From Ignavibacteria bacterium (GTDB lineage: Bacteria > Bacteroidota > Ignavibacteria > Tepidaquicellales > Tepidaquicellaceae), in assembly GCA_019187405.1 (NCBI GenBank), contig JABAQZ010000006.1:1-64000 (forward strand): DNA of 64,000 nt, written 5' to 3'. The notes below the pieces were generated by a model. The model was not told the origin of the DNA. It made no database searches and saw only the letters and a program-made list of their open reading frames with translations. Positions 1-64,000 of this stretch are shown here, piece after piece (positions within the stretch are counted from its first letter, which is position 1; each line of letters begins with the position of its first letter). Both the position numbers and the translations under genes were made by a program.

Positions 1-1
1 A

Positions 2-454
2 TTGATAAATGAAACCAATTTTTTTAATGAAGTTAATATGTTATCTCAAACTGAAAACTTAAACGTAACCGCAAAAAACATTCTTAAAAATATTTTATCT
101 ATGATGAACACTTCGGATGAATTGTCTAATTCCACTTTGGGAAATATTAACAGTTCAGAAGGCAGCCGGAAAATTGATACCATAAATTATTATACCTACA
201 AAGGCATCCGGAATCTCATAAATTCACTTCCTGAGCTTTCAAAATACAAATCCTACTGGGATGAGGAATATGATTTCTGGGAAAAAAGAAATCAGACAAT
301 GCTGAAGAATATACTTAAATTCACAAAATCATATTCAGGGAAAAAAATTGTGGTGCTGTGCGGTTTTGCGCATAAGAACCTTCTTGTCAGGGGATTGAAG
401 AAAAGCTCACATTCGGGAAAAGATAAATTAATTATAAATGATTTATTTAAATGA
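2..454 (+). CDS. ChaN/TraB-like (DUF5694-type) protein, C-terminal part
   Basis: This reading frame is open from the left edge of the window, so the true start lies outside and only about 150 C-terminal residues are present. The recognisable part is near the end: a WEKRNQTMLKNI stretch followed by GKKIVVLCGFAHKNLL. An RN..M..NI helix followed by a hydrophobic strand ending in G.AH resembles the TraB/ChaN/DUF5694 group of bacterial proteins, which are often exported and of poorly known function. Family assignment rests on this short pattern only. No partner gene is evident, because the next gene downstream is a decayed remnant. Confidence 0.5.
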   Translation: MINETNFFNEVNMLSQTENLNVTAKNILKNILSMMNTSDELSNSTLGNINSSEGSRKIDTINYYTYKGIRNLINSLPELSKYKSYWDEEYDFWEKRNQTMLKNILKFTKSYSGKKIVVLCGFAHKNLLVRGLKKSSHSGKDKLIINDLFK

Positions 455-481
455 TAAATGATGAATTTTAAATTTTAACAA

Positions 482-967
482 ATGATTACGAGCAGTATAA
501 TATCGATCCTAAAGACATTTTCAGGGAATGAAATGAGCAGGTTTAATGATTTTCTTAATTCTCCGTATCACAACAAAAACAGGAAGGCAGTTGATTTTTT
601 CAATGTTTTAAAAAAATTTCATCCGGATTATTCTGATATTTACCTTATAAATGAATTTATTTTCAGAACTCAGGAGAATTTGTTTTTTAAAAATGATATA
701 AAAAGGTTAATGTTTTTTTGCCTGTATGAACTGAATTCAATTGATTCACTTATCTCGCACATTGATGCTCATAAGTATTATCTGAAAAACTCGAAGCTAA
801 ATAAAGAAGATACAAGAAATAAATTTATTTAGTTTCTTAATATTGTAAATGAACCGGCAAAGTTAAAAATCAATCCTGATGATTATAAGCTTGACAATCT
901 TAGGAAAAATCTGAAGAGTAAAGTTGATTTATTTAATAAAGACCGGCTGCCGGATAAGATTGATTAA
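482..967 (+). pseudogene. Decayed hypothetical protein with in-frame amber stop
   Basis: An ATG frame runs 116 codons to a TAG at 830-832. The same frame then continues for 44 more sense codons and ends at a TAA at 965-967. The downstream part (NEPAKLKINPDDYKLDN and on) has normal codon use and amino-acid composition, so the amber codon looks like a recent mutation or a real readthrough point. The N-terminal part (FSGNEMSRFNDFLNSPYHNKN) is hydrophilic and helical with no known motif. I have the impression that similar N-termini occur on longer uncharacterised proteins in this group, which would make this an internally deleted relic. No function is assigned. Confidence 0.45.
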
Positions 968-1027
968 ATAAAGAAATGATAATTATGCAAGAATTACTGC
1001 AGTGATTTCTAAATTATTTAAACATTA

Positions 1028-1315
1028 TTAATAACAGATTCTGCAGGGAGTCCTTCCGATTCTTAATGCTTCATCCAATCTAACAGAAATGATGTCTCCT
1101 TTACAGTTATTTAATCCTCTGCAATTTACTCTGCTGTGATACCGTTCCGCATATCTACCGGTGCAAATTACAACATACTTTTCGATTTTGTTATTAACAA
1201 ATGTTAATTCTCCGTGTTCGTTTCGATAATTTATATCAATAAATCCCGGAGATAATAAAACCGAAACAAGAAAAATTAACGGAAGAAACTTTGCAATGAA
1301 ACTATTCAAATTCAA
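1028..1315 (-). CDS. Small exported protein with Cys/His motif
   Basis: This 95-residue protein has an N-terminal hydrophobic segment (about residues 8-22) that looks like a signal peptide or membrane anchor. The C-terminal half has the pattern C-x(3)-YAERYH-x4-C-x4-C, then GRTPCRIC at the end. The paired cysteines and the histidine could bind a metal such as zinc or form disulfides. Short proteins with a YH...C..L..C...GR.PC..C pattern occur in Bacteroidota-type genomes but have no assigned function. It stands alone between the decayed gene on its left and the dioxygenase on its right, which is read in the same direction. Confidence 0.6.
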   Translation of the reverse strand: MNLNSFIAKFLPLIFLVSVLLSPGFIDINYRNEHGELTFVNNKIEKYVVICTGRYAERYHSRVNCRGLNNCKGDIISVRLDEALRIGRTPCRICY

Positions 1316-1460
1316 GACTTTATGTAAAATAAACCAAAGTTTAGATAACTTTAAGTCTTTAAAAAATCCGTTTTAAAAAATTTAATTTTAACCGAATTAA
1401 TATTGATTTCAAATGAAATCTTTTCCAAAAGATTTTATAAATTAATCCAAAGGATTATTT

Positions 1461-2462
1461 TCACTTCAGCAACAGCATTTCCTTTGAAAGCTCAACATCT
1501 CCAGCCTTCAGTTTATAAATGTAATATCCGCTGCCGAGACTGCTTCCATCAAATTCAAGTTCGTAAGTCCCTGCGCTTTTGTAAGAATTTTCCAGTACAA
1601 CAACTTCCTTGCCGAGTATATCCGAAACCGTAAGTTTAACATCGGCAGATTCCGGAATAGTATAGGATATTTTCGTCTTCGGATTAAAGGGATTCGGATA
1701 GTTTTGCGAAAGTGAGTATCCTTCCGGAACGGAACCGGGAGAACTAATTCCCAGCGGATCGTTAATTCCGATGATATATGTTCCGTCATATCCTCCGCTC
1801 GTATTTGGCTCGGCTGTCATTCTGAGATAAGGAGGATCTGCATTATGAAAAATGCTATCCATTGCATTTGTCGTTGGATTGGGACCTCTGCCCGAGTAAA
1901 GCGGAGTTGCATATACCGCATTATTTACGCTGTCAAGAAAACAATACTGAGATGTAATGATTGTGCTTGAGCTTAGGCGGACTTTGAAATGAACGTGAGT
2001 AGCTCTGCCCGGGTACCAGCCGGGATAACTTGTAATAAAAGATGCAACTCCGTCCTGATTTGTCGTCTGAAAACCCCGCATGAAATTATGTCCCGTGTAA
2101 TTTCCACCCGGCTGATTGTAGCCGGAATAAACTCCGTCTATATTAGTGTGCCAGATATCAACAATAACTCCCGGAACGGGATTGCAGTCGTAATCTATGA
2201 CAGTGATGTTCATGTTAAGCCGGATACCGTCGTGAAAAAAATTATTTGAAGTATTGTATCTGACATCAGAGCGGTTTAGATTTGCATTGAAGTAATACGG
2301 ACCTTCAGTTAACTGCGGTGTTAGCCAGCAGACGGGACTGCCTTTATAATGTGTCGGCAGTACGGTTTTTGTTTTTTTCATCAGATCGAAAGAGGCAATG
2401 ACGGGAAGAACGGTTGCAACTCCCAGCGCGCCGAGACCTTTGATTAAGTTTCTTCTTTTCAT
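1461..2462 (-). CDS. Secreted intradiol ring-cleavage dioxygenase with type IX sorting domain
   Basis: 333 residues. Residues 1-25 form an export signal with a twin-arginine-like start (RRNLIKGLG). Residues 50-220 match the intradiol dioxygenase fold that cleaves catechol-type rings using non-haem Fe(III). The expected ligands are visible: a Tyr in DGVYSGY (112 or 115), Tyr150 in GWYPGRATHVHF, His156 and His158. Residues 250-333 are a type IX secretion C-terminal domain with NYPNPFNP and a final KEMLLLK. The protein is therefore predicted to be exported across both membranes and attached to or released from the surface. No other ring-degradation genes are adjacent. The natural substrate is unknown, because secreted members of this superfamily are poorly characterised. 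Confidence 0.88.
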   Translation of the reverse strand: MKRRNLIKGLGALGVATVLPVIASFDLMKKTKTVLPTHYKGSPVCWLTPQLTEGPYYFNANLNRSDVRYNTSNNFFHDGIRLNMNITVIDYDCNPVPGVIVDIWHTNIDGVYSGYNQPGGNYTGHNFMRGFQTTNQDGVASFITSYPGWYPGRATHVHFKVRLSSSTIITSQYCFLDSVNNAVYATPLYSGRGPNPTTNAMDSIFHNADPPYLRMTAEPNTSGGYDGTYIIGINDPLGISSPGSVPEGYSLSQNYPNPFNPKTKISYTIPESADVKLTVSDILGKEVVVLENSYKSAGTYELEFDGSSLGSGYYIYKLKAGDVELSKEMLLLK

Positions 2463-2630
2463 TGATTTAATTTTTGATAAAATTAAAATTAAATTATCTT
2501 AAAAGCAAAATGATTTTTGTAAATGAATGTAACGATTAAAACTTTGATGTTCGTAAGGTTTTGACGGATTTGTATTTCACAAGACTGTAAACCCAATTTC
2601 AATTTTATTCCAACTCAATATTAATTATAT

Positions 2631-3368
2631 TTGTCTATCAAAAATTCACCCGGAAATATCGTTAAACTGGATGCTTTGTTTTTTGGTGCGCATCCCGACG
2701 ATGTAGAGTTGTTCTGCGGCGGAACGCTTATTATGCTTGCTGATTCCGGATATAAAACCGGAATTGTTGATTTAACAAGAGGCGAGCTCAGCACGAGAGG
2801 CAACTTGAAACTTCGCGAAAAGGAAACACGCAAAGCAACAAAGCTGCTGGGTTTGACAGTCAGAGAAAATCTGGACATTAACGACGACAATATTGAAAAC
2901 AACGAAGCAAACAGGCTGAAAGTGATTTCTGTTTTAAGAAAATTTAAACCTAAACTGGTGTTCATACCATATCATCATGACAGACATCCTGACCATATTA
3001 ATGCAAGCCGGCTTGTAAGCGATTCATGCTTTTATTCCGGTCTTGTAAAAATTAAAACAGGAAATCTTTCTGCGCATAAACCGGATAAAATATTTTTTTA
3101 CAGAAATGCTTATGATATGCCGGTGAGTTTTATTTTTGACATTTCAAAAGCTTTTAGAAAAAAAAGAAAAGCGCTGCAATGTTACGCTTCTCAGTTTTAC
3201 GGAAGTGAAAGAAAAGAGCCGGAAACTTATATTAGCTCTAAACTTTTTGACAATGAAATCGAATCAAGAGCAAGGTATTTTGGATTTAAAATCGGTGTGG
3301 AATTCGGCGAGCCGTTTTATTGTTCGGATAGCATACGCATAAATGAAAAAAATATTTTTGATATTTAA
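2631..3368 (+). CDS. bshB1: PIG-L family deacetylase, BshB1-like (bacillithiol synthesis)
   Basis: 245 residues of the LmbE/PIG-L fold. The zinc-binding motifs are AHPDD (20-24) and HPDH (119-122). The best match is BshB1, which deacetylates N-acetylglucosaminyl malate to glucosaminyl malate in bacillithiol synthesis, judged from GAHPDDVELFCGGTL and RGELSTRG. No ATG lies upstream of the catalytic motif, so the chosen start is TTG at 2631. This gives a 10-residue extension before the usual VKLDAL beginning, so the real start may differ. A YfiT/BstA-like thiol transferase is encoded at 35197, which fits bacillithiol use by the cell. Exact substrate is inferred from family. Confidence 0.78.
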   Translation: MSIKNSPGNIVKLDALFFGAHPDDVELFCGGTLIMLADSGYKTGIVDLTRGELSTRGNLKLREKETRKATKLLGLTVRENLDINDDNIENNEANRLKVISVLRKFKPKLVFIPYHHDRHPDHINASRLVSDSCFYSGLVKIKTGNLSAHKPDKIFFYRNAYDMPVSFIFDISKAFRKKRKALQCYASQFYGSERKEPETYISSKLFDNEIESRARYFGFKIGVEFGEPFYCSDSIRINEKNIFDI

Positions 3369-3412
3369 AATTTTTAATAATTATATAATAAACTAAATAA
3401 CAGGAGAATCAC

Positions 3413-3745
3413 ATGAACCAAGGACAAATGCAGGGAATGCTTAAACAAGTAAAAAAGATGCAGGAAAAAATGGATAAGATTCAGGAAGAACTCGAGAAAA
3501 TGACAGTTACCGAAGAATCGGGAGGAGGAATGGTGAAGGTTACGGTAAACGGCAAGAATATGCTTACGAAAATCGAAATAGAAAAAGAAATCATCAATCC
3601 GGAAGATCCTCAGATGTTAGAAGACCTGCTGATTGCTGCGATCAACAAAGCTCTCGAGAGCTCTCAAAAGATGGCAAATGACGAAATGTCGAAGGCAACT
3701 TCGGGAATGATACCTAACATACCAGGACTGAATCTGAAATTTTAA
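3413..3745 (+). CDS. ybaB: YbaB/EbfC nucleoid-associated protein
   Basis: 110 residues, the normal size for the YbaB/EbfC family of small dimeric DNA-binding proteins. It has a Gln/Met/Lys-rich N-terminal helix ([20 protein letters not shown]), a [11 protein letters not shown] strand and a PGLNLKF end. An AGGAGA ribosome-binding site at 3402-3407 sits five bases before the ATG. It lies 15 bp upstream of recR. The ybaB-recR pairing is widespread and supports a role in chromosome organisation or repair. Confidence 0.95.
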
Positions 3746-3760
3746 ATTCTTATTTCCGCA

Positions 3761-4369
3761 ATGCAAAGTACTTCCGATGCACTTGACACTTTAATAGAAG
3801 AATTTTCCAAGCTTCCGCAAATTGGAAGGAAGACTGCTCAGCGGCTTGCAATGTATATTACACGCCTGCCGAAAGAAGAAGTTGAAAAATTTGCCGGCGC
3901 CTTGATTGAGACAAAGGATAAAATCAGATTCTGCAGGATTTGCTTCAACATTACAGAAGATGACACCTGCAGAATCTGCCGTTCGGATAAAAGAAACAGG
4001 AATGTTATTTGCGTTGTAGAAGAACCTCAGGATGTTTTTGCTCTGGAGAAAACAAATGAATACAAAGGACTTTATCACGTGCTGCACGGTATTATCTCCC
4101 CTCTCGACGGCATTGGTCCTGACGATATCAGAATCAAAGAGCTTATCGAAAGACTCAATGAAAACGAAGGCGCTCATATCGAAGAGTTGATTCTCGCTCT
4201 TAATCCTACGGTAGAAGGCGAAACTACCATTCTTTATCTTTCAAAACTTCTTAGACATCTTGACATTAAAATTACAAGAATTGCAAGAGGCATACCGATC
4301 GGATCGGATATTGAACTTGCCGATGAAGTTACTCTGGCAAGAGCAATGGAAGGACGAGTTACGGTTTGA
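3761..4369 (+). CDS. recR: Recombination protein RecR
   Basis: 202 residues, full length. It has a helix-hairpin-helix near [10 protein letters not shown] (21-30), a C4 zinc finger (C58, C61, C70, C73) and a Toprim domain beginning at VICVVEE. RecR works with RecO and RecF to load RecA at gaps and stalled forks. The gene follows ybaB closely. Its stop codon overlaps the TTG start of the following methyltransferase, so translation of the two is probably coupled. Confidence 0.96.
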
Positions 4370-5112
4370 AAAGCTGGTTTGAAGAATGGTTTTCAAACGA
4401 ATTTTATCTTAAGCTTTATCAGCACAGAGATGAGGAAGATGCAAGATGGATTATCAATTTGATTCAGAGAACACTCGATGTCAGTACAAATTCGAATGTT
4501 CTTGACATTGCATGCGGATCAGGCAGACATTCGATAGAGCTTGCCCGAAGAGGATTTGAAGTAACGGGCTTTGACTTGTCTGAATATCTTATCAGAGAAG
4601 CAAAGAAAAATCTTTCTGAATCTCCCGAAAGAAACCTGAGAGCAAAATTTCTCATCAAAGACATGCGGAATTTTGATTTTACAAATTCATTTGATCTTGC
4701 CGTAAATATTTTTACAAGCTTCGGATATTTTGAAACTGACAGAGAGAATTATAAAGTCATAGAAAACGTTTCAAAGTCAATAAAAAGAGGCGGATATTTT
4801 ATATTTGATTTTCTGAATAAGAAGCATCTTGAAAAAAATCTAATCCCCTATTCAAGAAAAAAATACGGAAGTATTAATGTAATTATGAAAAGGAAAATCA
4901 GAAACGGATTTGTAACAAAGGAAATTGTTTTAAGAAAAGGTAAATCCGAAAAAATATTCAGCGAGATACTCAGACTTTATTCGCCGGATGAATTCAAAAA
5001 TATGTTTGAATCATACGGATTAAAAATTATTAAAACATTCGGAGATTATTTTGGCAATGCATTCAATGAAAACAAATCACAGAGACTCGTCATCTTTTCC
5101 CGCAATTCATGA
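4366..5112 (+). CDS. Class I SAM-dependent methyltransferase
   Basis: 248 residues. The SAM-binding motif I is [19 protein letters not shown] (about 45-63), followed by an acidic strand end in GFDLSEY and a motif-IV-like [14 protein letters not shown]. This resembles small-molecule class I methyltransferases, and nothing reveals the substrate. The start is a TTG overlapping the recR stop. The C-terminal end overlaps the next gene by some 47-62 bp, consistent with one transcription unit running from ybaB through the lipoproteins. Confidence 0.82.
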
Positions 5113-5683
5113 ATATCTGATACCTGCGCTTCTGATTTTTATAGCGGGATGCGGTCTGTTTGAGACAAGAAGCGTGGAACCTCCATCACAGCCCCGCTCC
5201 ACTTTCACACAGCCCACGTCTCCGGATATCGTGCTTGCAAATCTCAGTTTTGCTGTCGCCGAAAAAAATCTCGATAATTACATTCGATGTCTTGTTGATA
5301 CAAATTTTTCCGAAAGAAGATTCAGATATTTTCCAGATGCACGATCACAGTCAAATTATCCGGTTTTCCTTAGCTGGAGCATTGCAAACGAGCGCAGTTA
5401 TTACAGCAATCTTCTTTCATTTACAAATGAATCTGCTTCATCCAATCTTTTTCTATCAAACACTTCTTTTAACACGGGACTGGATTCTGCAATTATAGAC
5501 GCGGAGTATCTGCTTGTATTTGACCATAACAAGCAGAATGTTGCCAAGATAACTAAGGGGAATTTAAGATTCATTATGGGAACCGATCAGAGAGGATTGT
5601 GGTCCATTCACGGATGGTATGATTTTTTGAATAATGAAAACGATACTACATGGAGCGTGCTTAAAGCAAACTTTGTAAATTGA
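5066..5683 (+). CDS. Lipoprotein of unknown function
   Basis: About 205 residues from the ATG at 5066. In-frame ATGs at 5051 and 5057 are alternatives. A hydrophobic stretch ends in a lipobox-like LLIFIAGC, so lipid attachment at the Cys is likely. The mature part begins with a Pro/Ser/Thr-rich linker. It ends in a region containing GLWSIHGWYDF, which resembles the end of the next protein (GIWKIQKWRDE). That pattern recalls the last strands of small NTF2-like folds. The gene overlaps the methyltransferase gene. Confidence 0.65.
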   Translation: MKTNHRDSSSFPAIHEYLIPALLIFIAGCGLFETRSVEPPSQPRSTFTQPTSPDIVLANLSFAVAEKNLDNYIRCLVDTNFSERRFRYFPDARSQSNYPVFLSWSIANERSYYSNLLSFTNESASSNLFLSNTSFNTGLDSAIIDAEYLLVFDHNKQNVAKITKGNLRFIMGTDQRGLWSIHGWYDFLNNENDTTWSVLKANFVN

Positions 5684-5719
5684 ATTGATGCTTAAAAGTC
5701 TTTAGTTTCAGTCAGTTTG

Positions 5720-6226
5720 ATGAAGATTCTTATCAAAATATTATTGTCAGCTCTGATACCGCTGCATTTCATTTCATGCGACAATATTTTTTCACCTAAG
5801 CTCGACAACAGTACTCCGGTTGAAATACTTACAGACCAGACTACTATTGAAGGTCTGTTTCAGAATTTTAAGTATTCATATACTTTCAAAGATACTACTG
5901 TTTACGGAAATCTGCTGACCGAAAATTTCCTTTTCATTTACCGCGACTATACTTCAGGATTCGATGTTTCCTGGGACAGGGCAACTGACATGAGAACGAC
6001 TAACGGATTGTTTCAGAATTCTCAAAAGCTTGAGGTAGTCTGGAACAACATCATTTATCAGGGAGGCGATTCTCTGAATCAGAATGTCAAAAGAAGTTTT
6101 AATCTTACCATTACTTTCAATCCAAGCGATATTGTAAGATTAAACGGTTTTGTCGATATGAATCTTGTAAGAAATCCGGATAACGGTATCTGGAAAATTC
6201 AAAAATGGCGTGACGAAAGTTTTTAA
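5720..6226 (+). CDS. Lipoprotein, probable paralogue of the preceding one
   Basis: 168 residues starting at the ATG at 5720; a TTG three bases earlier is possible. The signal peptide ends in LIPLHFISC, a lipobox with the acylated Cys at residue 21. The mature part is predicted mostly beta, with NTF2-like features (an N-terminal region mentioning a FKYSYTFKDTTVYGNLL helix-strand and a terminal GIWKIQKWRDE strand). It sits 36 bp after the first lipoprotein and may be a divergent duplicate. It converges on and overlaps by four bases the L,D-transpeptidase gene on the other strand. Function unknown. Confidence 0.65.
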   Translation: MKILIKILLSALIPLHFISCDNIFSPKLDNSTPVEILTDQTTIEGLFQNFKYSYTFKDTTVYGNLLTENFLFIYRDYTSGFDVSWDRATDMRTTNGLFQNSQKLEVVWNNIIYQGGDSLNQNVKRSFNLTITFNPSDIVRLNGFVDMNLVRNPDNGIWKIQKWRDESF

Positions 6227-7368
6227 TTTCTTACCATAAACTTTGCCTTCAAGTCTTCTATATAATATTTTTCATATTCCTTTCCGTTGGTTAATACATA
6301 ATCAACCATAAGATTCAATGCCTCGTCGGGAATATCCTTTCCGAATTTTTCTCTGTATTCGGAAATTATATTGTCTCTTGAAGCAAGCGTTATCAGCCCT
6401 TCATCATTATGCTCTGTATTAATAACCGCACCTTTCCCGTATTTATAGATGTCATCAAACAAAATTATGTAATTGCCGGATTCATCAGTGTTTACATCAT
6501 AAGTCTTGTAAATAATCTGCACAGGAAATTTATCCTGCTCTTCAAAATTATAGATAAGTGTTTTTTTACTGCCAAGCCAATCGCTGAGATCGGCAGACTT
6601 TACAACACGCTTTATTATAAACTGTTTCATCTTTTCAATATTATCATTGTCATTTCTTACACATCCGTGCGAAAGATTTCTCATTTTATTTCCGAGAAGA
6701 TTCGGCTTATTTGTTCCGTGAAAATATCGGAGTGAATTTTCATCATAATGCACAACAAATAATCCGAGAGGATTTCCCGGACCGGGTTTTACCGGAGGAA
6801 GATGCGCTTTATTGGGTTCCGGGTCTTTGTAAAACGGCCAGTTGCGAATTTTGTAAGCGCTGAAATTTCCCGTATATGTTTTATCTTTAATAGTGCCAAT
6901 TACATTCGGCCAAGTATCAATATAAATCTCTTTACCATTATACAGCTGATAAATTCTCGAATTAAATTCCGGAATGTTTAGTACCCAGAGAATTTTTGCA
7001 GTATCCGCCAAAAAATTTTCCGGTACTTCAAAAGTAACCTTATATTTTTTTAGTTCTTCTCCGGCAATTGCCGTATCTTGATTAATATTGGTCAGAGGAA
7101 TTATTTCTTTTGTATCAATTATTTTCTGAATTTCTTTTTCGGAAATTATCGGGAATAAATCGGTTAAATGATCTCTTATTACGGCATCACTCTGTTCGGG
7201 ATACTCCGTTTCAAAAAATAATCTTTCGGATTTTAATCCCGGAATTTTAAAACTGACTGCGGAATCATTAATCTCCTGAGATGTTATTACTTCCGGCAAA
7301 ATCAATCCGAATAACAAAGCCGTCAAAAGAATCTGTAGAATATTCTTTTTTATTTTAAATGTAATCAT
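6223..7368 (-). CDS. L,D-transpeptidase (YkuD domain)
   Basis: 381 residues with an N-terminal signal peptide or anchor (residues 7-30). The YkuD catalytic motif is intact: His in GLFVVHYD and HGTN, then S233-H-G-C236-V-R238. Such enzymes cross-link peptidoglycan stem peptides or attach proteins or lipids to them, using the Cys as nucleophile in the periplasm. About 120 residues lie before and 130 after the catalytic core, so it is longer than minimal YkuD enzymes. It is the last gene of a seven-gene minus-strand run (18 bp after tspO). Confidence 0.87.
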   Translation of the reverse strand: MITFKIKKNILQILLTALLFGLILPEVITSQEINDSAVSFKIPGLKSERLFFETEYPEQSDAVIRDHLTDLFPIISEKEIQKIIDTKEIIPLTNINQDTAIAGEELKKYKVTFEVPENFLADTAKILWVLNIPEFNSRIYQLYNGKEIYIDTWPNVIGTIKDKTYTGNFSAYKIRNWPFYKDPEPNKAHLPPVKPGPGNPLGLFVVHYDENSLRYFHGTNKPNLLGNKMRNLSHGCVRNDNDNIEKMKQFIIKRVVKSADLSDWLGSKKTLIYNFEEQDKFPVQIIYKTYDVNTDESGNYIILFDDIYKYGKGAVINTEHNDEGLITLASRDNIISEYREKFGKDIPDEALNLMVDYVLTNGKEYEKYYIEDLKAKFMVRN

Positions 7369-7385
7369 GTAGGTGGTTTATTATT

Positions 7386-7856
7386 TCAATTTAATATAAA
7401 TATAAATACGTTCAGAATAGCTGCAAAAACTACCCATAAAAAATATGGTACGAGCAGATATCCTGACAAAGGTGAAATTTTTTTGAATCTGATGATGCAG
7501 AGAAATATCAGCACCAGCAATAACATTATTACTATAAACCCGCCGGTTATCGATTGTAATCCGAAAAATATCACTGACCATATACCGTTAAATAAAAGCT
7601 GAATAATGAAAATGATGAATGCCGATCTAACGTTTTTATTTTGAAGTCCTTCTTTCCAAATCAGGAAAAGGGATATTCCCATTATGAAATAAAGCACAGC
7701 CCAAGCAGGAGCAAATATATAATCAGGCGGATTGAAAGCGGGCTTATTAATTGTATTATACCATGTATTTACCGATTCATAAGAAAAGACTGAGCCGATT
7801 ATACCCGGTAAAAAGCAGATAAAAATGCTTAATATTAATTTAAAAAATCCGTGCAA
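7386..7856 (-). CDS. tspO: TspO/MBR family membrane protein
   Basis: 156 residues with five predicted membrane helices. The family signature is present: WYNTINKPAFNPPDYIFAPAW and then WKEG and LFNGIWSVIFFGLQ. TspO proteins bind porphyrins and related ligands and are linked to tetrapyrrole or stress signalling. The only plausible start is a TTG at 7856. It lies between the short aldehyde dehydrogenase and the L,D-transpeptidase in one direction of reading. Nothing in the context identifies its ligand. Confidence 0.9.
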   Translation of the reverse strand: MHGFFKLILSIFICFLPGIIGSVFSYESVNTWYNTINKPAFNPPDYIFAPAWAVLYFIMGISLFLIWKEGLQNKNVRSAFIIFIIQLLFNGIWSVIFFGLQSITGGFIVIMLLLVLIFLCIIRFKKISPLSGYLLVPYFLWVVFAAILNVFIFILN

Positions 7857-7912
7857 AATTTATTGAGTTAATTTGAAATAAAACAGAAAAGAAAATTACA
7901 GTTTTGCGGATA

Positions 7913-8788
7913 TTACATTCCCATTGTGTGCCAAACAGTTTTTAGTTCAGTGAATTTCTCTATTTCGGATAAATTTTCGTTTTCTTTGCTCGAATACCAG
8001 TTTCTGTTTTCACCGTAAGCATTCAGACGTTTAACATTATTTGCGCAAAGTTCTTGAATTGTTTTTTTGATTTCTTTGCTGTCATAGCAAAGGTCAATTG
8101 CATTTATGTCAAAATGTCCCGCAATATGATTGATAAGTTCATTCTTCAGACCTGTAAGAATGTTAATTACGCCCGGAGTAAAATCGCTCGTTGCAATGAC
8201 TTCTGAAAAAGTTAATGCAGGAAGAGGCGACTTTTCACTTGCAAGCATAATGCAGGAATTTCCGGAAGCAAGTATTGCACACACTCTTGACACAAGCGGA
8301 AGAAAGCAGGGACTTTCGGGAAGTATTGCAGCTACAATGCCGGTTGGTTCGGGAATTGAAAAATTAAAATATCCCGACTGGACGGGATTAACCGAACCGC
8401 TTAATTGAACCCATTTGTCACAGAATCCTGAATAGTAAATGATCCTGTCAATTGCCGATCTTACTTCTTTTTTACATTCTTGTTTATTTTGTTTTGTTGA
8501 AATATAAATTTCTTCAACGAACTGTTCTTTTCTTCCTTCAAGCATTTCGGCAAGTCTGTAAAATATCTGAGCTCTTTCATATCCGGTTTTTGCGCTCCAT
8601 TCATTGAAGCCGGCTCTTGCAGATACGACGCTGTTGCGGATATCTTTTCTTGATGCCCGTGAATAATTGCATATCTTAATTCCGTTTCGGGGATTAATTG
8701 CAGACAGATATCTTTCGGATTCGGTTCTGATAAATTTACCTCCGATAAAAAGCTTATACATTTTCGGAATTTTAATTCTTGTCTGCAT
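7913..8788 (-). CDS. Truncated, probably non-catalytic aldehyde dehydrogenase-like protein
   Basis: 291 residues, against about 480 for a full aldehyde dehydrogenase. The N-terminal coenzyme-binding half is present, from MYKLFIGGKF to GVINILTG. The tail FTELKTVWHTMG matches the normal C-terminus. The catalytic middle is absent: no ELGGK glutamate and no nucleophilic Cys region. The usual PWNFP asparagine motif reads LPESPC, and the KP(A/S)E lysine is lost (MLASEK). The deletion is clean and the frame is open, so this looks like a maintained short paralogue and not decay. It follows two nucleoside phosphorylases. Short aldehyde dehydrogenase partners are known to me beside full-length ones in deoxyribose catabolic clusters, but no full-length gene is in this window. 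Confidence 0.72.
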   Translation of the reverse strand: MQTRIKIPKMYKLFIGGKFIRTESERYLSAINPRNGIKICNYSRASRKDIRNSVVSARAGFNEWSAKTGYERAQIFYRLAEMLEGRKEQFVEEIYISTKQNKQECKKEVRSAIDRIIYYSGFCDKWVQLSGSVNPVQSGYFNFSIPEPTGIVAAILPESPCFLPLVSRVCAILASGNSCIMLASEKSPLPALTFSEVIATSDFTPGVINILTGLKNELINHIAGHFDINAIDLCYDSKEIKKTIQELCANNVKRLNAYGENRNWYSSKENENLSEIEKFTELKTVWHTMGM

Positions 8789-8826
8789 AAAAATGTTATG
8801 TTAATTTTTTTGAATGATTATAAAAT

Positions 8827-9666
8827 TCAAAGTTCTCTGATTATGTCTTTTAAAACGTTTTTGAGAACTGCATTACAAGCAGCAAGATTTTTTTTCTGCT
8901 CTTTATATTTTTGAGATTCAGCTCTGTTATCTTCCATCATTTTATCAGCAACTAATTCTCTTGTTATCATTCCGATTGCCGCAAAATCAATTCCTGCATG
9001 AACGCTTGCAATATTTTCGGGAACAATTGAATATCCGAGCACATCAGCTCCGATTTCTCTGTAAAATCTTGCTTCGGCATCTGTTTCCGTCTGCGGTCCC
9101 GTAATTCCGAGATAAACAGATTCGTAATTTTTGATTTTTTTATTCTGAAAAATTTTGCAAAGGGTTTCATAAAGTCTGTTGTTATAAGCATTGCTCATAT
9201 CCGGAAATCTCAATCCAAGTTCACTGTCATTTTCGCCAATCAGAGGATTATCGCCGACGAGATTTATGTGATCATAAATAAGCGCAAGACCTCCGCATTT
9301 GAATCTCGGATTCAAATGACCGGCTTCGTCAATAGATAAAATCTTTTTAATGCCGAGTGACTTCAATACATAAATAATGTGACCGATTTCTCTCATCGAT
9401 ACTCCTTCGTAATAATGAAGTCTTCCTTCGCAAACGATTACATCCTTATTACCGCTTCTGCAAAACAAAAGGTTTCCTGTCTTGTTGTTTGACTTTCCGT
9501 AAACCTGCGGCAGGATTCCGCAATTAAGTTTAGCCAAAATTTTAAAATCCCTGAGCACGTCAAAATTTTTCTCGACAATAAGAGCGCAAGTAGGTTTAAA
9601 TCCCAGAGGAAAATGTTTTTTAATAAAACCGGAAGTAATTTTAATCTTATCGTATTGTTCGGACAT
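8827..9666 (-). CDS. Divergent purine nucleoside phosphorylase paralogue
   Basis: 279 residues of the PNP/MTAP fold, recognisable by CEGRLHYYEGVSMREIG, DHINLVGDNPL and ITGPQTETDAE. Key positions are altered compared with the neighbouring enzyme. NACG becomes DEAG (113-116), GMST becomes GYSI (211-214), and the base-recognition loop ITDEGFPD becomes ITRELVAD (234-241). The catalytic-site Glu of the ETxAE motif (Glu194) is kept. It may have a different nucleoside specificity or be a regulatory subunit. It lies 13 bp downstream of the canonical phosphorylase, consistent with a tandem duplication followed by divergence. Confidence 0.8.
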   Translation of the reverse strand: MSEQYDKIKITSGFIKKHFPLGFKPTCALIVEKNFDVLRDFKILAKLNCGILPQVYGKSNNKTGNLLFCRSGNKDVIVCEGRLHYYEGVSMREIGHIIYVLKSLGIKKILSIDEAGHLNPRFKCGGLALIYDHINLVGDNPLIGENDSELGLRFPDMSNAYNNRLYETLCKIFQNKKIKNYESVYLGITGPQTETDAEARFYREIGADVLGYSIVPENIASVHAGIDFAAIGMITRELVADKMMEDNRAESQKYKEQKKNLAACNAVLKNVLKDIIREL

Positions 9667-9679
9667 TATATTTTTGATA

Positions 9680-10480
9680 TTAATTCAATTTAGCAACAAG
9701 TTTCTTAATCAGTAGAGTAAGCTTTGGCTCGGCTATGCCGGCTGCTTCCAATATATCTTTTAATACAGCAGGTTTAAGAGTATCAGGAAACCCTTCATCC
9801 GTAATTATAGATAATCCGAGTACTTCAATTCCAAGCTCGCTTGCAACAAGCGCTTCGGGAATAGTGGACATGCCAACGGTATCTCCTCCGATTTTTCTAA
9901 GCATTCTGTATTCTGCTTTTGTTTCAAGATTAGGTCCCTGAACCGGCACATAAGTTCCCTTCTTCACGGAGATTCCGTTTTCAACAGCGGTATCTTCAGC
10001 AAGTTTTATCAGTCTCTCGGAATATAATTTACCGGTTTTTTTAGAATTATATTTATTGCTTCTGATCGGTGAATCGAAAAGCAGATTAATATGCGATGTC
10101 ATTATCATAAGTTCGGTTTTCCTGTAAGAAGGATTGATTGCTCCGCATGCATTTGAAATTATCAGATGCTTAATTCCGATCTGATTTAATACATGTATTG
10201 GAAAAGTTACATCAAGCATTCCATAACCTTCGTAATAATGAAATCTCCCTTGCATTGCAACTATATTTCTTCCCGACAGTTTTCCAAAAATTAATTTTCC
10301 CGAGTGTGATTCCACGGTAGATACGGGAAAGTGCGGTATGTCTGAATAATCAATGGCGGAAATTATTTTTATGTCTTTAACCAATCCTCCAAGTCCTGTT
10401 CCAAGAATTATTCCCGTTCCGTAGTTTTCCGAATGTCTGTTTTTTAAAAAACTTAACGCTTCTCTGTGCTTATTTGTCAT
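9680..10480 (-). CDS. punA: Purine nucleoside phosphorylase (trimeric type)
   Basis: 266 residues, typical for trimeric PNP. Motifs in order: GTGLGG (27-32, phosphate binding), GRFHYYEGYGM (78-88), NACGAINP (110-117), GPNLETKAEYRML (182-194), GMSTIPE (203-209) and ITDEGFPD at the purine pocket. It converts purine nucleosides and phosphate to free base and pentose 1-phosphate for salvage or catabolism. It is 10 bp downstream of divIVA and followed by its divergent paralogue. The downstream aldehyde dehydrogenase-like gene suggests a pentose or deoxyribose-related role, but this is inference. Confidence 0.93.
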   Translation of the reverse strand: MTNKHREALSFLKNRHSENYGTGIILGTGLGGLVKDIKIISAIDYSDIPHFPVSTVESHSGKLIFGKLSGRNIVAMQGRFHYYEGYGMLDVTFPIHVLNQIGIKHLIISNACGAINPSYRKTELMIMTSHINLLFDSPIRSNKYNSKKTGKLYSERLIKLAEDTAVENGISVKKGTYVPVQGPNLETKAEYRMLRKIGGDTVGMSTIPEALVASELGIEVLGLSIITDEGFPDTLKPAVLKDILEAAGIAEPKLTLLIKKLVAKLN

Positions 10481-10490
10481 TAATAAAGTT

Positions 10491-11075
10491 CTATTCGGTA
10501 GTACCGGATCCGGTCGTATTTATGGATACTTTTTTCAGTTTTACTTCTCCTGTAATTTCATCATCTGAATCTTCTTTAATTTCATCTTTAAGTCTGACAT
10601 GTGTCAGTTCCATTGAATAAATATTCCTGTTCTTTATAAATTCCTCCATCTCATTGAGCTTTTCAAGAAAGAATAACTTAACATCTTCAACCAGCTTGTC
10701 ATTGCGCAGTTTTATTTCTTCCAGTTCATGCTTCTTGTTGAGTATTTCTTTTTCCATATCCTGAAACAACTTCTGAGAGTTCAGCTCGGCTTCCTTTATA
10801 ATGTTTTCCGCTTTTTTCTTTGCATTATTAATAACTTCTTCGGTTATGTCCTGCGCTTTTACAATTGCTTTTTGCAGCGTGCTTTCATTCTCTTTATAAA
10901 CTTCCAGATCCGTTGAGAGATTGCGCGCTTTTTCTGAAAGATTTGCATTGTCTTCTACTAACCTCTCAAATCTCAGACTTAATGTTTCAAGAAATGCATC
11001 CACTTCATTAGCATCGTATCCTCTGAACGCTTTTCTGAAATCTGTCTTCTTTATGTCTTTTGGAGAAATGCTCAT
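10491..11075 (-). CDS. divIVA: DivIVA-domain cell division/polarity protein
   Basis: 194 residues. The N-terminal DivIVA membrane-binding signature is clear (SPKDIKKTDFRKAFRGYDAN, then EVDAFLETL). A long coiled coil follows to about residue 145, with a short charged Thr/Ser-rich tail. DivIVA-type proteins gather at curved membrane and recruit division or envelope-growth factors. It lies 27 bp after yggS, an order also seen in many Gram-positive and Chlorobi-type genomes. The C-terminal tail after the coiled coil shows no known domain. Confidence 0.93.
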   Translation of the reverse strand: MSISPKDIKKTDFRKAFRGYDANEVDAFLETLSLRFERLVEDNANLSEKARNLSTDLEVYKENESTLQKAIVKAQDITEEVINNAKKKAENIIKEAELNSQKLFQDMEKEILNKKHELEEIKLRNDKLVEDVKLFFLEKLNEMEEFIKNRNIYSMELTHVRLKDEIKEDSDDEITGEVKLKKVSINTTGSGTTE

Positions 11076-11102
11076 GCTTTAAAAAATAATTTTACAAAAT
11101 GT

Positions 11103-11795
11103 TTATTCCGTTCTTTGACCGAATATTGCACTGCCTAATCTCAGCAAATTGGAGCCCTCTTCTATAGCTATCTGATAATCATTTGTCATTCCCATTGAAA
11201 GATATTCAAAATCATGAAATTCCGCACTGAATTCATCGTAGATATGTTTCAGCAGTCTGAAACACTTTCTAATTTCTTCCTTGTCATCGGTTAATTTTGC
11301 CATTGTCATGAGTCCTTTCATCCTGACATTTTCGAGCTCGGAAATCCTGTGACAAAGAATTCCCGCACTATCGGGATCTGCGCCGAATTTCTGCGGTTCA
11401 CCACTTGTATTTATCTGAACAAGTATGTCTTTCTTCTGATTAATCTTTTTGGCGCATTTGTCAATTTCTTCGGCAATCTCCAAGCTGTCAACTGAATGTA
11501 TAAGCGATATGAATGCAACTATATCTTTTACTTTTCTTGACTGAAGATGTCCAACCATGTGCCAATTGAGCTTAACTTCGTGCTGAAAAGAAATATTGTA
11601 ATATTTGTCACGTAATTCCCTTACTCTGTTCTCGCCAAAATCAAAATGCCCCAGCTGACTTAATTCAAGAATATTCGATATCGGAAAAGTCTTGCTGATT
11701 GCTACGATTTTTATTTCTTCCGGATCTTTATTTAATCTATCACAAATATCTCTGATATTTGATTTTACTTCTCTGAAATTAGTCTCTAAACTCAT
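11103..11795 (-). CDS. yggS: YggS/PLPBP family pyridoxal-phosphate homeostasis protein
   Basis: 230 residues, normal for the family. The PLP-binding lysine is in the strand KIVAISKT. Other motifs are FGENRVRE, WHMVGHLQSRKVKDI, IHSVDSL, VQINTSGEPQKFG, MKGLMTMA and LSMGMTNDYQIAIEEGSNLLR-type phosphate-binding residues. The protein has a single barrel-domain fold, lacks known catalytic activity, and buffers PLP levels. It is the first gene of the minus-strand run that includes divIVA. Confidence 0.95.
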   Translation of the reverse strand: MSLETNFREVKSNIRDICDRLNKDPEEIKIVAISKTFPISNILELSQLGHFDFGENRVRELRDKYYNISFQHEVKLNWHMVGHLQSRKVKDIVAFISLIHSVDSLEIAEEIDKCAKKINQKKDILVQINTSGEPQKFGADPDSAGILCHRISELENVRMKGLMTMAKLTDDKEEIRKCFRLLKHIYDEFSAEFHDFEYLSMGMTNDYQIAIEEGSNLLRLGSAIFGQRTE

Positions 11796-12002
11796 ATCGA
11801 TTTAAGCACAAAATAATTTTATTAATTGCAATTTTCAATTGATAAAGCACTTTACGTACTTAAGCTATTTGTTACATAGTAATGGAAGATAAAAAAATGA
11901 ACCGGTGAAATTTTTCTGTATGATAAATCTGTAAATAAAAATCATAGTTCGCTTGTGGTAAAAAAATATTTCCAGCAGCAAATTTATTGTAACAAACTAT
12001 AA

Positions 12003-13694
12003 TTAGTTTTTGGGGGCTTCGGTAGAAACAAAATTACCGGTAATTTCTTTTATGCATTGGTGGACAGTTACTTCAAAAGAATTATCACTATTGTTTGTCT
12101 GAAAACCGATTTTCAAAAGCAGATTTCTAACATTCGGTCTTACTCTTGCAATATGCATTTCACAATCATGCTCTTTTAACTCTTTTTGCAAGGCAACTAT
12201 AGTCTCTGCAGATGTTATATCCATTAATATTACCGGACTTGCATCGAGAACCAAATATCTGACTTTTTCTTCATTCACATTAATCAACTGCTTAACCAGC
12301 TGAGTGAAATAGTCCGAATTGAAAAAAAACATTGATGCTTCAAATCTGACAACAAGTATTCCGGGCAGTGTAACTGCTTTTTCATAATCTTCAATGTCCT
12401 GAAAGCTGTCTATTCCTTCCACTCTACCGAGTATTGAAATTTTGGGTCTCACAGCTCTTTTTAAAATTCCGATCAACGACAGTGAAACGGCAATGAGAAC
12501 TGCCTTTACCACTCCAATGCTTATTACGCTTAAAAAAGTTATGACGGAAAGCCAAAACTCGCCTCTGCTGGCTGCATAAAGTTTTTTCAAATAGCTTATG
12601 TCTATTAAACCTAAAGTTGCCGAAATAATAATTGCGCTTAGTACCGACACGGGAAGAAATTCAAGATAAGAAGTAAAAAAAATCACAAATAAGATTATTG
12701 TAAATGATGCCACAATAGAGACAAGCTGAGTCTTGCCGCCGGCTGAATCGTTAACTGCCGTTCTTGAATCAGCGCCGCTTACAACAAACCCACCGAATAT
12801 GCCCGAAAAAAATGATGACATGCCAAGTGCAACGAAATCCTTATTTGCATTTAAAGTGTAATGATTTTTAACGGCAAAAGTTTTACTCGTAAGCATTGCG
12901 CTGCAAAAACTTATCAACACAATAATTATAGAATCAGAAAATAATGACTCGATGTAATCAAGATTAATAGACGGAATTCCGGGAATAGGAATACCGGATG
13001 GCACCTTGCCAACTACCGCTATTCCAAACCTGCTTAATTCAAAAAGAATTACTGCGGCAATTCCTATAATTACAGCAATTAATGGAGCAGGAAATTTACG
13101 GAAATATTTTTTTGCAACCCTTAGAAAAATAAAAACTGAGATGCCGATAATTAAAGCAGTTATGTTTGTTTGATTAATCTTTGACAAAAAATCTATGATC
13201 GTTCTGATAAGTCCGGTTGTTGTAATCTGATAACCGAAAAGTTTTCCCAGCTGACCGGCAATTATTGTCAAAGCTAATCCGTTCATGTAACCCGATAAAA
13301 TCGGTCTCGATAAAAAATCTGCTATGAGTCCAAATTTCATTAGTCCAAACAAAACACAAAGCAATCCTGAAAAGATTGCAAGCATGGCTGAAAGCGATCC
13401 GTATTCCGCAGGAGTAGTAACTGAAAAAGCAGCAAGTGAAGATGCAATAAGAATACAGGTTGCTCCGTCTGGTCCGACTATAAGCTGTCTGGATGAACCA
13501 AAAAATGCGTAAGCAATCATAGGAAAAATGCATGAATACAATCCTGCTTCGGGAGGCAGTCCGGCAATGCTTGAATAAGCGATTCCTATCGGAAGCGCTA
13601 TAGCCGCAACGGATAATCCGGCAACTATATCTTTTGAGAAATAATCTTTTTTGTAATTCTTAATCCATTCAGTTGAAATAATATCTTTTAGCAC
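12003..13694 (-). CDS. SulP family anion transporter with STAS domain
   Basis: 563 residues. Residues 20-420 hold the many membrane helices of the SLC26/SulP fold. AGLSVAAIALPIGIAYSSIAG and PEAGLYSCIFP mark the first helices, and GADSRTAVNDSAGGKTQLVS is the conserved central motif. Residues 440-555 form a cytoplasmic STAS domain (VRYLVLDASPVILMDITSAE). These proteins move sulfate, bicarbonate or similar anions; the substrate cannot be read from sequence. The start is a GTG at 13694. The gene stands alone between yggS (207 bp away) and a 336-bp gap. Confidence 0.9.
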   Translation of the reverse strand: MLKDIISTEWIKNYKKDYFSKDIVAGLSVAAIALPIGIAYSSIAGLPPEAGLYSCIFPMIAYAFFGSSRQLIVGPDGATCILIASSLAAFSVTTPAEYGSLSAMLAIFSGLLCVLFGLMKFGLIADFLSRPILSGYMNGLALTIIAGQLGKLFGYQITTTGLIRTIIDFLSKINQTNITALIIGISVFIFLRVAKKYFRKFPAPLIAVIIGIAAVILFELSRFGIAVVGKVPSGIPIPGIPSINLDYIESLFSDSIIIVLISFCSAMLTSKTFAVKNHYTLNANKDFVALGMSSFFSGIFGGFVVSGADSRTAVNDSAGGKTQLVSIVASFTIILFVIFFTSYLEFLPVSVLSAIIISATLGLIDISYLKKLYAASRGEFWLSVITFLSVISIGVVKAVLIAVSLSLIGILKRAVRPKISILGRVEGIDSFQDIEDYEKAVTLPGILVVRFEASMFFFNSDYFTQLVKQLINVNEEKVRYLVLDASPVILMDITSAETIVALQKELKEHDCEMHIARVRPNVRNLLLKIGFQTNNSDNSFEVTVHQCIKEITGNFVSTEAPKN

Positions 13695-14030
13695 AATTAA
13701 AATTTAATGTTGCGGATTAATTTCTTTTTGTAATTTAAAGAATTATACAGATATATATTATTCAAAGTTTTGTCAACAAACAAAATACCGGTATCAGCAT
13801 TTATTATATTGTCAAGCAATAATAGCAGTTACATTAATCCGAAAATCCTTGACAAGAATGGATTCATTTTTTCAATGATACTGCCGGGAGTTAATTAACT
13901 TCGGTTTGTGAAGACAGGTATAGATGAAACAAGACTTTCATTATTTCTAATACCGGTTATTAGATATTTTCATTAAGTTTGTTTTTAATACATTATAAGT
14001 ATAATTTTTACGACAACATTAATTCACTAC
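13695..14030. other. Intergenic gap with no gene seen
   Basis: AT-rich spacer between the SulP start and a pseudogene tail. On the minus strand a TTGACA at about 13770 (reverse complement of TGTCAA) lies some distance upstream of a TATAAT-like element near 13745. The spacing is not canonical, so it is not called as a promoter. No ORF of note, RNA or repeat was recognised. Confidence 0.5.
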
Positions 14031-14639
14031 TTATTTAAGCAGAATGCATTTTTTTGAATCGGTAAAATTTCCTTCTGTCTTAAGAAAATAAAAATATATT
14101 CCACCCGGTAAATCCGTTCCGTCAAGTAAAACTTCATGTGTTCCTTTAATCAAGAATGAATTCAGAATTTCTCTTTCAAATTTTCCGGTAACATCATACA
14201 GCTTTATCTCTATAGCTGCGGGTTTCCCCAATTGCAGACTAATTACTGATGAAGGATTAAAGGGATTCGGATAATTCTGATAAAGAACAATATTATCTTT
14301 AATCATTTCATTATTGCCAATAATGTCCGTAAGCTGTGAATACTTAATCACGGCAAAATCCGATCCCGATGATGTACCTGTTATGAAACCGCTAAGTATC
14401 AAGTTTCCGGAATTGTCAATAGAAACCGAATTTGCAACATCATTATTATTTGACAAAGAATTATAACTTCTTACCCATAATTCTTTTCCCGATGAATTAT
14501 ATTTTATTAAAACGATGTCATCCATGAATGAGCTGTTAGAGCTTAATCCTGTAACAAATACATTACCGGAATTATTGGTGCAAAGAGATCTCGGCTCGTC
14601 AAATCCGAATGGAACAAGTCAGTTTTCCCAAGAATACTG
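14031..14639 (-). pseudogene. N-terminally truncated type IX secreted protein (SBBP-type repeats)
   Basis: The C-terminal 164 codons are intact: one beta-propeller-type repeat (DDIVLIKYNSSGKELWVRSY, then SGNLILSGF), then NYPNPFNPSSVISL and a terminal KKCILLK, which is the type IX sorting domain. Reading back from the ATG at 14525, the frame continues through SGNVFVTGLSSNS, another repeat strand, and meets a TGA at 14619-14621. Before the TGA it still reads QYSWEN, consistent with the same repeat family. No signal peptide or start is present. This is a relic of a larger surface protein. Confidence 0.72.
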
Positions 14640-14785
14640 ATTTTCAAAGTATGCATATAATTCAAAAAAATATTTTAATGTTATGTAATTAATATAAAAA
14701 ATTTTTTCAGATGAATTTATTTATTCACTGACAATGCATTTAAAAAAAGTTATTTTTACAGCAGACAAACTCAAACTTTATTGTC

Positions 14786-15070
14786 ATGAAAACACAGAAC
14801 ACTGCTTCTACGAAAGAATTAAAGGAAATTCTGGATATACTGAAAAAAGGAAATAAAATCCTGAAGAAAGAAATTGAAAATCTTCAGGAACACAACAAAA
14901 TTTTTAATTCCCAGATAAACATTTTTAAATCATACAACAAAATTCTGAAAGAATATAACAGCGATTTGCTTTCCGAAATGGAAAAAAAGCAAAGCAATCA
15001 TGAATTGTTTAATGAGGAAGATCTAAAAAACAGATTTGCAAATGATAATCTAAATCTGACAGAAGTATAA
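14786..15070 (+). CDS. Small coiled-coil protein, unknown
   Basis: 94 residues from an ATG. Residues 8-70 are strongly helical with heptad-like spacing of Ile and Leu (KELKEILDILKKGNKILKKE and on), predicted to form a coiled coil. It is rich in Lys, Glu and Asn with no Cys and no signal peptide, so it is probably cytoplasmic. It has no close neighbour in the same direction and I do not recognise a family. The clean frame and biased composition favour a real gene, but the evidence is modest. Confidence 0.5.
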   Translation: MKTQNTASTKELKEILDILKKGNKILKKEIENLQEHNKIFNSQINIFKSYNKILKEYNSDLLSEMEKKQSNHELFNEEDLKNRFANDNLNLTEV

Positions 15071-15148
15071 ATTCTTAAGAGAAATTCGGATGAAGATTTT
15101 TTACTGAATCTAAGTTTATTCGTGGATTTATATTTTAGCGCAGAATTT

Positions 15149-15177
15149 AGTTATGTTTATTTTTTGCAAACATAACT
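15149..15177. repeat. Inverted repeat, 10-bp arms
   Basis: AGTTATGTTT at 15149-15158 is repeated as its exact reverse complement AAACATAACT at 15168-15177, around a 9-base loop. It lies 79 bases after the small coiled-coil gene and directly before a second inverted repeat that ends in a T run. It may be part of a double transcription stop or an operator. Confidence 0.4.
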
Positions 15178-15179
15178 TC

Positions 15180-15227
15180 AGTTTACGAAATAATTTATAT
15201 TATAATTTATCCGTAAACTTTTTTTTT
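15180..15227 (+). terminator. Possible intrinsic terminator
   Basis: AGTTTACG (15180-15187) and CGTAAACT (15212-15219) form a perfect stem around a 24-base, AT-only loop that can itself fold. The stem is followed by nine T in a row (15219-15227). On the + strand this fits a Rho-independent terminator for the coiled-coil gene ending at 15070. The long loop lowers confidence. Confidence 0.45.
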
Positions 15228-15348
15228 CAAAAAAAAGTCCTGAATTAGAAATTCTTGTTTACAGACAAACAAGTAACGGTATGTGCTGCACTGACTGAAA
15301 AAATTTATTTATATTATTTCTGTCTAAATTTTAAATCTTCAATGTTTC

Positions 15349-15903
15349 TCAGGCAAGAGTATTTGCAAATTCCACGAGCTCCATCCCTCTTTCCATTGCC
15401 TGTCTGTTAAGAGGAAGCAGATTATGATATCTTCCGGGAAGCACTTTTTTCAGACCTTCAATAACGGTATCAAGCGATAATACTGGTTTCTTTTTAAGAA
15501 AAGCGCCGAGAATTATCATATTCATAACTCTGGTATTATTGAGCTTTGCAGCTTCATTCGCAGCTTCAACAGGCAGAGCTTCTATGTCCTTTCGAGTAGG
15601 GGGATTAAGTATCGTGCTTGATTCATATATAAGCAGACCACCCGGCTTAACTGAATTTTCAAATTTATCGAGAGATGGCTGATTAAGCGCTATGACAGTA
15701 TCAAATTTTGTAAGTATCGGCGAACTAATAGCCGAATCGCTTATGATTACCATGCAGTTTGCCGTGCCGCCGCGCATTTCAGGTCCGTATGAAGGCATCC
15801 AGCTTACTTCTTTATTTTCTATAACTCCGGAGTAGCAAAGAATCTGACCCATTGTAAGTACTCCTTGTCCTCCAAATCCTGCAATTATTATTTCCTCTGT
15901 CAT
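15349..15903 (-). CDS. 2-oxoacid:ferredoxin oxidoreductase, gamma subunit
   Basis: 184 residues. The gamma-domain signature AGFGGQGVLTMGQILCYSG is at 8-26, followed by YGPEMRGGTANC. It is the last of four genes that together make the separated-subunit form of a 2-oxoacid:ferredoxin oxidoreductase (order delta, alpha, beta, gamma). The enzyme oxidatively decarboxylates a 2-oxoacid to acyl-CoA and reduces ferredoxin. Only one base separates it from the beta gene. Substrate could be 2-oxoisovalerate-type branched acids or 2-oxoglutarate, and I cannot decide from sequence alone. Confidence 0.92.
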   Translation of the reverse strand: MTEEIIIAGFGGQGVLTMGQILCYSGVIENKEVSWMPSYGPEMRGGTANCMVIISDSAISSPILTKFDTVIALNQPSLDKFENSVKPGGLLIYESSTILNPPTRKDIEALPVEAANEAAKLNNTRVMNMIILGAFLKKKPVLSLDTVIEGLKKVLPGRYHNLLPLNRQAMERGMELVEFANTLA

Positions 15904-15904
15904 T

Positions 15905-16723
15905 TCAATTTTCCTTTCCGGGTAATTTTAAATCTCCAAGCGGATAAAATGGGAGCATGTGTTCTTCAAGCCATTTATTTGATTCCACCGGCGTCATTTT
16001 CCAGTTTGACGGACAATTAGTTACAATTTCCACAAAGCTTACGCCTTTATTGAGCTCTTGAAATTTGAATCCGTTGTATATTGCTTTCTTAGCTTTGCGA
16101 ACATGAACAGGAGTATTGACGGCAACCCGTGAACAGTAATAAACGCCGGGCAGCTGCGCTATCAGTTCAGTTATTTTAAGAGGATAACCCATTGCCTGAA
16201 CGTCTCTTCCAAACGGAGTCGTTGTAGTTTTCATTCCTTCCAGCGTGGTCGGAGCCATTTGTCCGCCGGTCATTCCATAAATACCGTTATTAATAAATAT
16301 GATCAGAATATTTTCTCCTCGATTGCAAGTATGTATGGTTTCACCCGTTCCGATAGCTGCAAGATCGCCGTCGCCCTGATATGAAAAGACATATCTGTCG
16401 GGAAGTACTCTTTTAATACCTGTTGCAACTGCAGAAGCTCTCCCATGCGCAGCTTCCGACATGTCAACGTTGAAATAATTATAAGCAAACACTGCGCAGC
16501 CTACTGGAGCAACGCCGATTGTTTTCTCCTGAATCCCGAGTTCATCTATCACTTCCGCAATCAGTCTATGCGCAACTCCATGACCGCATCCCGGACAATA
16601 GTGCATCGGTGTCTTTGTTAGCGTCTCTGGTTTGTCATAAACAAGATTTTCGTTTATGCAGACGCTTTCTTCTTCTATTAAATTTTCATAATGACTGTCG
16701 TCAAGCATTCTTCTTTCGTTCAT
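15905..16723 (-). CDS. 2-oxoacid:ferredoxin oxidoreductase, beta (TPP-binding) subunit
   Basis: 272 residues. It carries the thiamine-diphosphate binding motif GDGDLAAIG...NN (near residues 119-148), and YCPGCGHGVAHRLIAEV, whose Cys pair may contact a cluster. A roughly 35-residue N-terminal lead precedes the core. The gene overlaps the alpha gene by four bases (ATGA type), so the subunits are co-translated. It provides the catalytic thiazolium site together with the alpha subunit. Confidence 0.94.
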   Translation of the reverse strand: MNERRMLDDSHYENLIEEESVCINENLVYDKPETLTKTPMHYCPGCGHGVAHRLIAEVIDELGIQEKTIGVAPVGCAVFAYNYFNVDMSEAAHGRASAVATGIKRVLPDRYVFSYQGDGDLAAIGTGETIHTCNRGENILIIFINNGIYGMTGGQMAPTTLEGMKTTTTPFGRDVQAMGYPLKITELIAQLPGVYYCSRVAVNTPVHVRKAKKAIYNGFKFQELNKGVSFVEIVTNCPSNWKMTPVESNKWLEEHMLPFYPLGDLKLPGKEN

Positions 16724-17790
16724 GCCGGTACTCCTTCGTTTATTTCTATTATTTTTTCCAAAATCTCTTCCGGCGTTGGTATAATGCCTCCCATTCTACC
16801 GGTAAAATCGACTTGGATTTTTCCGTTCACAGCAAGCCTGATGTCTTCAAGCATTTGTCCTGCATTCATTTCAACTGTAAGAAATATTCTTGAACTGTCG
16901 GCAAGCGTATTAACTTCTTCATAAGGAAACGGAAACAGTGTAATTGGTCTGAACACTCCTGCTTTAATACCTTTTTCTCTTGCAAGGTCGGCTGCTTTTT
17001 TGCATATCCTTGCGACCAGTCCAAAAGCAAGCAGAACCACTTCTGCATCATCACATTTATATTTTTCAAAACGAATTTCTTCTCTTTCGATTGACTTGTA
17101 TTTTTTCTGCAGGTGAAGATTTTTTTCCTGCATTACTTCAGGCTGAATATACAAAGATGTAATAATACTTCTTCCACGGTCTTTGGTCTTGCCCGTTGTA
17201 GCCCAAGGCAGCAGTTCAAATTTTCTTTCAGTCTGCGGAAAGAGTTCCACTTTTTCCATCATCTGTCCGAGCGCTCCGTCAGTGAGTATCATGACGGGAT
17301 TTCTCCATTTGAATGCGAGTTCAAATCCAAGTTTTGTATGGTCAACCATTTCCTGAATAGTGGAAGGAGCGAGCACGATCAGTTTATAATCTCCATGTCC
17401 GCCTCCTTTCACAGCCTGAAAATAATCCGATTGCGCCGGCTGTATAGTTCCAAGTCCGGGACCTGCTCTTACTACATTCACAATGAGACACGGAAGTTCC
17501 GCGCATGCAATATATGAAATGCCTTCCTGCATGAGACTTATACCGGGCGACGAAGATGAGGTCATAACTTTTTTGCCCGTACCTGCTGCACCGTATATCA
17601 TATTTATTGAAGCGATTTCGCTTTCAGCCTGCAGAACTACCATTCCGGTTCTCGCATAAGCTTCTTTTGCAAGATATTCCAGCACCTCTGACTGTGGTGT
17701 AATGGGATATCCAAAATATGCATCGCATCCTGCTCTTATTGCAGCTTCAGCAAGCGCTTCATTACCTTTCATTAATTTTAACTCTTTCAT
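16720..17790 (-). CDS. vorB: 2-oxoacid:ferredoxin oxidoreductase, alpha subunit (VorB-like)
   Basis: 356 residues. Motifs are KGNEALAEAAIRAGCDAYFG, YPITPQSE, AESEIASINMIYGAAGTGK and TSSSSPGISLMQEG, which are typical of the pyrimidine-binding domain. Lengths and gene order match the enzymes usually annotated VorB (branched-chain 2-oxoacid). The similar KorA is a real alternative. It overlaps its neighbours by four bases on both sides, which argues for equal production of subunits. Such enzymes link amino-acid fermentation or the reductive TCA cycle to ferredoxin. Confidence 0.88.
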   Translation of the reverse strand: MKELKLMKGNEALAEAAIRAGCDAYFGYPITPQSEVLEYLAKEAYARTGMVVLQAESEIASINMIYGAAGTGKKVMTSSSSPGISLMQEGISYIACAELPCLIVNVVRAGPGLGTIQPAQSDYFQAVKGGGHGDYKLIVLAPSTIQEMVDHTKLGFELAFKWRNPVMILTDGALGQMMEKVELFPQTERKFELLPWATTGKTKDRGRSIITSLYIQPEVMQEKNLHLQKKYKSIEREEIRFEKYKCDDAEVVLLAFGLVARICKKAADLAREKGIKAGVFRPITLFPFPYEEVNTLADSSRIFLTVEMNAGQMLEDIRLAVNGKIQVDFTGRMGGIIPTPEEILEKIIEINEGVPA

Positions 17791-18074
17791 GATTTTACTT
17801 TTACTGTTATGTCACCGGTTACGTTTGTAATCGTGGCAACTTGCTCTTTTTTCTTTTCCGTTTTTCGGAAAACTCTGATAACACTGTCGGGACAGACAAG
17901 CGCGCAATTTGTACATCCGGTGCAATTGTCTTCAATTTTTACTATGTAATGATATCCTTTTGAATTAAGCTTTCGTGAGAGCTCAAGAGAATGCTGCGGG
18001 CATGCCGCAGCGCACAGCTCACAGCCTTTGCATTTTTCGATATCAATTATAATGTCACCTTTTACCTTTGCCAT
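17787..18074 (-). CDS. 2-oxoacid:ferredoxin oxidoreductase, delta (ferredoxin) subunit
   Basis: 95 residues with two CxxCxxCxxxCP-type motifs: CKGCELCAAACP (14-25) and CTGCTNCALVCP, giving two [4Fe-4S] clusters. It carries electrons from the alpha/beta site to external ferredoxin. It is the first gene of the operon and overlaps the alpha gene by four bases. A perfect inverted repeat lies 29-53 bases upstream and may control the operon. Confidence 0.94.
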   Translation of the reverse strand: MAKVKGDIIIDIEKCKGCELCAAACPQHSLELSRKLNSKGYHYIVKIEDNCTGCTNCALVCPDSVIRVFRKTEKKKEQVATITNVTGDITVKVKS

Positions 18075-18102
18075 TGCTGACTTTTCAATTTTTAAACAAA
18101 AA

Positions 18103-18127
18103 AAGATTACAATGCAATTGTAATCTT
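18103..18127. promoter_or_regulatory. Perfect inverted repeat upstream of the oxidoreductase operon
   Basis: AAGATTACAAT (18103-18113), three bases GCA, then ATTGTAATCTT (18117-18127). The 11-bp arms are exact. It lies 29-53 bases before the first gene of the 2-oxoacid oxidoreductase operon, in the gap between divergently read genes. There is no T run, so it is not a terminator. It has the size and symmetry of a homodimeric regulator site. The regulator is unknown. Confidence 0.55.
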
Positions 18128-18345
18128 ACAAAATTAAATCCGAAATTGTAATTGATTGATGTTAATTCAGTTCTTATGGAATTAGTGTGTTTCATTTTAG
18201 TAATTACCGATCATTTAACCACCGCTCGATGTTTTACCTTTCTATACAAAAATAAACAATAAAAACGATTTTACATCATGTTGAATTTATGATTTTTGTC
18301 ATAGTCTGGATGATTAAGTATGAAAACTAAATTACTTTATTCGAA

Positions 18346-19365
18346 TTGTTTTTTAAACTAAGTTTATCTGTTTTTACAAACAAATACAAAGGTCAAATAA
18401 AAAAAAGTAGTTTAATAATCCTGATTTATATTTTACAGACGGTATGCTTTGCCGTTGAATATTTTTTTAGGTATAAAAATCAGGATCTTCCGCTGAATTC
18501 TTTTGAAGATAAAACAGGAAATATAATTTCTGCAGTTTTCTTCCTGAGTGTTTCATTGCTTTTGCTGATCAGCTTATTCAATTCATCAAAAATTAAACCT
18601 GTCAATATTTCATTTCTGCTGACGCTTTCAGTAGTATCGGTAATACTCATTTCTCTTACCGGCATTAAATTTACAAAGGAAATTAAAATAATTTTAGCAG
18701 GTTTATTTCTTGCCTTTTCTGTTTTTACCTTTTCCTGTCTGATAAGTCTGATGTTAAAGGGTTTTCGGGAAATTGGTTATTTCAGGCCTTTCCTGATAAG
18801 CATTCTTATTTTCGTTTCCGGATTAAGCATCATATTTCTTAACATACTGAATTATACAGATAAATCGGAAAAGTATTTTGACCAAAAACAAAAAGCTGAT
18901 GCCGGAGTGATATTAGGAGCTGCCGTATGGGGAGGCAATCGCCCGTCACCCGTTTTAAAAGAAAGGATAAACAAAGGTTATGATATTTATCACAAAAACA
19001 TTGCGGAGAAACTGGTTCTGACCGGTGGAGGGTCGCCGAACGAACTCACCGAAGGCGAGGTATCAAAAAATCTGCTGCTGAGATACGGTGTCGAACCTGA
19101 GAATCTGATTCTTGAAAATCATTCTTCGTCAACTGTTGAGCAGATACATTTTGTCCGCGATAGTCTTTATAAAAAAAGCAACTGGCATACAATTTTACTT
19201 GTATCTGATTTGTATCATCTTCCAAGAGCAGAGGAAATAAGCAAATTCAATAATTTGAATGCCGACGGCATTGCTTCTGACAGGGAGATTTCAAACTGGA
19301 ATGCAGTTTCTTTTTGTTTGAAGGAAAGTCTTGCACTGCTTGTATTCTGGATTTTTGGAATCTGA
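18346..19365 (+). CDS. DUF218/YdcF-SanA family membrane protein
   Basis: 339 residues. The N-terminal 170 residues hold four or five hydrophobic segments. The C-terminal 155 residues are a DUF218 domain: AGVILGAAVWGGNRPSPVLKE, LVLTGGGSPNEL, NHSSSTVEQIHFV and VSDLYHLPRA. Such proteins (YdcF, SanA, ElyC) are linked to envelope assembly and undecaprenyl carriers in some bacteria. The chosen start is TTG at 18346. An ATG at 18320 in another frame ends after 13 codons and might mark a frame slip in a T run. Confidence 0.8.
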   Translation: MFFKLSLSVFTNKYKGQIKKSSLIILIYILQTVCFAVEYFFRYKNQDLPLNSFEDKTGNIISAVFFLSVSLLLLISLFNSSKIKPVNISFLLTLSVVSVILISLTGIKFTKEIKIILAGLFLAFSVFTFSCLISLMLKGFREIGYFRPFLISILIFVSGLSIIFLNILNYTDKSEKYFDQKQKADAGVILGAAVWGGNRPSPVLKERINKGYDIYHKNIAEKLVLTGGGSPNELTEGEVSKNLLLRYGVEPENLILENHSSSTVEQIHFVRDSLYKKSNWHTILLVSDLYHLPRAEEISKFNNLNADGIASDREISNWNAVSFCLKESLALLVFWIFGI

Positions 19366-19424
19366 TTTTTTTTTCAATAAACCGATTTAACTTTAAATGC
19401 TAATCGAAAAAACATTTCAGTAAA

Positions 19425-20528
19425 TCAGCAATTGCCGGACAAACCTAAGTTAGTGAATTTCTGATCGCAGTTATAAAGATCACAGCAAGTATGGCAGACT
19501 CTTTTCATTGCATGAAATGAAATCAATTCTACATCCGGAGATAAATAGTCGTTTTTTATTTGTTCGTTTTTTAAAAGATCAGTGCTTAAGTATTTTTTAT
19601 TTGAATCAGGAAAAACCGTAGCAACCAGCGAATCATCTCCTTTTTCATTTTGTATCATCAGAGCTGCAATAAAATTAGCTCCTGAAGAGATTCCCACCGC
19701 AATACCAATGGCTGCTAACTTTTGCGACATGATTATGGCATCACCGTCATGGACGGAGACAATATGATCCAGCTTATTTAGATTAACAATCGGCGGGATG
19801 AACTCGTCAGAAATTCCCTGAATCCTGTGCTTGCCGATTTTATGACCGTGTGTCAGCGTCGGAGACTCTGCGGGTTCGACAGGATGAATAGTAATATCAG
19901 GATTTTTGTTTTTGAGAAATTCACCGGCGCCCATTATTGTCCCGCCTGTTCCCACACCGGCTGTAAATGCATCCGGCTTCAATCCTTTGAAATACATCTG
20001 CCACCAGATTTCAGGTCCGGTAGTTTCAAAATGTGCAATGATATTTCCTGAATTAGAGAACTGATGCGGCAGGAATATATTTTCGTTTTCCATTGCAAAC
20101 TTATCGGCAAGTTCTATACTTCCAATAAAACCACCCTCTTCTTTTGTAACCGGATTTATTACCGCGCCGAAACTGCGTATAAGCTCTACTCTTTCCCTGC
20201 TCATCCAGTCAGGCATGAATATCGATACGGGATGTCCGAGCGCTCTTCCTATTGCCGAAAAAGAGATTCCAGTGTTACCGCTTGTAGCTTCGACAATTGT
20301 ATCTCCCGGTTTAATATCGCCTTTTTCATAAGAAGTTTTTAGTATATGAAAAGCCATTCTGTCTTTAATGCTTCCGGTCATATTCAGGCTTTCATACTTT
20401 GCATAAAGCTTTCTGTTTTTTCCTTTGTACAAAAATTCCAGTTCAAGCAGCGGAGTATTTCCTATAAGATGACCTAAACTGAAAAATTTTTTTTGGACAG
20501 AACTTAAAGAAGTATTATCGATTTTCAT
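19425..20528 (-). CDS. cysK: Cysteine synthase-like PLP enzyme with cysteine-rich tail
   Basis: 367 residues. The fold-type II PLP core is clear: GNTPLLELE (23-31), the Schiff-base lysine in [10 protein letters not shown] (Lys55), TSGNTG, and [16 protein letters not shown] for phosphate binding. It should make L-cysteine (or cystathionine) from activated serine and sulfide or homocysteine. After the normal end at about 320 a tail adds five cysteines: Cys345, 348, 349, 354 and 367 ([10 protein letters not shown] and a terminal NC). That tail could bind metal or a cluster, or sense redox state. The gene stands alone. Confidence 0.88.
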
Positions 20529-20676
20529 TCTGAAATTTTTGAAAATTTAATTTTGCTGAATCAAAATAGAAACATAAATTTACAGTTACAAGAATCAATG
20601 CCGTATTTTATAAATCTGCCTGAATTTTAAAAAGTGTGGATTTTTTCCCCAAATTGTCCCGCAGATTGAAAAAAAA

Positions 20677-20708
20677 TATTTTTGAGCTTTGAAAATGAAG
20701 TATTTTTG
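20677..20708 (+). promoter_or_regulatory. Tandem Bacteroidota-type -7 boxes
   Basis: TATTTTTG occurs at 20677-20684 and again at 20701-20708. TTG at 20654-20656 lies 20 bases before the first box, matching the TTG-N19/21-TAnnTTTG promoter form of Bacteroidota. The next gene starts at 20793. Confidence 0.45.
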
Positions 20709-20792
20709 CATAAAAAATATTTAAAACTTCTGGAATGAGAAATGATATATTAACTAATGAATTAATATATTAAAAATTTGAAGGAGTTTTTT

Positions 20793-22913
20793 ATGAAAAA
20801 CAACAATCAAAATTTAAAGACATTTAGAAAGAAATTAAGAATCATCAAAAAGTTTTATGCACTGATTTTATGCATCCTCATTGCTGTGATTGCAATGAGA
20901 TTCTACGGATGTAGTGATGATCCGACATCCTCAAATAATCCGCCTCCAAGTACAAACATCGGTACACTTACGGTAACTCCTGATATCATGACTGCAAATG
21001 TAAGCGACACTATAATTGCGAGACTGAAAGCAGGGAACGGAATTTATTTTACTGATTCACTTGCTAAGCTTGTCAAAACAGATAACAATGGTAACATTAT
21101 ATCCGAATATGGCCAGCTGCTCGACAACGGAAGTCTTGAAAACGGAGACGAAATTTCACGCGACAATATTTACAGCGGAAAGTTTATTGTCACAGAATCA
21201 GCGGCCGGACAACTATTGCTTAAAGCAGTCGGAAATGTAGCGGCAAGCGGAACGACTTCTACTCAAAACTCAAACACCGTTTCAATTAATATTTACAGTC
21301 AGCTTAATTCCGGTGAAGTAGGCATAATTTTATCAACACAAAATAATGCTGCAAATCAGCTTCAAACATTCCTTGCCGGAAATCCTAATAACATTGAGGC
21401 TGCATCAAACCAGCTCAAGTCATGGCTCGAGACTCAAAATGGTGTTCAGTCGGCTGTGAAGGAAGGAAATACAAGTATAACTATCAGATACAATAATGGT
21501 CTATCCGGAGGTTTAATTTTTTCTGTTACCGAAACAAGAGGAGGTTTTGAAAGCGATACTTTGAAAAGAGAATCCATAAGAAAAATCCCTGCTGACAGGC
21601 AGACTACCGGTGAAAACAGCAATGTCAGACATGACAGATTCGTAACACAATCCGATAATGTCTTGATTGATCCAAATTCAATCGGCAACAGAAATGTTTT
21701 GATTTATGCACCTTATGAAGCAGTCTGGGTAAACAATGAAAGACCACTTATTAAAGCGCGACTGGAAGCTTCACAATGTAAAGACTTCAGCGTTACAGAA
21801 TATGTAAATCAGAATGCAACCATTGGCGCACTGCTAAATATGACCGACTATGGTTTGATCTTCTTCTCAACTCACGGCAGCGGGGGAAGTGCAATACTTA
21901 CCGGAGAAATTGTTGACACAAATTCTTCGGTTTACAAAGATTCATACAAAGCAATGCTTCAGGCCGGAAGAATATCAATATTTACAAACGTAAAAATAAA
22001 TAATGCAGGAACCATTGATTCAAAAAAAGACGTATATGCAATCATGCGGGGTTTTATACTTAGTCTTTCCGGGACTTTCCCAAATACAGTAATTATGAAT
22101 AATTCATGCTACAGTACAATGAAAGACAGTCTTTATTCAGCATTTTTCTCGAAAGGCGCAAAGACTTATTACGGTTATGATAAAGTGGTTAACGGCGCAT
22201 TTGCAAAGACAATGGCAGACTCTGTTGCCAAACGTCTGGCAGTTACGGGACTTACAACGGGACAAACATATTTCAATGCCAGCGATCCGCAATCGCCTAA
22301 TGCGGCATTTCAAAAAGCAACCGGAGGGAATGATAATCTCAAATATAATAACTCATTGCTCAACGGCAACTTTGAAGAAGGCAGCATCATCGGCTGGACA
22401 AAAAACGGAGACGGAAGAGTAATTACAAGACTCGGATTTTTAAATGCTCCTCAGGGAACATACATGGGAATTATCTCAACCGGACTCGGATATACTACTT
22501 CAAGCGGTTCTATTTCACAATGCATGACTGTAGAAAACAACCAGTCAACTTTAAAGATAAAATGGAATTTCCTTTCGGAAGAATTTCTCGAATACATAAA
22601 CTCGCAATTCCAGGATTATTTCAAAATTATACTTAAAAAGCAGGACGGGACAGAAGTTACTTTATATTCAAAAACAATTGATGAAATCGCATCAATGTTT
22701 GGAGCTACACAGCAAAATCCCGGACAGCTGATTGCCGTTTCTCCAAATATAGTTTTTGATGTCGGCGGAGTTTATATGACAGACTGGCAGACGATCTCTT
22801 TTGATATTACACCTTACAGAGGACAACTTATTGTTATAAGGCTGGTTTGTGGTGATGTCGGAGACAGTATTTATGATACAGCCATTCTACTGGATGAAAT
22901 CAGCGTAAACTGA
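20793..22913 (+). CDS. Large lipoprotein with possible caspase-like peptidase domain
   Basis: 706 residues from the ATG at 20793, chosen because AAGGAG at 20781-20786 sits six bases before it. The signal ends at MRFYGC (Cys40), a likely lipid site followed by a Ser/Asn/Pro linker. Residues 55-170 look like an immunoglobulin-type domain. Residues 300-480 show LIFFSTHGSGG (His361) and TVIMNNSCYST (Cys439), the His then Cys arrangement of clan CD peptidases such as gingipain and caspases. Residues 530-706 are a beta-sandwich (NGNFEEGSIIGWTKNGDG to LLDEISVN). Peptidase activity is inferred and unproven. Tandem TATTTTTG promoter-like boxes precede it. Confidence 0.62.
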   Translation: MKNNNQNLKTFRKKLRIIKKFYALILCILIAVIAMRFYGCSDDPTSSNNPPPSTNIGTLTVTPDIMTANVSDTIIARLKAGNGIYFTDSLAKLVKTDNNGNIISEYGQLLDNGSLENGDEISRDNIYSGKFIVTESAAGQLLLKAVGNVAASGTTSTQNSNTVSINIYSQLNSGEVGIILSTQNNAANQLQTFLAGNPNNIEAASNQLKSWLETQNGVQSAVKEGNTSITIRYNNGLSGGLIFSVTETRGGFESDTLKRESIRKIPADRQTTGENSNVRHDRFVTQSDNVLIDPNSIGNRNVLIYAPYEAVWVNNERPLIKARLEASQCKDFSVTEYVNQNATIGALLNMTDYGLIFFSTHGSGGSAILTGEIVDTNSSVYKDSYKAMLQAGRISIFTNVKINNAGTIDSKKDVYAIMRGFILSLSGTFPNTVIMNNSCYSTMKDSLYSAFFSKGAKTYYGYDKVVNGAFAKTMADSVAKRLAVTGLTTGQTYFNASDPQSPNAAFQKATGGNDNLKYNNSLLNGNFEEGSIIGWTKNGDGRVITRLGFLNAPQGTYMGIISTGLGYTTSSGSISQCMTVENNQSTLKIKWNFLSEEFLEYINSQFQDYFKIILKKQDGTEVTLYSKTIDEIASMFGATQQNPGQLIAVSPNIVFDVGGVYMTDWQTISFDITPYRGQLIVIRLVCGDVGDSIYDTAILLDEISVN

Positions 22914-22936
22914 TTGCATTATTTATTATCCTTCCT

Positions 22937-22966
22937 AAAATGCCTCTCCCGGGAGAGGCATTTTTG
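22937..22966 (+). terminator. Intrinsic terminator after the large lipoprotein gene
   Basis: A perfect 14-bp palindrome: AAAATGCCTCTCCC (22937-22950) and GGGAGAGGCATTTT (22951-22964), followed by TTTTTG. The GC-rich core and flanking A and T runs allow termination on either strand. It sits 24 bases after the stop codon. Confidence 0.88.
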
Positions 22967-23052
22967 TTATAACTGTTTTATATGTAAAATAAATTTTTTA
23001 TTTTACTGCAGACGGAAGTTTGTTTAAGTTTTTCTTAATCACATTTAAAGCC

Positions 23053-23508
23053 ATGAAAAAATCAAATTACATTTTTAGATTTTTCATTATAATTTCCTTC
23101 CTGAGCTTTTTGCTTCAAGGCTGCTCGAATATCAGATTAATAAGCGATTACGATGAAATTACCGATGTAACGGTAAACAACTTGCAAAGAAATGTTTCGG
23201 CTTTTTTCGTAAAGATGGAGAGAACCATCGGAACTGACTCGGCAAAATATGAAAACAACATTGCTTTTTATGACGATGCAAAAGTTGACCTCGATATTCT
23301 GTCTGTTAGAGCAAAAGCTTTTGAAAAAAATGGAATAGTGGAAAAACAGGTAAAAGCATTGTCGCAAATGTTTTCAGATCTGGAAAGCCTTCATAAGATC
23401 GGGTTCGTCGATGCATCACAGATTGAACCTTTAAAACAGCCATTCAATTCTGCTTTTACCGCTATTATCAAACTTCAAATGGCTTTAAAAAGAGGTGATG
23501 GCAAATAA
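23053..23508 (+). CDS. Lipoprotein of unknown function
   Basis: 151 residues from the ATG at 23053. A TTG at 23020 in frame is less likely because the signal peptide begins MKKSNYIF. The signal ends in FLLQGC, a lipobox with Cys24 (approx.). The mature part is mainly helical and charged, without a known motif (for example VTVNNLQRNVSAFFVKMERT). It is 16 bp before another unknown small gene and the two are probably made together. Confidence 0.7.
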   Translation: MKKSNYIFRFFIIISFLSFLLQGCSNIRLISDYDEITDVTVNNLQRNVSAFFVKMERTIGTDSAKYENNIAFYDDAKVDLDILSVRAKAFEKNGIVEKQVKALSQMFSDLESLHKIGFVDASQIEPLKQPFNSAFTAIIKLQMALKRGDGK

Positions 23509-23524
23509 TTAAATACATAACATT

Positions 23525-23857
23525 ATGGCAGAATTTAATTTATCCGATTTACTGTCTCCAATGCTCGATGCAGCAAAAGGAGAGCTTACGAAATACTGGA
23601 ATGACGTAAAACCTTACGCTCAAAAAGAAATCAAGGCAATGATAGAAAACCTCAAACTCATATACAAACTCAAGCAGCAGGGAAAAATTACTGAAGAACA
23701 GGCAAAGCTTTATTTGAATCTTCAGAAAAATTCATTCAAGATAGTACTACTGACTTTTCAGGGACTTTCGATTCTTACCGTTGAAAACACAATTAACGCC
23801 GTTCTCAAGTCAGTTAAAGATACGGTGAATTCAGTTATCGGCTGGAAGTTGATTTAA
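23525..23857 (+). CDS. Small helical protein, unknown
   Basis: 110 residues, all-helical by composition, with a moderately hydrophobic segment near residues 65-85 (SFKIVLLTFQGLSILTVENT). It has no signal peptide and no cysteine. It follows the lipoprotein gene by 16 bp, so the pair may act at the envelope. I do not recognise the family. It converges on the cyclase gene 42 bp away. Confidence 0.65.
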   Translation: MAEFNLSDLLSPMLDAAKGELTKYWNDVKPYAQKEIKAMIENLKLIYKLKQQGKITEEQAKLYLNLQKNSFKIVLLTFQGLSILTVENTINAVLKSVKDTVNSVIGWKLI

Positions 23858-23899
23858 AAATAAATCTATTCAGGATTATTTTTCTGCTTCTCCTTCAGA

Positions 23900-26755
23900 T
23901 CATTGCGATAATAAATTAATCACATCCGGAAGATTCATTTCTTCACCTTGCTTTATCAGTAAATTACTGTTTTCAATTCCTGAATCATTTTTAACTCTAT
24001 CTAAATCGGACATTAATTTACTGCTGATACTTTCTTTAAAATCTGACTCAAGAGTTTTATGAATTCTCAATACAGCTCCAAATACAATTAAGGATTTGTG
24101 ATTTTCGTTCTTCATAATCAAACTTGAAATGATCTTAACGAGATGAGTTGCTGTTTTTAGGCTGCTTCCGGAAGATTCATCAGATTTCAATGCATTAATG
24201 TATGCTTCAGCTGCAATATCCGGTAAGTTTTGAGATAAGTAATAATCGCCAAGCTTATTATATGAATGAATAAGCAGGCTTGTGTAGCCAAATTTTTTTG
24301 ACAATGAAAGCGCTTCTTCTATAAGAGATAGCGATTCATTATTCCCGGAATTGTTTGTCGAAACCATACTTAAATTTAACAGTGATACAATAAGCGGAAT
24401 ATGATCATCGAGTTCTTTTAAAACGGGAATAGATTCGTCATAATAGTTTCTTGCTTTTTCCTGATTGCCTCTTTTCATTTCTTCCCTGCCGAGCTGAATG
24501 AGAATCCTTGAAGAAGAAACAATGTCATTCAGTTCTCTGAATATTTTTAGACCTTCTTCATACTTTTCTATTGCTTCATTAAATTTTCCATAATAAGAAT
24601 TAATGGAAGCAATATTTACGCAAGACATACCTATGAGAAATTTGTCATTGCTGTCAAGCCCTATTTTCAATGCTTCATTGTGAGCATTTTCGGATTTATC
24701 CATTTCTTCTTTAAGAAAATAAAGATTGCCGAGATTATTTATGCAGTCGCCTAAACTTCTGCTGTCATCGAGCTTTCTGAATATTTCAAGAGAAGCAGTA
24801 AGATACTTTTCTGCTTCATCATATTTACCTGTCTGGCTGCATAAAAAACTCAGATGAAGATACCCTTGTGCTTTAAGTTTCTGGTTACGTCCGTTATATA
24901 TCGAGAAAATTTTTTCAAACGTCTCATATCCTTCTGAAATCTTTCCATTCAGTTCCCAGATATCTCCTATTTCATTAGCAAGCTCAAGCGCAAGCGAAGG
25001 ATCGGTCATCATAATTCTGTTGATAGCCGCTCTCAGATTATCAAAATCGCTGATCACGGATTTAAACATGTTAATTTGATTTCTTCCGGTTGTTACATTT
25101 TTTACTTTGCAGAAGTTTAAATAATAATTGAAGTGCTTATTACTGAAGGTGTCCATTGTTCCTGAAGCTTCAAGCTTTTCTTTCCCATATTCAAGAATGG
25201 TTTCAAGCATTGAATATCTTACATTTTGCTCGTGATAATTTACCAAAACGAGCGACTTATCGGCAAGATCCGAAATCAGGTCTATAACATCTTCCTTGCT
25301 GATGTTTTCATCCGAACAAATTTCCTCGGCAGACTCCATACTCCATCCTTTTGAAAATACCGTTAATCTCTGAAATAATAATTTTTCTTTTTCGTCCAGA
25401 AGATCATAGCTCCAGTCAATCATAGCTCTAAGAGTTTTCTGTCTGGGCAAAGCCGTTCTGCTTCCTGTTTTTAGAAGTCTGAATCTGTCGTTAAGTCTGT
25501 CGAGAATAGAATTCACATCGGTAACTTTAAGTCTTGCTGCTGCCAGTTCAATCGCAAGGGGAATTCCGTCAAGCTTTTGGCAGATTTTTACAACTGCATC
25601 CGCATTTAAATCCGTTATTGAAAATTCAGGATTTGAATGACGCGCTCGATCTTCGAATAATTTTACCGATTCAAATTTCCCTGCAGATTCGGTATCATGC
25701 GTAATATCAGTTTCAGGCAGCATGAGCGCCGGAACTTTGTAATGCTTTTCTCCTTTAATATTCATAACCTGTCTGCTGCTCGCAAGTATTTTTACGTTCG
25801 GGCAGTTCATCAGAATTTTTTCGGTAACAAATGCACAGTCGTTTACAATATGTTCGCAGTTATCGAGTAAGATAATCATCTTTTTATTTCTCAAATAATT
25901 TATCAGCTGCCCGAGTTTATCGCCCGTTTCTTCAGGTTTGAAATTCATTGCAGACGATATTTCATCAATGATTAAATCCTTTCCGTTAATGGCAGCCAGC
26001 TCGACAAACCAAATCCCGTTTTCAAATTCATCAATGAGATTTTCAGCAGACTGAATGCATAATCTTGTTTTACCTGTTCCGCCGGGTCCTGTAAGAGTAA
26101 GAAGTCGAGATTCCCTGATTTTGGAGATTATCTCCGAAATCTCTTTTTCTCTTCCGATAAAAGTTGTGCTTTGGTACGGAAGGTTGTTTGGTCTTGCATC
26201 AATAGTTTTTATCGGAGGAAAATCCGATTGAATACTGTCGGAAACAATCTGAAAAATTCTGACGGGATGTATCAGGTCTTTTAGTTTTCTTTCGCCGAGA
26301 TCTTTGAAGGCAATATTGTAAGAAATATTCTGATTGAAATTTGCGGAGGTGTTTTCGGTTGTTAAAATCTGTCCTCCGTATGCGGCAGACATTACTCTTT
26401 GTGTTTGTGCAAGCGTAACATAGCCGAGATAATTATTATTACTGTATTCTGCAGGTCCTGTATGCATTCCCATGCGGACTTTTAAGGAAAACTTTCCCCA
26501 GTTTTCATTATTAAGTTTTATCTGAGCATCGAGCGAAGCAGCAATTGCTTCTTCCGGCTTTTGAAAAGCTGCACAAAAAGCATCACCGACAATCTGAAAA
26601 ATGAAACCGTTATTTGATTCAATGGAAGTTTTGAGAATTTGGTTATGTATTTTTAAAGCTTTAGGAAGTAAATCGGGATATTTTTGGGCAAGCGAGGTAC
26701 TGCCTTTAATGTCTGTAAAAAGAAATGTTACTATTCCGGTGGGAAAAGATTTCAT
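23900..26755 (-). CDS. Class III nucleotide cyclase domain fused to STAND ATPase and TPR repeats
   Basis: 951 residues. Residues 8-170 are a class III cyclase domain: FLFTDIKGSTSLAQ and QIVGDAF carry the two metal-binding Asp. Residues 200-470 form a STAND/NB-ARC-type ATPase with FIGREKE, Walker A GPGGTGKT and Walker B KKMIILLDNCEH, then ELAAARL. Residues 600-930 are tetratricopeptide repeats (NNLGNLYFLKEE, HSYNKLGDYYLSQN). The base-selecting Lys position reads Gln (FQIVGD). The usual VNRAARL segment reads LAQTQRV, which lacks the expected Asn, so activity may be altered or lost. It lies 22 bp after an RsbW-like kinase gene. Confidence 0.87.
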   Translation of the reverse strand: MKSFPTGIVTFLFTDIKGSTSLAQKYPDLLPKALKIHNQILKTSIESNNGFIFQIVGDAFCAAFQKPEEAIAASLDAQIKLNNENWGKFSLKVRMGMHTGPAEYSNNNYLGYVTLAQTQRVMSAAYGGQILTTENTSANFNQNISYNIAFKDLGERKLKDLIHPVRIFQIVSDSIQSDFPPIKTIDARPNNLPYQSTTFIGREKEISEIISKIRESRLLTLTGPGGTGKTRLCIQSAENLIDEFENGIWFVELAAINGKDLIIDEISSAMNFKPEETGDKLGQLINYLRNKKMIILLDNCEHIVNDCAFVTEKILMNCPNVKILASSRQVMNIKGEKHYKVPALMLPETDITHDTESAGKFESVKLFEDRARHSNPEFSITDLNADAVVKICQKLDGIPLAIELAAARLKVTDVNSILDRLNDRFRLLKTGSRTALPRQKTLRAMIDWSYDLLDEKEKLLFQRLTVFSKGWSMESAEEICSDENISKEDVIDLISDLADKSLVLVNYHEQNVRYSMLETILEYGKEKLEASGTMDTFSNKHFNYYLNFCKVKNVTTGRNQINMFKSVISDFDNLRAAINRIMMTDPSLALELANEIGDIWELNGKISEGYETFEKIFSIYNGRNQKLKAQGYLHLSFLCSQTGKYDEAEKYLTASLEIFRKLDDSRSLGDCINNLGNLYFLKEEMDKSENAHNEALKIGLDSNDKFLIGMSCVNIASINSYYGKFNEAIEKYEEGLKIFRELNDIVSSSRILIQLGREEMKRGNQEKARNYYDESIPVLKELDDHIPLIVSLLNLSMVSTNNSGNNESLSLIEEALSLSKKFGYTSLLIHSYNKLGDYYLSQNLPDIAAEAYINALKSDESSGSSLKTATHLVKIISSLIMKNENHKSLIVFGAVLRIHKTLESDFKESISSKLMSDLDRVKNDSGIENSNLLIKQGEEMNLPDVINLLSQ

Positions 26756-26777
26756 AACATGTTTTCAAATGCAAAAA

Positions 26778-27182
26778 TTATTTCTTTATTTTCAGAAGAT
26801 ACTCAGTTCCGTTTTTTGAAGAGTTGCATTCAAATTCATCTACAAGTGATTTTATTATGTAAATTCCTCTGCCGTGTTCCTTAAGTATATTGTCGCTGCT
26901 TGTCGGATCAGGAACGCTGTTCAAGTCAAAACCTTCACCTTCATCTTTTATTCTGATGCACATCAGCACATAGTCGTGAAGAATTTCAGTATAAACCTGC
27001 TTACCGTTCTGCTCCTTGTTGCCATGAACAATGGCGTTGATAAGAGCTTCGGAGCATGCAATCTGAAGATTTATGAATTTCTCCTGAGACATACCGAATT
27101 CAGCATTAACCTTCTGAAGAAGCTCCTCGAATTTTGAAATTTCATTCCTGCTGCTTTTTAGAATGAGTATATATTTTTGCAC
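26778..27182 (-). CDS. RsbW-like anti-sigma/ATP-binding regulatory protein
   Basis: 134 residues of the GHKL ATPase fold used by serine kinases that switch anti-sigma pathways. The N box is CSEALINAIVHGNKEQNG, the G1 box DEGEGFD and the G2 box GRGIYIIKSLVD. The start is a GTG at 27182. Such proteins normally bind a sigma factor or an STAS-domain antagonist, neither of which is next to it. It is 22 bp upstream of the cyclase/STAND protein and probably shares its transcript, suggesting one stress-signalling unit. Confidence 0.87.
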   Translation of the reverse strand: MQKYILILKSSRNEISKFEELLQKVNAEFGMSQEKFINLQIACSEALINAIVHGNKEQNGKQVYTEILHDYVLMCIRIKDEGEGFDLNSVPDPTSSDNILKEHGRGIYIIKSLVDEFECNSSKNGTEYLLKIKK

Positions 27183-27225
27183 TATATAAAAATTTACTTT
27201 TAAACGAATCCTTATGAAGATTGAT

Positions 27226-29136
27226 TCACATATTCCAGATTATATTAAAATTAAGCTGCACAGCCGAATCCTCCTGAGGAGGATTGGAATATTTTATAAA
27301 GTCAAAACCTCCGGTCAATTTAACAATTGAATTATTATTAAAATAGAAATTTATTTCTCCTAAAGGTCCGAATGTTTCAAATACATTTATGAGATTTTTT
27401 TCCGCGCTCTGATATTGATATCTGTTTTGCCTGAAATATTTATATCCCAATCCGGCATTGAGATAATCATTAATTGAATAGAAGATATCAGGACGCAGAT
27501 AAAACTCCTCATAATAAGCAACCGGCTTTACTGTAAATTCATTGTTATTAAATTGTCCCTGTTCATAAAACTTCAGCTCACCCAAAAAATCGAATGACAG
27601 CGAGCCGTTGATTTTGAATGAAGTAGAATCTCTTGCATAAAGCTGTCTGTATGAAAAGCTCTGCACCTGCGAGATTATATCTTCAAAATCATACACGGTA
27701 TAATTTGCAAGCACTTGAAAAATATTTCTTGTAATGAGATTTTCAAATGGATAAAAAGTACTTTCTGAAGAAAGCTTATAGATTCTGTTTTTATAATTAT
27801 TAGCGCTTCTTTGAGAATATATATAGCTAAGTTTTGAAATAATAATATCGAATCTTGTCTGAAGGTTGAAGTTGCGTTGATTATTATATCTGTGAACTGC
27901 GGAAATGAGAGATTCTATTTCATCTCTGTCGTCATAATTTTCATCGAAGTTTGTATCATATTTCAAAAGCGAAGCCAGACCGGAAATTCCGAAAGAGTTT
28001 GTATTAGACAGATCATAATTCATATCAAGCATAACGGCAGTTCTTGCGCTGTTGTTATTTTTATTTTTCTCGGCAATTTCAAGCTGCGCTATCTGAATCT
28101 GGCTTAAGCCTTCAGTATTGATAAGATTATGCGTTTCGGTTCTTTCAGAATAAAGAAATTTCAGCTGTGCATTCAATCCGGATAAAAAGTAATTTAAATT
28201 ACCCGACAATTCGATTTTATCCTCAAGCATTTTAGTATCATAAGTATTTTCAAACAGAATGTTTTCAGGCGAGGGCTTGTATTTAAACTCTTTCGTTACC
28301 ATTTTGTTTGTATAAAAACCGCCGAGAGAAAGCAAAAGGTTTTCGGAGAAATTATAATTAAGCACGTCGCCCAGATTAACGAAATTTTCAGTTCTTTTTT
28401 CTGTGTTATTTTTAACATTATAAAGAGAGGCGATGCTCTGCGAAGCAGGGAAATAAAAATCATTTCTTAAGTTATAAACTTTGACATAGCCTGTATTGTC
28501 GGTATTTGAAGTAAAACGCTTGTAGACATTTGCCCCTAATTCATAATTGTGATTTTTTTTCTGCATCAGGTCTTCATAAAAAAGAATAATTTTTCCGTTG
28601 GTCATGTATTCATCGCTCAGGAGATTAACAGACTGTGCTGTTAAGACTCCGCTGAATCCAGAATTAAACTCGCCTATCTGATCTTCTGATTTTAAGCCGA
28701 GTTTTGCGTTTAAAAAAATGCTGCTGCTTAGGTCGTAGTCAAAATCGGTAAAGTAATAACTGCTGTTATTTTTATTTGTTTCCACATTTTTGTCATCGGA
28801 GTAAAACATATTCTGATAACCGATCCCGGCTCTGAATTTTGGACTTAAACTATAATCGACAATGACTCTGAACGTATTGAAATCACTGAAAAAATTCTGT
28901 CCGAGCTTTGACACATTTGACAAATAAAAATTACTTAATTCAAGATTATATCTGCCGAAACTGTTTGTATAATTCACTATAGACTGCAGATTTGCAAGAT
29001 TTATGTCATTAAATAAATTTGTCTCTATATAATTTCCAGAGAATGAAGTATCCTGCATGCCGATTCCCGTTTGAGCGCGGATTGAAGAAGCCATGAGAAG
29101 CGCAAGTAATATGATTTCAAACAAACAAACTTTCAT
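27226..29136 (-). CDS. Outer-membrane beta-barrel protein, unknown role
   Basis: 636 residues. The signal peptide ends near ASSIRAQ. The rest is a long series of alternating amphipathic strands, aromatic-rich and Asn-rich, finishing with a Trp-Asn-Met terminus (FNIIWNM) where barrels usually place an aromatic. No plug or TonB box is present. It overlaps the 3' end of the ABC ATPase gene by 20 bp, so the two are probably made together. The function is unknown. Confidence 0.75.
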   Translation of the reverse strand: MKVCLFEIILLALLMASSIRAQTGIGMQDTSFSGNYIETNLFNDINLANLQSIVNYTNSFGRYNLELSNFYLSNVSKLGQNFFSDFNTFRVIVDYSLSPKFRAGIGYQNMFYSDDKNVETNKNNSSYYFTDFDYDLSSSIFLNAKLGLKSEDQIGEFNSGFSGVLTAQSVNLLSDEYMTNGKIILFYEDLMQKKNHNYELGANVYKRFTSNTDNTGYVKVYNLRNDFYFPASQSIASLYNVKNNTEKRTENFVNLGDVLNYNFSENLLLSLGGFYTNKMVTKEFKYKPSPENILFENTYDTKMLEDKIELSGNLNYFLSGLNAQLKFLYSERTETHNLINTEGLSQIQIAQLEIAEKNKNNNSARTAVMLDMNYDLSNTNSFGISGLASLLKYDTNFDENYDDRDEIESLISAVHRYNNQRNFNLQTRFDIIISKLSYIYSQRSANNYKNRIYKLSSESTFYPFENLITRNIFQVLANYTVYDFEDIISQVQSFSYRQLYARDSTSFKINGSLSFDFLGELKFYEQGQFNNNEFTVKPVAYYEEFYLRPDIFYSINDYLNAGLGYKYFRQNRYQYQSAEKNLINVFETFGPLGEINFYFNNNSIVKLTGGFDFIKYSNPPQEDSAVQLNFNIIWNM

Positions 29137-29875
29137 AAGGAAAATTTTTTGTACTTTGTTCGGGATTCAGATTTCTGAATAACTCTTCAAGACCTTTGTA
29201 ATTTTCAGTTTGTTTTAATAAGGAAGTTTCTGTATCAAGTACGATTTTACCTTTGTCGAGAAGTATAATTTTTGATGACACCTGCTCGACGGTGTTCAGC
29301 AGATGCGAGCAGTAGAGAATTGTTTTATCTGCTGATATCAGATATTTAAGCAAATCCTGAAAAATAAAAATCGAATTAGCATCAAGACCGTTAAGGGGTT
29401 CATCGAGGAAAATCACTTCGGGATTATGAAGCAATGCGGAAGCAATTAAAACTTTTTGCTTGTTTCCTTTTGAGAGAGCGCCGATTGATTCTGAAAGAAA
29501 TTCAGAAAATTCGAAAAGCTCCGCAAAGTTTTGTATTCTGCGATTTAAAGAATCATCGCTCAGATTTCTTACTTTACCTATGAATTGCAGATACTCAATT
29601 GCCGTAAGAGAATTAAACATCATTGCAGTTTCGGGAACATAACCTACAATTTTTTTGACTTCAAAATTTTCTTTTCTGATGTCGAGTCCGTTAATTGCCG
29701 CATCGCCTTTATCGAAATCAAGAATTCCCGTAAGTATTTTAACTGTAGTTGATTTGCCTGCGCCGTTTGTACCTATATATCCGCAAATACATCCTTTGGG
29801 TATTTCAAATGAAATATTATCCAGAGCAGTTATTTCCGGAGAATAAATCTTAGTAAGATTTTTAACTGTAATCAT
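29117..29875 (-). CDS. ABC transporter ATP-binding protein (CcmA/ABC-2 type)
   Basis: 252 residues. Walker A is GTNGAGKST (34-42), the signature reads ALSKGNKQKVLIASALLHNP and Walker B is VIFLDEPLNGLD. The C-terminal portion resembles ABC-2-type exporters. No permease is encoded beside it: the downstream gene is a barrel protein and the upstream gene points away. The membrane partner must be elsewhere. Confidence 0.9.
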   Translation of the reverse strand: MITVKNLTKIYSPEITALDNISFEIPKGCICGYIGTNGAGKSTTVKILTGILDFDKGDAAINGLDIRKENFEVKKIVGYVPETAMMFNSLTAIEYLQFIGKVRNLSDDSLNRRIQNFAELFEFSEFLSESIGALSKGNKQKVLIASALLHNPEVIFLDEPLNGLDANSIFIFQDLLKYLISADKTILYCSHLLNTVEQVSSKIILLDKGKIVLDTETSLLKQTENYKGLEELFRNLNPEQSTKNFPYESLFV

Positions 29876-30036
29876 TTTGGACTTAAATTAAAAAAATATA
29901 CCATGATATTAAAAGTAAAAAAATAAGTTCTGCTCAATTGTTTTATTAAGCATAAATACTGATTACACATGGAAATAAATATTTAAAATATCTTATATAT
30001 TCTATTCGGTTCATTTTGCATATATTTGAAAGGAAA

Positions 30037-30681
30037 ATGTCTGATTTAAAAAAATTAACTCCGCTTCCGGCAGAATTTTACCGTAGAAATACTCTGGAAG
30101 TTGCAATGGATTTACTCGGAAAAGTAATTGTCAGAATTTATAGAAATCAAATGCTGAATGTAATGATAACTGAAACCGAAGCATACATCGGCGATCATGA
30201 TCCGGCATGTCATTCTTATAAAAAATTCACCGAAAGAAACAGGATAATGTATGAACAAGGAGGAAAGGTTTATATTTATTTTATTTATGGAAATTATTAC
30301 TGCTTCAACATTGTAACTGGACAAAAGGGCGAAGGTAATGCAGTTTTAATCAGATCGGGCAAACCATTAGCCGGCATAGAGAAAATGAATAACTTAAGAG
30401 GGCACGTAAAAAACATACACGATCTTACAAACGGACCGGGAAAGCTTTGCATGGCTCTCGGCATTGACCAAAAATTTTACGGCGATGATGTTACCGAAAA
30501 AAAGAAAATATTCATCACCGCTTCAAAGGGATTAAAATCATTTACGGCATGTTCGAGCAGAAGAATCGGACTGAATAAAGGAGAGCATCTTCCATATAGA
30601 TTTTTTATAAAGGACAATCCTTATGTTACCTTGCACAAATTCAACAGAGAAATAATTTCCGAAACTAAAATTAAATTATGA
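30037..30681 (+). CDS. DNA-3-methyladenine glycosylase (AAG/MPG family)
   Basis: 214 residues from the ATG at 30037, with an AAAGGAAA-like ribosome site just before it. Family motifs are DLLGKVIVR, ITETEAYIGDHDPACHS, GGKVYIYFIYGNYYCFNIV and LTNGPGKLCMALGI. It removes alkylated or deaminated purines by cutting the glycosidic bond at the start of base excision repair. It overlaps the next gene by four bases (ATGA), and a TATATTTG box lies at 30021-30028. Confidence 0.94.
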   Translation: MSDLKKLTPLPAEFYRRNTLEVAMDLLGKVIVRIYRNQMLNVMITETEAYIGDHDPACHSYKKFTERNRIMYEQGGKVYIYFIYGNYYCFNIVTGQKGEGNAVLIRSGKPLAGIEKMNNLRGHVKNIHDLTNGPGKLCMALGIDQKFYGDDVTEKKKIFITASKGLKSFTACSSRRIGLNKGEHLPYRFFIKDNPYVTLHKFNREIISETKIKL

Positions 30682-32093
30682 AAATAAAATTTTGCGGAGC
30701 GGCGCAGACAGTTACTGGTTCACAGCATCTGCTTGAAATTAACGGAAAAAAAATCCTGCTTGACTGCGGATTGTTTCAGGGCAAAAGACAGGAAGCTTAT
30801 GACATAAACAGGAGTTTTTTATTTGACCCCGCAGAGCTGCACTGCATTATACTTTCGCATGCACACATCGACCATTCCGGAAATCTTCCGACACTCTATG
30901 CCCGCGGATTCAACGGAAGCATTTATACCACTTCGGCATCAAGAGACTTGTGTTCGATAATGCTTCTCGACAGCGCGCACATACAGGAAAAAGATACGGA
31001 GTATGCCAATAAGAAAAGGGCTAAACAGAATTTATTTGCTTTTAAACCGCTTTACAAAATGCAGGATGCCGTTCGTGTTATGGAATATTTTAAGACCGTA
31101 TCTTACAGGAAAAAATTTTGCATAGATGGATTATGCGAGAAAGTTCAGGTAGAATATTTTGATGCAGGGCACATTCTCGGTTCGGCAATGATGGTGCTTG
31201 AAATAGAGGAAGGGAAAAGGAAAATCCGGTTTGCATTTACCGGAGACATGGGAAGACCCGGCTTGCCGATTCTCAAAGACCCGGAATTTATTGGAGATGT
31301 TCAGTTTATTATATCCGAGTCCACTTATGGTAACAGAGTTCACGATAAATCTCATAAAATGGATGATCAGCTTTGCGAAGTGTTGAATGAGGCATATTCA
31401 CGCGGAGGTAAAGTAATAATTCCGGCTTTCAGCGTGGGAAGAACGCAGGAAATAATTTATTCGCTTTCAAAAATCATGGACAGCGGAAAGCTGCCTATGA
31501 TCCCCGTATTCATTGACAGTCCTTTATCTACAAAGGCAACGGATATTTTCAAACTTCATCCTGAATGTTATGACAAAGAATTTTCAAACATGATACTCGA
31601 TGGAAAAGAAATATTCGAACTTCCTAATTTAAAATACATTCAGGATGCCGAAGAATCCAAGAAGCTGAATAATTTTGACGAACCCTGTATAATCATATCC
31701 GCTTCCGGCATGGCCGAATCGGGCAGAGTACTTCATCATTTGAAAAACAATATCGAAGATCCTAAATCAACGGTACTAATTGTCGGTTTTATGGCAGAAC
31801 ATACTTTAGGAAGAAGACTTATCGAATCGAGAAACGAGGAAAATGCTTCGGTCAAAATTTTCGGCGAAGAGTACTATATTCATTCAAAAATTGCTGTGCT
31901 GAATTCATTCTCGGCTCATGCAGACAAGGATGAACTTGCGGCATACTTCGATAGATTTGACAGAAAGATGCTGGAAAAAATTTTCCTCGTACACGGTGAA
32001 CCTGTTCAGCAAAAAGCATTTAAGGATACTTTGAAAGGAATGAATTTTAATGACGTTGAGATACCTTTTAAAGGTCAGGAATTTGAAATCTAA
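30678..32093 (+). CDS. Metallo-beta-lactamase/beta-CASP hydrolase (RNase-like)
   Basis: 471 residues. The metallo-beta-lactamase core has HAHIDHSGNLP, GHILGSAMMVLE and FTGDMGRPG. The beta-CASP insertion contains SVGRTQEIIY, and the C-terminal part has SASGMAESGRVLHHLKNN and NSFSAHAD with LVHGEP. This arrangement is that of CPSF-like exo/endoribonucleases also found in bacteria. Overlap with the glycosylase gene suggests a shared transcript, but no functional link is obvious. Confidence 0.92.
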   Translation: MKIKFCGAAQTVTGSQHLLEINGKKILLDCGLFQGKRQEAYDINRSFLFDPAELHCIILSHAHIDHSGNLPTLYARGFNGSIYTTSASRDLCSIMLLDSAHIQEKDTEYANKKRAKQNLFAFKPLYKMQDAVRVMEYFKTVSYRKKFCIDGLCEKVQVEYFDAGHILGSAMMVLEIEEGKRKIRFAFTGDMGRPGLPILKDPEFIGDVQFIISESTYGNRVHDKSHKMDDQLCEVLNEAYSRGGKVIIPAFSVGRTQEIIYSLSKIMDSGKLPMIPVFIDSPLSTKATDIFKLHPECYDKEFSNMILDGKEIFELPNLKYIQDAEESKKLNNFDEPCIIISASGMAESGRVLHHLKNNIEDPKSTVLIVGFMAEHTLGRRLIESRNEENASVKIFGEEYYIHSKIAVLNSFSAHADKDELAAYFDRFDRKMLEKIFLVHGEPVQQKAFKDTLKGMNFNDVEIPFKGQEFEI

Positions 32094-32679
32094 TTTATGT
32101 CTGATTCATTTTTGTAAAAAGTCGTCATTTGTAAAAACATCTGGGAATGAAAATCAAAACAAGGAAATGAACTAAGCAAAATTCCGGGAACAATGTTTAC
32201 CTTCGCGACAAGCCGATATATTAAAGCGCTGATTTAAAAAAGACGAAGAAGATTTTCTATCGGAACCTAACAAAATTTTTTTTATTGAAGGACAGACAAT
32301 TGCAGATATGCTGCAGAATATCAATTTATACAAAAGTCTGAATGCATCAAGATTTAAATTTTTCATAATTCATATTTTAATTCAGACGCAAGTATGCATT
32401 ATAATGGCATGAAAAATATTTATTCATACAAAATAAATATATTTATAATTACTGCTTGATTTTTTTGCAAAAGAGAAATGTTAAATTCAGAATGGATAAT
32501 TCAAAAAAATAAAAACTCTGAATCTAAAGTAATGTTTAATTTATTTGATGATAAAAATACTTAAGTTCTGGAAAAATATGCTTTAACAATATTACGAAAT
32601 AAAACATCAAGACTCGTCAACTTTTTAAAGTTATCTTTGTTAAACTGATTCAAATCCCGGAATTTATTTAAATATTCAG
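32094..32679. other. Intergenic region with possible gene relic
   Basis: 586 bases without a convincing gene. On the + strand a frame open from 32233 to 32413 lacks a start but reads like protein in its first part (DEEDFLSEPNKIFFIEGQTI, then ADMLQNINLY), suggesting a decayed remnant. An AT-only 9-bp inverted repeat lies at 32416-32440. TATCTTTG at 32632-32639 is a likely -7 promoter box for the following receptor gene. Confidence 0.4.
32632..32639 (+). promoter_or_regulatory. Candidate -7 box (TAnnTTTG) for receptor gene
   Basis: TATCTTTG, 41 bases before the ATG at 32680. The sequence matches the Bacteroidota -7 element. A matching TTG element at the expected distance upstream is not seen, so support is partial. 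Confidence 0.3.
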
Positions 32680-35142
32680 ATGAAAATATATTTTACTCTT
32701 GCAATAATTTTAATTGCTTTTCAGGTTTATTCGCAGACTGAGAAAGAACGAAAGGGCAGAACTGAAAGTGACTTCAAAAGTTCATTCAACGACGGAGAGA
32801 TTTCAGGTTACGTTTTTGACAATCAGAATAAAACTCCGCTTGAAGCTGTATCGGTTCAGCTGATTAAATCAAGAGATTCATCAATTCATGGGGGTACGGA
32901 AACTGATGCAGCAGGATTTTTTAAAATTAGCGGCATATCACAGGGCAAATACAGACTGATTGTTACTCTCACAGGATACAACAAAAAAATAATCACAGCA
33001 GACATGATTAATCCGGATATTAAAAAAATTTTTTTGGATACCTTGTTTCTGAATTCCGGAACCGAAACAGAGGAAATTGTTGTGCAGAGCGAAAGACCGT
33101 TCATGGAGCTTAAAGGTGAGAAAAAAATATTCAATGTTGGCGAGAACATGAGCGTAAAAGGAGGGACGGCAATTGACATTCTGAAAAACCTGCCTTCGGT
33201 AACTGTTGATATTGACAACAACATAAGCCTTCGCGGAGGTTCTAACATCAAATTTTTTATTAACGGCAGACCAGTTACGGGGAATGTTTCCAGAATTCTT
33301 GAGCAGCTTCCTGCAGACCAGTTAAGTTCGGTGGAAGTAATCACAAATCCATCGGCAAAATATGAAGCAGAGGGATCAACAGGCGTAATTAATCTTGTAT
33401 TAAAACAATATGACGATGCAGGCGTCAACGGACAGATTGATTTAAGTTCAGGTACAAAAGATAAGTACGGTTCGGGGATTAACATAAATTATAAAACTTC
33501 TAAATACAAAGCGCTTGGTTCATTAGACATAAGACTGCATAACATGACAATGAATGCAATAGTTGACAGAAATAATTTTTTCAGCGAGGACCAAGCCGTA
33601 ACCAATCAGACATCTGACGGTATGATGAGACGCGAAGGTAATAATTTCAGATCGGAATTCGAATACTACATATCAAAGTCGGATATACTAAATCTGAATT
33701 TCAGATTTAACAACGGCAAAAGAAAGAGAGGAGATACTGACAACATGACAATTTACAATTCGCAAAACGTTGTTTCAGAAATTTCAAAGAATGTCAGCGA
33801 GGAAGAGGAAACCGAAAACGGATATTCACTTGGACTGAATTACGGTAAATACGGAAAAGACGGACAGACACTTACGGGAGAGATTAGTTACACTCTTGAA
33901 AAGGAAAATGATAACGGCTACAGAGAAACAATGTACACCTTGCCTGAAGGATTAATGTCGGATTATTATGACATCGAGGGAAGCGATAATGACAAGCTGA
34001 TAAACATACAGTCGGATTATATTTACAAGTTTTCCAAGCAATCGGGATTTGAAACCGGTATTAAGTATAATATTAACGACAGAAGTACGAATGAATTTAA
34101 TTATCTTAGAAATAACGAAACGGGAATTTTTGCCATAGACTCGTCTTTGTCGGATGATTTTAATTATCTCGAAAAGACAGCTTCGGCTTACGGAATTTAC
34201 AGCAATGAAACAAAGGATTTTTCATATAATCTTGGATTGCGGGGAGAATACTGGGATCTTGACATGGATGACAAATTTTACAATTCCACTTCGTCAAAAA
34301 ATAAATTTGATTTTTTTCCAAGTGTAAGTCTTTCTTATAAGCTGAGCATGACAGAGCAAATAGGATTAAATTATTCAAGAAAGATCAGAAGACCAGGCTT
34401 CAGAGAACTATCACCCTCGACAAGAGTAATGAGTCCGGTGTTATACATGAGAGGAAACCCGTTGCTTGAACCGGAGTATTTTAATTCCATTGAACTTAAC
34501 TTCTCAAAATTTTTTAATTCATTTTCAATTATACCATCTGTTTTTTACAAGATAAAAAATAATGTTATCACAAGGTCATCAACATTAATTGACAGCAACA
34601 TTGTACTCAACGTTCCCGTAAATGCAGACAATGAAATTTCTTATGGAGGCGAGTTTCTTGTGAACGGACAATTCGGCAAAATATTTAATCTAAACATGAG
34701 CATTAGTTATTTCAATCAGGAGATAACTTCGGATACGCTGGGAACAAATTCGAGCAATACATTTTCCGGGAGGCTGTTTTCGAACATTAATCTTCCATTT
34801 GATGCGGGAATACAGCTGACATATTTTTATTCGGGAAAAATGATAACTCCGCAAGGGACAGTCGATCCGATGAGTTCATTTGATGTTTCTTTGAAAAAGG
34901 AATTTATGAACAGACAGTTGTCAGTCAGCCTAAGAATATCAGATTTATTCAATCAGGGTAAATTTACCGGAGTATCATCGACTGAACTTTATATGCAGGA
35001 ATTTTCAAGAGCGCGGGAGTCAAGAATTGCAATGTTGTCGCTTACATACAAATTCGGTTCCGATACTAAATCATCTGACAGAAAAAAACGGGGGAACAGA
35101 AATCAGGATGAACAGGACAGGGGTTCTGATATAGATTTTTAA
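32680..35142 (+). CDS. TonB-dependent receptor-like outer-membrane protein
   Basis: 820 residues. Signal peptide (1-19, ending VYSQ), then a carboxypeptidase-regulatory-like beta domain (about 45-130, GYVFDNQNKTPLEAVSVQL), a plug domain (140-240, GGTAIDILKNLPSVTVDIDN, LRGGSNIKFFINGRP, and SAKYEAEGSTGVINLVLK), and a large barrel. The final 25 residues are highly charged and lack the usual terminal aromatic until a closing DIDF. It belongs to the group annotated as outer membrane beta-barrel family/TonB-dependent receptor. The substrate is unknown and no SusD-like partner is adjacent. Confidence 0.87.
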   Translation: MKIYFTLAIILIAFQVYSQTEKERKGRTESDFKSSFNDGEISGYVFDNQNKTPLEAVSVQLIKSRDSSIHGGTETDAAGFFKISGISQGKYRLIVTLTGYNKKIITADMINPDIKKIFLDTLFLNSGTETEEIVVQSERPFMELKGEKKIFNVGENMSVKGGTAIDILKNLPSVTVDIDNNISLRGGSNIKFFINGRPVTGNVSRILEQLPADQLSSVEVITNPSAKYEAEGSTGVINLVLKQYDDAGVNGQIDLSSGTKDKYGSGININYKTSKYKALGSLDIRLHNMTMNAIVDRNNFFSEDQAVTNQTSDGMMRREGNNFRSEFEYYISKSDILNLNFRFNNGKRKRGDTDNMTIYNSQNVVSEISKNVSEEEETENGYSLGLNYGKYGKDGQTLTGEISYTLEKENDNGYRETMYTLPEGLMSDYYDIEGSDNDKLINIQSDYIYKFSKQSGFETGIKYNINDRSTNEFNYLRNNETGIFAIDSSLSDDFNYLEKTASAYGIYSNETKDFSYNLGLRGEYWDLDMDDKFYNSTSSKNKFDFFPSVSLSYKLSMTEQIGLNYSRKIRRPGFRELSPSTRVMSPVLYMRGNPLLEPEYFNSIELNFSKFFNSFSIIPSVFYKIKNNVITRSSTLIDSNIVLNVPVNADNEISYGGEFLVNGQFGKIFNLNMSISYFNQEITSDTLGTNSSNTFSGRLFSNINLPFDAGIQLTYFYSGKMITPQGTVDPMSSFDVSLKKEFMNRQLSVSLRISDLFNQGKFTGVSSTELYMQEFSRARESRIAMLSLTYKFGSDTKSSDRKKRGNRNQDEQDRGSDIDF

Positions 35143-35196
35143 GAAAATAAATTCCTTCAAACATATTTTTAATTCCTAATTAAAATTTTATTACAA

Positions 35197-35739
35197 ATGA
35201 ATGTTGTCGAAGCAAAGAACCTTCGGTATCCAATCGGAGAATTTATCGTTCCTGAATCAATATCTCAAAATGAAATTGATTCTTACATGGAAATCATTTC
35301 TTCTTTTCCTGAAAAATTGAAATCGGTTGTTTCAGAATTATCCGCTGATAAATTAAACACGCATTACAGAGAAGGCGGATGGACGGTAAAACAGGTTGTG
35401 CATCATCTTGCCGACAGCCACATGAATGCATTCATCAGATTCAAACTTGCGTTAACGGAGGACATACCTACGGTAAAGCCATACTTTGAAGACAGATGGG
35501 CTGAACTGGAAGATGGAAATTCAGATGACATAAATTTATCATTAACTCTGCTTGAAGTTTTACATAAGAAGTGGCATGTATTGATGAAAAGCATGAGTGA
35601 AGAGGATTTTGAAAAAAGTTTTTTTCATCCGGAATACGGAAGGGAGTTTAAACTGAAGGAAATTACAGCACAATATTCATGGCATTGCGAACATCATTTT
35701 GCTCATATAATTGAATTATTGAAGAGAAAGGGCTGGTAA
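35197..35739 (+). CDS. DinB-fold protein, YfiT/BstA-like thiol transferase
   Basis: 180 residues. The sequence closely follows the YfiT pattern: RYPIGEFIVPE near the N-terminus, YREGGWTVKQVVHHLADSHM, then WHCEHHFAHI. The three metal-binding His are in VHHLADSH and the C-terminal HHFAH. YfiT-type proteins are DinB-like metal enzymes; some act as bacillithiol S-transferases. Together with the bshB1-like gene at 2631 this fits a bacillithiol-using cell. It converges on the rhomboid gene with a 5-bp gap. Confidence 0.88.
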   Translation: MNVVEAKNLRYPIGEFIVPESISQNEIDSYMEIISSFPEKLKSVVSELSADKLNTHYREGGWTVKQVVHHLADSHMNAFIRFKLALTEDIPTVKPYFEDRWAELEDGNSDDINLSLTLLEVLHKKWHVLMKSMSEEDFEKSFFHPEYGREFKLKEITAQYSWHCEHHFAHIIELLKRKGW

Positions 35740-35744
35740 ATTGT

Positions 35745-36467
35745 TCAGTATAATTTTCTGAAATCATCAGGCTCGGCATCTTCATCAATTTCCGCGTCTT
35801 CCGGAGATTTACCATCGTCATATTCATCGCTGTCAAGCGCTTCTTCGTCTTCAGTTTCGTCGGGAGGCAGATCTACTTTTCTGAATACAAAAGCGCAAAT
35901 GAATCCTGCAGCTGCTCCGAAGAGATGGGATTCGAAAGATATTTCAGGTTTGACGGGAAGTACACCCCATACCATTCCGCCATAAAGAAAAACAATCAGC
36001 AATGAAATTGCGACAGATCTTTTATCTTTTCTAAAAACTCCGCTGAAAAATAAAAAGGAAGCAAAGCCATAAACCAATCCGCTTGCGCCAATATGATAAG
36101 ACTGTCGCGCAAAAATCCAGACAAGGATACCGTCAAGCAGATAAATAATGAAAAAGACTTTTAGCGCCGCACCTCTGTAAAAGTAAAGTACGCTGAAAAG
36201 CAGGAGGAATAGAGTAACTGAATTAGAAATCAAATGAGAAAAATCTGCATGAATCAGAGGAGCCATAAAGATACCCGCAAGACCTGAAATTTTTCTGGGA
36301 AGGACGCCTAAGGTTGACATTTCAATGCCAGAAGCCCATTCAAAAAAAGCAATAAGCCAGAGGAACCCGACAAAAACAAAACTGTAAAAGAAAGATGATT
36401 TTATTTTCTCCTTGTCCTGATCGGATTCTTCCGAAACTCCTTTATATTGATCCAAGTAATCAGTCAT
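35745..36467 (-). CDS. Rhomboid family intramembrane serine protease
   Basis: 240 residues with six membrane helices. The catalytic Ser is in HIGASGLVYG (Ser129) and the His in FESHLFGAAAG (His181). HADFSHLISNS carries the usual His/Asn of helix 2. Rhomboids cut substrate proteins within the membrane. A strongly acidic C-terminal tail (about residues 200-240, DEEALDSDEYDDG) is unusual and may bind a partner. The gene reads alone. Confidence 0.92.
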   Translation of the reverse strand: MTDYLDQYKGVSEESDQDKEKIKSSFFYSFVFVGFLWLIAFFEWASGIEMSTLGVLPRKISGLAGIFMAPLIHADFSHLISNSVTLFLLLFSVLYFYRGAALKVFFIIYLLDGILVWIFARQSYHIGASGLVYGFASFLFFSGVFRKDKRSVAISLLIVFLYGGMVWGVLPVKPEISFESHLFGAAAGFICAFVFRKVDLPPDETEDEEALDSDEYDDGKSPEDAEIDEDAEPDDFRKLY

Positions 36468-36571
36468 TATTATTTTCAGCTTTTATAATATATAATTTTA
36501 TAAAATTTTTAATTATTACATTAATTATCCGTAATTATTATTTTCTCGGAAATTAAACACGGAGTGTTAAA

Positions 36572-37348
36572 ATGAAAAAAATAATTTTCTTTTTAATAAT
36601 TTTTTTTACATCAATGAAAACACATTCTGAAATTGTAACGAAAGATATTGAATACAATGACGGCAATACAGTACTTCAGGGATATCTTGCTTACGATAAC
36701 TCAAATGAAAATTTAAGACCCGGCATTTTGATAATTCATCAATGGCGGGGCATTTCTGATTACGAGAAAATGCGTGCGAAGCAATTAGCGGGAGAAGGTT
36801 ACGTTGCTTTTGCCGCTGATATATACGGAAAAGATATCAGACCTTCAAATACAGAAGAGGCAGGAAAAGAAGCGGGAAAGTATTATGGTGATCTGAATTT
36901 ATACAGGCAGAGACTTATTACCGGACTTGAAGAACTGAAAAAGCAGAAGTATGTAGATGCCGGGAAAACTGCAGTGATCGGATATTGCTTCGGCGGAAGC
37001 GGAGCGCTTGAGCTTGCCAGAAGCGGAGCAGACATAAAAGGGGCAGTCAGCTTTCACGGCGGTTTGAAGACAGCGAATACTGAAGATGCAAAAAAAATCA
37101 AATGCAGAATATTGGTTCAGCACGGCGCAGTTGATCCTTTTGTTCCTGATGAAGATGTTTCAAATTTTAAAAAAGAAATGGAGAATGCAGGAGTGGATTA
37201 TGTACTGACTGAATATGCCGGAGCGGTACATTCATTTACATTGGCATCAGCCGGTAGTGACACTTCAAAAGGTTCAGCTTACAATGAGAAAGCCGATAAG
37301 CGTTCATGGAGAGCGATGCTGGAATTTTTTGGAGAAATATTCGGGTAG
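36572..37348 (+). CDS. Exported dienelactone hydrolase family protein
   Basis: 258 residues. A signal peptide (1-19) precedes an alpha/beta hydrolase fold with a Cys nucleophile: GYCFGGSG (Cys139), Asp188 in HGAVDPFVP and His220 in GAVHSF. This matches the dienelactone hydrolase family, but secreted members act on unknown esters or lactones. A CGGAG-like ribosome site precedes the ATG. It is not next to the intradiol dioxygenase at 1461, so a shared pathway is not claimed. Confidence 0.88.
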   Translation: MKKIIFFLIIFFTSMKTHSEIVTKDIEYNDGNTVLQGYLAYDNSNENLRPGILIIHQWRGISDYEKMRAKQLAGEGYVAFAADIYGKDIRPSNTEEAGKEAGKYYGDLNLYRQRLITGLEELKKQKYVDAGKTAVIGYCFGGSGALELARSGADIKGAVSFHGGLKTANTEDAKKIKCRILVQHGAVDPFVPDEDVSNFKKEMENAGVDYVLTEYAGAVHSFTLASAGSDTSKGSAYNEKADKRSWRAMLEFFGEIFG

Positions 37349-37417
37349 GCAGAGCATTATAAACGATTTAATATTTCTGAGCACTTTTGGTTTTTTGACA
37401 AGACACTTTAAATCTGG

Positions 37418-37449
37418 TTTGAAATTCAGCTGATAAAAATATATTTTTG
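37418..37449 (+). promoter_or_regulatory. Promoter of the tRNA-Val gene (Bacteroidota type)
   Basis: TTTG at 37418-37421, 20 bases, then TATTTTTG at 37442-37449. This is the TTTG-N19/21-TAnnTTTG promoter form of Bacteroidota. The mature tRNA starts 18 bases after the -7 box. It is the clearest example in this window. Confidence 0.6.
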
Positions 37450-37466
37450 CATTCCGAAACAAAACA

Positions 37467-37540
37467 GGGCGATTAGCTCAATTGGCTAGAGCACCTCGCT
37501 TACACCGAGGGGGTTATAGGTTCGAGTCCTTTATCGCCCA
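37467..37540 (+). tRNA. tRNA-Val (anticodon UAC)
   Basis: 74 bases. The acceptor stem pairs GGGCGAT with ATCGCCC, with discriminator A at 37540. The D arm is GCTC...GAGC. The anticodon stem CCTCG/CGAGG encloses CTTACAC, giving anticodon UAC (valine). The T arm has TTCGAGT. The T stem (ATAGG/CCTTT) has one U-U mismatch, at 37517 with 37531. The CCA end is not encoded. The gene lies between the hydrolase and the livM gene. Confidence 0.97.
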
Positions 37541-37708
37541 CAATATGCACTAAAACCCGGAAGATATATATCCGGTAAAATACCAGCCGGATAATCTTGA
37601 AAGTAATTGATTGAGTTTACTTTATAAAAATATACCATTCAAAATTTATTTTACCCGCATCTTTATTAATTCCCCGATGAAAAACAATAACTTTAGAAAT
37701 AAGCTAAA

Positions 37709-38746
37709 ATGAGAAACATATTGTTGTTTGTAATATCTCTTGTATTAGTTTTTATATTAAATTTTTTCACGGGAAATATGGATCCATATTTCTATACGAT
37801 ATTAATATACATTGGTATCAACATCATTCTTGCATCAAGTTTAAATTTGATAAACGGTTATACGGGGCAGTTCTCACTTGGTCATGCAGGATTCATGGCA
37901 ATCGGCGGGTATTTGTCAATTGCATTATCCACATACTTTGCTCCGTTTTTCATAAATACATTTGGCACCGGGATTTTAGGAAATGCAATATCATTTCTCA
38001 TAGTTCTTTTTGCAGGCGGTATTGCAGCTGCATTTGCGGGAATAATAGTAGGAGTACCTTCACTAAGGTTAAAAGGAGATTATCTTGCAATAACGACTCT
38101 CGGATTTGCAGAAATAATCAGAGTCGTGATTCAGAGTCTCGATGTAATAGGCGCATCGCAGGGATACAGAGGAGCTTACATTTTTGAAAACGGCGTAAAG
38201 GCTTCGCAGATACCGGCAGACATGTCAAACATACCGTATGTTTTTTATTCAGTTCCAAAATACACGGATTTTTTCTGGACTTATTTATTTGTAATTATAA
38301 TAATTTTTTTCATAAGCAATTTGATGAGCTCTACTTACGGTCGCGGTTTTCTTGCTGTAAAAGACGATGAAGTAGCTGCTGAATCAATGGGAGTAAATAC
38401 AACTAAATTTAAAGTAACAGCATTTATAAGCGGAGCTTTCTTTGCCGGAATTGCCGGAGCGCTTTATGGACATTTTAATCTGTATCTCAATCCTGAAGAT
38501 TTTAATTTTCTGAAATCAGTGGAAATAGTCGTAATGGTAATTCTCGGCGGAATGGGTAGTATGATAGGAGTAATAATTGCTGCAGTCATTCTGACAATAT
38601 TGCCGGAATTTTTAAGGCAGGTTGCAGAATACAGAATGATAATTTATGCACTGCTTCTGATAATAATGATGTTGTTGAGACCACAGGGATTGTTTGGTGT
38701 TCAGCTTCGAGGTAAAAAAATCAGAGAAATTAAAAATAAAACCTGA
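37709..38746 (+). CDS. livM: Branched-chain amino acid ABC transporter permease, LivM-like
   Basis: 345 residues with about nine or ten membrane helices. Family marks are NLINGYTGQFSLGHAGFMAIG near the N-terminus, LAITTLGFAEIIRVV, and the C-terminal GGMGSMIGVIIAAVILTILPE. It forms half of the inner-membrane channel of a Liv-type importer. Immediately downstream are livG and livF. The usual partner permease LivH and a binding protein are not in this window. Confidence 0.93.
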   Translation: MRNILLFVISLVLVFILNFFTGNMDPYFYTILIYIGINIILASSLNLINGYTGQFSLGHAGFMAIGGYLSIALSTYFAPFFINTFGTGILGNAISFLIVLFAGGIAAAFAGIIVGVPSLRLKGDYLAITTLGFAEIIRVVIQSLDVIGASQGYRGAYIFENGVKASQIPADMSNIPYVFYSVPKYTDFFWTYLFVIIIIFFISNLMSSTYGRGFLAVKDDEVAAESMGVNTTKFKVTAFISGAFFAGIAGALYGHFNLYLNPEDFNFLKSVEIVVMVILGGMGSMIGVIIAAVILTILPEFLRQVAEYRMIIYALLLIIMMLLRPQGLFGVQLRGKKIREIKNKT

Positions 38747-38756
38747 TATCTGACTA

Positions 38757-39524
38757 ATGAATCTGCTTGAGATAAAAGATTGTACAATGAAATTCGGCGG
38801 ACTTACATGCGTTGATAAGTTGTCAACCTTCGTAAGAAAAGACGAACTTGTCGGAATGATCGGACCTAACGGCGCCGGAAAGACCACCGTGTTTAATATC
38901 ATCACCGGAGTTTATAATCCTACCGAAGGAGACATAACTTTTCACGGTCAAAGCATTGTTCCTTACAAGCCTTATCAGGTGGCTGACAAAGGCATCAGCA
39001 GGACTTTTCAAAATATCAGGTTGTTTCATAGCATGAGCGTAAGAGATAACATCCGTGTATCTTTTGTCAAAAATTTGCATGCCGGTTTTTTTAATTCCAT
39101 TATACACAGAAAAAAGTATTTTTCCGAGGAATCGGTTATTAATGATAAAATAGATGAGCTTCTTGATATATTCGGACTGCTCGATGTATCGGAAGAATAT
39201 TCAAAATCACTGCCTTACGGAGAACAGAGAAAGGTGGAGATAGTCAGGGCTTTGGCAACTAAACCGGAATTATTGCTTCTCGACGAACCGGCAGCCGGAA
39301 TGAATCCTACTGAAAAAACCGAACTAATGAACCTTATTAAAATGGTAAAGAAAAAATTTGATATTTCCATATTGCTTATCGAGCATGACATGAAAGTAGT
39401 AATGGGAGTCTGTGAAAGAATTTTTGTCCTCGATTACGGAAAGAAAATTGCCGAAGGGAAACCGGAAGAGATACAGAATGATCCAAAAGTTATTGAAGCT
39501 TACCTTGGAGAAACTCATCATTGA
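38757..39524 (+). CDS. livG: ABC transporter ATP-binding protein, LivG-like
   Basis: 255 residues. Walker A is GPNGAGKTTV (39-48), then GISRTFQNIRLF (the Q loop, typical of LivG), signature YGEQRKVEIVRAL and Walker B LLLLDEPAAGMNP with the switch His in IEHDM. It lies 10 bp after livM. It pairs with LivF to power branched-chain amino acid uptake. Confidence 0.95.
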   Translation: MNLLEIKDCTMKFGGLTCVDKLSTFVRKDELVGMIGPNGAGKTTVFNIITGVYNPTEGDITFHGQSIVPYKPYQVADKGISRTFQNIRLFHSMSVRDNIRVSFVKNLHAGFFNSIIHRKKYFSEESVINDKIDELLDIFGLLDVSEEYSKSLPYGEQRKVEIVRALATKPELLLLDEPAAGMNPTEKTELMNLIKMVKKKFDISILLIEHDMKVVMGVCERIFVLDYGKKIAEGKPEEIQNDPKVIEAYLGETHH

Positions 39525-39603
39525 AATATGAAATACAAGTTTTTCTTTTTGACGAATTTTTTTATAAAAGCAGATTTAAATTCAGATCAATTAAACTGTC
39601 GCT

Positions 39604-40311
39604 ATGCTTGAAATAAAAGACTTACATGTTAATTACGGAGCCATCAAAGCCTTAAAAGGAATTAATCTGACAGTAAAAGAAAAATCCATTGTAACTCTCA
39701 TAGGAGCCAACGGTGCAGGCAAGACAACTTTGCTAAGGACAATTTCATCAATACTTAAGCCGGCTTCGGGTTTGATACATTTTAATGGTGAAGTAATAAA
39801 TGAACTTCCTCCGAACAAAGTTGTAGAGAAAGGAATTTCTCAGTCGCCTGAAGGGAGAATGATATTTTCAAATCTTACCGTGAAAGAAAATCTTGAGATG
39901 GGAGCATATACAAGAAAAGATAAGCATAATCTGAAAGATGATCTGGAATTCATTTACACTTTTTTCCCAAGAATAAAGGAAAGACTCAAACAGCTTGGCG
40001 GTACGCTGAGCGGCGGCGAACAGCAGATGCTTGCTATTTCCCGAGCATTGATGTCAAAGCCCAAGCTTCTGCTGCTGGATGAACCTTCATTGGGAATTGC
40101 TCCGATTCTTGTAAAGCAGATTTTTGAACAAATTGTTGAATTAAATAAGAAGACAGGAATTACTATTTTACTGGTAGAGCAGAATGCAAACATTGCATTG
40201 TCTGTCGCTGATTACGGTTACGTAATGGAGACCGGACACATTATTCTCGAAGGTGATGCAGGATCGCTCGCAAAAAATGAAAACGTAAGGAAAGCTTATT
40301 TGGGAGAGTAG
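39604..40311 (+). CDS. livF: ABC transporter ATP-binding protein, LivF-like
   Basis: 235 residues. Walker A is GANGAGKTTLLRT, then QSPEGRMIFSNLTVKENLEM (LivF-specific), signature LSGGEQQMLAISRAL and Walker B LLLLDEPSLGIAP. The spacing from livG is 79 bp, with no terminator visible. It completes an M-G-F set that needs LivH and a periplasmic binding protein from elsewhere. Confidence 0.95.
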   Translation: MLEIKDLHVNYGAIKALKGINLTVKEKSIVTLIGANGAGKTTLLRTISSILKPASGLIHFNGEVINELPPNKVVEKGISQSPEGRMIFSNLTVKENLEMGAYTRKDKHNLKDDLEFIYTFFPRIKERLKQLGGTLSGGEQQMLAISRALMSKPKLLLLDEPSLGIAPILVKQIFEQIVELNKKTGITILLVEQNANIALSVADYGYVMETGHIILEGDAGSLAKNENVRKAYLGE

Positions 40312-40385
40312 TTGAAAATAATTCTAACTCCCCCACTGCTGATAAACAACTAACAATAAATTATTAACTATTAACTACTAAGTAT

Positions 40386-41543
40386 ATGAAATACGCAAAA
40401 AGAATGTCAAACCTTGGAACTGAGACAGCGTTTGAAGTTTTAGCAAAAGCAAAGAAACTGGAGGCAGAAGGAAAGAGCATTATTCATCTTGAAATCGGAG
40501 AGCCTGATTTTCCGACACCCGAAAATATATGCGAAGCTGCAATTAAATCTCTGAAATCGGGAGATACACATTACACGCCTTCTGCGGGAATACCGGAAGT
40601 TAGACACAGCATTTCAAATTATATCAGTAAAACAAGAGGTATTAACGTTCATCCCGATGAAGTGGTAATGACACCGGGCGCAAAACCGATTATGTTTTAT
40701 GCCATACTTGCGCTGGTTGATGAAGGTGATGAAGTGATTTATCCGAATCCCGGATTTCCGATTTATGAGTCGATGATTAATTTTGTTGGAGGCAAAGCAG
40801 TTCCTCTCAAGCTGAAGGAAGAAATGGGATTTGCATTTGACGTAGAGGATTTGAAGAAGCTTATCACGCCGAAAACAAAAATGATAATCATAAATACTCC
40901 ACAGAATCCCACAGGAGGAATATTAAGCGAAGAAACGATCAGAAAAATTGCGGATATTTTAAAAAATCATCCGGACATAGTAATATTAAGCGATGAAATA
41001 TACAGCAGGCTAATTTTCAAAGGCGAGCATTTCAGCATAACGCAGATTCCCGGGTTTAAAGACAGGACAATAATTCTTGACGGTTTTTCGAAAACTTACG
41101 CCATGACAGGCTGGAGAGCAGGATACGGAGTTATGAATACTGATCTTGCTCAAAGAATTTCGCGGCTTATGACAAACAGCAATTCATGTACAAACACCGT
41201 AGTTCAGAAGGCATGCATCGAAGCTTATGAAGGACCGCAGGATTCCGTTGACAAAATGCGGGATGAATTTCTTGCAAGAAGAGATATTATTGTCGAAGGA
41301 TTGAATTCGATAAAAGGATTTTCGTGCATTGTTCCGCTCGGAGCTTTTTATGCGTTTCCCAACATAACAAAAACAGGATACTCATCAAAAGAGCTTAACG
41401 ATCATTTGCTCTACAAAGGCGGTGTAGCAGCTCTTTCTGGTACATCATTCGGAGAATTCGGCGAAGGATATTTAAGATTTTCTTATGCGAATTCCAGAGA
41501 AAACATTAAAGAAGCAATAAAGAGAATAAAGAGTGTAATTTAA
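40386..41543 (+). CDS. Class I/II aminotransferase (aspartate aminotransferase-like)
   Basis: 385 residues. Motifs are HLEIGEPDFPTPENI, TPGAKPIMFYAI, NPGFPIYE, NTPQNPTGG, ILSDEIYSRL and the PLP lysine in DGFSKTYAMTGWRAGYG. It is a fold-type I PLP enzyme of the subgroup that includes AspC-like and other broad-specificity aminotransferases. The amino-donor specificity cannot be set from sequence. It follows the liv genes and may act on amino acids, but no operon is evident. Confidence 0.92.
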   Translation: MKYAKRMSNLGTETAFEVLAKAKKLEAEGKSIIHLEIGEPDFPTPENICEAAIKSLKSGDTHYTPSAGIPEVRHSISNYISKTRGINVHPDEVVMTPGAKPIMFYAILALVDEGDEVIYPNPGFPIYESMINFVGGKAVPLKLKEEMGFAFDVEDLKKLITPKTKMIIINTPQNPTGGILSEETIRKIADILKNHPDIVILSDEIYSRLIFKGEHFSITQIPGFKDRTIILDGFSKTYAMTGWRAGYGVMNTDLAQRISRLMTNSNSCTNTVVQKACIEAYEGPQDSVDKMRDEFLARRDIIVEGLNSIKGFSCIVPLGAFYAFPNITKTGYSSKELNDHLLYKGGVAALSGTSFGEFGEGYLRFSYANSRENIKEAIKRIKSVI

Positions 41544-41558
41544 ATCAGTAAAAAAATA

Positions 41559-41990
41559 ATGACAAAAGAAAACGAATTAATTAAAAATAAAATTACGGAG
41601 ATTCTGTCTTCCAATGATGCAATGACAATTGCAACAACAGGTGGTAATTATTCGCCATGGATACTTGGTGTTTACTTTGCAAGCAATGAACTTACCTTAT
41701 ATGTGCTTCTCGAGACACACGGAAAATCAATGGCAAATTTGAAAACAAACAAAAATGTAGCCGTTTGCATTTCAAAGAATGATGCAATGCAGGATTTTCT
41801 GCAGGGACATGGAGAAGCGGTAATACTTGATGATTCCAAGGAACCGGAGGTTAGAGCAATGATACTCGAAAAAATGCCGTGGTTTCAGACATTTACGCCT
41901 GTAACACCAATAAGAATAAACATTAAGGATTTTTTTGTAAGTTCACTCAACAACGGGTGGTTTCCTGCAAAACATTTTGAATGGAAATAA
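41559..41990 (+). CDS. Pyridoxamine 5'-phosphate oxidase-like flavoprotein
   Basis: 143 residues of the split-barrel FMN-binding fold: SNDAMTIATTGGNYSPW, LETHGKSMANLKTNKNVAVC, LQGHGEAVI. Small proteins of this group bind FMN, F420 or haem and reduce or oxidise unknown small molecules. It starts 15 bp after the aminotransferase stop, so the two are likely co-transcribed. A strong terminator follows. Confidence 0.82.
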   Translation: MTKENELIKNKITEILSSNDAMTIATTGGNYSPWILGVYFASNELTLYVLLETHGKSMANLKTNKNVAVCISKNDAMQDFLQGHGEAVILDDSKEPEVRAMILEKMPWFQTFTPVTPIRINIKDFFVSSLNNGWFPAKHFEWK

Positions 41991-42014
41991 TTTCGATAAA
42001 TCACAGTATATTTT

Positions 42015-42041
42015 AAAAAGCGGAATCATATCCGCTTTTTT
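42015..42041 (+). terminator. Intrinsic terminator
   Basis: AAAAAGCGGA (42015-42024), six-base loop ATCATA, then TCCGCTTTTTT (42031-42041). The perfect 10-bp stem and T run end the aminotransferase/flavoprotein unit, 25 bases after the stop. Confidence 0.9.
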
Positions 42042-42097
42042 ATTTTCTACCTTTGAATATCATGTAAGAGTAATTAATTTTAAACATAACAAAAAAA

Positions 42098-43723
42098 TTG
42101 ATAACTGATTTTTTAATAATCGGAAGCGGCATTGCCGGATTATCTCTTGCATTAAAACTAAGCAGACTCGGCAAAGTTGTCATTATCACAAAGAAAAAAA
42201 AAGCCGACTCAAACACAAACTATGCGCAGGGCGGCATTGCTGCTGTGATGGATTTAAATGACAGCTTTGAACTTCACTTCAAAGACACTATTGACTGCGG
42301 TGCGGGATTATGCAAACCTGAATCTGTAAGAAAAATTGTTTACGAAGGTCCGAAAAGCATTGCCGAGCTGATTGAAACAGGAGCAAGATTTTCCAAAGAG
42401 AAAGGAATACTAAAACTTGGAAAAGAAGGAGGTCATTCACGCAGCAGAATAATACATTCCAAAGATCTTACCGGAAAGGAAATCGAACGAGCTTATCTTG
42501 CAAAGATTTCAACAAATAAAAATATTAAGATTTGTGAATATTACTTTGCCATTGATCTGCTGACCGAAAAAAATCTTGAGAAAAAAAGCGGAAATAAAGA
42601 CAGCTGCTACGGGATATATGCACTTAACATCAAAACTAATAAAGTGGAAAAAATTATTTCCCATAAAACTATACTTGCTTCAGGCGGTGCAGGACAGGTT
42701 TACATGCATACTACAAATCCGGGTATTGCAACCGGTGACGGAATTGCAATGGGTTACCGAGCGGGCTGCTGCATATCGAATATGGAGTTTATACAATTTC
42801 ATCCGACATCTTTTTACGAATCAGATCCCGATGAAAACAATCCTCAGGTATTTCTTATTTCAGAAGCAGTGAGAGGAGCAGGCGCAGTTTTGAAGACTAC
42901 TGATGGTAAAGAATTTATGCATAAGTATGACCGAAGAAAATCACTTGCACCGAGAGATATTGTTGCACGGGCAATTGACAATGAAATGAAAAAAAGCGGA
43001 GCGCCGTTTGTTTATCTCGATGTTACAAAAATCGGAAATGACATAATCAAAAAAGATTTTCCAAATATATATAAATATTGTCTCGGCAAAGGAATAGATA
43101 TTACAAAAGAAATGATTCCGGTTGTTCCTGCTGCACATTATACATGCGGAGGAATAAAAACAGACTTAAACGGGAAAACGAAATTAAAAAATTTGTTTGC
43201 AAGCGGTGAAGTTACCATGACCGGAGTTCACGGAGCAAACAGGCTTGCTTCAAATTCACTTCTGGAGGCAATGGTTTTTTCTAATGCAATTTATGAGTAT
43301 ATTAAAACGGAATATGAAAAAAACAGAAACAACGGCGGCAATATTAACAGGATTTATTCCAATGTTTATGACTGGAATGAAGAAGGCACTGAAAATACTG
43401 AGGAATGGATACTGATTTCTCATAACAGAAAGGAAATTAAGAACATAATGAGTGATTATGTAGGAATTGTCAGAAATACCATCAGACTTGAACGAGCTTA
43501 CAGACGGGTTAAAATGATGAAAGATGAAATCAGAGACTTCTATAAAAAAACAAAAGTTAACGTTGAACTTCTGGAGCTGAGAAATCTTGTTACTGTTGCT
43601 TACCTGATTATTTCCTCGGCAATGAAAAGAAAAGAATCCAGAGGTCTTCATTACATGCTTGATTTTCCAAATAAAAATGACAACGAATTTCTCAGAGATA
43701 CCGACATTTATAAATTTAAATGA
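42098..43723 (+). CDS. nadB: L-aspartate oxidase
   Basis: 541 residues. The FAD-binding start is IIGSGIAGLSLALKLSRLG and the family motifs are NYAQGGIAAV, CDGAGLCKP-like CGAGLCKPE, GGHSRSRIIH and GGIKTDLNG with GEVTMTGVHGANRLASNSLLEA. It makes iminoaspartate, the first step of NAD synthesis. No ATG precedes the core: the start is a TTG at 42098 immediately before the ITDFLIIGSG segment. Neither nadA nor nadC is nearby. The stop is one base before the next gene's start. Confidence 0.93.
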   Translation: MITDFLIIGSGIAGLSLALKLSRLGKVVIITKKKKADSNTNYAQGGIAAVMDLNDSFELHFKDTIDCGAGLCKPESVRKIVYEGPKSIAELIETGARFSKEKGILKLGKEGGHSRSRIIHSKDLTGKEIERAYLAKISTNKNIKICEYYFAIDLLTEKNLEKKSGNKDSCYGIYALNIKTNKVEKIISHKTILASGGAGQVYMHTTNPGIATGDGIAMGYRAGCCISNMEFIQFHPTSFYESDPDENNPQVFLISEAVRGAGAVLKTTDGKEFMHKYDRRKSLAPRDIVARAIDNEMKKSGAPFVYLDVTKIGNDIIKKDFPNIYKYCLGKGIDITKEMIPVVPAAHYTCGGIKTDLNGKTKLKNLFASGEVTMTGVHGANRLASNSLLEAMVFSNAIYEYIKTEYEKNRNNGGNINRIYSNVYDWNEEGTENTEEWILISHNRKEIKNIMSDYVGIVRNTIRLERAYRRVKMMKDEIRDFYKKTKVNVELLELRNLVTVAYLIISSAMKRKESRGLHYMLDFPNKNDNEFLRDTDIYKFK

Positions 43724-43724
43724 C

Positions 43725-46190
43725 ATGAGAAACCTTCTAATATTTTTTTCGATCCTGTATTGCGTTAATGCAAATTCACAAAGAATCACTCCGCCCGAAC
43801 CCGAAAGAAACAGAACCTATGATGTGAGGCACATTGACATAAAAGTAAAAGTGGACTTGCTAAACAAATCAGTAAATGGTAATGTAAAGACAACTATCTC
43901 CCCTCTTACAGATGGAATGACGGAATTTGAAACTGATGCCGTTGCTTTGGAAATAAATTACATTAAAGATATTGACGGCAATGATCTGAAATATGATTAT
44001 AACCGTACAAAATTAAAAATTTATACGGCGAATAAACTGAATACCGGCGATATTCTGATTTATGAAACGGATTATTCCTGCAGTCCACAGAAAGGAATGC
44101 ATTTTATTTATCCAAATGAATTTAATCCATCACTTCCCTATCAGGTATGGACTCAGGGAGAGTCGGAAAACAACAGACACTGGCTTCCGATTTATGATTA
44201 TCCTAACGATAAAACTACTTTTGAAGTACGGATTATAACCGATAAAAAATATCAGACTCTTTCAAACGGCTATCTTAAATCTTCATCAGATATTGAAGGC
44301 AGTAATTTAAGGGAAGATCATTGGGTGATGGATAAACCGAATTCGACTTACCTGATAATGATTGCAATAGGAGAATTTAACGTTCTTGAAGAAAATAATT
44401 CCGGATTACTTTTGCAGACATTTACAGGAAAAGATGTTTCAGCTGATGATGCAATTTTTTCGTTTAGAAACACAAATGAAATTATTAAGCTGTTTAATGA
44501 GTACTTCGGATACGATTATCCATGGAATAAATATGCGCAGATTGTAGTGGACGAATTTATATTCGGCGGAATGGAGAATACTTCGGCAACTGTTTTGAAT
44601 AAAAGACTTATCATTAACAGCGAAATAGAAAAAAACTACAGCCCGGAATCTACCATTTCTCATGAAGCCGGGCATCAATGGTGGGGTGATCTTGTTACTT
44701 GCAGAAACTGGAAAGAGTTTTGGATTAATGAAAGTTTTGCCACATATTCCGCAGCCTTATGGAAAGAAAAAAAATACGGTAATGATGAATATGATTTTAA
44801 CATTCTCAGGAACTCAGATGATGCAATGAGGGCTGATTCATTAATCGGCAGATATCCAATACTCGGAACTTACGGTAATCTCAATCAAAATGTTTATGAC
44901 AAGGGATCAGTCATCATCAATTCGTTTAGATACATCCTCGGAGATAATTTTAAAACATTTCTTAGAACTTTCCTTAAGGACAATGAATTTGATGCAGTCG
45001 AAACAGGCGATATTACGGAAGCATTAAACAAAGTTTCAGATGTAGATTTCACTCCTTTGATTGAGCAATGGATTTTAAAAGCAGGTTATCCTGAGTTTAA
45101 TGTAAATTATAATTATGATGAAAACAAAAAAGAGCTGACGCTTAATGTTAAACAGGTTCAGAAACTTGATTCGCTTACTCCCGTCTTCAGGCTTCCAATG
45201 GATATCAGAGTGAAAAGCGCAGGTGAAAAAATTATTAAGAGAATCCAGATTAACTCTGCAGATGAAACCTTTGTTATTCCTGTAAAGGGCAAGCCGGATT
45301 TCGTGATATTTGATTATGGTAACAATATCATGGATAAGACATATTTCAACAAACCTTTTTCCGATTGGGTAAATCAGATTATACAAAGTGAAGATGCGAT
45401 TGACAGAATTACGGGACTTAGAGGAATGCAAAATTTTATTAAAGACAAATTACCTGAAAATAAGCTGGTTAAGTTTGATGATAATGCAGATGGATATGAC
45501 ATACTTCAGAATTCACTTAACGAAGATACGTTTTGGGGAGTGAGAGCAGAAGCTGCAAGAATTCTTGCTTTCGCCGGGGATAAGAACAGGGCATACGGAA
45601 TATTAAGCAAGTCTTATGATAATCAAAGCAATTATCCCGTGAAGAGAGAGATTATAAATTCAATCGGGAAGTTGAATACCGCAGGCAGCAAAGATTTCAT
45701 TTTAAATATATTGAAGAAAGAAAGCGACGGTTACATCATTGCTCAGTGCATTTCAGCAGTGAAAAAATTTGACAAATCCGAAATTTATGAGATAGTTATT
45801 CCATTTATTAACAAAGAATCTCACAGAAATCTTGTTCGGGACAATGTACTCGAAGCTCTTGATACTGCTGACAATCAGATCGATGATGGAAGGATCAAAG
45901 ATGCAATCATGAGCATTGCATTCGGAAAAGACATTGAAAGCATGCTGAGGTCAAAAGCAATAAATTCTCTGAAGAAATATGCAAAGGATGATGATGTAAT
46001 TAAGAAAGAAAAAGAAATCATCTCAATAAATTCTCCATTTGTCAGAAGATCAGCGGTAAACCTGCTTGCCAATTCGATGGATAAAACACAGACGGCTTTT
46101 TTGAAAGATCTTGAGGGTAAAACTACTGACGAATCTTTAAAGAGAACCATAACATCAGCCATTAAACAACTTGAAGAAAACAATAAATGA
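43725..46190 (+). CDS. Exported M1-family zinc aminopeptidase
   Basis: 821 residues. The ATG at 43725 is chosen because it gives a proper signal peptide (MRNLLIFFSILYCVNANSQ). The exopeptidase motif is GGMEN, and the zinc site is HEAGHQWWG (His313, His317) with Glu336 in NESFATY, the HExxH-x18-E pattern. The C-terminal 250 residues are helical HEAT-like repeats (VRAEAARILAFAGD). It should trim N-terminal residues from peptides in the periplasm or at the surface. It starts one base after nadB, and its stop overlaps the next ATG. Confidence 0.94.
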   Translation: MRNLLIFFSILYCVNANSQRITPPEPERNRTYDVRHIDIKVKVDLLNKSVNGNVKTTISPLTDGMTEFETDAVALEINYIKDIDGNDLKYDYNRTKLKIYTANKLNTGDILIYETDYSCSPQKGMHFIYPNEFNPSLPYQVWTQGESENNRHWLPIYDYPNDKTTFEVRIITDKKYQTLSNGYLKSSSDIEGSNLREDHWVMDKPNSTYLIMIAIGEFNVLEENNSGLLLQTFTGKDVSADDAIFSFRNTNEIIKLFNEYFGYDYPWNKYAQIVVDEFIFGGMENTSATVLNKRLIINSEIEKNYSPESTISHEAGHQWWGDLVTCRNWKEFWINESFATYSAALWKEKKYGNDEYDFNILRNSDDAMRADSLIGRYPILGTYGNLNQNVYDKGSVIINSFRYILGDNFKTFLRTFLKDNEFDAVETGDITEALNKVSDVDFTPLIEQWILKAGYPEFNVNYNYDENKKELTLNVKQVQKLDSLTPVFRLPMDIRVKSAGEKIIKRIQINSADETFVIPVKGKPDFVIFDYGNNIMDKTYFNKPFSDWVNQIIQSEDAIDRITGLRGMQNFIKDKLPENKLVKFDDNADGYDILQNSLNEDTFWGVRAEAARILAFAGDKNRAYGILSKSYDNQSNYPVKREIINSIGKLNTAGSKDFILNILKKESDGYIIAQCISAVKKFDKSEIYEIVIPFINKESHRNLVRDNVLEALDTADNQIDDGRIKDAIMSIAFGKDIESMLRSKAINSLKKYAKDDDVIKKEKEIISINSPFVRRSAVNLLANSMDKTQTAFLKDLEGKTTDESLKRTITSAIKQLEENNK

Positions 46191-47173
46191 AACATTTTTT
46201 GAAATATGTAATTGAAATCTTATTACTCTTAATATTAATTCTTACTATTGCTCCCGGTTGCGGTAAGGATGACAAGAAGACAACAGAAAAACATTCCGGA
46301 GAAGAGAAAGAAATTCCCGATAAAAAGGAATTATCTTCAGCCGGAGTGAAAGAGCACGGAGTTGAATTCAGCATTGAATACGAATTGCCCAGAAAGTTTT
46401 ATAAAATTGAAAAAGTAGATTTAAACAGTGACGGGAAAAACGAAATCATAGTTTTCAGTACTTTGAAAGATTCAGTCGAAAAGTTTGTCAGCTTTTACAA
46501 TTTCGATATGATAGAAATATTCGTGCTTGACAGCGCATTAAGCAAATACAAAAAAGTACTTTCGGACACAGTGGATTATTCAGAGAATTATTATTTTGAA
46601 GACCTTGCAAAAAACGGGATCAAGCAGATTCTCATTCAGACAAATTCCGGCGGCAATGATGCTGTCGCATCCCGCGGAATGTTTATATATGAAATGGATA
46701 GAGATGCAGTAAGACTTGTTAAATATTTTGATACGGGGGATCCCGTTTTAAAAGATTTGAAAAATGACGGAAGGAAGGAAATTTTAGTAACGGATGTATT
46801 CTGGGGAATCATGCCGCATGTGAATGTGATTTATTATACCGCAGGTATATACAAGTATGAAAACGGAGATTTAAAACTTGTAAATCCAGAGTTTGGCGAA
46901 TATTACGAAGGCAGGTTGAAAGAGCTCAAAGAAAAATATTACGGCATTAAGAAAAAAGTGGAAATGGGAATGCAGCCAGTCGATCTTTCATATCCGCTTT
47001 ATAGAGAGGCAGCCGAAGTTTTCGTAAATTACATTGCCAAAGGAGATCTTGCTGGATTAAAAAAATTCTGGGATGAAGAAAAAAATTCTCTCAAAGACAA
47101 TCTGCCGGAAGACGAATTCAAAGACCTCGAAAATTATATAGGCAAATCACTGCCGTCCGAACAAAATGTCTGA
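46187..47173 (+). CDS. Lipoprotein with repeat-type calcium-like motifs
   Basis: 328 residues. Signal peptide with lipobox ILTIAPGC (Cys25). A Lys/Glu-rich linker follows. The mature domain includes DLNSDGKNEI and DLKNDGRKEI, spaced like FG-GAP/VCBS-type beta-propeller repeats with possible calcium-binding Asp. The C-terminal 90 residues are helical. It overlaps the M1 peptidase gene by four bases, and the next gene by eight, so it is translated with them. Its role is unknown. Confidence 0.72.
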   Translation: MKHFLKYVIEILLLLILILTIAPGCGKDDKKTTEKHSGEEKEIPDKKELSSAGVKEHGVEFSIEYELPRKFYKIEKVDLNSDGKNEIIVFSTLKDSVEKFVSFYNFDMIEIFVLDSALSKYKKVLSDTVDYSENYYFEDLAKNGIKQILIQTNSGGNDAVASRGMFIYEMDRDAVRLVKYFDTGDPVLKDLKNDGRKEILVTDVFWGIMPHVNVIYYTAGIYKYENGDLKLVNPEFGEYYEGRLKELKEKYYGIKKKVEMGMQPVDLSYPLYREAAEVFVNYIAKGDLAGLKKFWDEEKNSLKDNLPEDEFKDLENYIGKSLPSEQNV

Positions 47174-48038
47174 AAAATCAGAGCTGTCGGTGGTTATCGT
47201 AACCTGGAACAGCGGCAATGAAATCTGCGGTTGTTTAAATTCTGTCATAAGTTCTGCAGGTAGCAGAAACATCAAGATTATTGTAGTCGATAATAATTCA
47301 TCGGACAATACTATTGAATTAGTGGAAGACATTATCAGAAATAATCTGATCCCGATTAAATTAATCATTAACGATGAAAACAAGGGGTTTACTTATGCTT
47401 GCAATCAGGCAATGGATATATATTCAGCTGAAAATATTTTGTTATTAAATCCTGATGCAAGGATTCATAGAGATTCTTTGATAAAATTATCTGATAAGCT
47501 GAACTCCAATGATAAAATCGGCGCAATTGCGCCGAAGTTGTTGAATGATGACGGAAGCATTCAGAGATCATGCAGAAGATTCCCAAAATATTCGGACATG
47601 TTTTTTGAAATGACGCTTCTTTCAGCAATTTTCAGCAAGAGCCAAAGATTCAATAGATGGAAAATGGTTGATTTCAGTCATGATAAAGAATCGGAAGTGG
47701 AACAGCCGATGGGCGCTGCTTTGATGATTAAATCATCTGTTCTCGACAAAACGGGAAACTTTGACGAAGATTTTAAAATGTTTTTTAACGATGTGGATTT
47801 ATGCAAAAGGATAACAGAGAAAGGTTACAAAATATTATTTTTCCCGGAAGCAGTCTTTTATCATTCAAAAGGAGTGAGCATATATAAAGACAGGATACGA
47901 ATGATAAAGACATGGAATTCGGATTGTTTGAAATATTTTAGAAAGCATAATTACAATTTAATATTATTCAATCTACTTGCATTGTGTCTAAAAATAACGG
48001 GAATATTAAGAATCTTGTATTATAAAATTACAAAATGA
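47166..48038 (+). CDS. Family 2 glycosyltransferase
   Basis: 290 residues of the GT-A fold. Motifs are SVVIVTWNSGNEICG, VVDNNSSDNT, NKGFTYACNQAM, LLLNPDAR (sugar-nucleotide site) and EQPMGAALMIKSSVLDKTG with FFNDVDLCKR. It resembles rhamnosyltransferase-type enzymes of cell-surface polysaccharides. It overlaps both neighbours in a compact nadB-to-nitrilase run, but no polysaccharide cluster is present. Confidence 0.9.
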   Translation: MSEKSELSVVIVTWNSGNEICGCLNSVISSAGSRNIKIIVVDNNSSDNTIELVEDIIRNNLIPIKLIINDENKGFTYACNQAMDIYSAENILLLNPDARIHRDSLIKLSDKLNSNDKIGAIAPKLLNDDGSIQRSCRRFPKYSDMFFEMTLLSAIFSKSQRFNRWKMVDFSHDKESEVEQPMGAALMIKSSVLDKTGNFDEDFKMFFNDVDLCKRITEKGYKILFFPEAVFYHSKGVSIYKDRIRMIKTWNSDCLKYFRKHNYNLILFNLLALCLKITGILRILYYKITK

Positions 48039-48904
48039 AAGCAGCAATTGCACAGATACACTCAGTATTAGGTGATGTGGAAAAAAATATAAAGAAGCAT
48101 CTTGAATACTGCGATGAGGCAATTAAGAATAAAGCCGGTTTAATTGTGTTTCCGGAACTTTCACTAACCGGATATTCGTTAAAGGATTTGAATTTCATGA
48201 TTGCCGTAAATCCGAAAACAACCCGTCTGCTTGATGATTTAAAAAAGAAGAGTAAAAAGATTTCGATTATTTGCGGACTTGCAGAGGAGGGAGATGATTT
48301 TGCGATTTACAATTCAGGAATATTGATCGAACAAGGAGAGATAAAACATATACACAGAAAAATTTATCCTCCGACATACGGACTTTTTGAAGAGTTGAGA
48401 TATTTTTCAGCCGGAAAAATCTGCAGATCTTGCAAGACGAAAAATGGAAAATTGGGATTGCTTGTTTGTGAAGATATGTGGCATTTGTCTCTGCCATATT
48501 TAATGGCAATGGACGGCGCTAAGATAATTGCAGGGATAGCTGCTTCACCGACGAGACTTGCAGCCGGACATGATGAATTCAGGAATTATGAGATAAATTC
48601 GGAGCATCACAGAACATATTCGAGGCTGCTTTCAGTTTATTTTTTATTTTCAAATAGAGTTGGATTTGAAGACGGAATAAATTTCTGGGGAGGGAGTGAA
48701 ATCATTGATCCTTTTGGGAATGTGACGGCAAAAGCAAAACTGTTTGAAGAAGACATGATATACGGAGAAATAAATTTTGAAGAAGTAAAAAGAGCAAGAC
48801 ATCAGGCAAGGCATTTTCTGGATGAAAATGCTGATGTTACGATTCAGAATCTTATAAAAATATCCGATTTCAGGAGTCCGCAAAAAAACGATGAAGATAA
48901 ATAA
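48035..48904 (+). CDS. Nitrilase superfamily carbon-nitrogen hydrolase
   Basis: 289 residues. The catalytic triad is visible: Glu41 in FPELSLTGYS, Lys109 in HRKIYPPTYG and Cys145 in LLVCEDMWH. The fold cuts amides or nitriles of small molecules; the AIAQIHSVLGDVEKNI start is like NAD synthetase-type glutaminase domains, but there is no synthetase domain. It overlaps the glycosyltransferase gene by four bases. Confidence 0.9.
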   Translation: MKAAIAQIHSVLGDVEKNIKKHLEYCDEAIKNKAGLIVFPELSLTGYSLKDLNFMIAVNPKTTRLLDDLKKKSKKISIICGLAEEGDDFAIYNSGILIEQGEIKHIHRKIYPPTYGLFEELRYFSAGKICRSCKTKNGKLGLLVCEDMWHLSLPYLMAMDGAKIIAGIAASPTRLAAGHDEFRNYEINSEHHRTYSRLLSVYFLFSNRVGFEDGINFWGGSEIIDPFGNVTAKAKLFEEDMIYGEINFEEVKRARHQARHFLDENADVTIQNLIKISDFRSPQKNDEDK

Positions 48905-48986
48905 GCTGTATTAGTTTATGTTAAAATTAACGCATATCCGTCAGTATAGACAAAAAAATCACATTTAATAATAAGCGTGAATTAAG

Positions 48987-48994
48987 TATTTTTG
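48987..48994 (+). promoter_or_regulatory. Candidate -7 box for hrcA operon
   Basis: TATTTTTG, 19 bases before the hrcA ATG, matches TAnnTTTG. No clear -33 TTG at the usual distance is seen. Confidence 0.4.
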
Positions 48995-48998
48995 CAAA

Positions 48999-49013
48999 GT
49001 TAAAAAGTTTAAC
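48999..49013 (+). promoter_or_regulatory. Inverted repeat abutting the hrcA start
   Basis: GTTAAA-AAG-TTTAAC: 6-bp perfect arms around three bases, ending at the base before the hrcA ATG. It covers the start of the transcript and the ribosome-binding zone. It could be an operator or a translation control site. It is not the standard CIRCE element. Confidence 0.35.
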
Positions 49014-50054
49014 ATGAGCGAAGTATTATCTGAAAGAGAAAAAGAAATTTTAAAATATATAGTAGATAATTTTATAAAAAGCGCCGCTCCGGTAGGATCG
49101 AGAAGTGTATCAAAACAATCCGATCTTAATCTTTCTCCGGCTACAATACGAAATGTAATGAGTGATCTTGAAGAAATGGAATTGATAAACACTCCGCATA
49201 CATCGGCAGGGAGAGTTCCCACTGACAAGGGTTATAGATACTACGTTGATTTGCTTATGGAAAAGGAAAAGCTTTCGACTGAGCTCGAGACTGAGCTCAG
49301 AATCGGATTCGAGGAAAAGCATCTGAACCTTATCGACAATTTAGAATTGTTCAATGAAACATCAAGAATACTCGGTAAGCTGTCGCATTTGATTTCGGTG
49401 ATTACTCAGCCACAGATTTCCGGGTGTGTTTTTGACAAAATAGAATTTGTAGAACTTTCTTCCTCAAAAATTCTTGTAGTTCTCACAATTAAATCCGGAA
49501 TTGTCAAGACTGTTATCATGGAAATAAAATCTGAAATATCCAGAAAAATGCTTGACAGTCTTTCGGTATTTTTAAATGAAAAGCTTCATGGTTTGACTTT
49601 GAATAAAATAAGAGAAACTGCACTTAACAGAGTAACCGAATACAAATACAAAGATTCAGAGCTTATTAGACTTTTCATCAACTCTATCGACAAAATATAC
49701 AACGAGGATGAAAAAGGAAGCAGAATATACATTGGCGGAACAGGAGAGATTATCATGCAGCCTGAATTCGGTAATCCAAAGAATTTTAAAGACATAATAT
49801 CTCTTGCTGAAGATAAAGATCTTGTGATACATATTTTTAAGAATTCCAATATTCCCGAAAATGAAGTTTTCATATCAATCGGCAATGAGAACAAAGAAGA
49901 AAAGCTGAAAAACTACAGCATTGTTTCCACTACATACAAGATCGGCGACATTACTGGAAACATAGGAGTAATCGGACCAAAGAGAATGAATTATTCGAGA
50001 ATGATATCTCTACTTCAATACACCTCCGGTTTACTTAAAGAAATAGCCGGATAG
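49014..50054 (+). CDS. hrcA: Heat-inducible transcription repressor HrcA
   Basis: 346 residues. The N-terminal winged helix has LSEREKEILKYIVDNFI, PVGSRSVSKQSDLNLSPATI and NVMSDLEEMELINTPHTSAG, all characteristic of HrcA. GYRYYVDLLM follows. The GAF-like C-terminal domain includes IGGTGEIIMQPEFGN and IGVIGPKRMNYSRM. HrcA normally represses groE and dnaK operons at a CIRCE site. It heads an hrcA-grpE-dnaJ unit with 23-bp and 12-bp gaps. Confidence 0.95.
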   Translation: MSEVLSEREKEILKYIVDNFIKSAAPVGSRSVSKQSDLNLSPATIRNVMSDLEEMELINTPHTSAGRVPTDKGYRYYVDLLMEKEKLSTELETELRIGFEEKHLNLIDNLELFNETSRILGKLSHLISVITQPQISGCVFDKIEFVELSSSKILVVLTIKSGIVKTVIMEIKSEISRKMLDSLSVFLNEKLHGLTLNKIRETALNRVTEYKYKDSELIRLFINSIDKIYNEDEKGSRIYIGGTGEIIMQPEFGNPKNFKDIISLAEDKDLVIHIFKNSNIPENEVFISIGNENKEEKLKNYSIVSTTYKIGDITGNIGVIGPKRMNYSRMISLLQYTSGLLKEIAG

Positions 50055-50077
50055 AAATTTTAAAATAAAAAAAATAA

Positions 50078-50656
50078 ATGAGCAGTAAAAAACATAACAT
50101 AAACATAAAAGACGCAAAGCAAAAAAATCCTGACGAAGGAATTATAGAAAACGGAAAAGAAATTACTCCGGAAAATGATGAATCGGTTAAGGAAATAAAT
50201 TCACCGGAAACCGAAGCGGCAAAACTCAAAGAAATGTTGCTGCGAAAAGCTGCAGAGTTTGAAAATTACAAGAAGAGAACTGAGAATGAGATTTCCAATT
50301 ATATTAAATATGCTTCGGAAAATATTATTAAAGAGCTGATTCCGGTATTTGATGATTTGGGAAGGTCGGTGGAATCTGTGGACAAGGGAGAGACAAAAGA
50401 TTTTGAAACTCTGAAAAAGGGTCTTCATCATATATATGATAAATTTAAAAAAGTACTTGAAAAAGAAGGGTTAAAGGAAATCAATTCCGGAGGAAAGGAA
50501 TTTGATGTTGAAGTTAATTCAGCGTTAATGCAAATACCAAGAGATGACGTAAAGCCGAATACAGTTATCGAGGTTGTGGAAAAAGGTTATAAGCTGAAAG
50601 ATAAAGTAATCAAGCATGAGAAAGTGCTTGTTTCATCCGAACCCGAAAAAAATTAA
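50078..50656 (+). CDS. grpE: GrpE nucleotide exchange factor
   Basis: 192 residues. A charged N-terminal lead of about 45 residues precedes the long coiled coil (AAEFENYKKRTENEISNYIK) and the C-terminal beta domain (EVNSALMQIPRDDVKPNTVIEVVEKGYKLKDKVIKHEKVLVS-type, with KVLV end). GrpE releases ADP from DnaK. It lies between hrcA and dnaJ. Confidence 0.95.
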   Translation: MSSKKHNINIKDAKQKNPDEGIIENGKEITPENDESVKEINSPETEAAKLKEMLLRKAAEFENYKKRTENEISNYIKYASENIIKELIPVFDDLGRSVESVDKGETKDFETLKKGLHHIYDKFKKVLEKEGLKEINSGGKEFDVEVNSALMQIPRDDVKPNTVIEVVEKGYKLKDKVIKHEKVLVSSEPEKN

Positions 50657-50668
50657 TAAGAAAAATTA

Positions 50669-51838
50669 ATGACTAAAAGAGATTATTACGAAATATTGTC
50701 GGTGAGTAAAAGTTCATCTCCGGATGAGATCAAGACATCATACAGAAAACTTGCATTGAAATATCATCCTGATAAAAATCCTGGTAATAAGGAAGCAGAG
50801 GAAAAATTCAAAGAGCTTGCTGAAGCTTACGAAGTATTATCAGACCCGGTTAAAAAACAGAGATATGATCAGTTCGGGCATCAGGGAGTCAACAATTCCG
50901 GATTTCAAGGTTTTGACAACATCAATGATATTTTTTCACACTTCGGCGACATATTCGGAGGATTTGGAGGGAGCGGAAGAGGAAGTATTTTTGAAGATTT
51001 TTTTGGAGGATCGGGAAGCAGATCCTCGCATGAAAATCTTAACCGCGGCAATGATTTGAAAATTTCCATAAAACTTACTCTTGAAGAAATCGCCGAGGGT
51101 GTTGACAAAACAATAAAAGTAAAAAGGTATAAATCATGCACTGAATGTTCCGGTACCGGAGCAAAGTCACAGAGCGGTTATGAAAAGTGCAGGCAATGCG
51201 AAGGCACAGGCGAGATCAGGCAGGTTTCGAGATCAATGTTTGGTCAATTTATAAATGTTACGATGTGCAGAACCTGCAACGGCGAAGGCAGAATCATAAA
51301 AGAAAGATGTGATGAATGCAACGGTGAAGGCAGAGTGAAATCAGAAACAACAATAAAAGTGAAAGTACCCTCCGGTGTTCAGGAAGGTAATTACATTCCA
51401 CTGAGAGGACAGGGAAATTCGGGTATCCGCGGAGGAAGCAACGGCGATCTGCTTGTATTTATTGAAGAAGAAAAACATAAAGATTTCATCAGGGACGAGG
51501 ATGATGTTTATTACGAACTTGAAATCAGCATAGCAGATGCAATAATGGGAGCGGAAGTTATCGTTCCTACTTTAAACGGTAAAGCAAAGCTGACTGTCGA
51601 ACCCGGAACCGAATCAGGCAGACTCTTGCGTATGAAAGAAAAGGGAATAAAACATTTGAACGGATACGGAAGAGGAGATCAGATAGTAAGAATTAACGTT
51701 CACATTCCGAAAAAAATAAATGCAAAAGAGAGAGAATTACTGAAAGAACTTTCCAAATCGGAAAATTTTAAACCAAAACATAGCGTTTCAAAAAAAGATA
51801 AAAGTGATAAGGGAATTTTTAAGAAAGTATTTAATTGA
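50669..51838 (+). CDS. dnaJ: Chaperone DnaJ
   Basis: 389 residues. The J domain (5-70) has YHPDKNPG with the HPD motif. A Gly/Phe-rich stretch (85-135) follows. The four CxxCxGxG zinc repeats are [24 protein letters not shown] and CDECNGEG (about 157-223). C-terminal beta domains finish the protein. It stimulates DnaK; dnaK itself is not in this window. The transcript probably ends at the terminator at 51899-51925. Confidence 0.97.
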
Positions 51839-51898
51839 GCCTAATTCATAAGCGACACTAAAGGTCTTCTCTTACATTGTTGACTTTAAATTTCGATG

Positions 51899-51925
51899 GG
51901 GCAGTCATTGTGGCTGCCCTTTTTT
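51899..51925 (+). terminator. Intrinsic terminator after dnaJ
   Basis: GGGCAG (51899-51904), nine-base loop, CTGCCC (51914-51919) and six T (51920-51925). It lies about 60 bases after dnaJ and immediately before the repeat cluster. Confidence 0.88.
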
Positions 51926-51927
51926 AT

Positions 51928-52260
51928 TGTCTGAATCACGGATTAACGGATTACACTAATTACTCCTATTTGTCTGAATCACGGATTAAACGGATTACAC
52001 GGATTAACGGATTACACGGATTGCACTGATTGCACTGAATTGTCTGAATCACGGATTAAACGGATTAACGGATTACACGGATTGCACTGATTGCACTGAA
52101 TTGTCTGAATCACGGAAAGCACTGATTAAAGGATTTCACGGATTTTTTTTTCTTGCATATCTCGCTTTTGTCCTTCGTTACGTCTCTCCAGATCCCTAAC
52201 GACAAAAATCACTATTCTGAAAGATGTCTGAATCACGGATTAAACAGATTACACGGATTT
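51928..52260. repeat. Cluster of degenerate direct repeats (TGTCTGAATCACGGA family)
   Basis: TGTCTGAATCACGGA occurs five times, at 51928, 51971, 52041, 52102 and 52225, each followed by variable runs of GGATTAAAC, GGATTACAC and TTGCACTGA units. Spacings are 43, 70, 61 and 123 bases, so this is not a CRISPR array. A different, more GC-rich insert (about 52150-52220) separates the last copy. No frame is coding. Similar CGGATTACACGGATT runs occur between genes in unrelated bacteria and are of unknown origin. Confidence 0.85.
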
Positions 52261-52383
52261 TCCAACGGTTTTTAATATTGAAAGGTTGGCACTTTTGGCT
52301 GTCCTTGTCAACTAATCTACTTATTATAAAAATAATATTTTCCATTTATGACAAAAATCATACAATAGTATAAAGGATTTTCG

Positions 52384-52400
52384 TAATTTTGAATAGGAGG
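52384..52400 (+). promoter_or_regulatory. -7 box and Shine-Dalgarno of the hydrogenase operon
   Basis: TAATTTTG (52384-52391) matches TAnnTTTG, and AGGAGG (52395-52400) follows at once. The box is so close to the gene that the leader would be only a few bases long, so the two may not act together. The ribosome site favours ATG at 52406 over 52403. Confidence 0.4.
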
Positions 52401-52405
52401 AAATG

Positions 52406-52789
52406 ATGAAAAAGAAAATTTTAATAATTGATGATGACTCGGATATAATCGAAGCTTTAAAGTTATTTCTGGAAGCAAAGGGATATGAAGTTAAAGGTGA
52501 AACCAAACCTTCCAAAGCAATTGAATTATTCAATTCATTTAAACCCGATCTGGCAATACTCGATGTAATGATGGACGAACCGGATGAGGGTTTTTTTATT
52601 GCTCAAAAAATAAAAAAGATAAATCCTTCATGTCCGCTAATTATTTATTCATCCATATCCAAAGCTCTCGGTTATGATTTCGCCAAAAGCGAAGTGATCG
52701 TGGCTGAAGATTTTGTTGATAAGCCGGCAGACCCTAATGTCTTGCTAGATCTGCTTAATAAATATCTGGGAGGCAGCAATTATGACTGA
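52406..52789 (+). CDS. Stand-alone response regulator receiver protein
   Basis: 127 residues from the ATG at 52406 (another ATG is at 52403). It is a complete receiver domain: acidic cluster IDDDSD, phospho-acceptor Asp53 in AILDVMM, Ser in IIYSSIS and Lys in FVDKPADP. There is no DNA-binding or enzyme output domain, so it works through a protein partner, as CheY-like proteins do. It overlaps the NuoE-like gene by eight bases and is the first gene of the operon that ends with a histidine kinase. Confidence 0.92.
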   Translation: MKKKILIIDDDSDIIEALKLFLEAKGYEVKGETKPSKAIELFNSFKPDLAILDVMMDEPDEGFFIAQKIKKINPSCPLIIYSSISKALGYDFAKSEVIVAEDFVDKPADPNVLLDLLNKYLGGSNYD

Positions 52790-53255
52790 TAAAGATAAAA
52801 AAATCAAAACAGAATTCATCGCAAGCCTTGTTCGTTTATACGGAAAGGACAGGTCATCTCTTCTGCCTGTATTGCAGGAATTTCAGAAAAAGTTCAGATA
52901 CATAGACGAATATTCTCAGCAGGAAATCGCGGATGCGTTAAGTATTCATCCCGTTGAAGTCAACAGTATAATTTCGTTTTATGCTTTTCTTTATGACAAG
53001 CCTCGCGGAAAACATACTATTAGAATTTGCAAGAATATTGTATGTAAATTTCACGGAAATAAAGAACTGTCTAAATTTATGGAAAAGAAAGTGAGTGAGT
53101 TTAATAAGGATAAATCCGAAGAAAGTAAAATAACAATTGAATATGTAAACTGCATTGGACTTTGCGACAGGAGTCCGTCAATGTTAGTTGATGAAAAAGT
53201 TTATGAAAAAATCAATCCGCATAATGCAGAAGCAATACTGGAGGAATTATCATGA
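52782..53255 (+). CDS. NuoE/HndA-like [2Fe-2S] subunit
   Basis: 157 residues. The N-terminal helical part (LPVLQEFQKKFRYIDEYSQQ) and the thioredoxin-like [2Fe-2S] domain with cysteines in CKNIVC and CIGLC match NuoE and hydrogenase HydC/HndA subunits. It passes electrons between the flavin subunit and the hydrogenase. The gene overlaps the receiver gene and the NuoF-like gene (four bases). Confidence 0.93.
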   Translation: MTDKDKKIKTEFIASLVRLYGKDRSSLLPVLQEFQKKFRYIDEYSQQEIADALSIHPVEVNSIISFYAFLYDKPRGKHTIRICKNIVCKFHGNKELSKFMEKKVSEFNKDKSEESKITIEYVNCIGLCDRSPSMLVDEKVYEKINPHNAEAILEELS

Positions 53256-54442
53256 TGACATTTGAAAAAATTAAACGAACCGGTCCTGTACTTTTTTCAG
53301 AATATGAAAATGGAAGCGCATTGAAAAAAGCAATTTCGATCGGAAGAAATGAAATACTTGCAGAGCTTAAAGAATCAGGTCTCAAAGGCAGAGGCGGCGC
53401 GGGATTTCCGACATCGACAAAGTGGATGCTTACTGCAGCAGCAAAAGCTGATAGAAAATTCGTTATTTGTAATGCAGATGAGGGAGAGCCCGGCACATTT
53501 AAAGACAGAGTTTTACTGACGGAATATCCGGAACTTGTACTCGAAGGCATGATAATTGCCGGTTATGTTATTGGAGCAAAGGAAGGTATTATCTATTTGA
53601 GATCTGAATATTCGTACATGCTGGAATTCCTGGAAAGTAAAATCGAATACATGAGAAAGTACGGATTTTTCGGGAAAAACATTTTGGGCGAGCAGGGTTT
53701 CGATTTTGAAATAAAGATTAGACTCGGCTCGGGCGCTTATGAATGCGGAGAAGAAACCGCGCTTATTGAATCTCTCGAAGGATACCGCGGCGAGCCAAGA
53801 AACAGACCGCCGTTTCCAGTAAATACAGGATATTTGGGATACCCGACAGTTGTAAATAATGTTGAGACGCTTGCTTCAGTTCCGCATATCATTACCAAAG
53901 GAGGTGAATGGTATAAAAAATTCGGAACGGACAAATCAACCGGCTCAAAGCTTTTCTCAGTATCGGGAGACTGCAAATATCCGGGAGTTTACGAACTTCA
54001 ATGGGGAATAACCCTGCGAGAACTTTTAAAAATAGTCGGAGCTGAAAATACAAAAGCAGTTCAAGTAGGAGGAGCTTCCGGAGTTTGTCTAAACGAATCG
54101 CAGTTTGACAAAAAAATAAGTTACGAAGAGACTGCCACAGGCGGTTCAATCATGATTTTTGACAAAAGCAGAAGTATGCTTGAAGTATTGAAAAACTTTA
54201 TGGAGTTTTTTGTGGAAGAATCATGCGGACAATGCACGCCTTGCAGGATAGGTAACGTTAAATTGCTCGAAGGCGTGAACATGATAGAAAAAAATGACTA
54301 CACTCTGGAATATATAGATAAATTAAAAGAACTCGGCGAGACAATGAAGATTGCATCAAAATGCGGACTTGGACAGACAAGTCCAAATCCTTTTATATCA
54401 ATACTTGATAATTTCAAAGACGAAATATTCAGTAAAAACTAA
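53252..54442 (+). CDS. NuoF-like FMN/NADH-binding subunit (short form)
   Basis: 396 residues. GRGGAGFPTSTKW binds NADH, NADEGEPGTFKDR and GAYECGEETALIESLEG belong to the FMN site, and CGQCTPCRIG plus a later KCGLGQ bind a [4Fe-4S] cluster. A GGAGG ribosome site lies at 53240-53245. Bifurcating HydB subunits usually have an N-terminal thioredoxin-like [2Fe-2S] domain and a C-terminal ferredoxin domain (about 600 residues). Both are absent here, so this is a simple NuoF form. It is 6 bp before the hydrogenase. Confidence 0.94.
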   Translation: MMTFEKIKRTGPVLFSEYENGSALKKAISIGRNEILAELKESGLKGRGGAGFPTSTKWMLTAAAKADRKFVICNADEGEPGTFKDRVLLTEYPELVLEGMIIAGYVIGAKEGIIYLRSEYSYMLEFLESKIEYMRKYGFFGKNILGEQGFDFEIKIRLGSGAYECGEETALIESLEGYRGEPRNRPPFPVNTGYLGYPTVVNNVETLASVPHIITKGGEWYKKFGTDKSTGSKLFSVSGDCKYPGVYELQWGITLRELLKIVGAENTKAVQVGGASGVCLNESQFDKKISYEETATGGSIMIFDKSRSMLEVLKNFMEFFVEESCGQCTPCRIGNVKLLEGVNMIEKNDYTLEYIDKLKELGETMKIASKCGLGQTSPNPFISILDNFKDEIFSKN

Positions 54443-54448
54443 GCATCT

Positions 54449-56329
54449 ATGAATACAATGGAAAAGACATTAAGAAGCCCGGTCTCTCAAAGACCGCATG
54501 AAATTAAAAAAACTGATCAGCTTACCGGAATCGGAGCGGAAGTTTCAATCGAATTGAACGGCATTAAGATGAAAGTTCCGATTGGAAAAACTATACTCGA
54601 AATCTGCCGAGATAACAACATACACATTCCGACTTTATGCTATCATGAAGATTTATGCATTGCTGGCAACTGCAGATTATGCCTCGTGGAAATTGAAGGG
54701 ATGAGAACTTTACAGACTTCCTGTTCTTTTCCCGTTACTTCGCCCATTAAAATAAAAACTTTTTCCGATAAAGTAAGAAAAGCGAGAAAGCATATAGTAG
54801 GACTTATGCTGAGCGAACATTACGGCGAGTGCTACAGTTGTGTCAGAAACAACAACTGTGAACTTCAGTCTCTTGCGCGTGAATATGGAATAGACAATTA
54901 TGAATTCGGTCATATATGCAGTCCAAGATACAATGTAGATAAATCATCTCAAGCTGTAATCAGAGACATGGATAAATGCATACTTTGCAGAAGATGTGTA
55001 AGAACATGTATTGACCTGCAAGAAGTAGGAGTACTCGAAGCCGTAAACAGAGGATATGACACCAAGATATCAACTTTCATGGACAAGCCGCTTGCAGATG
55101 TAGTTTGTATCAATTGCGGTCAATGCATTAACAGATGTCCGACAGCAGCATTGCATGCAAATGATCCTTCCGATGAAATCTGGAAAGCAATTGAAGATCC
55201 CGAAAAGCATGTAATACTTCAGACAGCTCCTTCACCAAGAGCATCTCTCGGTGAAGAGTTCGGACTGCCTCCCGGTCATTCAATGACGGGACAGCTAAAC
55301 ACAGCCGCAAGGAGAATGGGATTTGACAGAGTTTTTGATACTAATTTTTCCGCCGATCTTACGATTATGGAAGAAGGAACTGAACTTCTCAACAGATTAA
55401 GAAAAGCATTGGTTGAAAAAGACACATCAGTAAGACTGCCGCAGTTCACTTCATGTTCACCCGGCTGGATAAAATTCATTGAGCACTTTTATCCGGAATA
55501 TCTCGATTATCTTTCGACTGCAAAATCGCCTCAGCAGATGTTTGGTTCAGTGATTAAAACTTTCTATGCTGATGAATCGGGTATTGATCCTGCAAACATA
55601 GTCAACGTAGCTTTAATGCCTTGCGCTGCGAAAAAATTTGAATGCAACAGACCTGAAATGAATTCTTCGGGATTCAAAGATATTGATTACGGACTTACAA
55701 CCAGAGAAATGGCAAAGATGATACGCGAAGCGGGACTTGTTCTGCCCGATCTTCCGAAATCCGGATTTGATGATCCTTTCGGAGAAGCTTCCGGTGCGGG
55801 ACTTATTTTTGGATCTACCGGAGGAGTAATGGAAGCCGCATTGAGAACAGTATATGAACTCGTAACCGGTAGAGTAGTTCCATTTAAAAATCTCAACATT
55901 GAAGTTTGCAGAGGCATGAAAGGAATCAAAGAAGCATCGGTCAAACTGGAAAACTGCAGACCTGAATTTTCATTTCTTGAAGGCATTGATCTGAAATTTA
56001 TCGTAGCTCATGGTACTGCAAATGCAAAAGTTGTGATGGATATGCTGAAAAATGGCGAACTTAAAGATTATCACTTCGTTGAAATTATGGCCTGTCCCGG
56101 AGGATGCATAGGCGGAGGCGGACAGCCGATTCCTACTTCGGAATCAATAAGAAAGCTGAGAGCGAAAGCTATTTATGAAGAGGAAGCCGGATTGCCCGTA
56201 AGAAAGTCTCATGAGAATCCGCACATTAAATATATATATGAAAAGTTCCTTAAAGACGGACCTTGCGGAAAACTTTCTCACAAGCTGCTTCATACGCATT
56301 ATGTAAAGCGGGGAAAATTTATCAATTAA
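54449..56329 (+). CDS. hydA: [FeFe] hydrogenase catalytic subunit
   Basis: 626 residues. Clusters in order: [2Fe-2S] (Cys64, 75, 78, 92), His-Cys3 [4Fe-4S] (His124, Cys128, 131, 137), two [4Fe-4S] (Cys177/180/183/187 and 220/223/226/230), then the H-cluster domain. The H-cluster signatures are TSCSPGW (Cys336), MPCAAKKFE (Cys392) and MACPGGCIGGGGQP (Cys549, Cys553). The residue after Cys336 is Ser337, where clostridial CpI has Cys299, the proton-transfer residue. A small C-terminal domain ends SHKLLHTHYVKRG. It makes or uses H2, coupled to NAD(H) through the NuoE/NuoF-like partners. The maturases HydE, HydF and HydG are not in this window. Confidence 0.95.
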   Translation: MNTMEKTLRSPVSQRPHEIKKTDQLTGIGAEVSIELNGIKMKVPIGKTILEICRDNNIHIPTLCYHEDLCIAGNCRLCLVEIEGMRTLQTSCSFPVTSPIKIKTFSDKVRKARKHIVGLMLSEHYGECYSCVRNNNCELQSLAREYGIDNYEFGHICSPRYNVDKSSQAVIRDMDKCILCRRCVRTCIDLQEVGVLEAVNRGYDTKISTFMDKPLADVVCINCGQCINRCPTAALHANDPSDEIWKAIEDPEKHVILQTAPSPRASLGEEFGLPPGHSMTGQLNTAARRMGFDRVFDTNFSADLTIMEEGTELLNRLRKALVEKDTSVRLPQFTSCSPGWIKFIEHFYPEYLDYLSTAKSPQQMFGSVIKTFYADESGIDPANIVNVALMPCAAKKFECNRPEMNSSGFKDIDYGLTTREMAKMIREAGLVLPDLPKSGFDDPFGEASGAGLIFGSTGGVMEAALRTVYELVTGRVVPFKNLNIEVCRGMKGIKEASVKLENCRPEFSFLEGIDLKFIVAHGTANAKVVMDMLKNGELKDYHFVEIMACPGGCIGGGGQPIPTSESIRKLRAKAIYEEEAGLPVRKSHENPHIKYIYEKFLKDGPCGKLSHKLLHTHYVKRGKFIN

Positions 56330-56343
56330 TAAAAGAATGGGTT

Positions 56344-57726
56344 ATGATAAATCTCATCCCGTTAAATACAAGAGATATTAATTACTTGTTTGAGCTAGTA
56401 AGCCAGAGAAACAGCTGGTTTATTAAGCTCAGATATATTGCCGTAATTCTGCTTCTCGGATTTTACTTTATTCTTTTATTTATAGGTTCAGAGGAATTTT
56501 TTCCTGAACAAAAGCTTGGAATACTGCTTGTGTTCTTTTCGATTTTCATTTACAATCTATTGTTATCTATAATTTCCGGAAAAGATGTAATAAAAAATGA
56601 TGTAAGCGCTTTTAATCCCATGAAGTTTGCATTACTGCAGATCATACTCGATCTATCATCGCTGATGATACTCGTTTACATAACCGGTTTGATTAACAGT
56701 CCTTTCTATTTGTTTTTTATTTTTCACGCAATTATAGGAAGTCTAATACTTCCCGGTTCTGTAGTTTATTTATTAATGGTAATAGTTCTTCTTGTTTTCT
56801 CGTTATTGAATATATTTACGCACTTTGGATTAATAAGCGAGTTTCCAATTTCGGTATTAAGCTCCATAAAATCACTCGATACATATTATCTTTTTCTGAA
56901 TCTTCTATCTTTCTGGCTAATGATACTGCTTAGCGTAATGTTTGTCAATTATCTAACAAGCGCTTTGTATAGAAGAGAACAGGAACTCATCGAAGCAATT
57001 CAGAAAATCGAATCGGCAGAATCGGAAAAACAGAAATACATAATGGCAGTGGTGCATGAAGTAAAATCTCCATTATCTGTAATTGTTTCATATCTGAATC
57101 TTCTGTTAAGCGGAATTTATGAAGGAATAAATGATAACGTTAAAGAAATTCTGGTTAAAATGAAAAAAAGATCTGACGATGCAATAGTGCTGACAAATGA
57201 CATTCTCAATGTATCAAGAATCAGACAGCTGAAGGAACTAAAAAAAGAGAATATAGATCCGTTGCAGATTACCGGGAATATAATAGAAAATTTAAAAGAT
57301 AAGGGTATCAATGAAAACATCACCTTTACAATAAAATCAAATCTACCTGAAGGCACGAGACTGATTGCCGACAAACATTTCTTCGAATTGCTAATTTCAA
57401 ATGTCATCAGCAATGCCGTTAAGTTCAATCAGAAAAACGGGAAAGTGGAAGTTATGATATTTTCAGAAGATGGGAATATCTGCATTCAGGTATCTGATTC
57501 AGGGATAGGAATACCGCAGGATGAGCTGAGTAAAATTTCTGATGAGTTTTACAGAAGTCGTGAAGCAAAGAGCAGAGGCATTGAAGGAACAGGACTCGGT
57601 ATGCATACGGTAAGACAGATAGCGGAAAAGCATGGTGGAAGTCTGAAAGTTATGAGTCCGTCAGGTATTGGCAATAAAGATTTCCCGGGAACGACAGTGG
57701 AAATAAGACTTCCGGCAATAGAATAA
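56344..57726 (+). CDS. Membrane sensor histidine kinase
   Basis: 460 residues from the ATG at 56344. About six membrane helices fill residues 25-205. A short coiled linker leads to the phospho-acceptor His238 in VVHEVKSPLSV. The ATPase boxes are NVISNAVKFNQKNG (N), DSGIGIPQDE (G1) and GTGLGMHTVRQIAEKHGG (G2). There is no PAS or periplasmic sensor domain, so sensing is likely in the membrane part. It lies 14 bp after the hydrogenase gene and is the natural partner of the receiver protein at 52406. Confidence 0.94.
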   Translation: MINLIPLNTRDINYLFELVSQRNSWFIKLRYIAVILLLGFYFILLFIGSEEFFPEQKLGILLVFFSIFIYNLLLSIISGKDVIKNDVSAFNPMKFALLQIILDLSSLMILVYITGLINSPFYLFFIFHAIIGSLILPGSVVYLLMVIVLLVFSLLNIFTHFGLISEFPISVLSSIKSLDTYYLFLNLLSFWLMILLSVMFVNYLTSALYRREQELIEAIQKIESAESEKQKYIMAVVHEVKSPLSVIVSYLNLLLSGIYEGINDNVKEILVKMKKRSDDAIVLTNDILNVSRIRQLKELKKENIDPLQITGNIIENLKDKGINENITFTIKSNLPEGTRLIADKHFFELLISNVISNAVKFNQKNGKVEVMIFSEDGNICIQVSDSGIGIPQDELSKISDEFYRSREAKSRGIEGTGLGMHTVRQIAEKHGGSLKVMSPSGIGNKDFPGTTVEIRLPAIE

Positions 57727-57917
57727 CAAAAGATTTAAACGTATTATTTTTATTGCAAGCTGACACAGCCATCCGGATGAATAACAAATTATATGAAATT
57801 ATAGAATAGACTTTTTCCGGTTTTATATTTCATTCATGGAGATTACAGAAGAAATAATATTTGTCGAGTAAATCTAGAATTAACTAAACCGAGATACAAT
57901 CCGTTTGAATTCAAATC
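57727..57917. other. Gap after histidine kinase
   Basis: AT-rich and without recognised elements. No terminator hairpin was found after the kinase gene. Confidence 0.4.
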
Positions 57918-58040
57918 ATGTTTAATAAAAGAAGATTCATATTCAATTTTGCAAAACACATTTATCAAATTCATTTTTCGTTATTCATCTTAATTGCAGT
58001 TATCATTTACAGTTTCATAAAAGCAACTGAATTAATTTAA
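57918..58040 (+). CDS. Possible 40-residue single-pass membrane protein
   Basis: An ATG opens a 40-codon frame ending in TAA at 58038-58040. The peptide has a basic start (MFNKRRFIFNFAKH) and one hydrophobic helix (HFSLFILIAVIIYSFI), then a short tail. The positive-inside layout is what small membrane proteins show. No ribosome site is obvious and the surrounding 450 bases are otherwise empty, so chance cannot be excluded in AT-rich DNA. Confidence 0.35.
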   Translation: MFNKRRFIFNFAKHIYQIHFSLFILIAVIIYSFIKATELI

Positions 58041-58178
58041 TCATTTTCAATATCTGTGCTCATTGGTAAGCTGTCATAGATAAACACAAACGAAAACACC
58101 TGTTTACTATATTGCGCGAATATTCTTTCCCAACATTAAAGAATTAATGAAACACAGACAATTAATTCCTGAAATATT
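58041..58178. other. Gap, nothing recognised
   Basis: AT-rich spacer at the 3' end of the molybdopterin-fold gene. No terminator or gene recognised. Confidence 0.4.
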
Positions 58179-58793
58179 TTAATCCACCCTTTTTACTTCG
58201 ATATTTTTAAGCCAGTATACATGCCGTGGACCTGTCTTAATATCATTTTTGCAAATTAGAATCATATCTCCCTGCTCTTTAATAGGTTGTTCATTCTCTT
58301 CAAATAATACATATACATTATCACCTGTAGGATTATTGTATATTTCTGCCCAGGAAAATGTTGCTTTGTAATTATCTGTTGCTCTAGCTACAATATAAAA
58401 ATTCCTGTCTTTATGATCGCTTTGTGATATTTTGGCTTTATCCAAAATATCTCTCAGCAAAACCCCTTTGCAAGTTTTATTTTCTTTTGTCTCGGCTCCG
58501 CTTTGACAAATTACTTTAAAATTCTCAATCGTAACAACTTTCATTTTTCTAAGTGAATCTACATTTAAAATCAATGGGTTGTCAACGTCACCATTGACAG
58601 TAATCTGGCTGCTTATAAATTTCATGCTATCTTCCGCTTGAAGAGACATCATGCAGTTACGAGTATTAGTTCCAGCCATTCCGCCTATGCTTAAACTTTT
58701 ATTTGTTTCTGATGTTCTTGTTACATTATTACTAATGATAATAAAAACAAGAATTAATACCGCTGTCGAAATTGTCAATAATATTTTTTTCAT
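58179..58793 (-). CDS. Exported molybdopterin-oxidoreductase-fold protein
   Basis: 204 residues. An N-terminal hydrophobic segment (5-23) anchors or exports it. Residues 65-204 fit the oxidoreductase molybdopterin-binding (sulfite-oxidase-type) fold: ITVNGDVDNPLILNVDSLRK, VICQSGAETKENKTCKG, VLLRDILDKAKI and a final HVYWLKNIEV strand. A Cys is in the ICQSG loop, near where sulfite-oxidase proteins hold the metal Cys. Whether it binds the cofactor is unproven. Lying downstream of the TonB receptor and ModE-like regulator, it is probably the product served by them. Confidence 0.75.
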   Translation of the reverse strand: MKKILLTISTAVLILVFIIISNNVTRTSETNKSLSIGGMAGTNTRNCMMSLQAEDSMKFISSQITVNGDVDNPLILNVDSLRKMKVVTIENFKVICQSGAETKENKTCKGVLLRDILDKAKISQSDHKDRNFYIVARATDNYKATFSWAEIYNNPTGDNVYVLFEENEQPIKEQGDMILICKNDIKTGPRHVYWLKNIEVKRVD

Positions 58794-58949
58794 AATAATT
58801 TTAATTAATTAATGATTAATGATTTATTTTTTTTATAGATAATCTTGATATTCTGAAATAGATATTCTTTTTTTTAATGAGTGTAATTTATTCAATTTGA
58901 AATAATTAAAATTCATTGATATATACTAAATGTTTTCGTAAAGGCTTTA

Positions 58950-60959
58950 CTAATAATTAAAAAATCTTAGTGTTAAAAAAATATTTCTTCCTTCTTCCGG
59001 ATAACCTTCGGTCAACATATAGTTTTTGTCAAAGATGTTGTTAATACCTGCTTCAATGCTCATGTATTTCCACAATTGTCCTGTAACAATTGCTCCAAAA
59101 ATTACATACTCCGGAACCTTAGTCCCATAGCTTGTGCTATAACGTATTGAATTATACTCAATATTTCCTAAAATCCCGATCTGTTTCAATGGTTTGTATT
59201 GAATTGTAGAAAACAGTTTTGTATAAGGTACATCGGTAAATAATACAGAAGGATTTGCAAGGTTGTTTCTTTCGATATATGTATAATTTAAATCCGCATT
59301 TAAGTATTTCATGACATCAAAATTTAATGATAATTCAATTCCCATAAATTCTGCACTACCTGTATTTTGCATCTGAGATTTACCGGGTTGAACATTACTT
59401 ACATTGATAATAGCATTGGTAATATGGCTATAAAAAAGTGAAGATTTAAATGTAAGCTTATTTAAAAATCTACCTGCGTAAGTCAAATCATAATTAAAAG
59501 AAGTTTCAGGTTTGAGATCAGGATTAGGCAAGGCAGTTCCCATCCTATATGAATAACGTTCTTTTATTGTTGCAAAGCGTGTTTTCCGAGATATAGTACC
59601 TACAATTTTGTGTTCTTCTTTTATGAGATAAAAAGCTCCGAGCTGATAATTCAACGCCGGGTTTTTTTCGGCTTTTGCAAAGTCAGTTATTGTGTTTGTT
59701 GATTTATTGTAATCTTGTGCTGTGATATTATTTCTGTAGTTATAGCTTAATCCCGGAATAAGAACAAACTTATCACTAATATTGTAAACATCTTCAAGCG
59801 CTAAGCTTAATGTGATATCTTCAAAGTGTCTTACCGGTTCATTCAGATCGTTTTCTCTATGGATATCTTCTTTAAAATGTGCTGAAAATTTTAATTCATT
59901 TTTCGGGATAATATTTGTCCCGTATTCTAAGCTGCCTCCGTATGTATAATCATTGTACCAACTTTGAAAGGCATAAGGTTTGTTTTGCGTAGTATAAGTT
60001 GAATCATCAAAACTATTTATTGAATTTTTAAAACTGTCAAAATATAAACGGCTTTTAATGTGGTTTTTCTCGTTTAATTTTATCTCCGATAATAAATAAT
60101 AGATTTCCTTATTCCAGCTTGGCCATTGCCAAAAGCGCGGCTTTGAGTAAAGAGAATTTAATTTATCGTCGCCTGCATAAACCGGAGTGCCTTTTTTCCC
60201 CTTTTGATTAATGTAACAAATTACAAACTCATGATTTTTATTCGGAGTCCAGCCAATTTTAATATTAACCTTTTGATCCGAGCGATATGAATTTTCCCGC
60301 TCACCGCCATCTTCGTGAGCATGCGGTTTAAATTCATTTGACATTTTATATGAATTGCTTTTTAAATAAGAGTAGCTGCCCTGCAAATAAAATTTTTCAT
60401 AACCAGACCCAACATTGATATTTCCTCTAAAACCATTGATATTTATTATTCCAAATGAACCGTCAAAATCTAATTTTTTACTTGGCTTTAGTGAAACTAA
60501 GTTGATCGTTCCTCCTAATGAATTTGGACCATAAAGCATGGATGAAAATCCTTTTGACACATCAATATTGGATAAATCGAAGGTTGTAAATCTTGCTAAA
60601 TCCACATAACCATCATAAGGGACATAAACAGGAATGCCATCCATATAAACCGGTACAGCTCGAAGATCAAATCCTCTTACCGATACCATTGATTCATTCC
60701 TGGGTCCGGAAGCAGTTAAATTTATACCGGGTAAAATATTTAATACACGGGATACTTCGAACCTGTTTTGGGATTCCATGTTCTTTTTGGTTATTGTGGC
60801 GGATATATCAACTTCCCTTGAAGCTGTTATATTAATTTCTCCAAGGCGAAATGTCATTGTTGCCAAAGAATCCATCTTGCTTTTATTAAGAGTGTCTTCA
60901 GTTTGTGAAATACCTAATGCTGGTATCATAAACAAAACAATAAATAATTTTTTAATCAT
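58950..60959 (-). CDS. TonB-dependent receptor, predicted molybdate/tungstate or related uptake
   Basis: 669 residues. Signal peptide (1-18), short lead with the MTFRLGEINITASRE TonB-box/plug start, plug domain (45-170: VSRVLNILPGINLTASGPRN, VSVRGFDLRAVPVYMDGIPV, GPNSLGGTINLVS), then the barrel to a terminal LRFFNY, ending in the aromatic residue typical of porins. A palindrome of the same kind as at the ModE-like gene lies 23-46 bases upstream. Substrate is inferred from the neighbouring ModE-like and molybdopterin-fold genes. HAHEDGGE in an extracellular loop could bind metal. Confidence 0.88.
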   Translation of the reverse strand: MIKKLFIVLFMIPALGISQTEDTLNKSKMDSLATMTFRLGEINITASREVDISATITKKNMESQNRFEVSRVLNILPGINLTASGPRNESMVSVRGFDLRAVPVYMDGIPVYVPYDGYVDLARFTTFDLSNIDVSKGFSSMLYGPNSLGGTINLVSLKPSKKLDFDGSFGIININGFRGNINVGSGYEKFYLQGSYSYLKSNSYKMSNEFKPHAHEDGGERENSYRSDQKVNIKIGWTPNKNHEFVICYINQKGKKGTPVYAGDDKLNSLYSKPRFWQWPSWNKEIYYLLSEIKLNEKNHIKSRLYFDSFKNSINSFDDSTYTTQNKPYAFQSWYNDYTYGGSLEYGTNIIPKNELKFSAHFKEDIHRENDLNEPVRHFEDITLSLALEDVYNISDKFVLIPGLSYNYRNNITAQDYNKSTNTITDFAKAEKNPALNYQLGAFYLIKEEHKIVGTISRKTRFATIKERYSYRMGTALPNPDLKPETSFNYDLTYAGRFLNKLTFKSSLFYSHITNAIINVSNVQPGKSQMQNTGSAEFMGIELSLNFDVMKYLNADLNYTYIERNNLANPSVLFTDVPYTKLFSTIQYKPLKQIGILGNIEYNSIRYSTSYGTKVPEYVIFGAIVTGQLWKYMSIEAGINNIFDKNYMLTEGYPEEGRNIFLTLRFFNY

Positions 60960-60981
60960 TTAATTTAATTTAATTTATAAG

Positions 60982-61005
60982 CACTATGTTTTAAAAGGAA
61001 TAGTG
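60982..61005. promoter_or_regulatory. Palindromic operator upstream of TonB receptor
   Basis: CACTATG (60982-60988), ten bases, then AATAGTG (60999-61005). It is the same pattern and spacing as the site at 61444-61471, with one changed base. It lies 23-46 bases before the receptor ATG. Predicted binding site of the ModE-like protein encoded at 61098. Confidence 0.6.
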
Positions 61006-61097
61006 ATATTAAAAATTTTTTGTCTGATATTTGATTTCGTTTTATAAGTGTTTTTAAGATAAAATTGATATGCATTAATAGGTTTAAACATAAATAT

Positions 61098-61448
61098 TTA
61101 AAAAGTTATTCGCTTTGATTCTTTTTTGATAAAATTATTTATTTCTTTTTCTATTCTGTAAAATTCTTTTATAATCCTTTCTCCCTCTTTTGTAAGCTCA
61201 GCGCCACTTCCGTTTTTACCACCTAATATTTTTTTTACAAGCGGAAGATGAGAGCGATTATTCATATCCTCCACTAACTGCCATGCTTTTCTATATGACA
61301 TTTTTATTGATTTAGCAGCATTTGTAATCGAACCGGTCTTTTTTATTTTTTCGAGAAGTATAATCCTGCCTATTCCCAAATACGGACCTTCTTCTTCATC
61401 TATCCAAATCCGGACTCTTAAATTATATTTTTTCTTTCTTATCTTCAC
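61098..61448 (-). CDS. ModE-like winged-helix regulator (no molybdate-binding domain)
   Basis: 116 residues. The sequence follows the N-terminal DNA-binding domain of ModE: LRVRIWIDEEEGPYLGIGRI, LLEKIKKTGSITNAAKSIKM, SYRKAWQLVEDMN, GGKNGSGAELTKEGERII. There is no C-terminal di-MOP molybdate domain, so it either senses another way or is a stand-alone DNA-binding form. The start is a GTG at 61448; no upstream in-frame ATG exists because a TGA intervenes. The gene starts within the operator at 61444-61471, implying autoregulation. Confidence 0.88.
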   Translation of the reverse strand: MKIRKKKYNLRVRIWIDEEEGPYLGIGRIILLEKIKKTGSITNAAKSIKMSYRKAWQLVEDMNNRSHLPLVKKILGGKNGSGAELTKEGERIIKEFYRIEKEINNFIKKESKRITF

Positions 61449-61471
61449 TATGCATATTCAAACATAGTGAA
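61444..61471. promoter_or_regulatory. Palindromic operator at the ModE-like gene start
   Basis: TTCACTATG (61444-61452), ten bases, CATAGTGAA (61463-61471): perfect 9-bp arms. On the minus strand it overlaps a TAnnTTTG-type -7 box (TATGTTTG, 61459-61466) and the GTG start at 61448. A bound protein would block both transcription and the start region. Predicted autoregulatory site. Confidence 0.65.
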
Positions 61472-62654
61472 ATATTATTAATTATAAAATTAAAAAACCA
61501 TGATATATGTAATAAATTTAAATTTAGATTCTATCGGTTTTTATTTTCTTAATGTGTCTGCCAAGTGAGTACTCAACATCATTTAATAATTATTTTAATT
61601 CTTTCTTAATTTTGTTTTTTGATTTTTTATCAATGTTATCAACGCAATCTTCATTTTATTAATGTTGAATTGGGACTTTGTTTCAGTCTGCATATTTGGA
61701 TTTGAAAACTTCGGTCTTTTCATTATTGTTAATGATTTGCCTTTTTCTAATTGTGGTTTTATATATACTTGACTCAGGAAGTTATAACTTAGCATATAGA
61801 GTGCAATGCATGAATTAATTGCCGATAATTACATGCTTTGATAAGAGTTAAAATCTAAATATTGTTTAAATCAATTTGAGGAATATCTTGATGTTTCATC
61901 TTTTACTGTAAACTTCAATGATTTTAAAATTAAGGAGAGTAATTAGGTGATTACATAAGCCGTTAAAGTTCGATGAGTTGAATGTTTTATAAAAACCAGC
62001 ATGACCGATCTTACAGCTTTTAACTCTTTCTTGCGGCATGCGGCTTTTTAGTTATTTTTTCATTCAGTAATATTTTGTTATGCTTGAATTTTTAATTGTG
62101 TTCTTTAAATATTTACTGATTTTTGAATTGTGTAAATTTACAAATAATACTCAAATATATTTATGAATTAATACAAAATGAAGATTATTTTTTCATAGAT
62201 GGTTAATGATTGATTGAGTTGCACAATATGTTTCGGCTAATGTATGAAATTCCTTCTCGTTGTCTGAATCAAATTTTCTAAGCTCAGGCAATTTGAAAAC
62301 CGGAATTAAACAGATTCAGTACAAGTTTTAAAGATGAATGAAGCTTACTGAAACTGAATACTATTGACGTATTTACTTATCGATTTACCATGCTAATAAA
62401 ATAAAAAATGACTTGGATACAAAAGATTACTCTAAAAATAATAGCTCTGTATTTTATACTATAGAAAGCCGGTAAAATATTGATTTCATAACTGTCATCT
62501 GATGATCCTGATATTCGTGCTGATCAGAATTTTATTTATCAAATGATGTTGATATTCAGTGTCATTTAATTGAATTAGTTGATCATCTAATATGTAATAT
62601 ATCAATAGTAGAATTTTCATATAAACCGAGTTTGAAAAATCGCTGCAATTAATT
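61472..62654. other. Long AT-rich gap, no gene seen
   Basis: 1.2 kb without a convincing gene. A 66-codon minus-strand frame at 61595-61795 has no domain, ribosome site or known motif and is probably chance. A direct GCGGCATGCGGC element lies near 62034-62046, followed by T-rich sequence, but no stem was found. No RNA, repeat or attachment site was recognised. Confidence 0.45.
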
Positions 62655-64000
62655 TTACTTCAAAAGAATCATCCGCTTAGTATCAATCAATTCGCCATTG
62701 GCATACAGACTATAAAAATAAATGCCGCTTGTTATGGTATTTGTTTTTCCTTTCGCCGGCCAGTCAACTTCATATTTTCCAGGTGAATACTGCCTGTTTA
62801 CAATTACTTCCACTTCTTTTCCCGAAACACTGTATATGACTAATCTTACATTCACATTTCCCGATTGAAATCCATCGGCTGAAGCAGAGCGTGACGGAAT
62901 ATCAAATTTAATATTAGTAGTTGGATTGAAAGGATTAGGATAATTCTGATGTAAAATGAAATGTGTTGGTATTTCGATAGTATTCGAGTTTGTTCCGACA
63001 AATATACCCCCGCCGTCCGTTGTTTTTAAAATGTAACCGTTTTGACCAAATCCAATATCTTCTCCTGTCGTGTAACCTGTCATAGTGCTTGTGAAGAAGC
63101 ATGTCCTGTACCAATTCGTTGTAGGAGAAGCTTGATTATGCCATGTCAAACCGCCATCAGTAGTTTTTATTATTTGATTACACCATCCGATAATCCAGCC
63201 TGTTGAAGGTGAAACATATCGAACAGACCAAAGCAAGCACGTTGAGCCCGTGTAGGGTATCTGATTCCAGCTTAGTCCTGCATCAGTAGTACGAAGTATT
63301 ATGTTCTCTGTATTATTTGCTGAACCGCCGACTGCAGTTCCGGTATTTGCATCAGCAAAATCTATCCCCCAGAGTTGTTGACTTGTGTTTGAAGCAAGCT
63401 GTATCCAGTTACTACCACCGTCAGTAGTTTTCAATATTAATCCTATGTTGCCGACAACATATCCTGTATTTTCACTAGTAAAAGAAATTCCAAAAAGATA
63501 GTTAGGGGCACCAGAGTTCTGCAAAGTCCATGTTTCTCCTGCATCAGTAGTTTTCAATATCGTTTGTAACCCAGTTGCATATCCGGTGCTGGAGTTTGGG
63601 AAATATACAAAAGTCATGTGATTGTTGACCGGCAGAGAGGATATTGACCACAAATTTCCTCCGTTTGTTGTTTTTAATATCCTTCCGATATTTGGATTAC
63701 CTGCATAAGCCATCGTAACGAATCCGGTGTTGGCATCTATAAAATAAACGCAACGGAACAAGAAATTTGCAGAATCGCGCTGAGGCGTAATTTGTTCAAA
63801 CCAGTTTACACCTGCATTTGTTGTCTTTAATATTCGCGGGTGGACAGTTCCGCCTGCCCAATTACCTCCTACATCATATCCTGTATTGTCATCAGTAAAG
63901 AAATTCCAGTGTCCCGCAAAATCAATTTCTGAACGTATAATGAACCACCCCGGCTGTGCAAAGAGAGAATTGAGGCTAATTATTGCAAAAAAGAAAACAA
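62655..64000 (-). CDS. Secreted YCF48-like beta-propeller protein with type IX sorting domain, 5' end outside window
   Basis: The frame is open to the right edge; it reads a signal peptide end (FFFAIISLNSLFAQ) near 63960-64000, so the start lies just outside. Reading inward the protein has repeated units with KTTDGG or KTTNGG, W and NTGY, the pattern of YCF48/Sortilin-type beta-propellers (about seven units). It ends with the type IX signal NYPNPFNPTTNIKFDIP and KRMILLK. The internal ATG at 63761 is not the start, because coding continues upstream of it. It is predicted to be secreted and surface-attached or released; function unknown. Confidence 0.9.
   Translation of the reverse strand, partial: VFFFAIISLNSLFAQPGWFIIRSEIDFAGHWNFFTDDNTGYDVGGNWAGGTVHPRILKTTNAGVNWFEQITPQRDSANFLFRCVYFIDANTGFVTMAYAGNPNIGRILKTTNGGNLWSISSLPVNNHMTFVYFPNSSTGYATGLQTILKTTDAGETWTLQNSGAPNYLFGISFTSENTGYVVGNIGLILKTTDGGSNWIQLASNTSQQLWGIDFADANTGTAVGGSANNTENIILRTTDAGLSWNQIPYTGSTCLLWSVRYVSPSTGWIIGWCNQIIKTTDGGLTWHNQASPTTNWYRTCFFTSTMTGYTTGEDIGFGQNGYILKTTDGGGIFVGTNSNTIEIPTHFILHQNYPNPFNPTTNIKFDIPSRSASADGFQSGNVNVRLVIYSVSGKEVEVIVNRQYSPGKYEVDWPAKGKTNTITSGIYFYSLYANGELIDTKRMILLK

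Follow-up and report, generated by a model that had tools for sequence, protein, structure and literature searches.

We identify, in a 64,000-nucleotide stretch of DNA from an Ignavibacteria bacterium (hereafter the window), a three-gene cassette that is likely (probability about 0.78) to be a ModE-repressed system for TonB-dependent uptake of a molybdenum species. The metal, its chemical form, the inner-membrane route, and the role of the third gene product remain unproven.

An open-reading-frame check of positions 58179-61471 shows three minus-strand genes, which encode a ModE-type regulator (61098-61448, minus strand; 116 aa, GTG start, single winged-helix domain), a TonB-dependent outer-membrane receptor (58950-60959, minus strand; 669 aa, ATG start, PF07715 and PF14905), and a small exported protein of the PF00174 (sulfite-oxidase fold) family (58179-58793, minus strand; 204 aa). 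Two copies of a palindrome, to which no strand is assigned, accompany the first two genes. Specifically, operator 1 (61446-61469) matches CACTATG-N10-CATAGTG exactly and overlaps the modE start codon, and operator 2 (60982-61005) carries one mismatch and ends 22 bp before the receptor ATG. No box was found upstream of the PF00174 gene in the window cassette, and no terminator-like site was found across the cassette region; therefore, the PF00174 gene probably shares a transcript with the receptor gene, as inferred from sequence alone. An earlier note, made before this analysis, had described three minus-strand genes forming one unit, with the palindrome upstream of the first two. The three genes and their domain identities are confirmed, the unit is supported by conservation in other genomes, and the copy before the receptor stands, while the copy at modE is upstream only in part, because it overlaps the GTG start. 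Adjoining the cassette on the opposite strand (54449-57726, plus strand) are genes for an [FeFe]-hydrogenase catalytic subunit with NuoG-type Fe-S domains and then a histidine kinase.

The regulator is a single-domain ModE with a ModE-type winged helix. It aligns with E. coli ModE and relatives but ends after the winged helix, and it matches TIGR00637 with E=8.5e-24 and 83.5 bits in a profile search, under the 98.5-bit cut-off. Its solved relatives are 2IJL (E=2.7e-16), an Agrobacterium-type single-domain ModE with a solved structure, and E. coli ModE (E=6.5e-12). Profile searches gave no match to the molybdate-binding di-MOP (TOBE) domain in the regulator, in agreement with the earlier note, which had reported the domain as lacking; the new control logic that it drew from this loss fails, since single-domain ModE proteins with diverged ModE sites have already been published for Desulfovibrio (PMC545781) and such a protein has been solved (2IJL). 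How a single-domain ModE senses molybdenum has been described as unclear (PMC545781), and molybdate-dependent DNA binding by the window regulator is inferred, without binding data. The known single-domain proteins (PMC545781; 2IJL) resemble the window regulator in consisting of the DNA-binding ModE domain alone and in having diverged predicted operators, but they are linked to modABC, whereas the window ModE is linked to a TonB receptor and has a different operator. The E. coli ModE/modABC regulon likewise shares the winged helix and the 24-bp inverted-repeat operator geometry, but in the window the di-MOP domain is absent, the inner operator bases are changed, and the target is a TonB outer-membrane receptor instead of an ABC importer, in a genome in which no ModA was recognised.

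The palindrome is, by sequence, a ModE box, although no binding data exist. A degenerate 24-bp ModE-box rule (C[GA][CT]TAT-N12-mirror) finds a sole site in the E. coli K-12 modE-modA region, CGTTATATTGTCGCCTACATAACG, located before modA. The window palindrome has the same 24-bp geometry as this modA operator (CGTTAT-N12-ATAACG), with two inner bases in each arm changed symmetrically relative to E. coli, for which the ModE consensus is ATCGNTATATA-N6-TATATANCGAT (PMC545781). Sites with at most one mismatch to CACTATG-N10-CATAGTG occur only twice in the 3.78-Mb genome, both in the cassette, and sites with at most two mismatches occur four times. In a genome of the same class (G087), arms identical to those of the window are found at the same place, at the modE start (L070:9627); in another genome (G196), near-canonical boxes are found at the starts of both modE and the receptor gene; and in one other genus, the form CAGTATT...ACATACTG precedes the receptor and neighbour genes. 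We reject chance occurrence of the palindrome on two grounds, the genome-wide count and its conservation in place. Such operator drift is not new, because diverged ModE sites accompanying single-domain ModE have been documented previously (PMC545781). The recognition helix as the cause of the operator change is unsupported: the helices of the window and G196 regulators are nearly identical but their boxes differ.

The window receptor is identified as a TonB-dependent receptor by its Plug domain (PF07715, E=7.7e-20) and its beta-barrel domain (outer-membrane barrel family PF14905), both above the cut-off. Its TonB dependence and its ligand are inferred, in the absence of uptake data. The solved receptors closest to it are those for colicin/siderophore, B12, and heme, and the NCBIfam models for heme and siderophore receptors match only weakly. 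Cir, ShuA, and BtuB, which are siderophore, heme, and B12 receptors, share with the window receptor a plug, a barrel, and a similar length, but differ in that the window receptor lies behind a ModE box and its relatives have molybdenum-gene neighbours.

The cassette recurs in relatives. Having located ModE relatives first, we examined their neighbourhoods for cassette order and found the order modE, receptor, PF00174 gene repeated, complete in G087 (L070) and divided by a contig end in G196 (L069, L145). In two further metagenome-assembled genomes (L020, L022), modE lies directly 5' of the receptor gene with a canonical box between them. Orthologous cassette receptors are 48-64% identical to the window receptor, and orthologous PF00174 proteins are 51-69% identical to the window protein. 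The series in G229 (L064) comprises modE, a larger receptor, the receptor, an MbnH-like di-heme protein, the PF00174 protein, modA, a TOBE protein, modB, and modC, and thus forms a gene run leading from the outer membrane to the cytoplasm. In one family, cassettes with receptor, PF00174 gene, and ModE lie near nitrogenase-like genes (L141).

A receptor-profile search that was not seeded with ModE, covering 365 genomes of the phylum and counting a match as close at E below 1e-160, found a close receptor in 30 genomes, distinct from seven weaker matches. ModE is present in 28 of these 30 genomes versus about 75 of 365 of the rest (p=6e-16), and by coordinates a PF00174 gene lies within 10 kb of the receptor in 25 of the 30. 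A box is found upstream of 13/18 receptors and 8/8 larger receptors versus 25/533 other ORFs (p=6e-13); in newly fetched upstream regions, scored with the same rule and threshold, it is found at 20/21 clade receptors versus 1/7 weaker homologues in ModE-less genomes. Because close relatives make up many of the supporting genomes, the p-values exaggerate how independent the observations are. Boxes occupy the same position at orthologous modE, receptor, or neighbour genes, and in several families they also precede receptors unlinked to modE (G033, G265). Co-occurrence with MoaA in the class proved uninformative as evidence, MoaA being present in 158/391 genomes and ModE in only 4.

Against the main reading, some genomes of one genus keep modE and the PF00174 gene with the window-type receptor lost or broken (L065-L068). 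The cassette decays in this genus: the receptor gene is frame-broken in L066, where an extra larger receptor stands in front, and absent in L065, L067, L068, and L144, and the PF00174 gene is split in L065.

Two other features of the neighbourhoods were observed. A second receptor type, of about 850-885 aa, adjoins modE (L064:6433-8994; L072:7031-9613; L081:10214-12871; L082:10021-12639; L084:7035-9596), and it is this type that carries an upstream box in all eight cases scored. Genes for MbnH-like and other di-heme peroxidase-type proteins lie beside the PF00174 gene or the receptor gene, both in the phylum (L064:2970-4073; L071:8450-9553) and in alphaproteobacteria (also L134, L135, L139).

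Relatives of the receptor extend to alphaproteobacteria and E. coli. A tblastn search of plasmid records, with the window receptor as query, yields full-length homologues of 30-34% identity. A ModE-type box lies upstream of the receptor homologue in Methylorubrum (L135) and Paracoccus (L137) and upstream of the gene run in Azospirillum (L134); it is less clear in Bartonella (L136), and no such box was found upstream of the receptor homologue in Sphingomonas (L139). The E. coli homologue is 31% identical to the window receptor over nearly its full length and ends an operon (L138:1356-7830) with the order binding protein, FecCD permease, ATPase, methyltransferase, modD, receptor. This operon is preceded by a perfect ModE box, CGCTATATGTGTAAGTATATAGCG, which was examined in L138 and not in every genome. 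The receptor gene is present in 2122 of 5426 complete E. coli genomes (about 39%), including Nissle and the type strain, and the Nissle operon (L153:1545-7971) has the same gene order. The E. coli operon thus shares with the window cassette the receptor similarity and the ModE box before the operon, but it differs in having a FecCD-type ABC importer, a methyltransferase, and modD and in lacking a PF00174 protein; moreover, the species carries a full-length ModE of K-12 type elsewhere, whereas the window ModE is single-domain.

The exported protein matches PF00174 with E=2.3e-07 and 31 bits, against a cut-off of 24. It belongs to the same Pfam family as the sulfite-oxidase enzymes and weakly matches solved sulfite oxidases by profile, but it is a single domain of about 140 residues encoded in an uptake cassette, and its putative Mo-ligand cysteine is not invariant. 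This residue, C96 of a VxCxSG motif, was not aligned directly to the sulfite-oxidase enzyme cysteine; it is present in the window protein and most relatives, replaced in L067, L068, L146, L150, and L151, and lost with the surrounding stretch in a shorter subfamily. R190 corresponds to an arginine invariant among the relatives aligned. A single-sequence structure model (pLDDT 37.5) was uninformative. We consider it likely that the protein handles molybdenum or its cofactor in the periplasm, although this role is inferred and unproven.

The gene content of the window genome indicates a need for molybdenum: narGHJI and narK are present, as is a moa operon that includes a TauE/SafE-like permease gene, with gene names assigned from reading translations. 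No ModA was recognised in this genome, its sole PF13531 match being weak and judged ferric-type from its neighbours, and ModABC is accordingly rejected as the inner-membrane partner there. The ModA model TIGR01256 has no match in six other genomes with a window-type cassette, a run that did not include the window genome, and modABC lies immediately adjacent in two genomes whose cassette has the other PF00174 subfamily. A gene for a TauE/SafE-like membrane protein is found repeatedly in moa operons and is frequently a neighbour of modE (L112:7414-8166; L014:6062-6808; L016:2455-3186; L076:8886-9629; L085:9162-9905); its product is a candidate for the inner-membrane molybdate carrier where ModABC is missing.

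In the mechanism that we propose, single-domain ModE would, when molybdenum is sufficient, occupy both 24-bp operators and switch off modE and the receptor gene. When molybdenum is scarce, repression would be lifted, and the TonB-powered receptor would bring a molybdenum species into the periplasm, where the exported PF00174 protein would receive or handle it. Transfer across the inner membrane would not use a recognisable ModABC, and the TauE/SafE-like permease of the moa operon is the candidate. The placement of the operators at or just before start codons is consistent with repression, but repression, the metal, the form of the substrate, and the role of the PF00174 protein are inferred only, as there are no expression, binding, or uptake data. 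Molybdate itself may be the imported species, but a chelated form is more likely, given the general view that porins let free molybdate into the periplasm (PMC8264917). A chelated ligand would also agree with the FecCD-type ABC genes of the E. coli operon; neither they nor the porin point is proof. In a bolder reading, which we regard as no more than possible, the cargo of the receptor is chelated molybdenum or a molybdopterin-type compound (molybdophore or salvaged cofactor). The PF00174 protein would then be a periplasmic binding protein without enzymatic activity that arose from a molybdoenzyme domain and hands the cargo on in place of ModA.

These results correct and extend the earlier note: the locus is not an isolated case, and ModE-boxed relatives are spread through the phylum and are also present in alphaproteobacteria and E. 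coli. A search for the palindrome at orthologous loci, which it had suggested, was run, and ModE-type boxes are present before related receptors. The molybdenum-linked receptor that it had proposed is supported by the box, by ModE co-occurrence, and by modABC, modD, and nitrogenase neighbours, while the identity of the metal and the ligand of the sensor, which it had given as inference, are inference still, with tungsten not excluded.

The strongest alternative, which we nonetheless consider unlikely, is that an iron chelate or heme is the cargo of the receptor, which ModE would control only because molybdoenzymes and nitrogenase also need iron. In its favour, siderophore, B12, and heme receptors are the closest matches among solved structures and NCBIfam models, FecCD-type ABC genes annotated 'iron' adjoin the relatives in E. 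coli and alphaproteobacteria, and Zymomonas nif-cluster receptors beside modD and modE have been called iron-associated (PMC8594446). Against it, the box is a ModE box, and the neighbours in G229 and E. coli include modABC and modD, not iron genes. Iron (Fur) control is rejected for want of a convincing Fur box before any of the 20 genes inspected. Less probable is import of tungsten, another oxyanion, or a nutrient required only under molybdenum scarcity; tungsten can elicit a response from ModE and ModA-type systems, ModA binds it (PMC8264917), and the ligand of single-domain ModE is unknown, but the window genome encodes a nitrate reductase of the molybdenum type together with a moa operon, and related cassettes adjoin modABC or nitrogenase genes. 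Less probable still is a catabolic cassette, in which the PF00174 protein is a periplasmic enzyme whose substrate the receptor imports, under ModE because the enzyme needs molybdenum cofactor: the profile places the protein in the sulfite-oxidase family and C96 is kept, but the protein is a single short domain, C96 is replaced or missing in the relatives noted above, and ModE-boxed receptors exist without a PF00174 protein, as in E. coli.

Single-domain ModE, diverged ModE boxes, TonB receptors, and PF00174 proteins were each known separately. The open-access literature searched yielded no account of a TonB receptor under ModE control; subscription journals and regulon databases were outside the scope, and an earlier prediction is not excluded.

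The clade of TonB receptors with inferred ModE control spans the phylum, alphaproteobacteria, and E. coli, in the share of complete genomes given above. If molybdenum uptake is the correct reading, many bacteria would spend energy to move molybdenum across the outer membrane, beyond diffusion alone, and receptors presently annotated for iron or siderophore uptake would need revision. The question of molybdenum metallophores thereby becomes open to experiment in a tractable organism, E. coli Nissle being one example.
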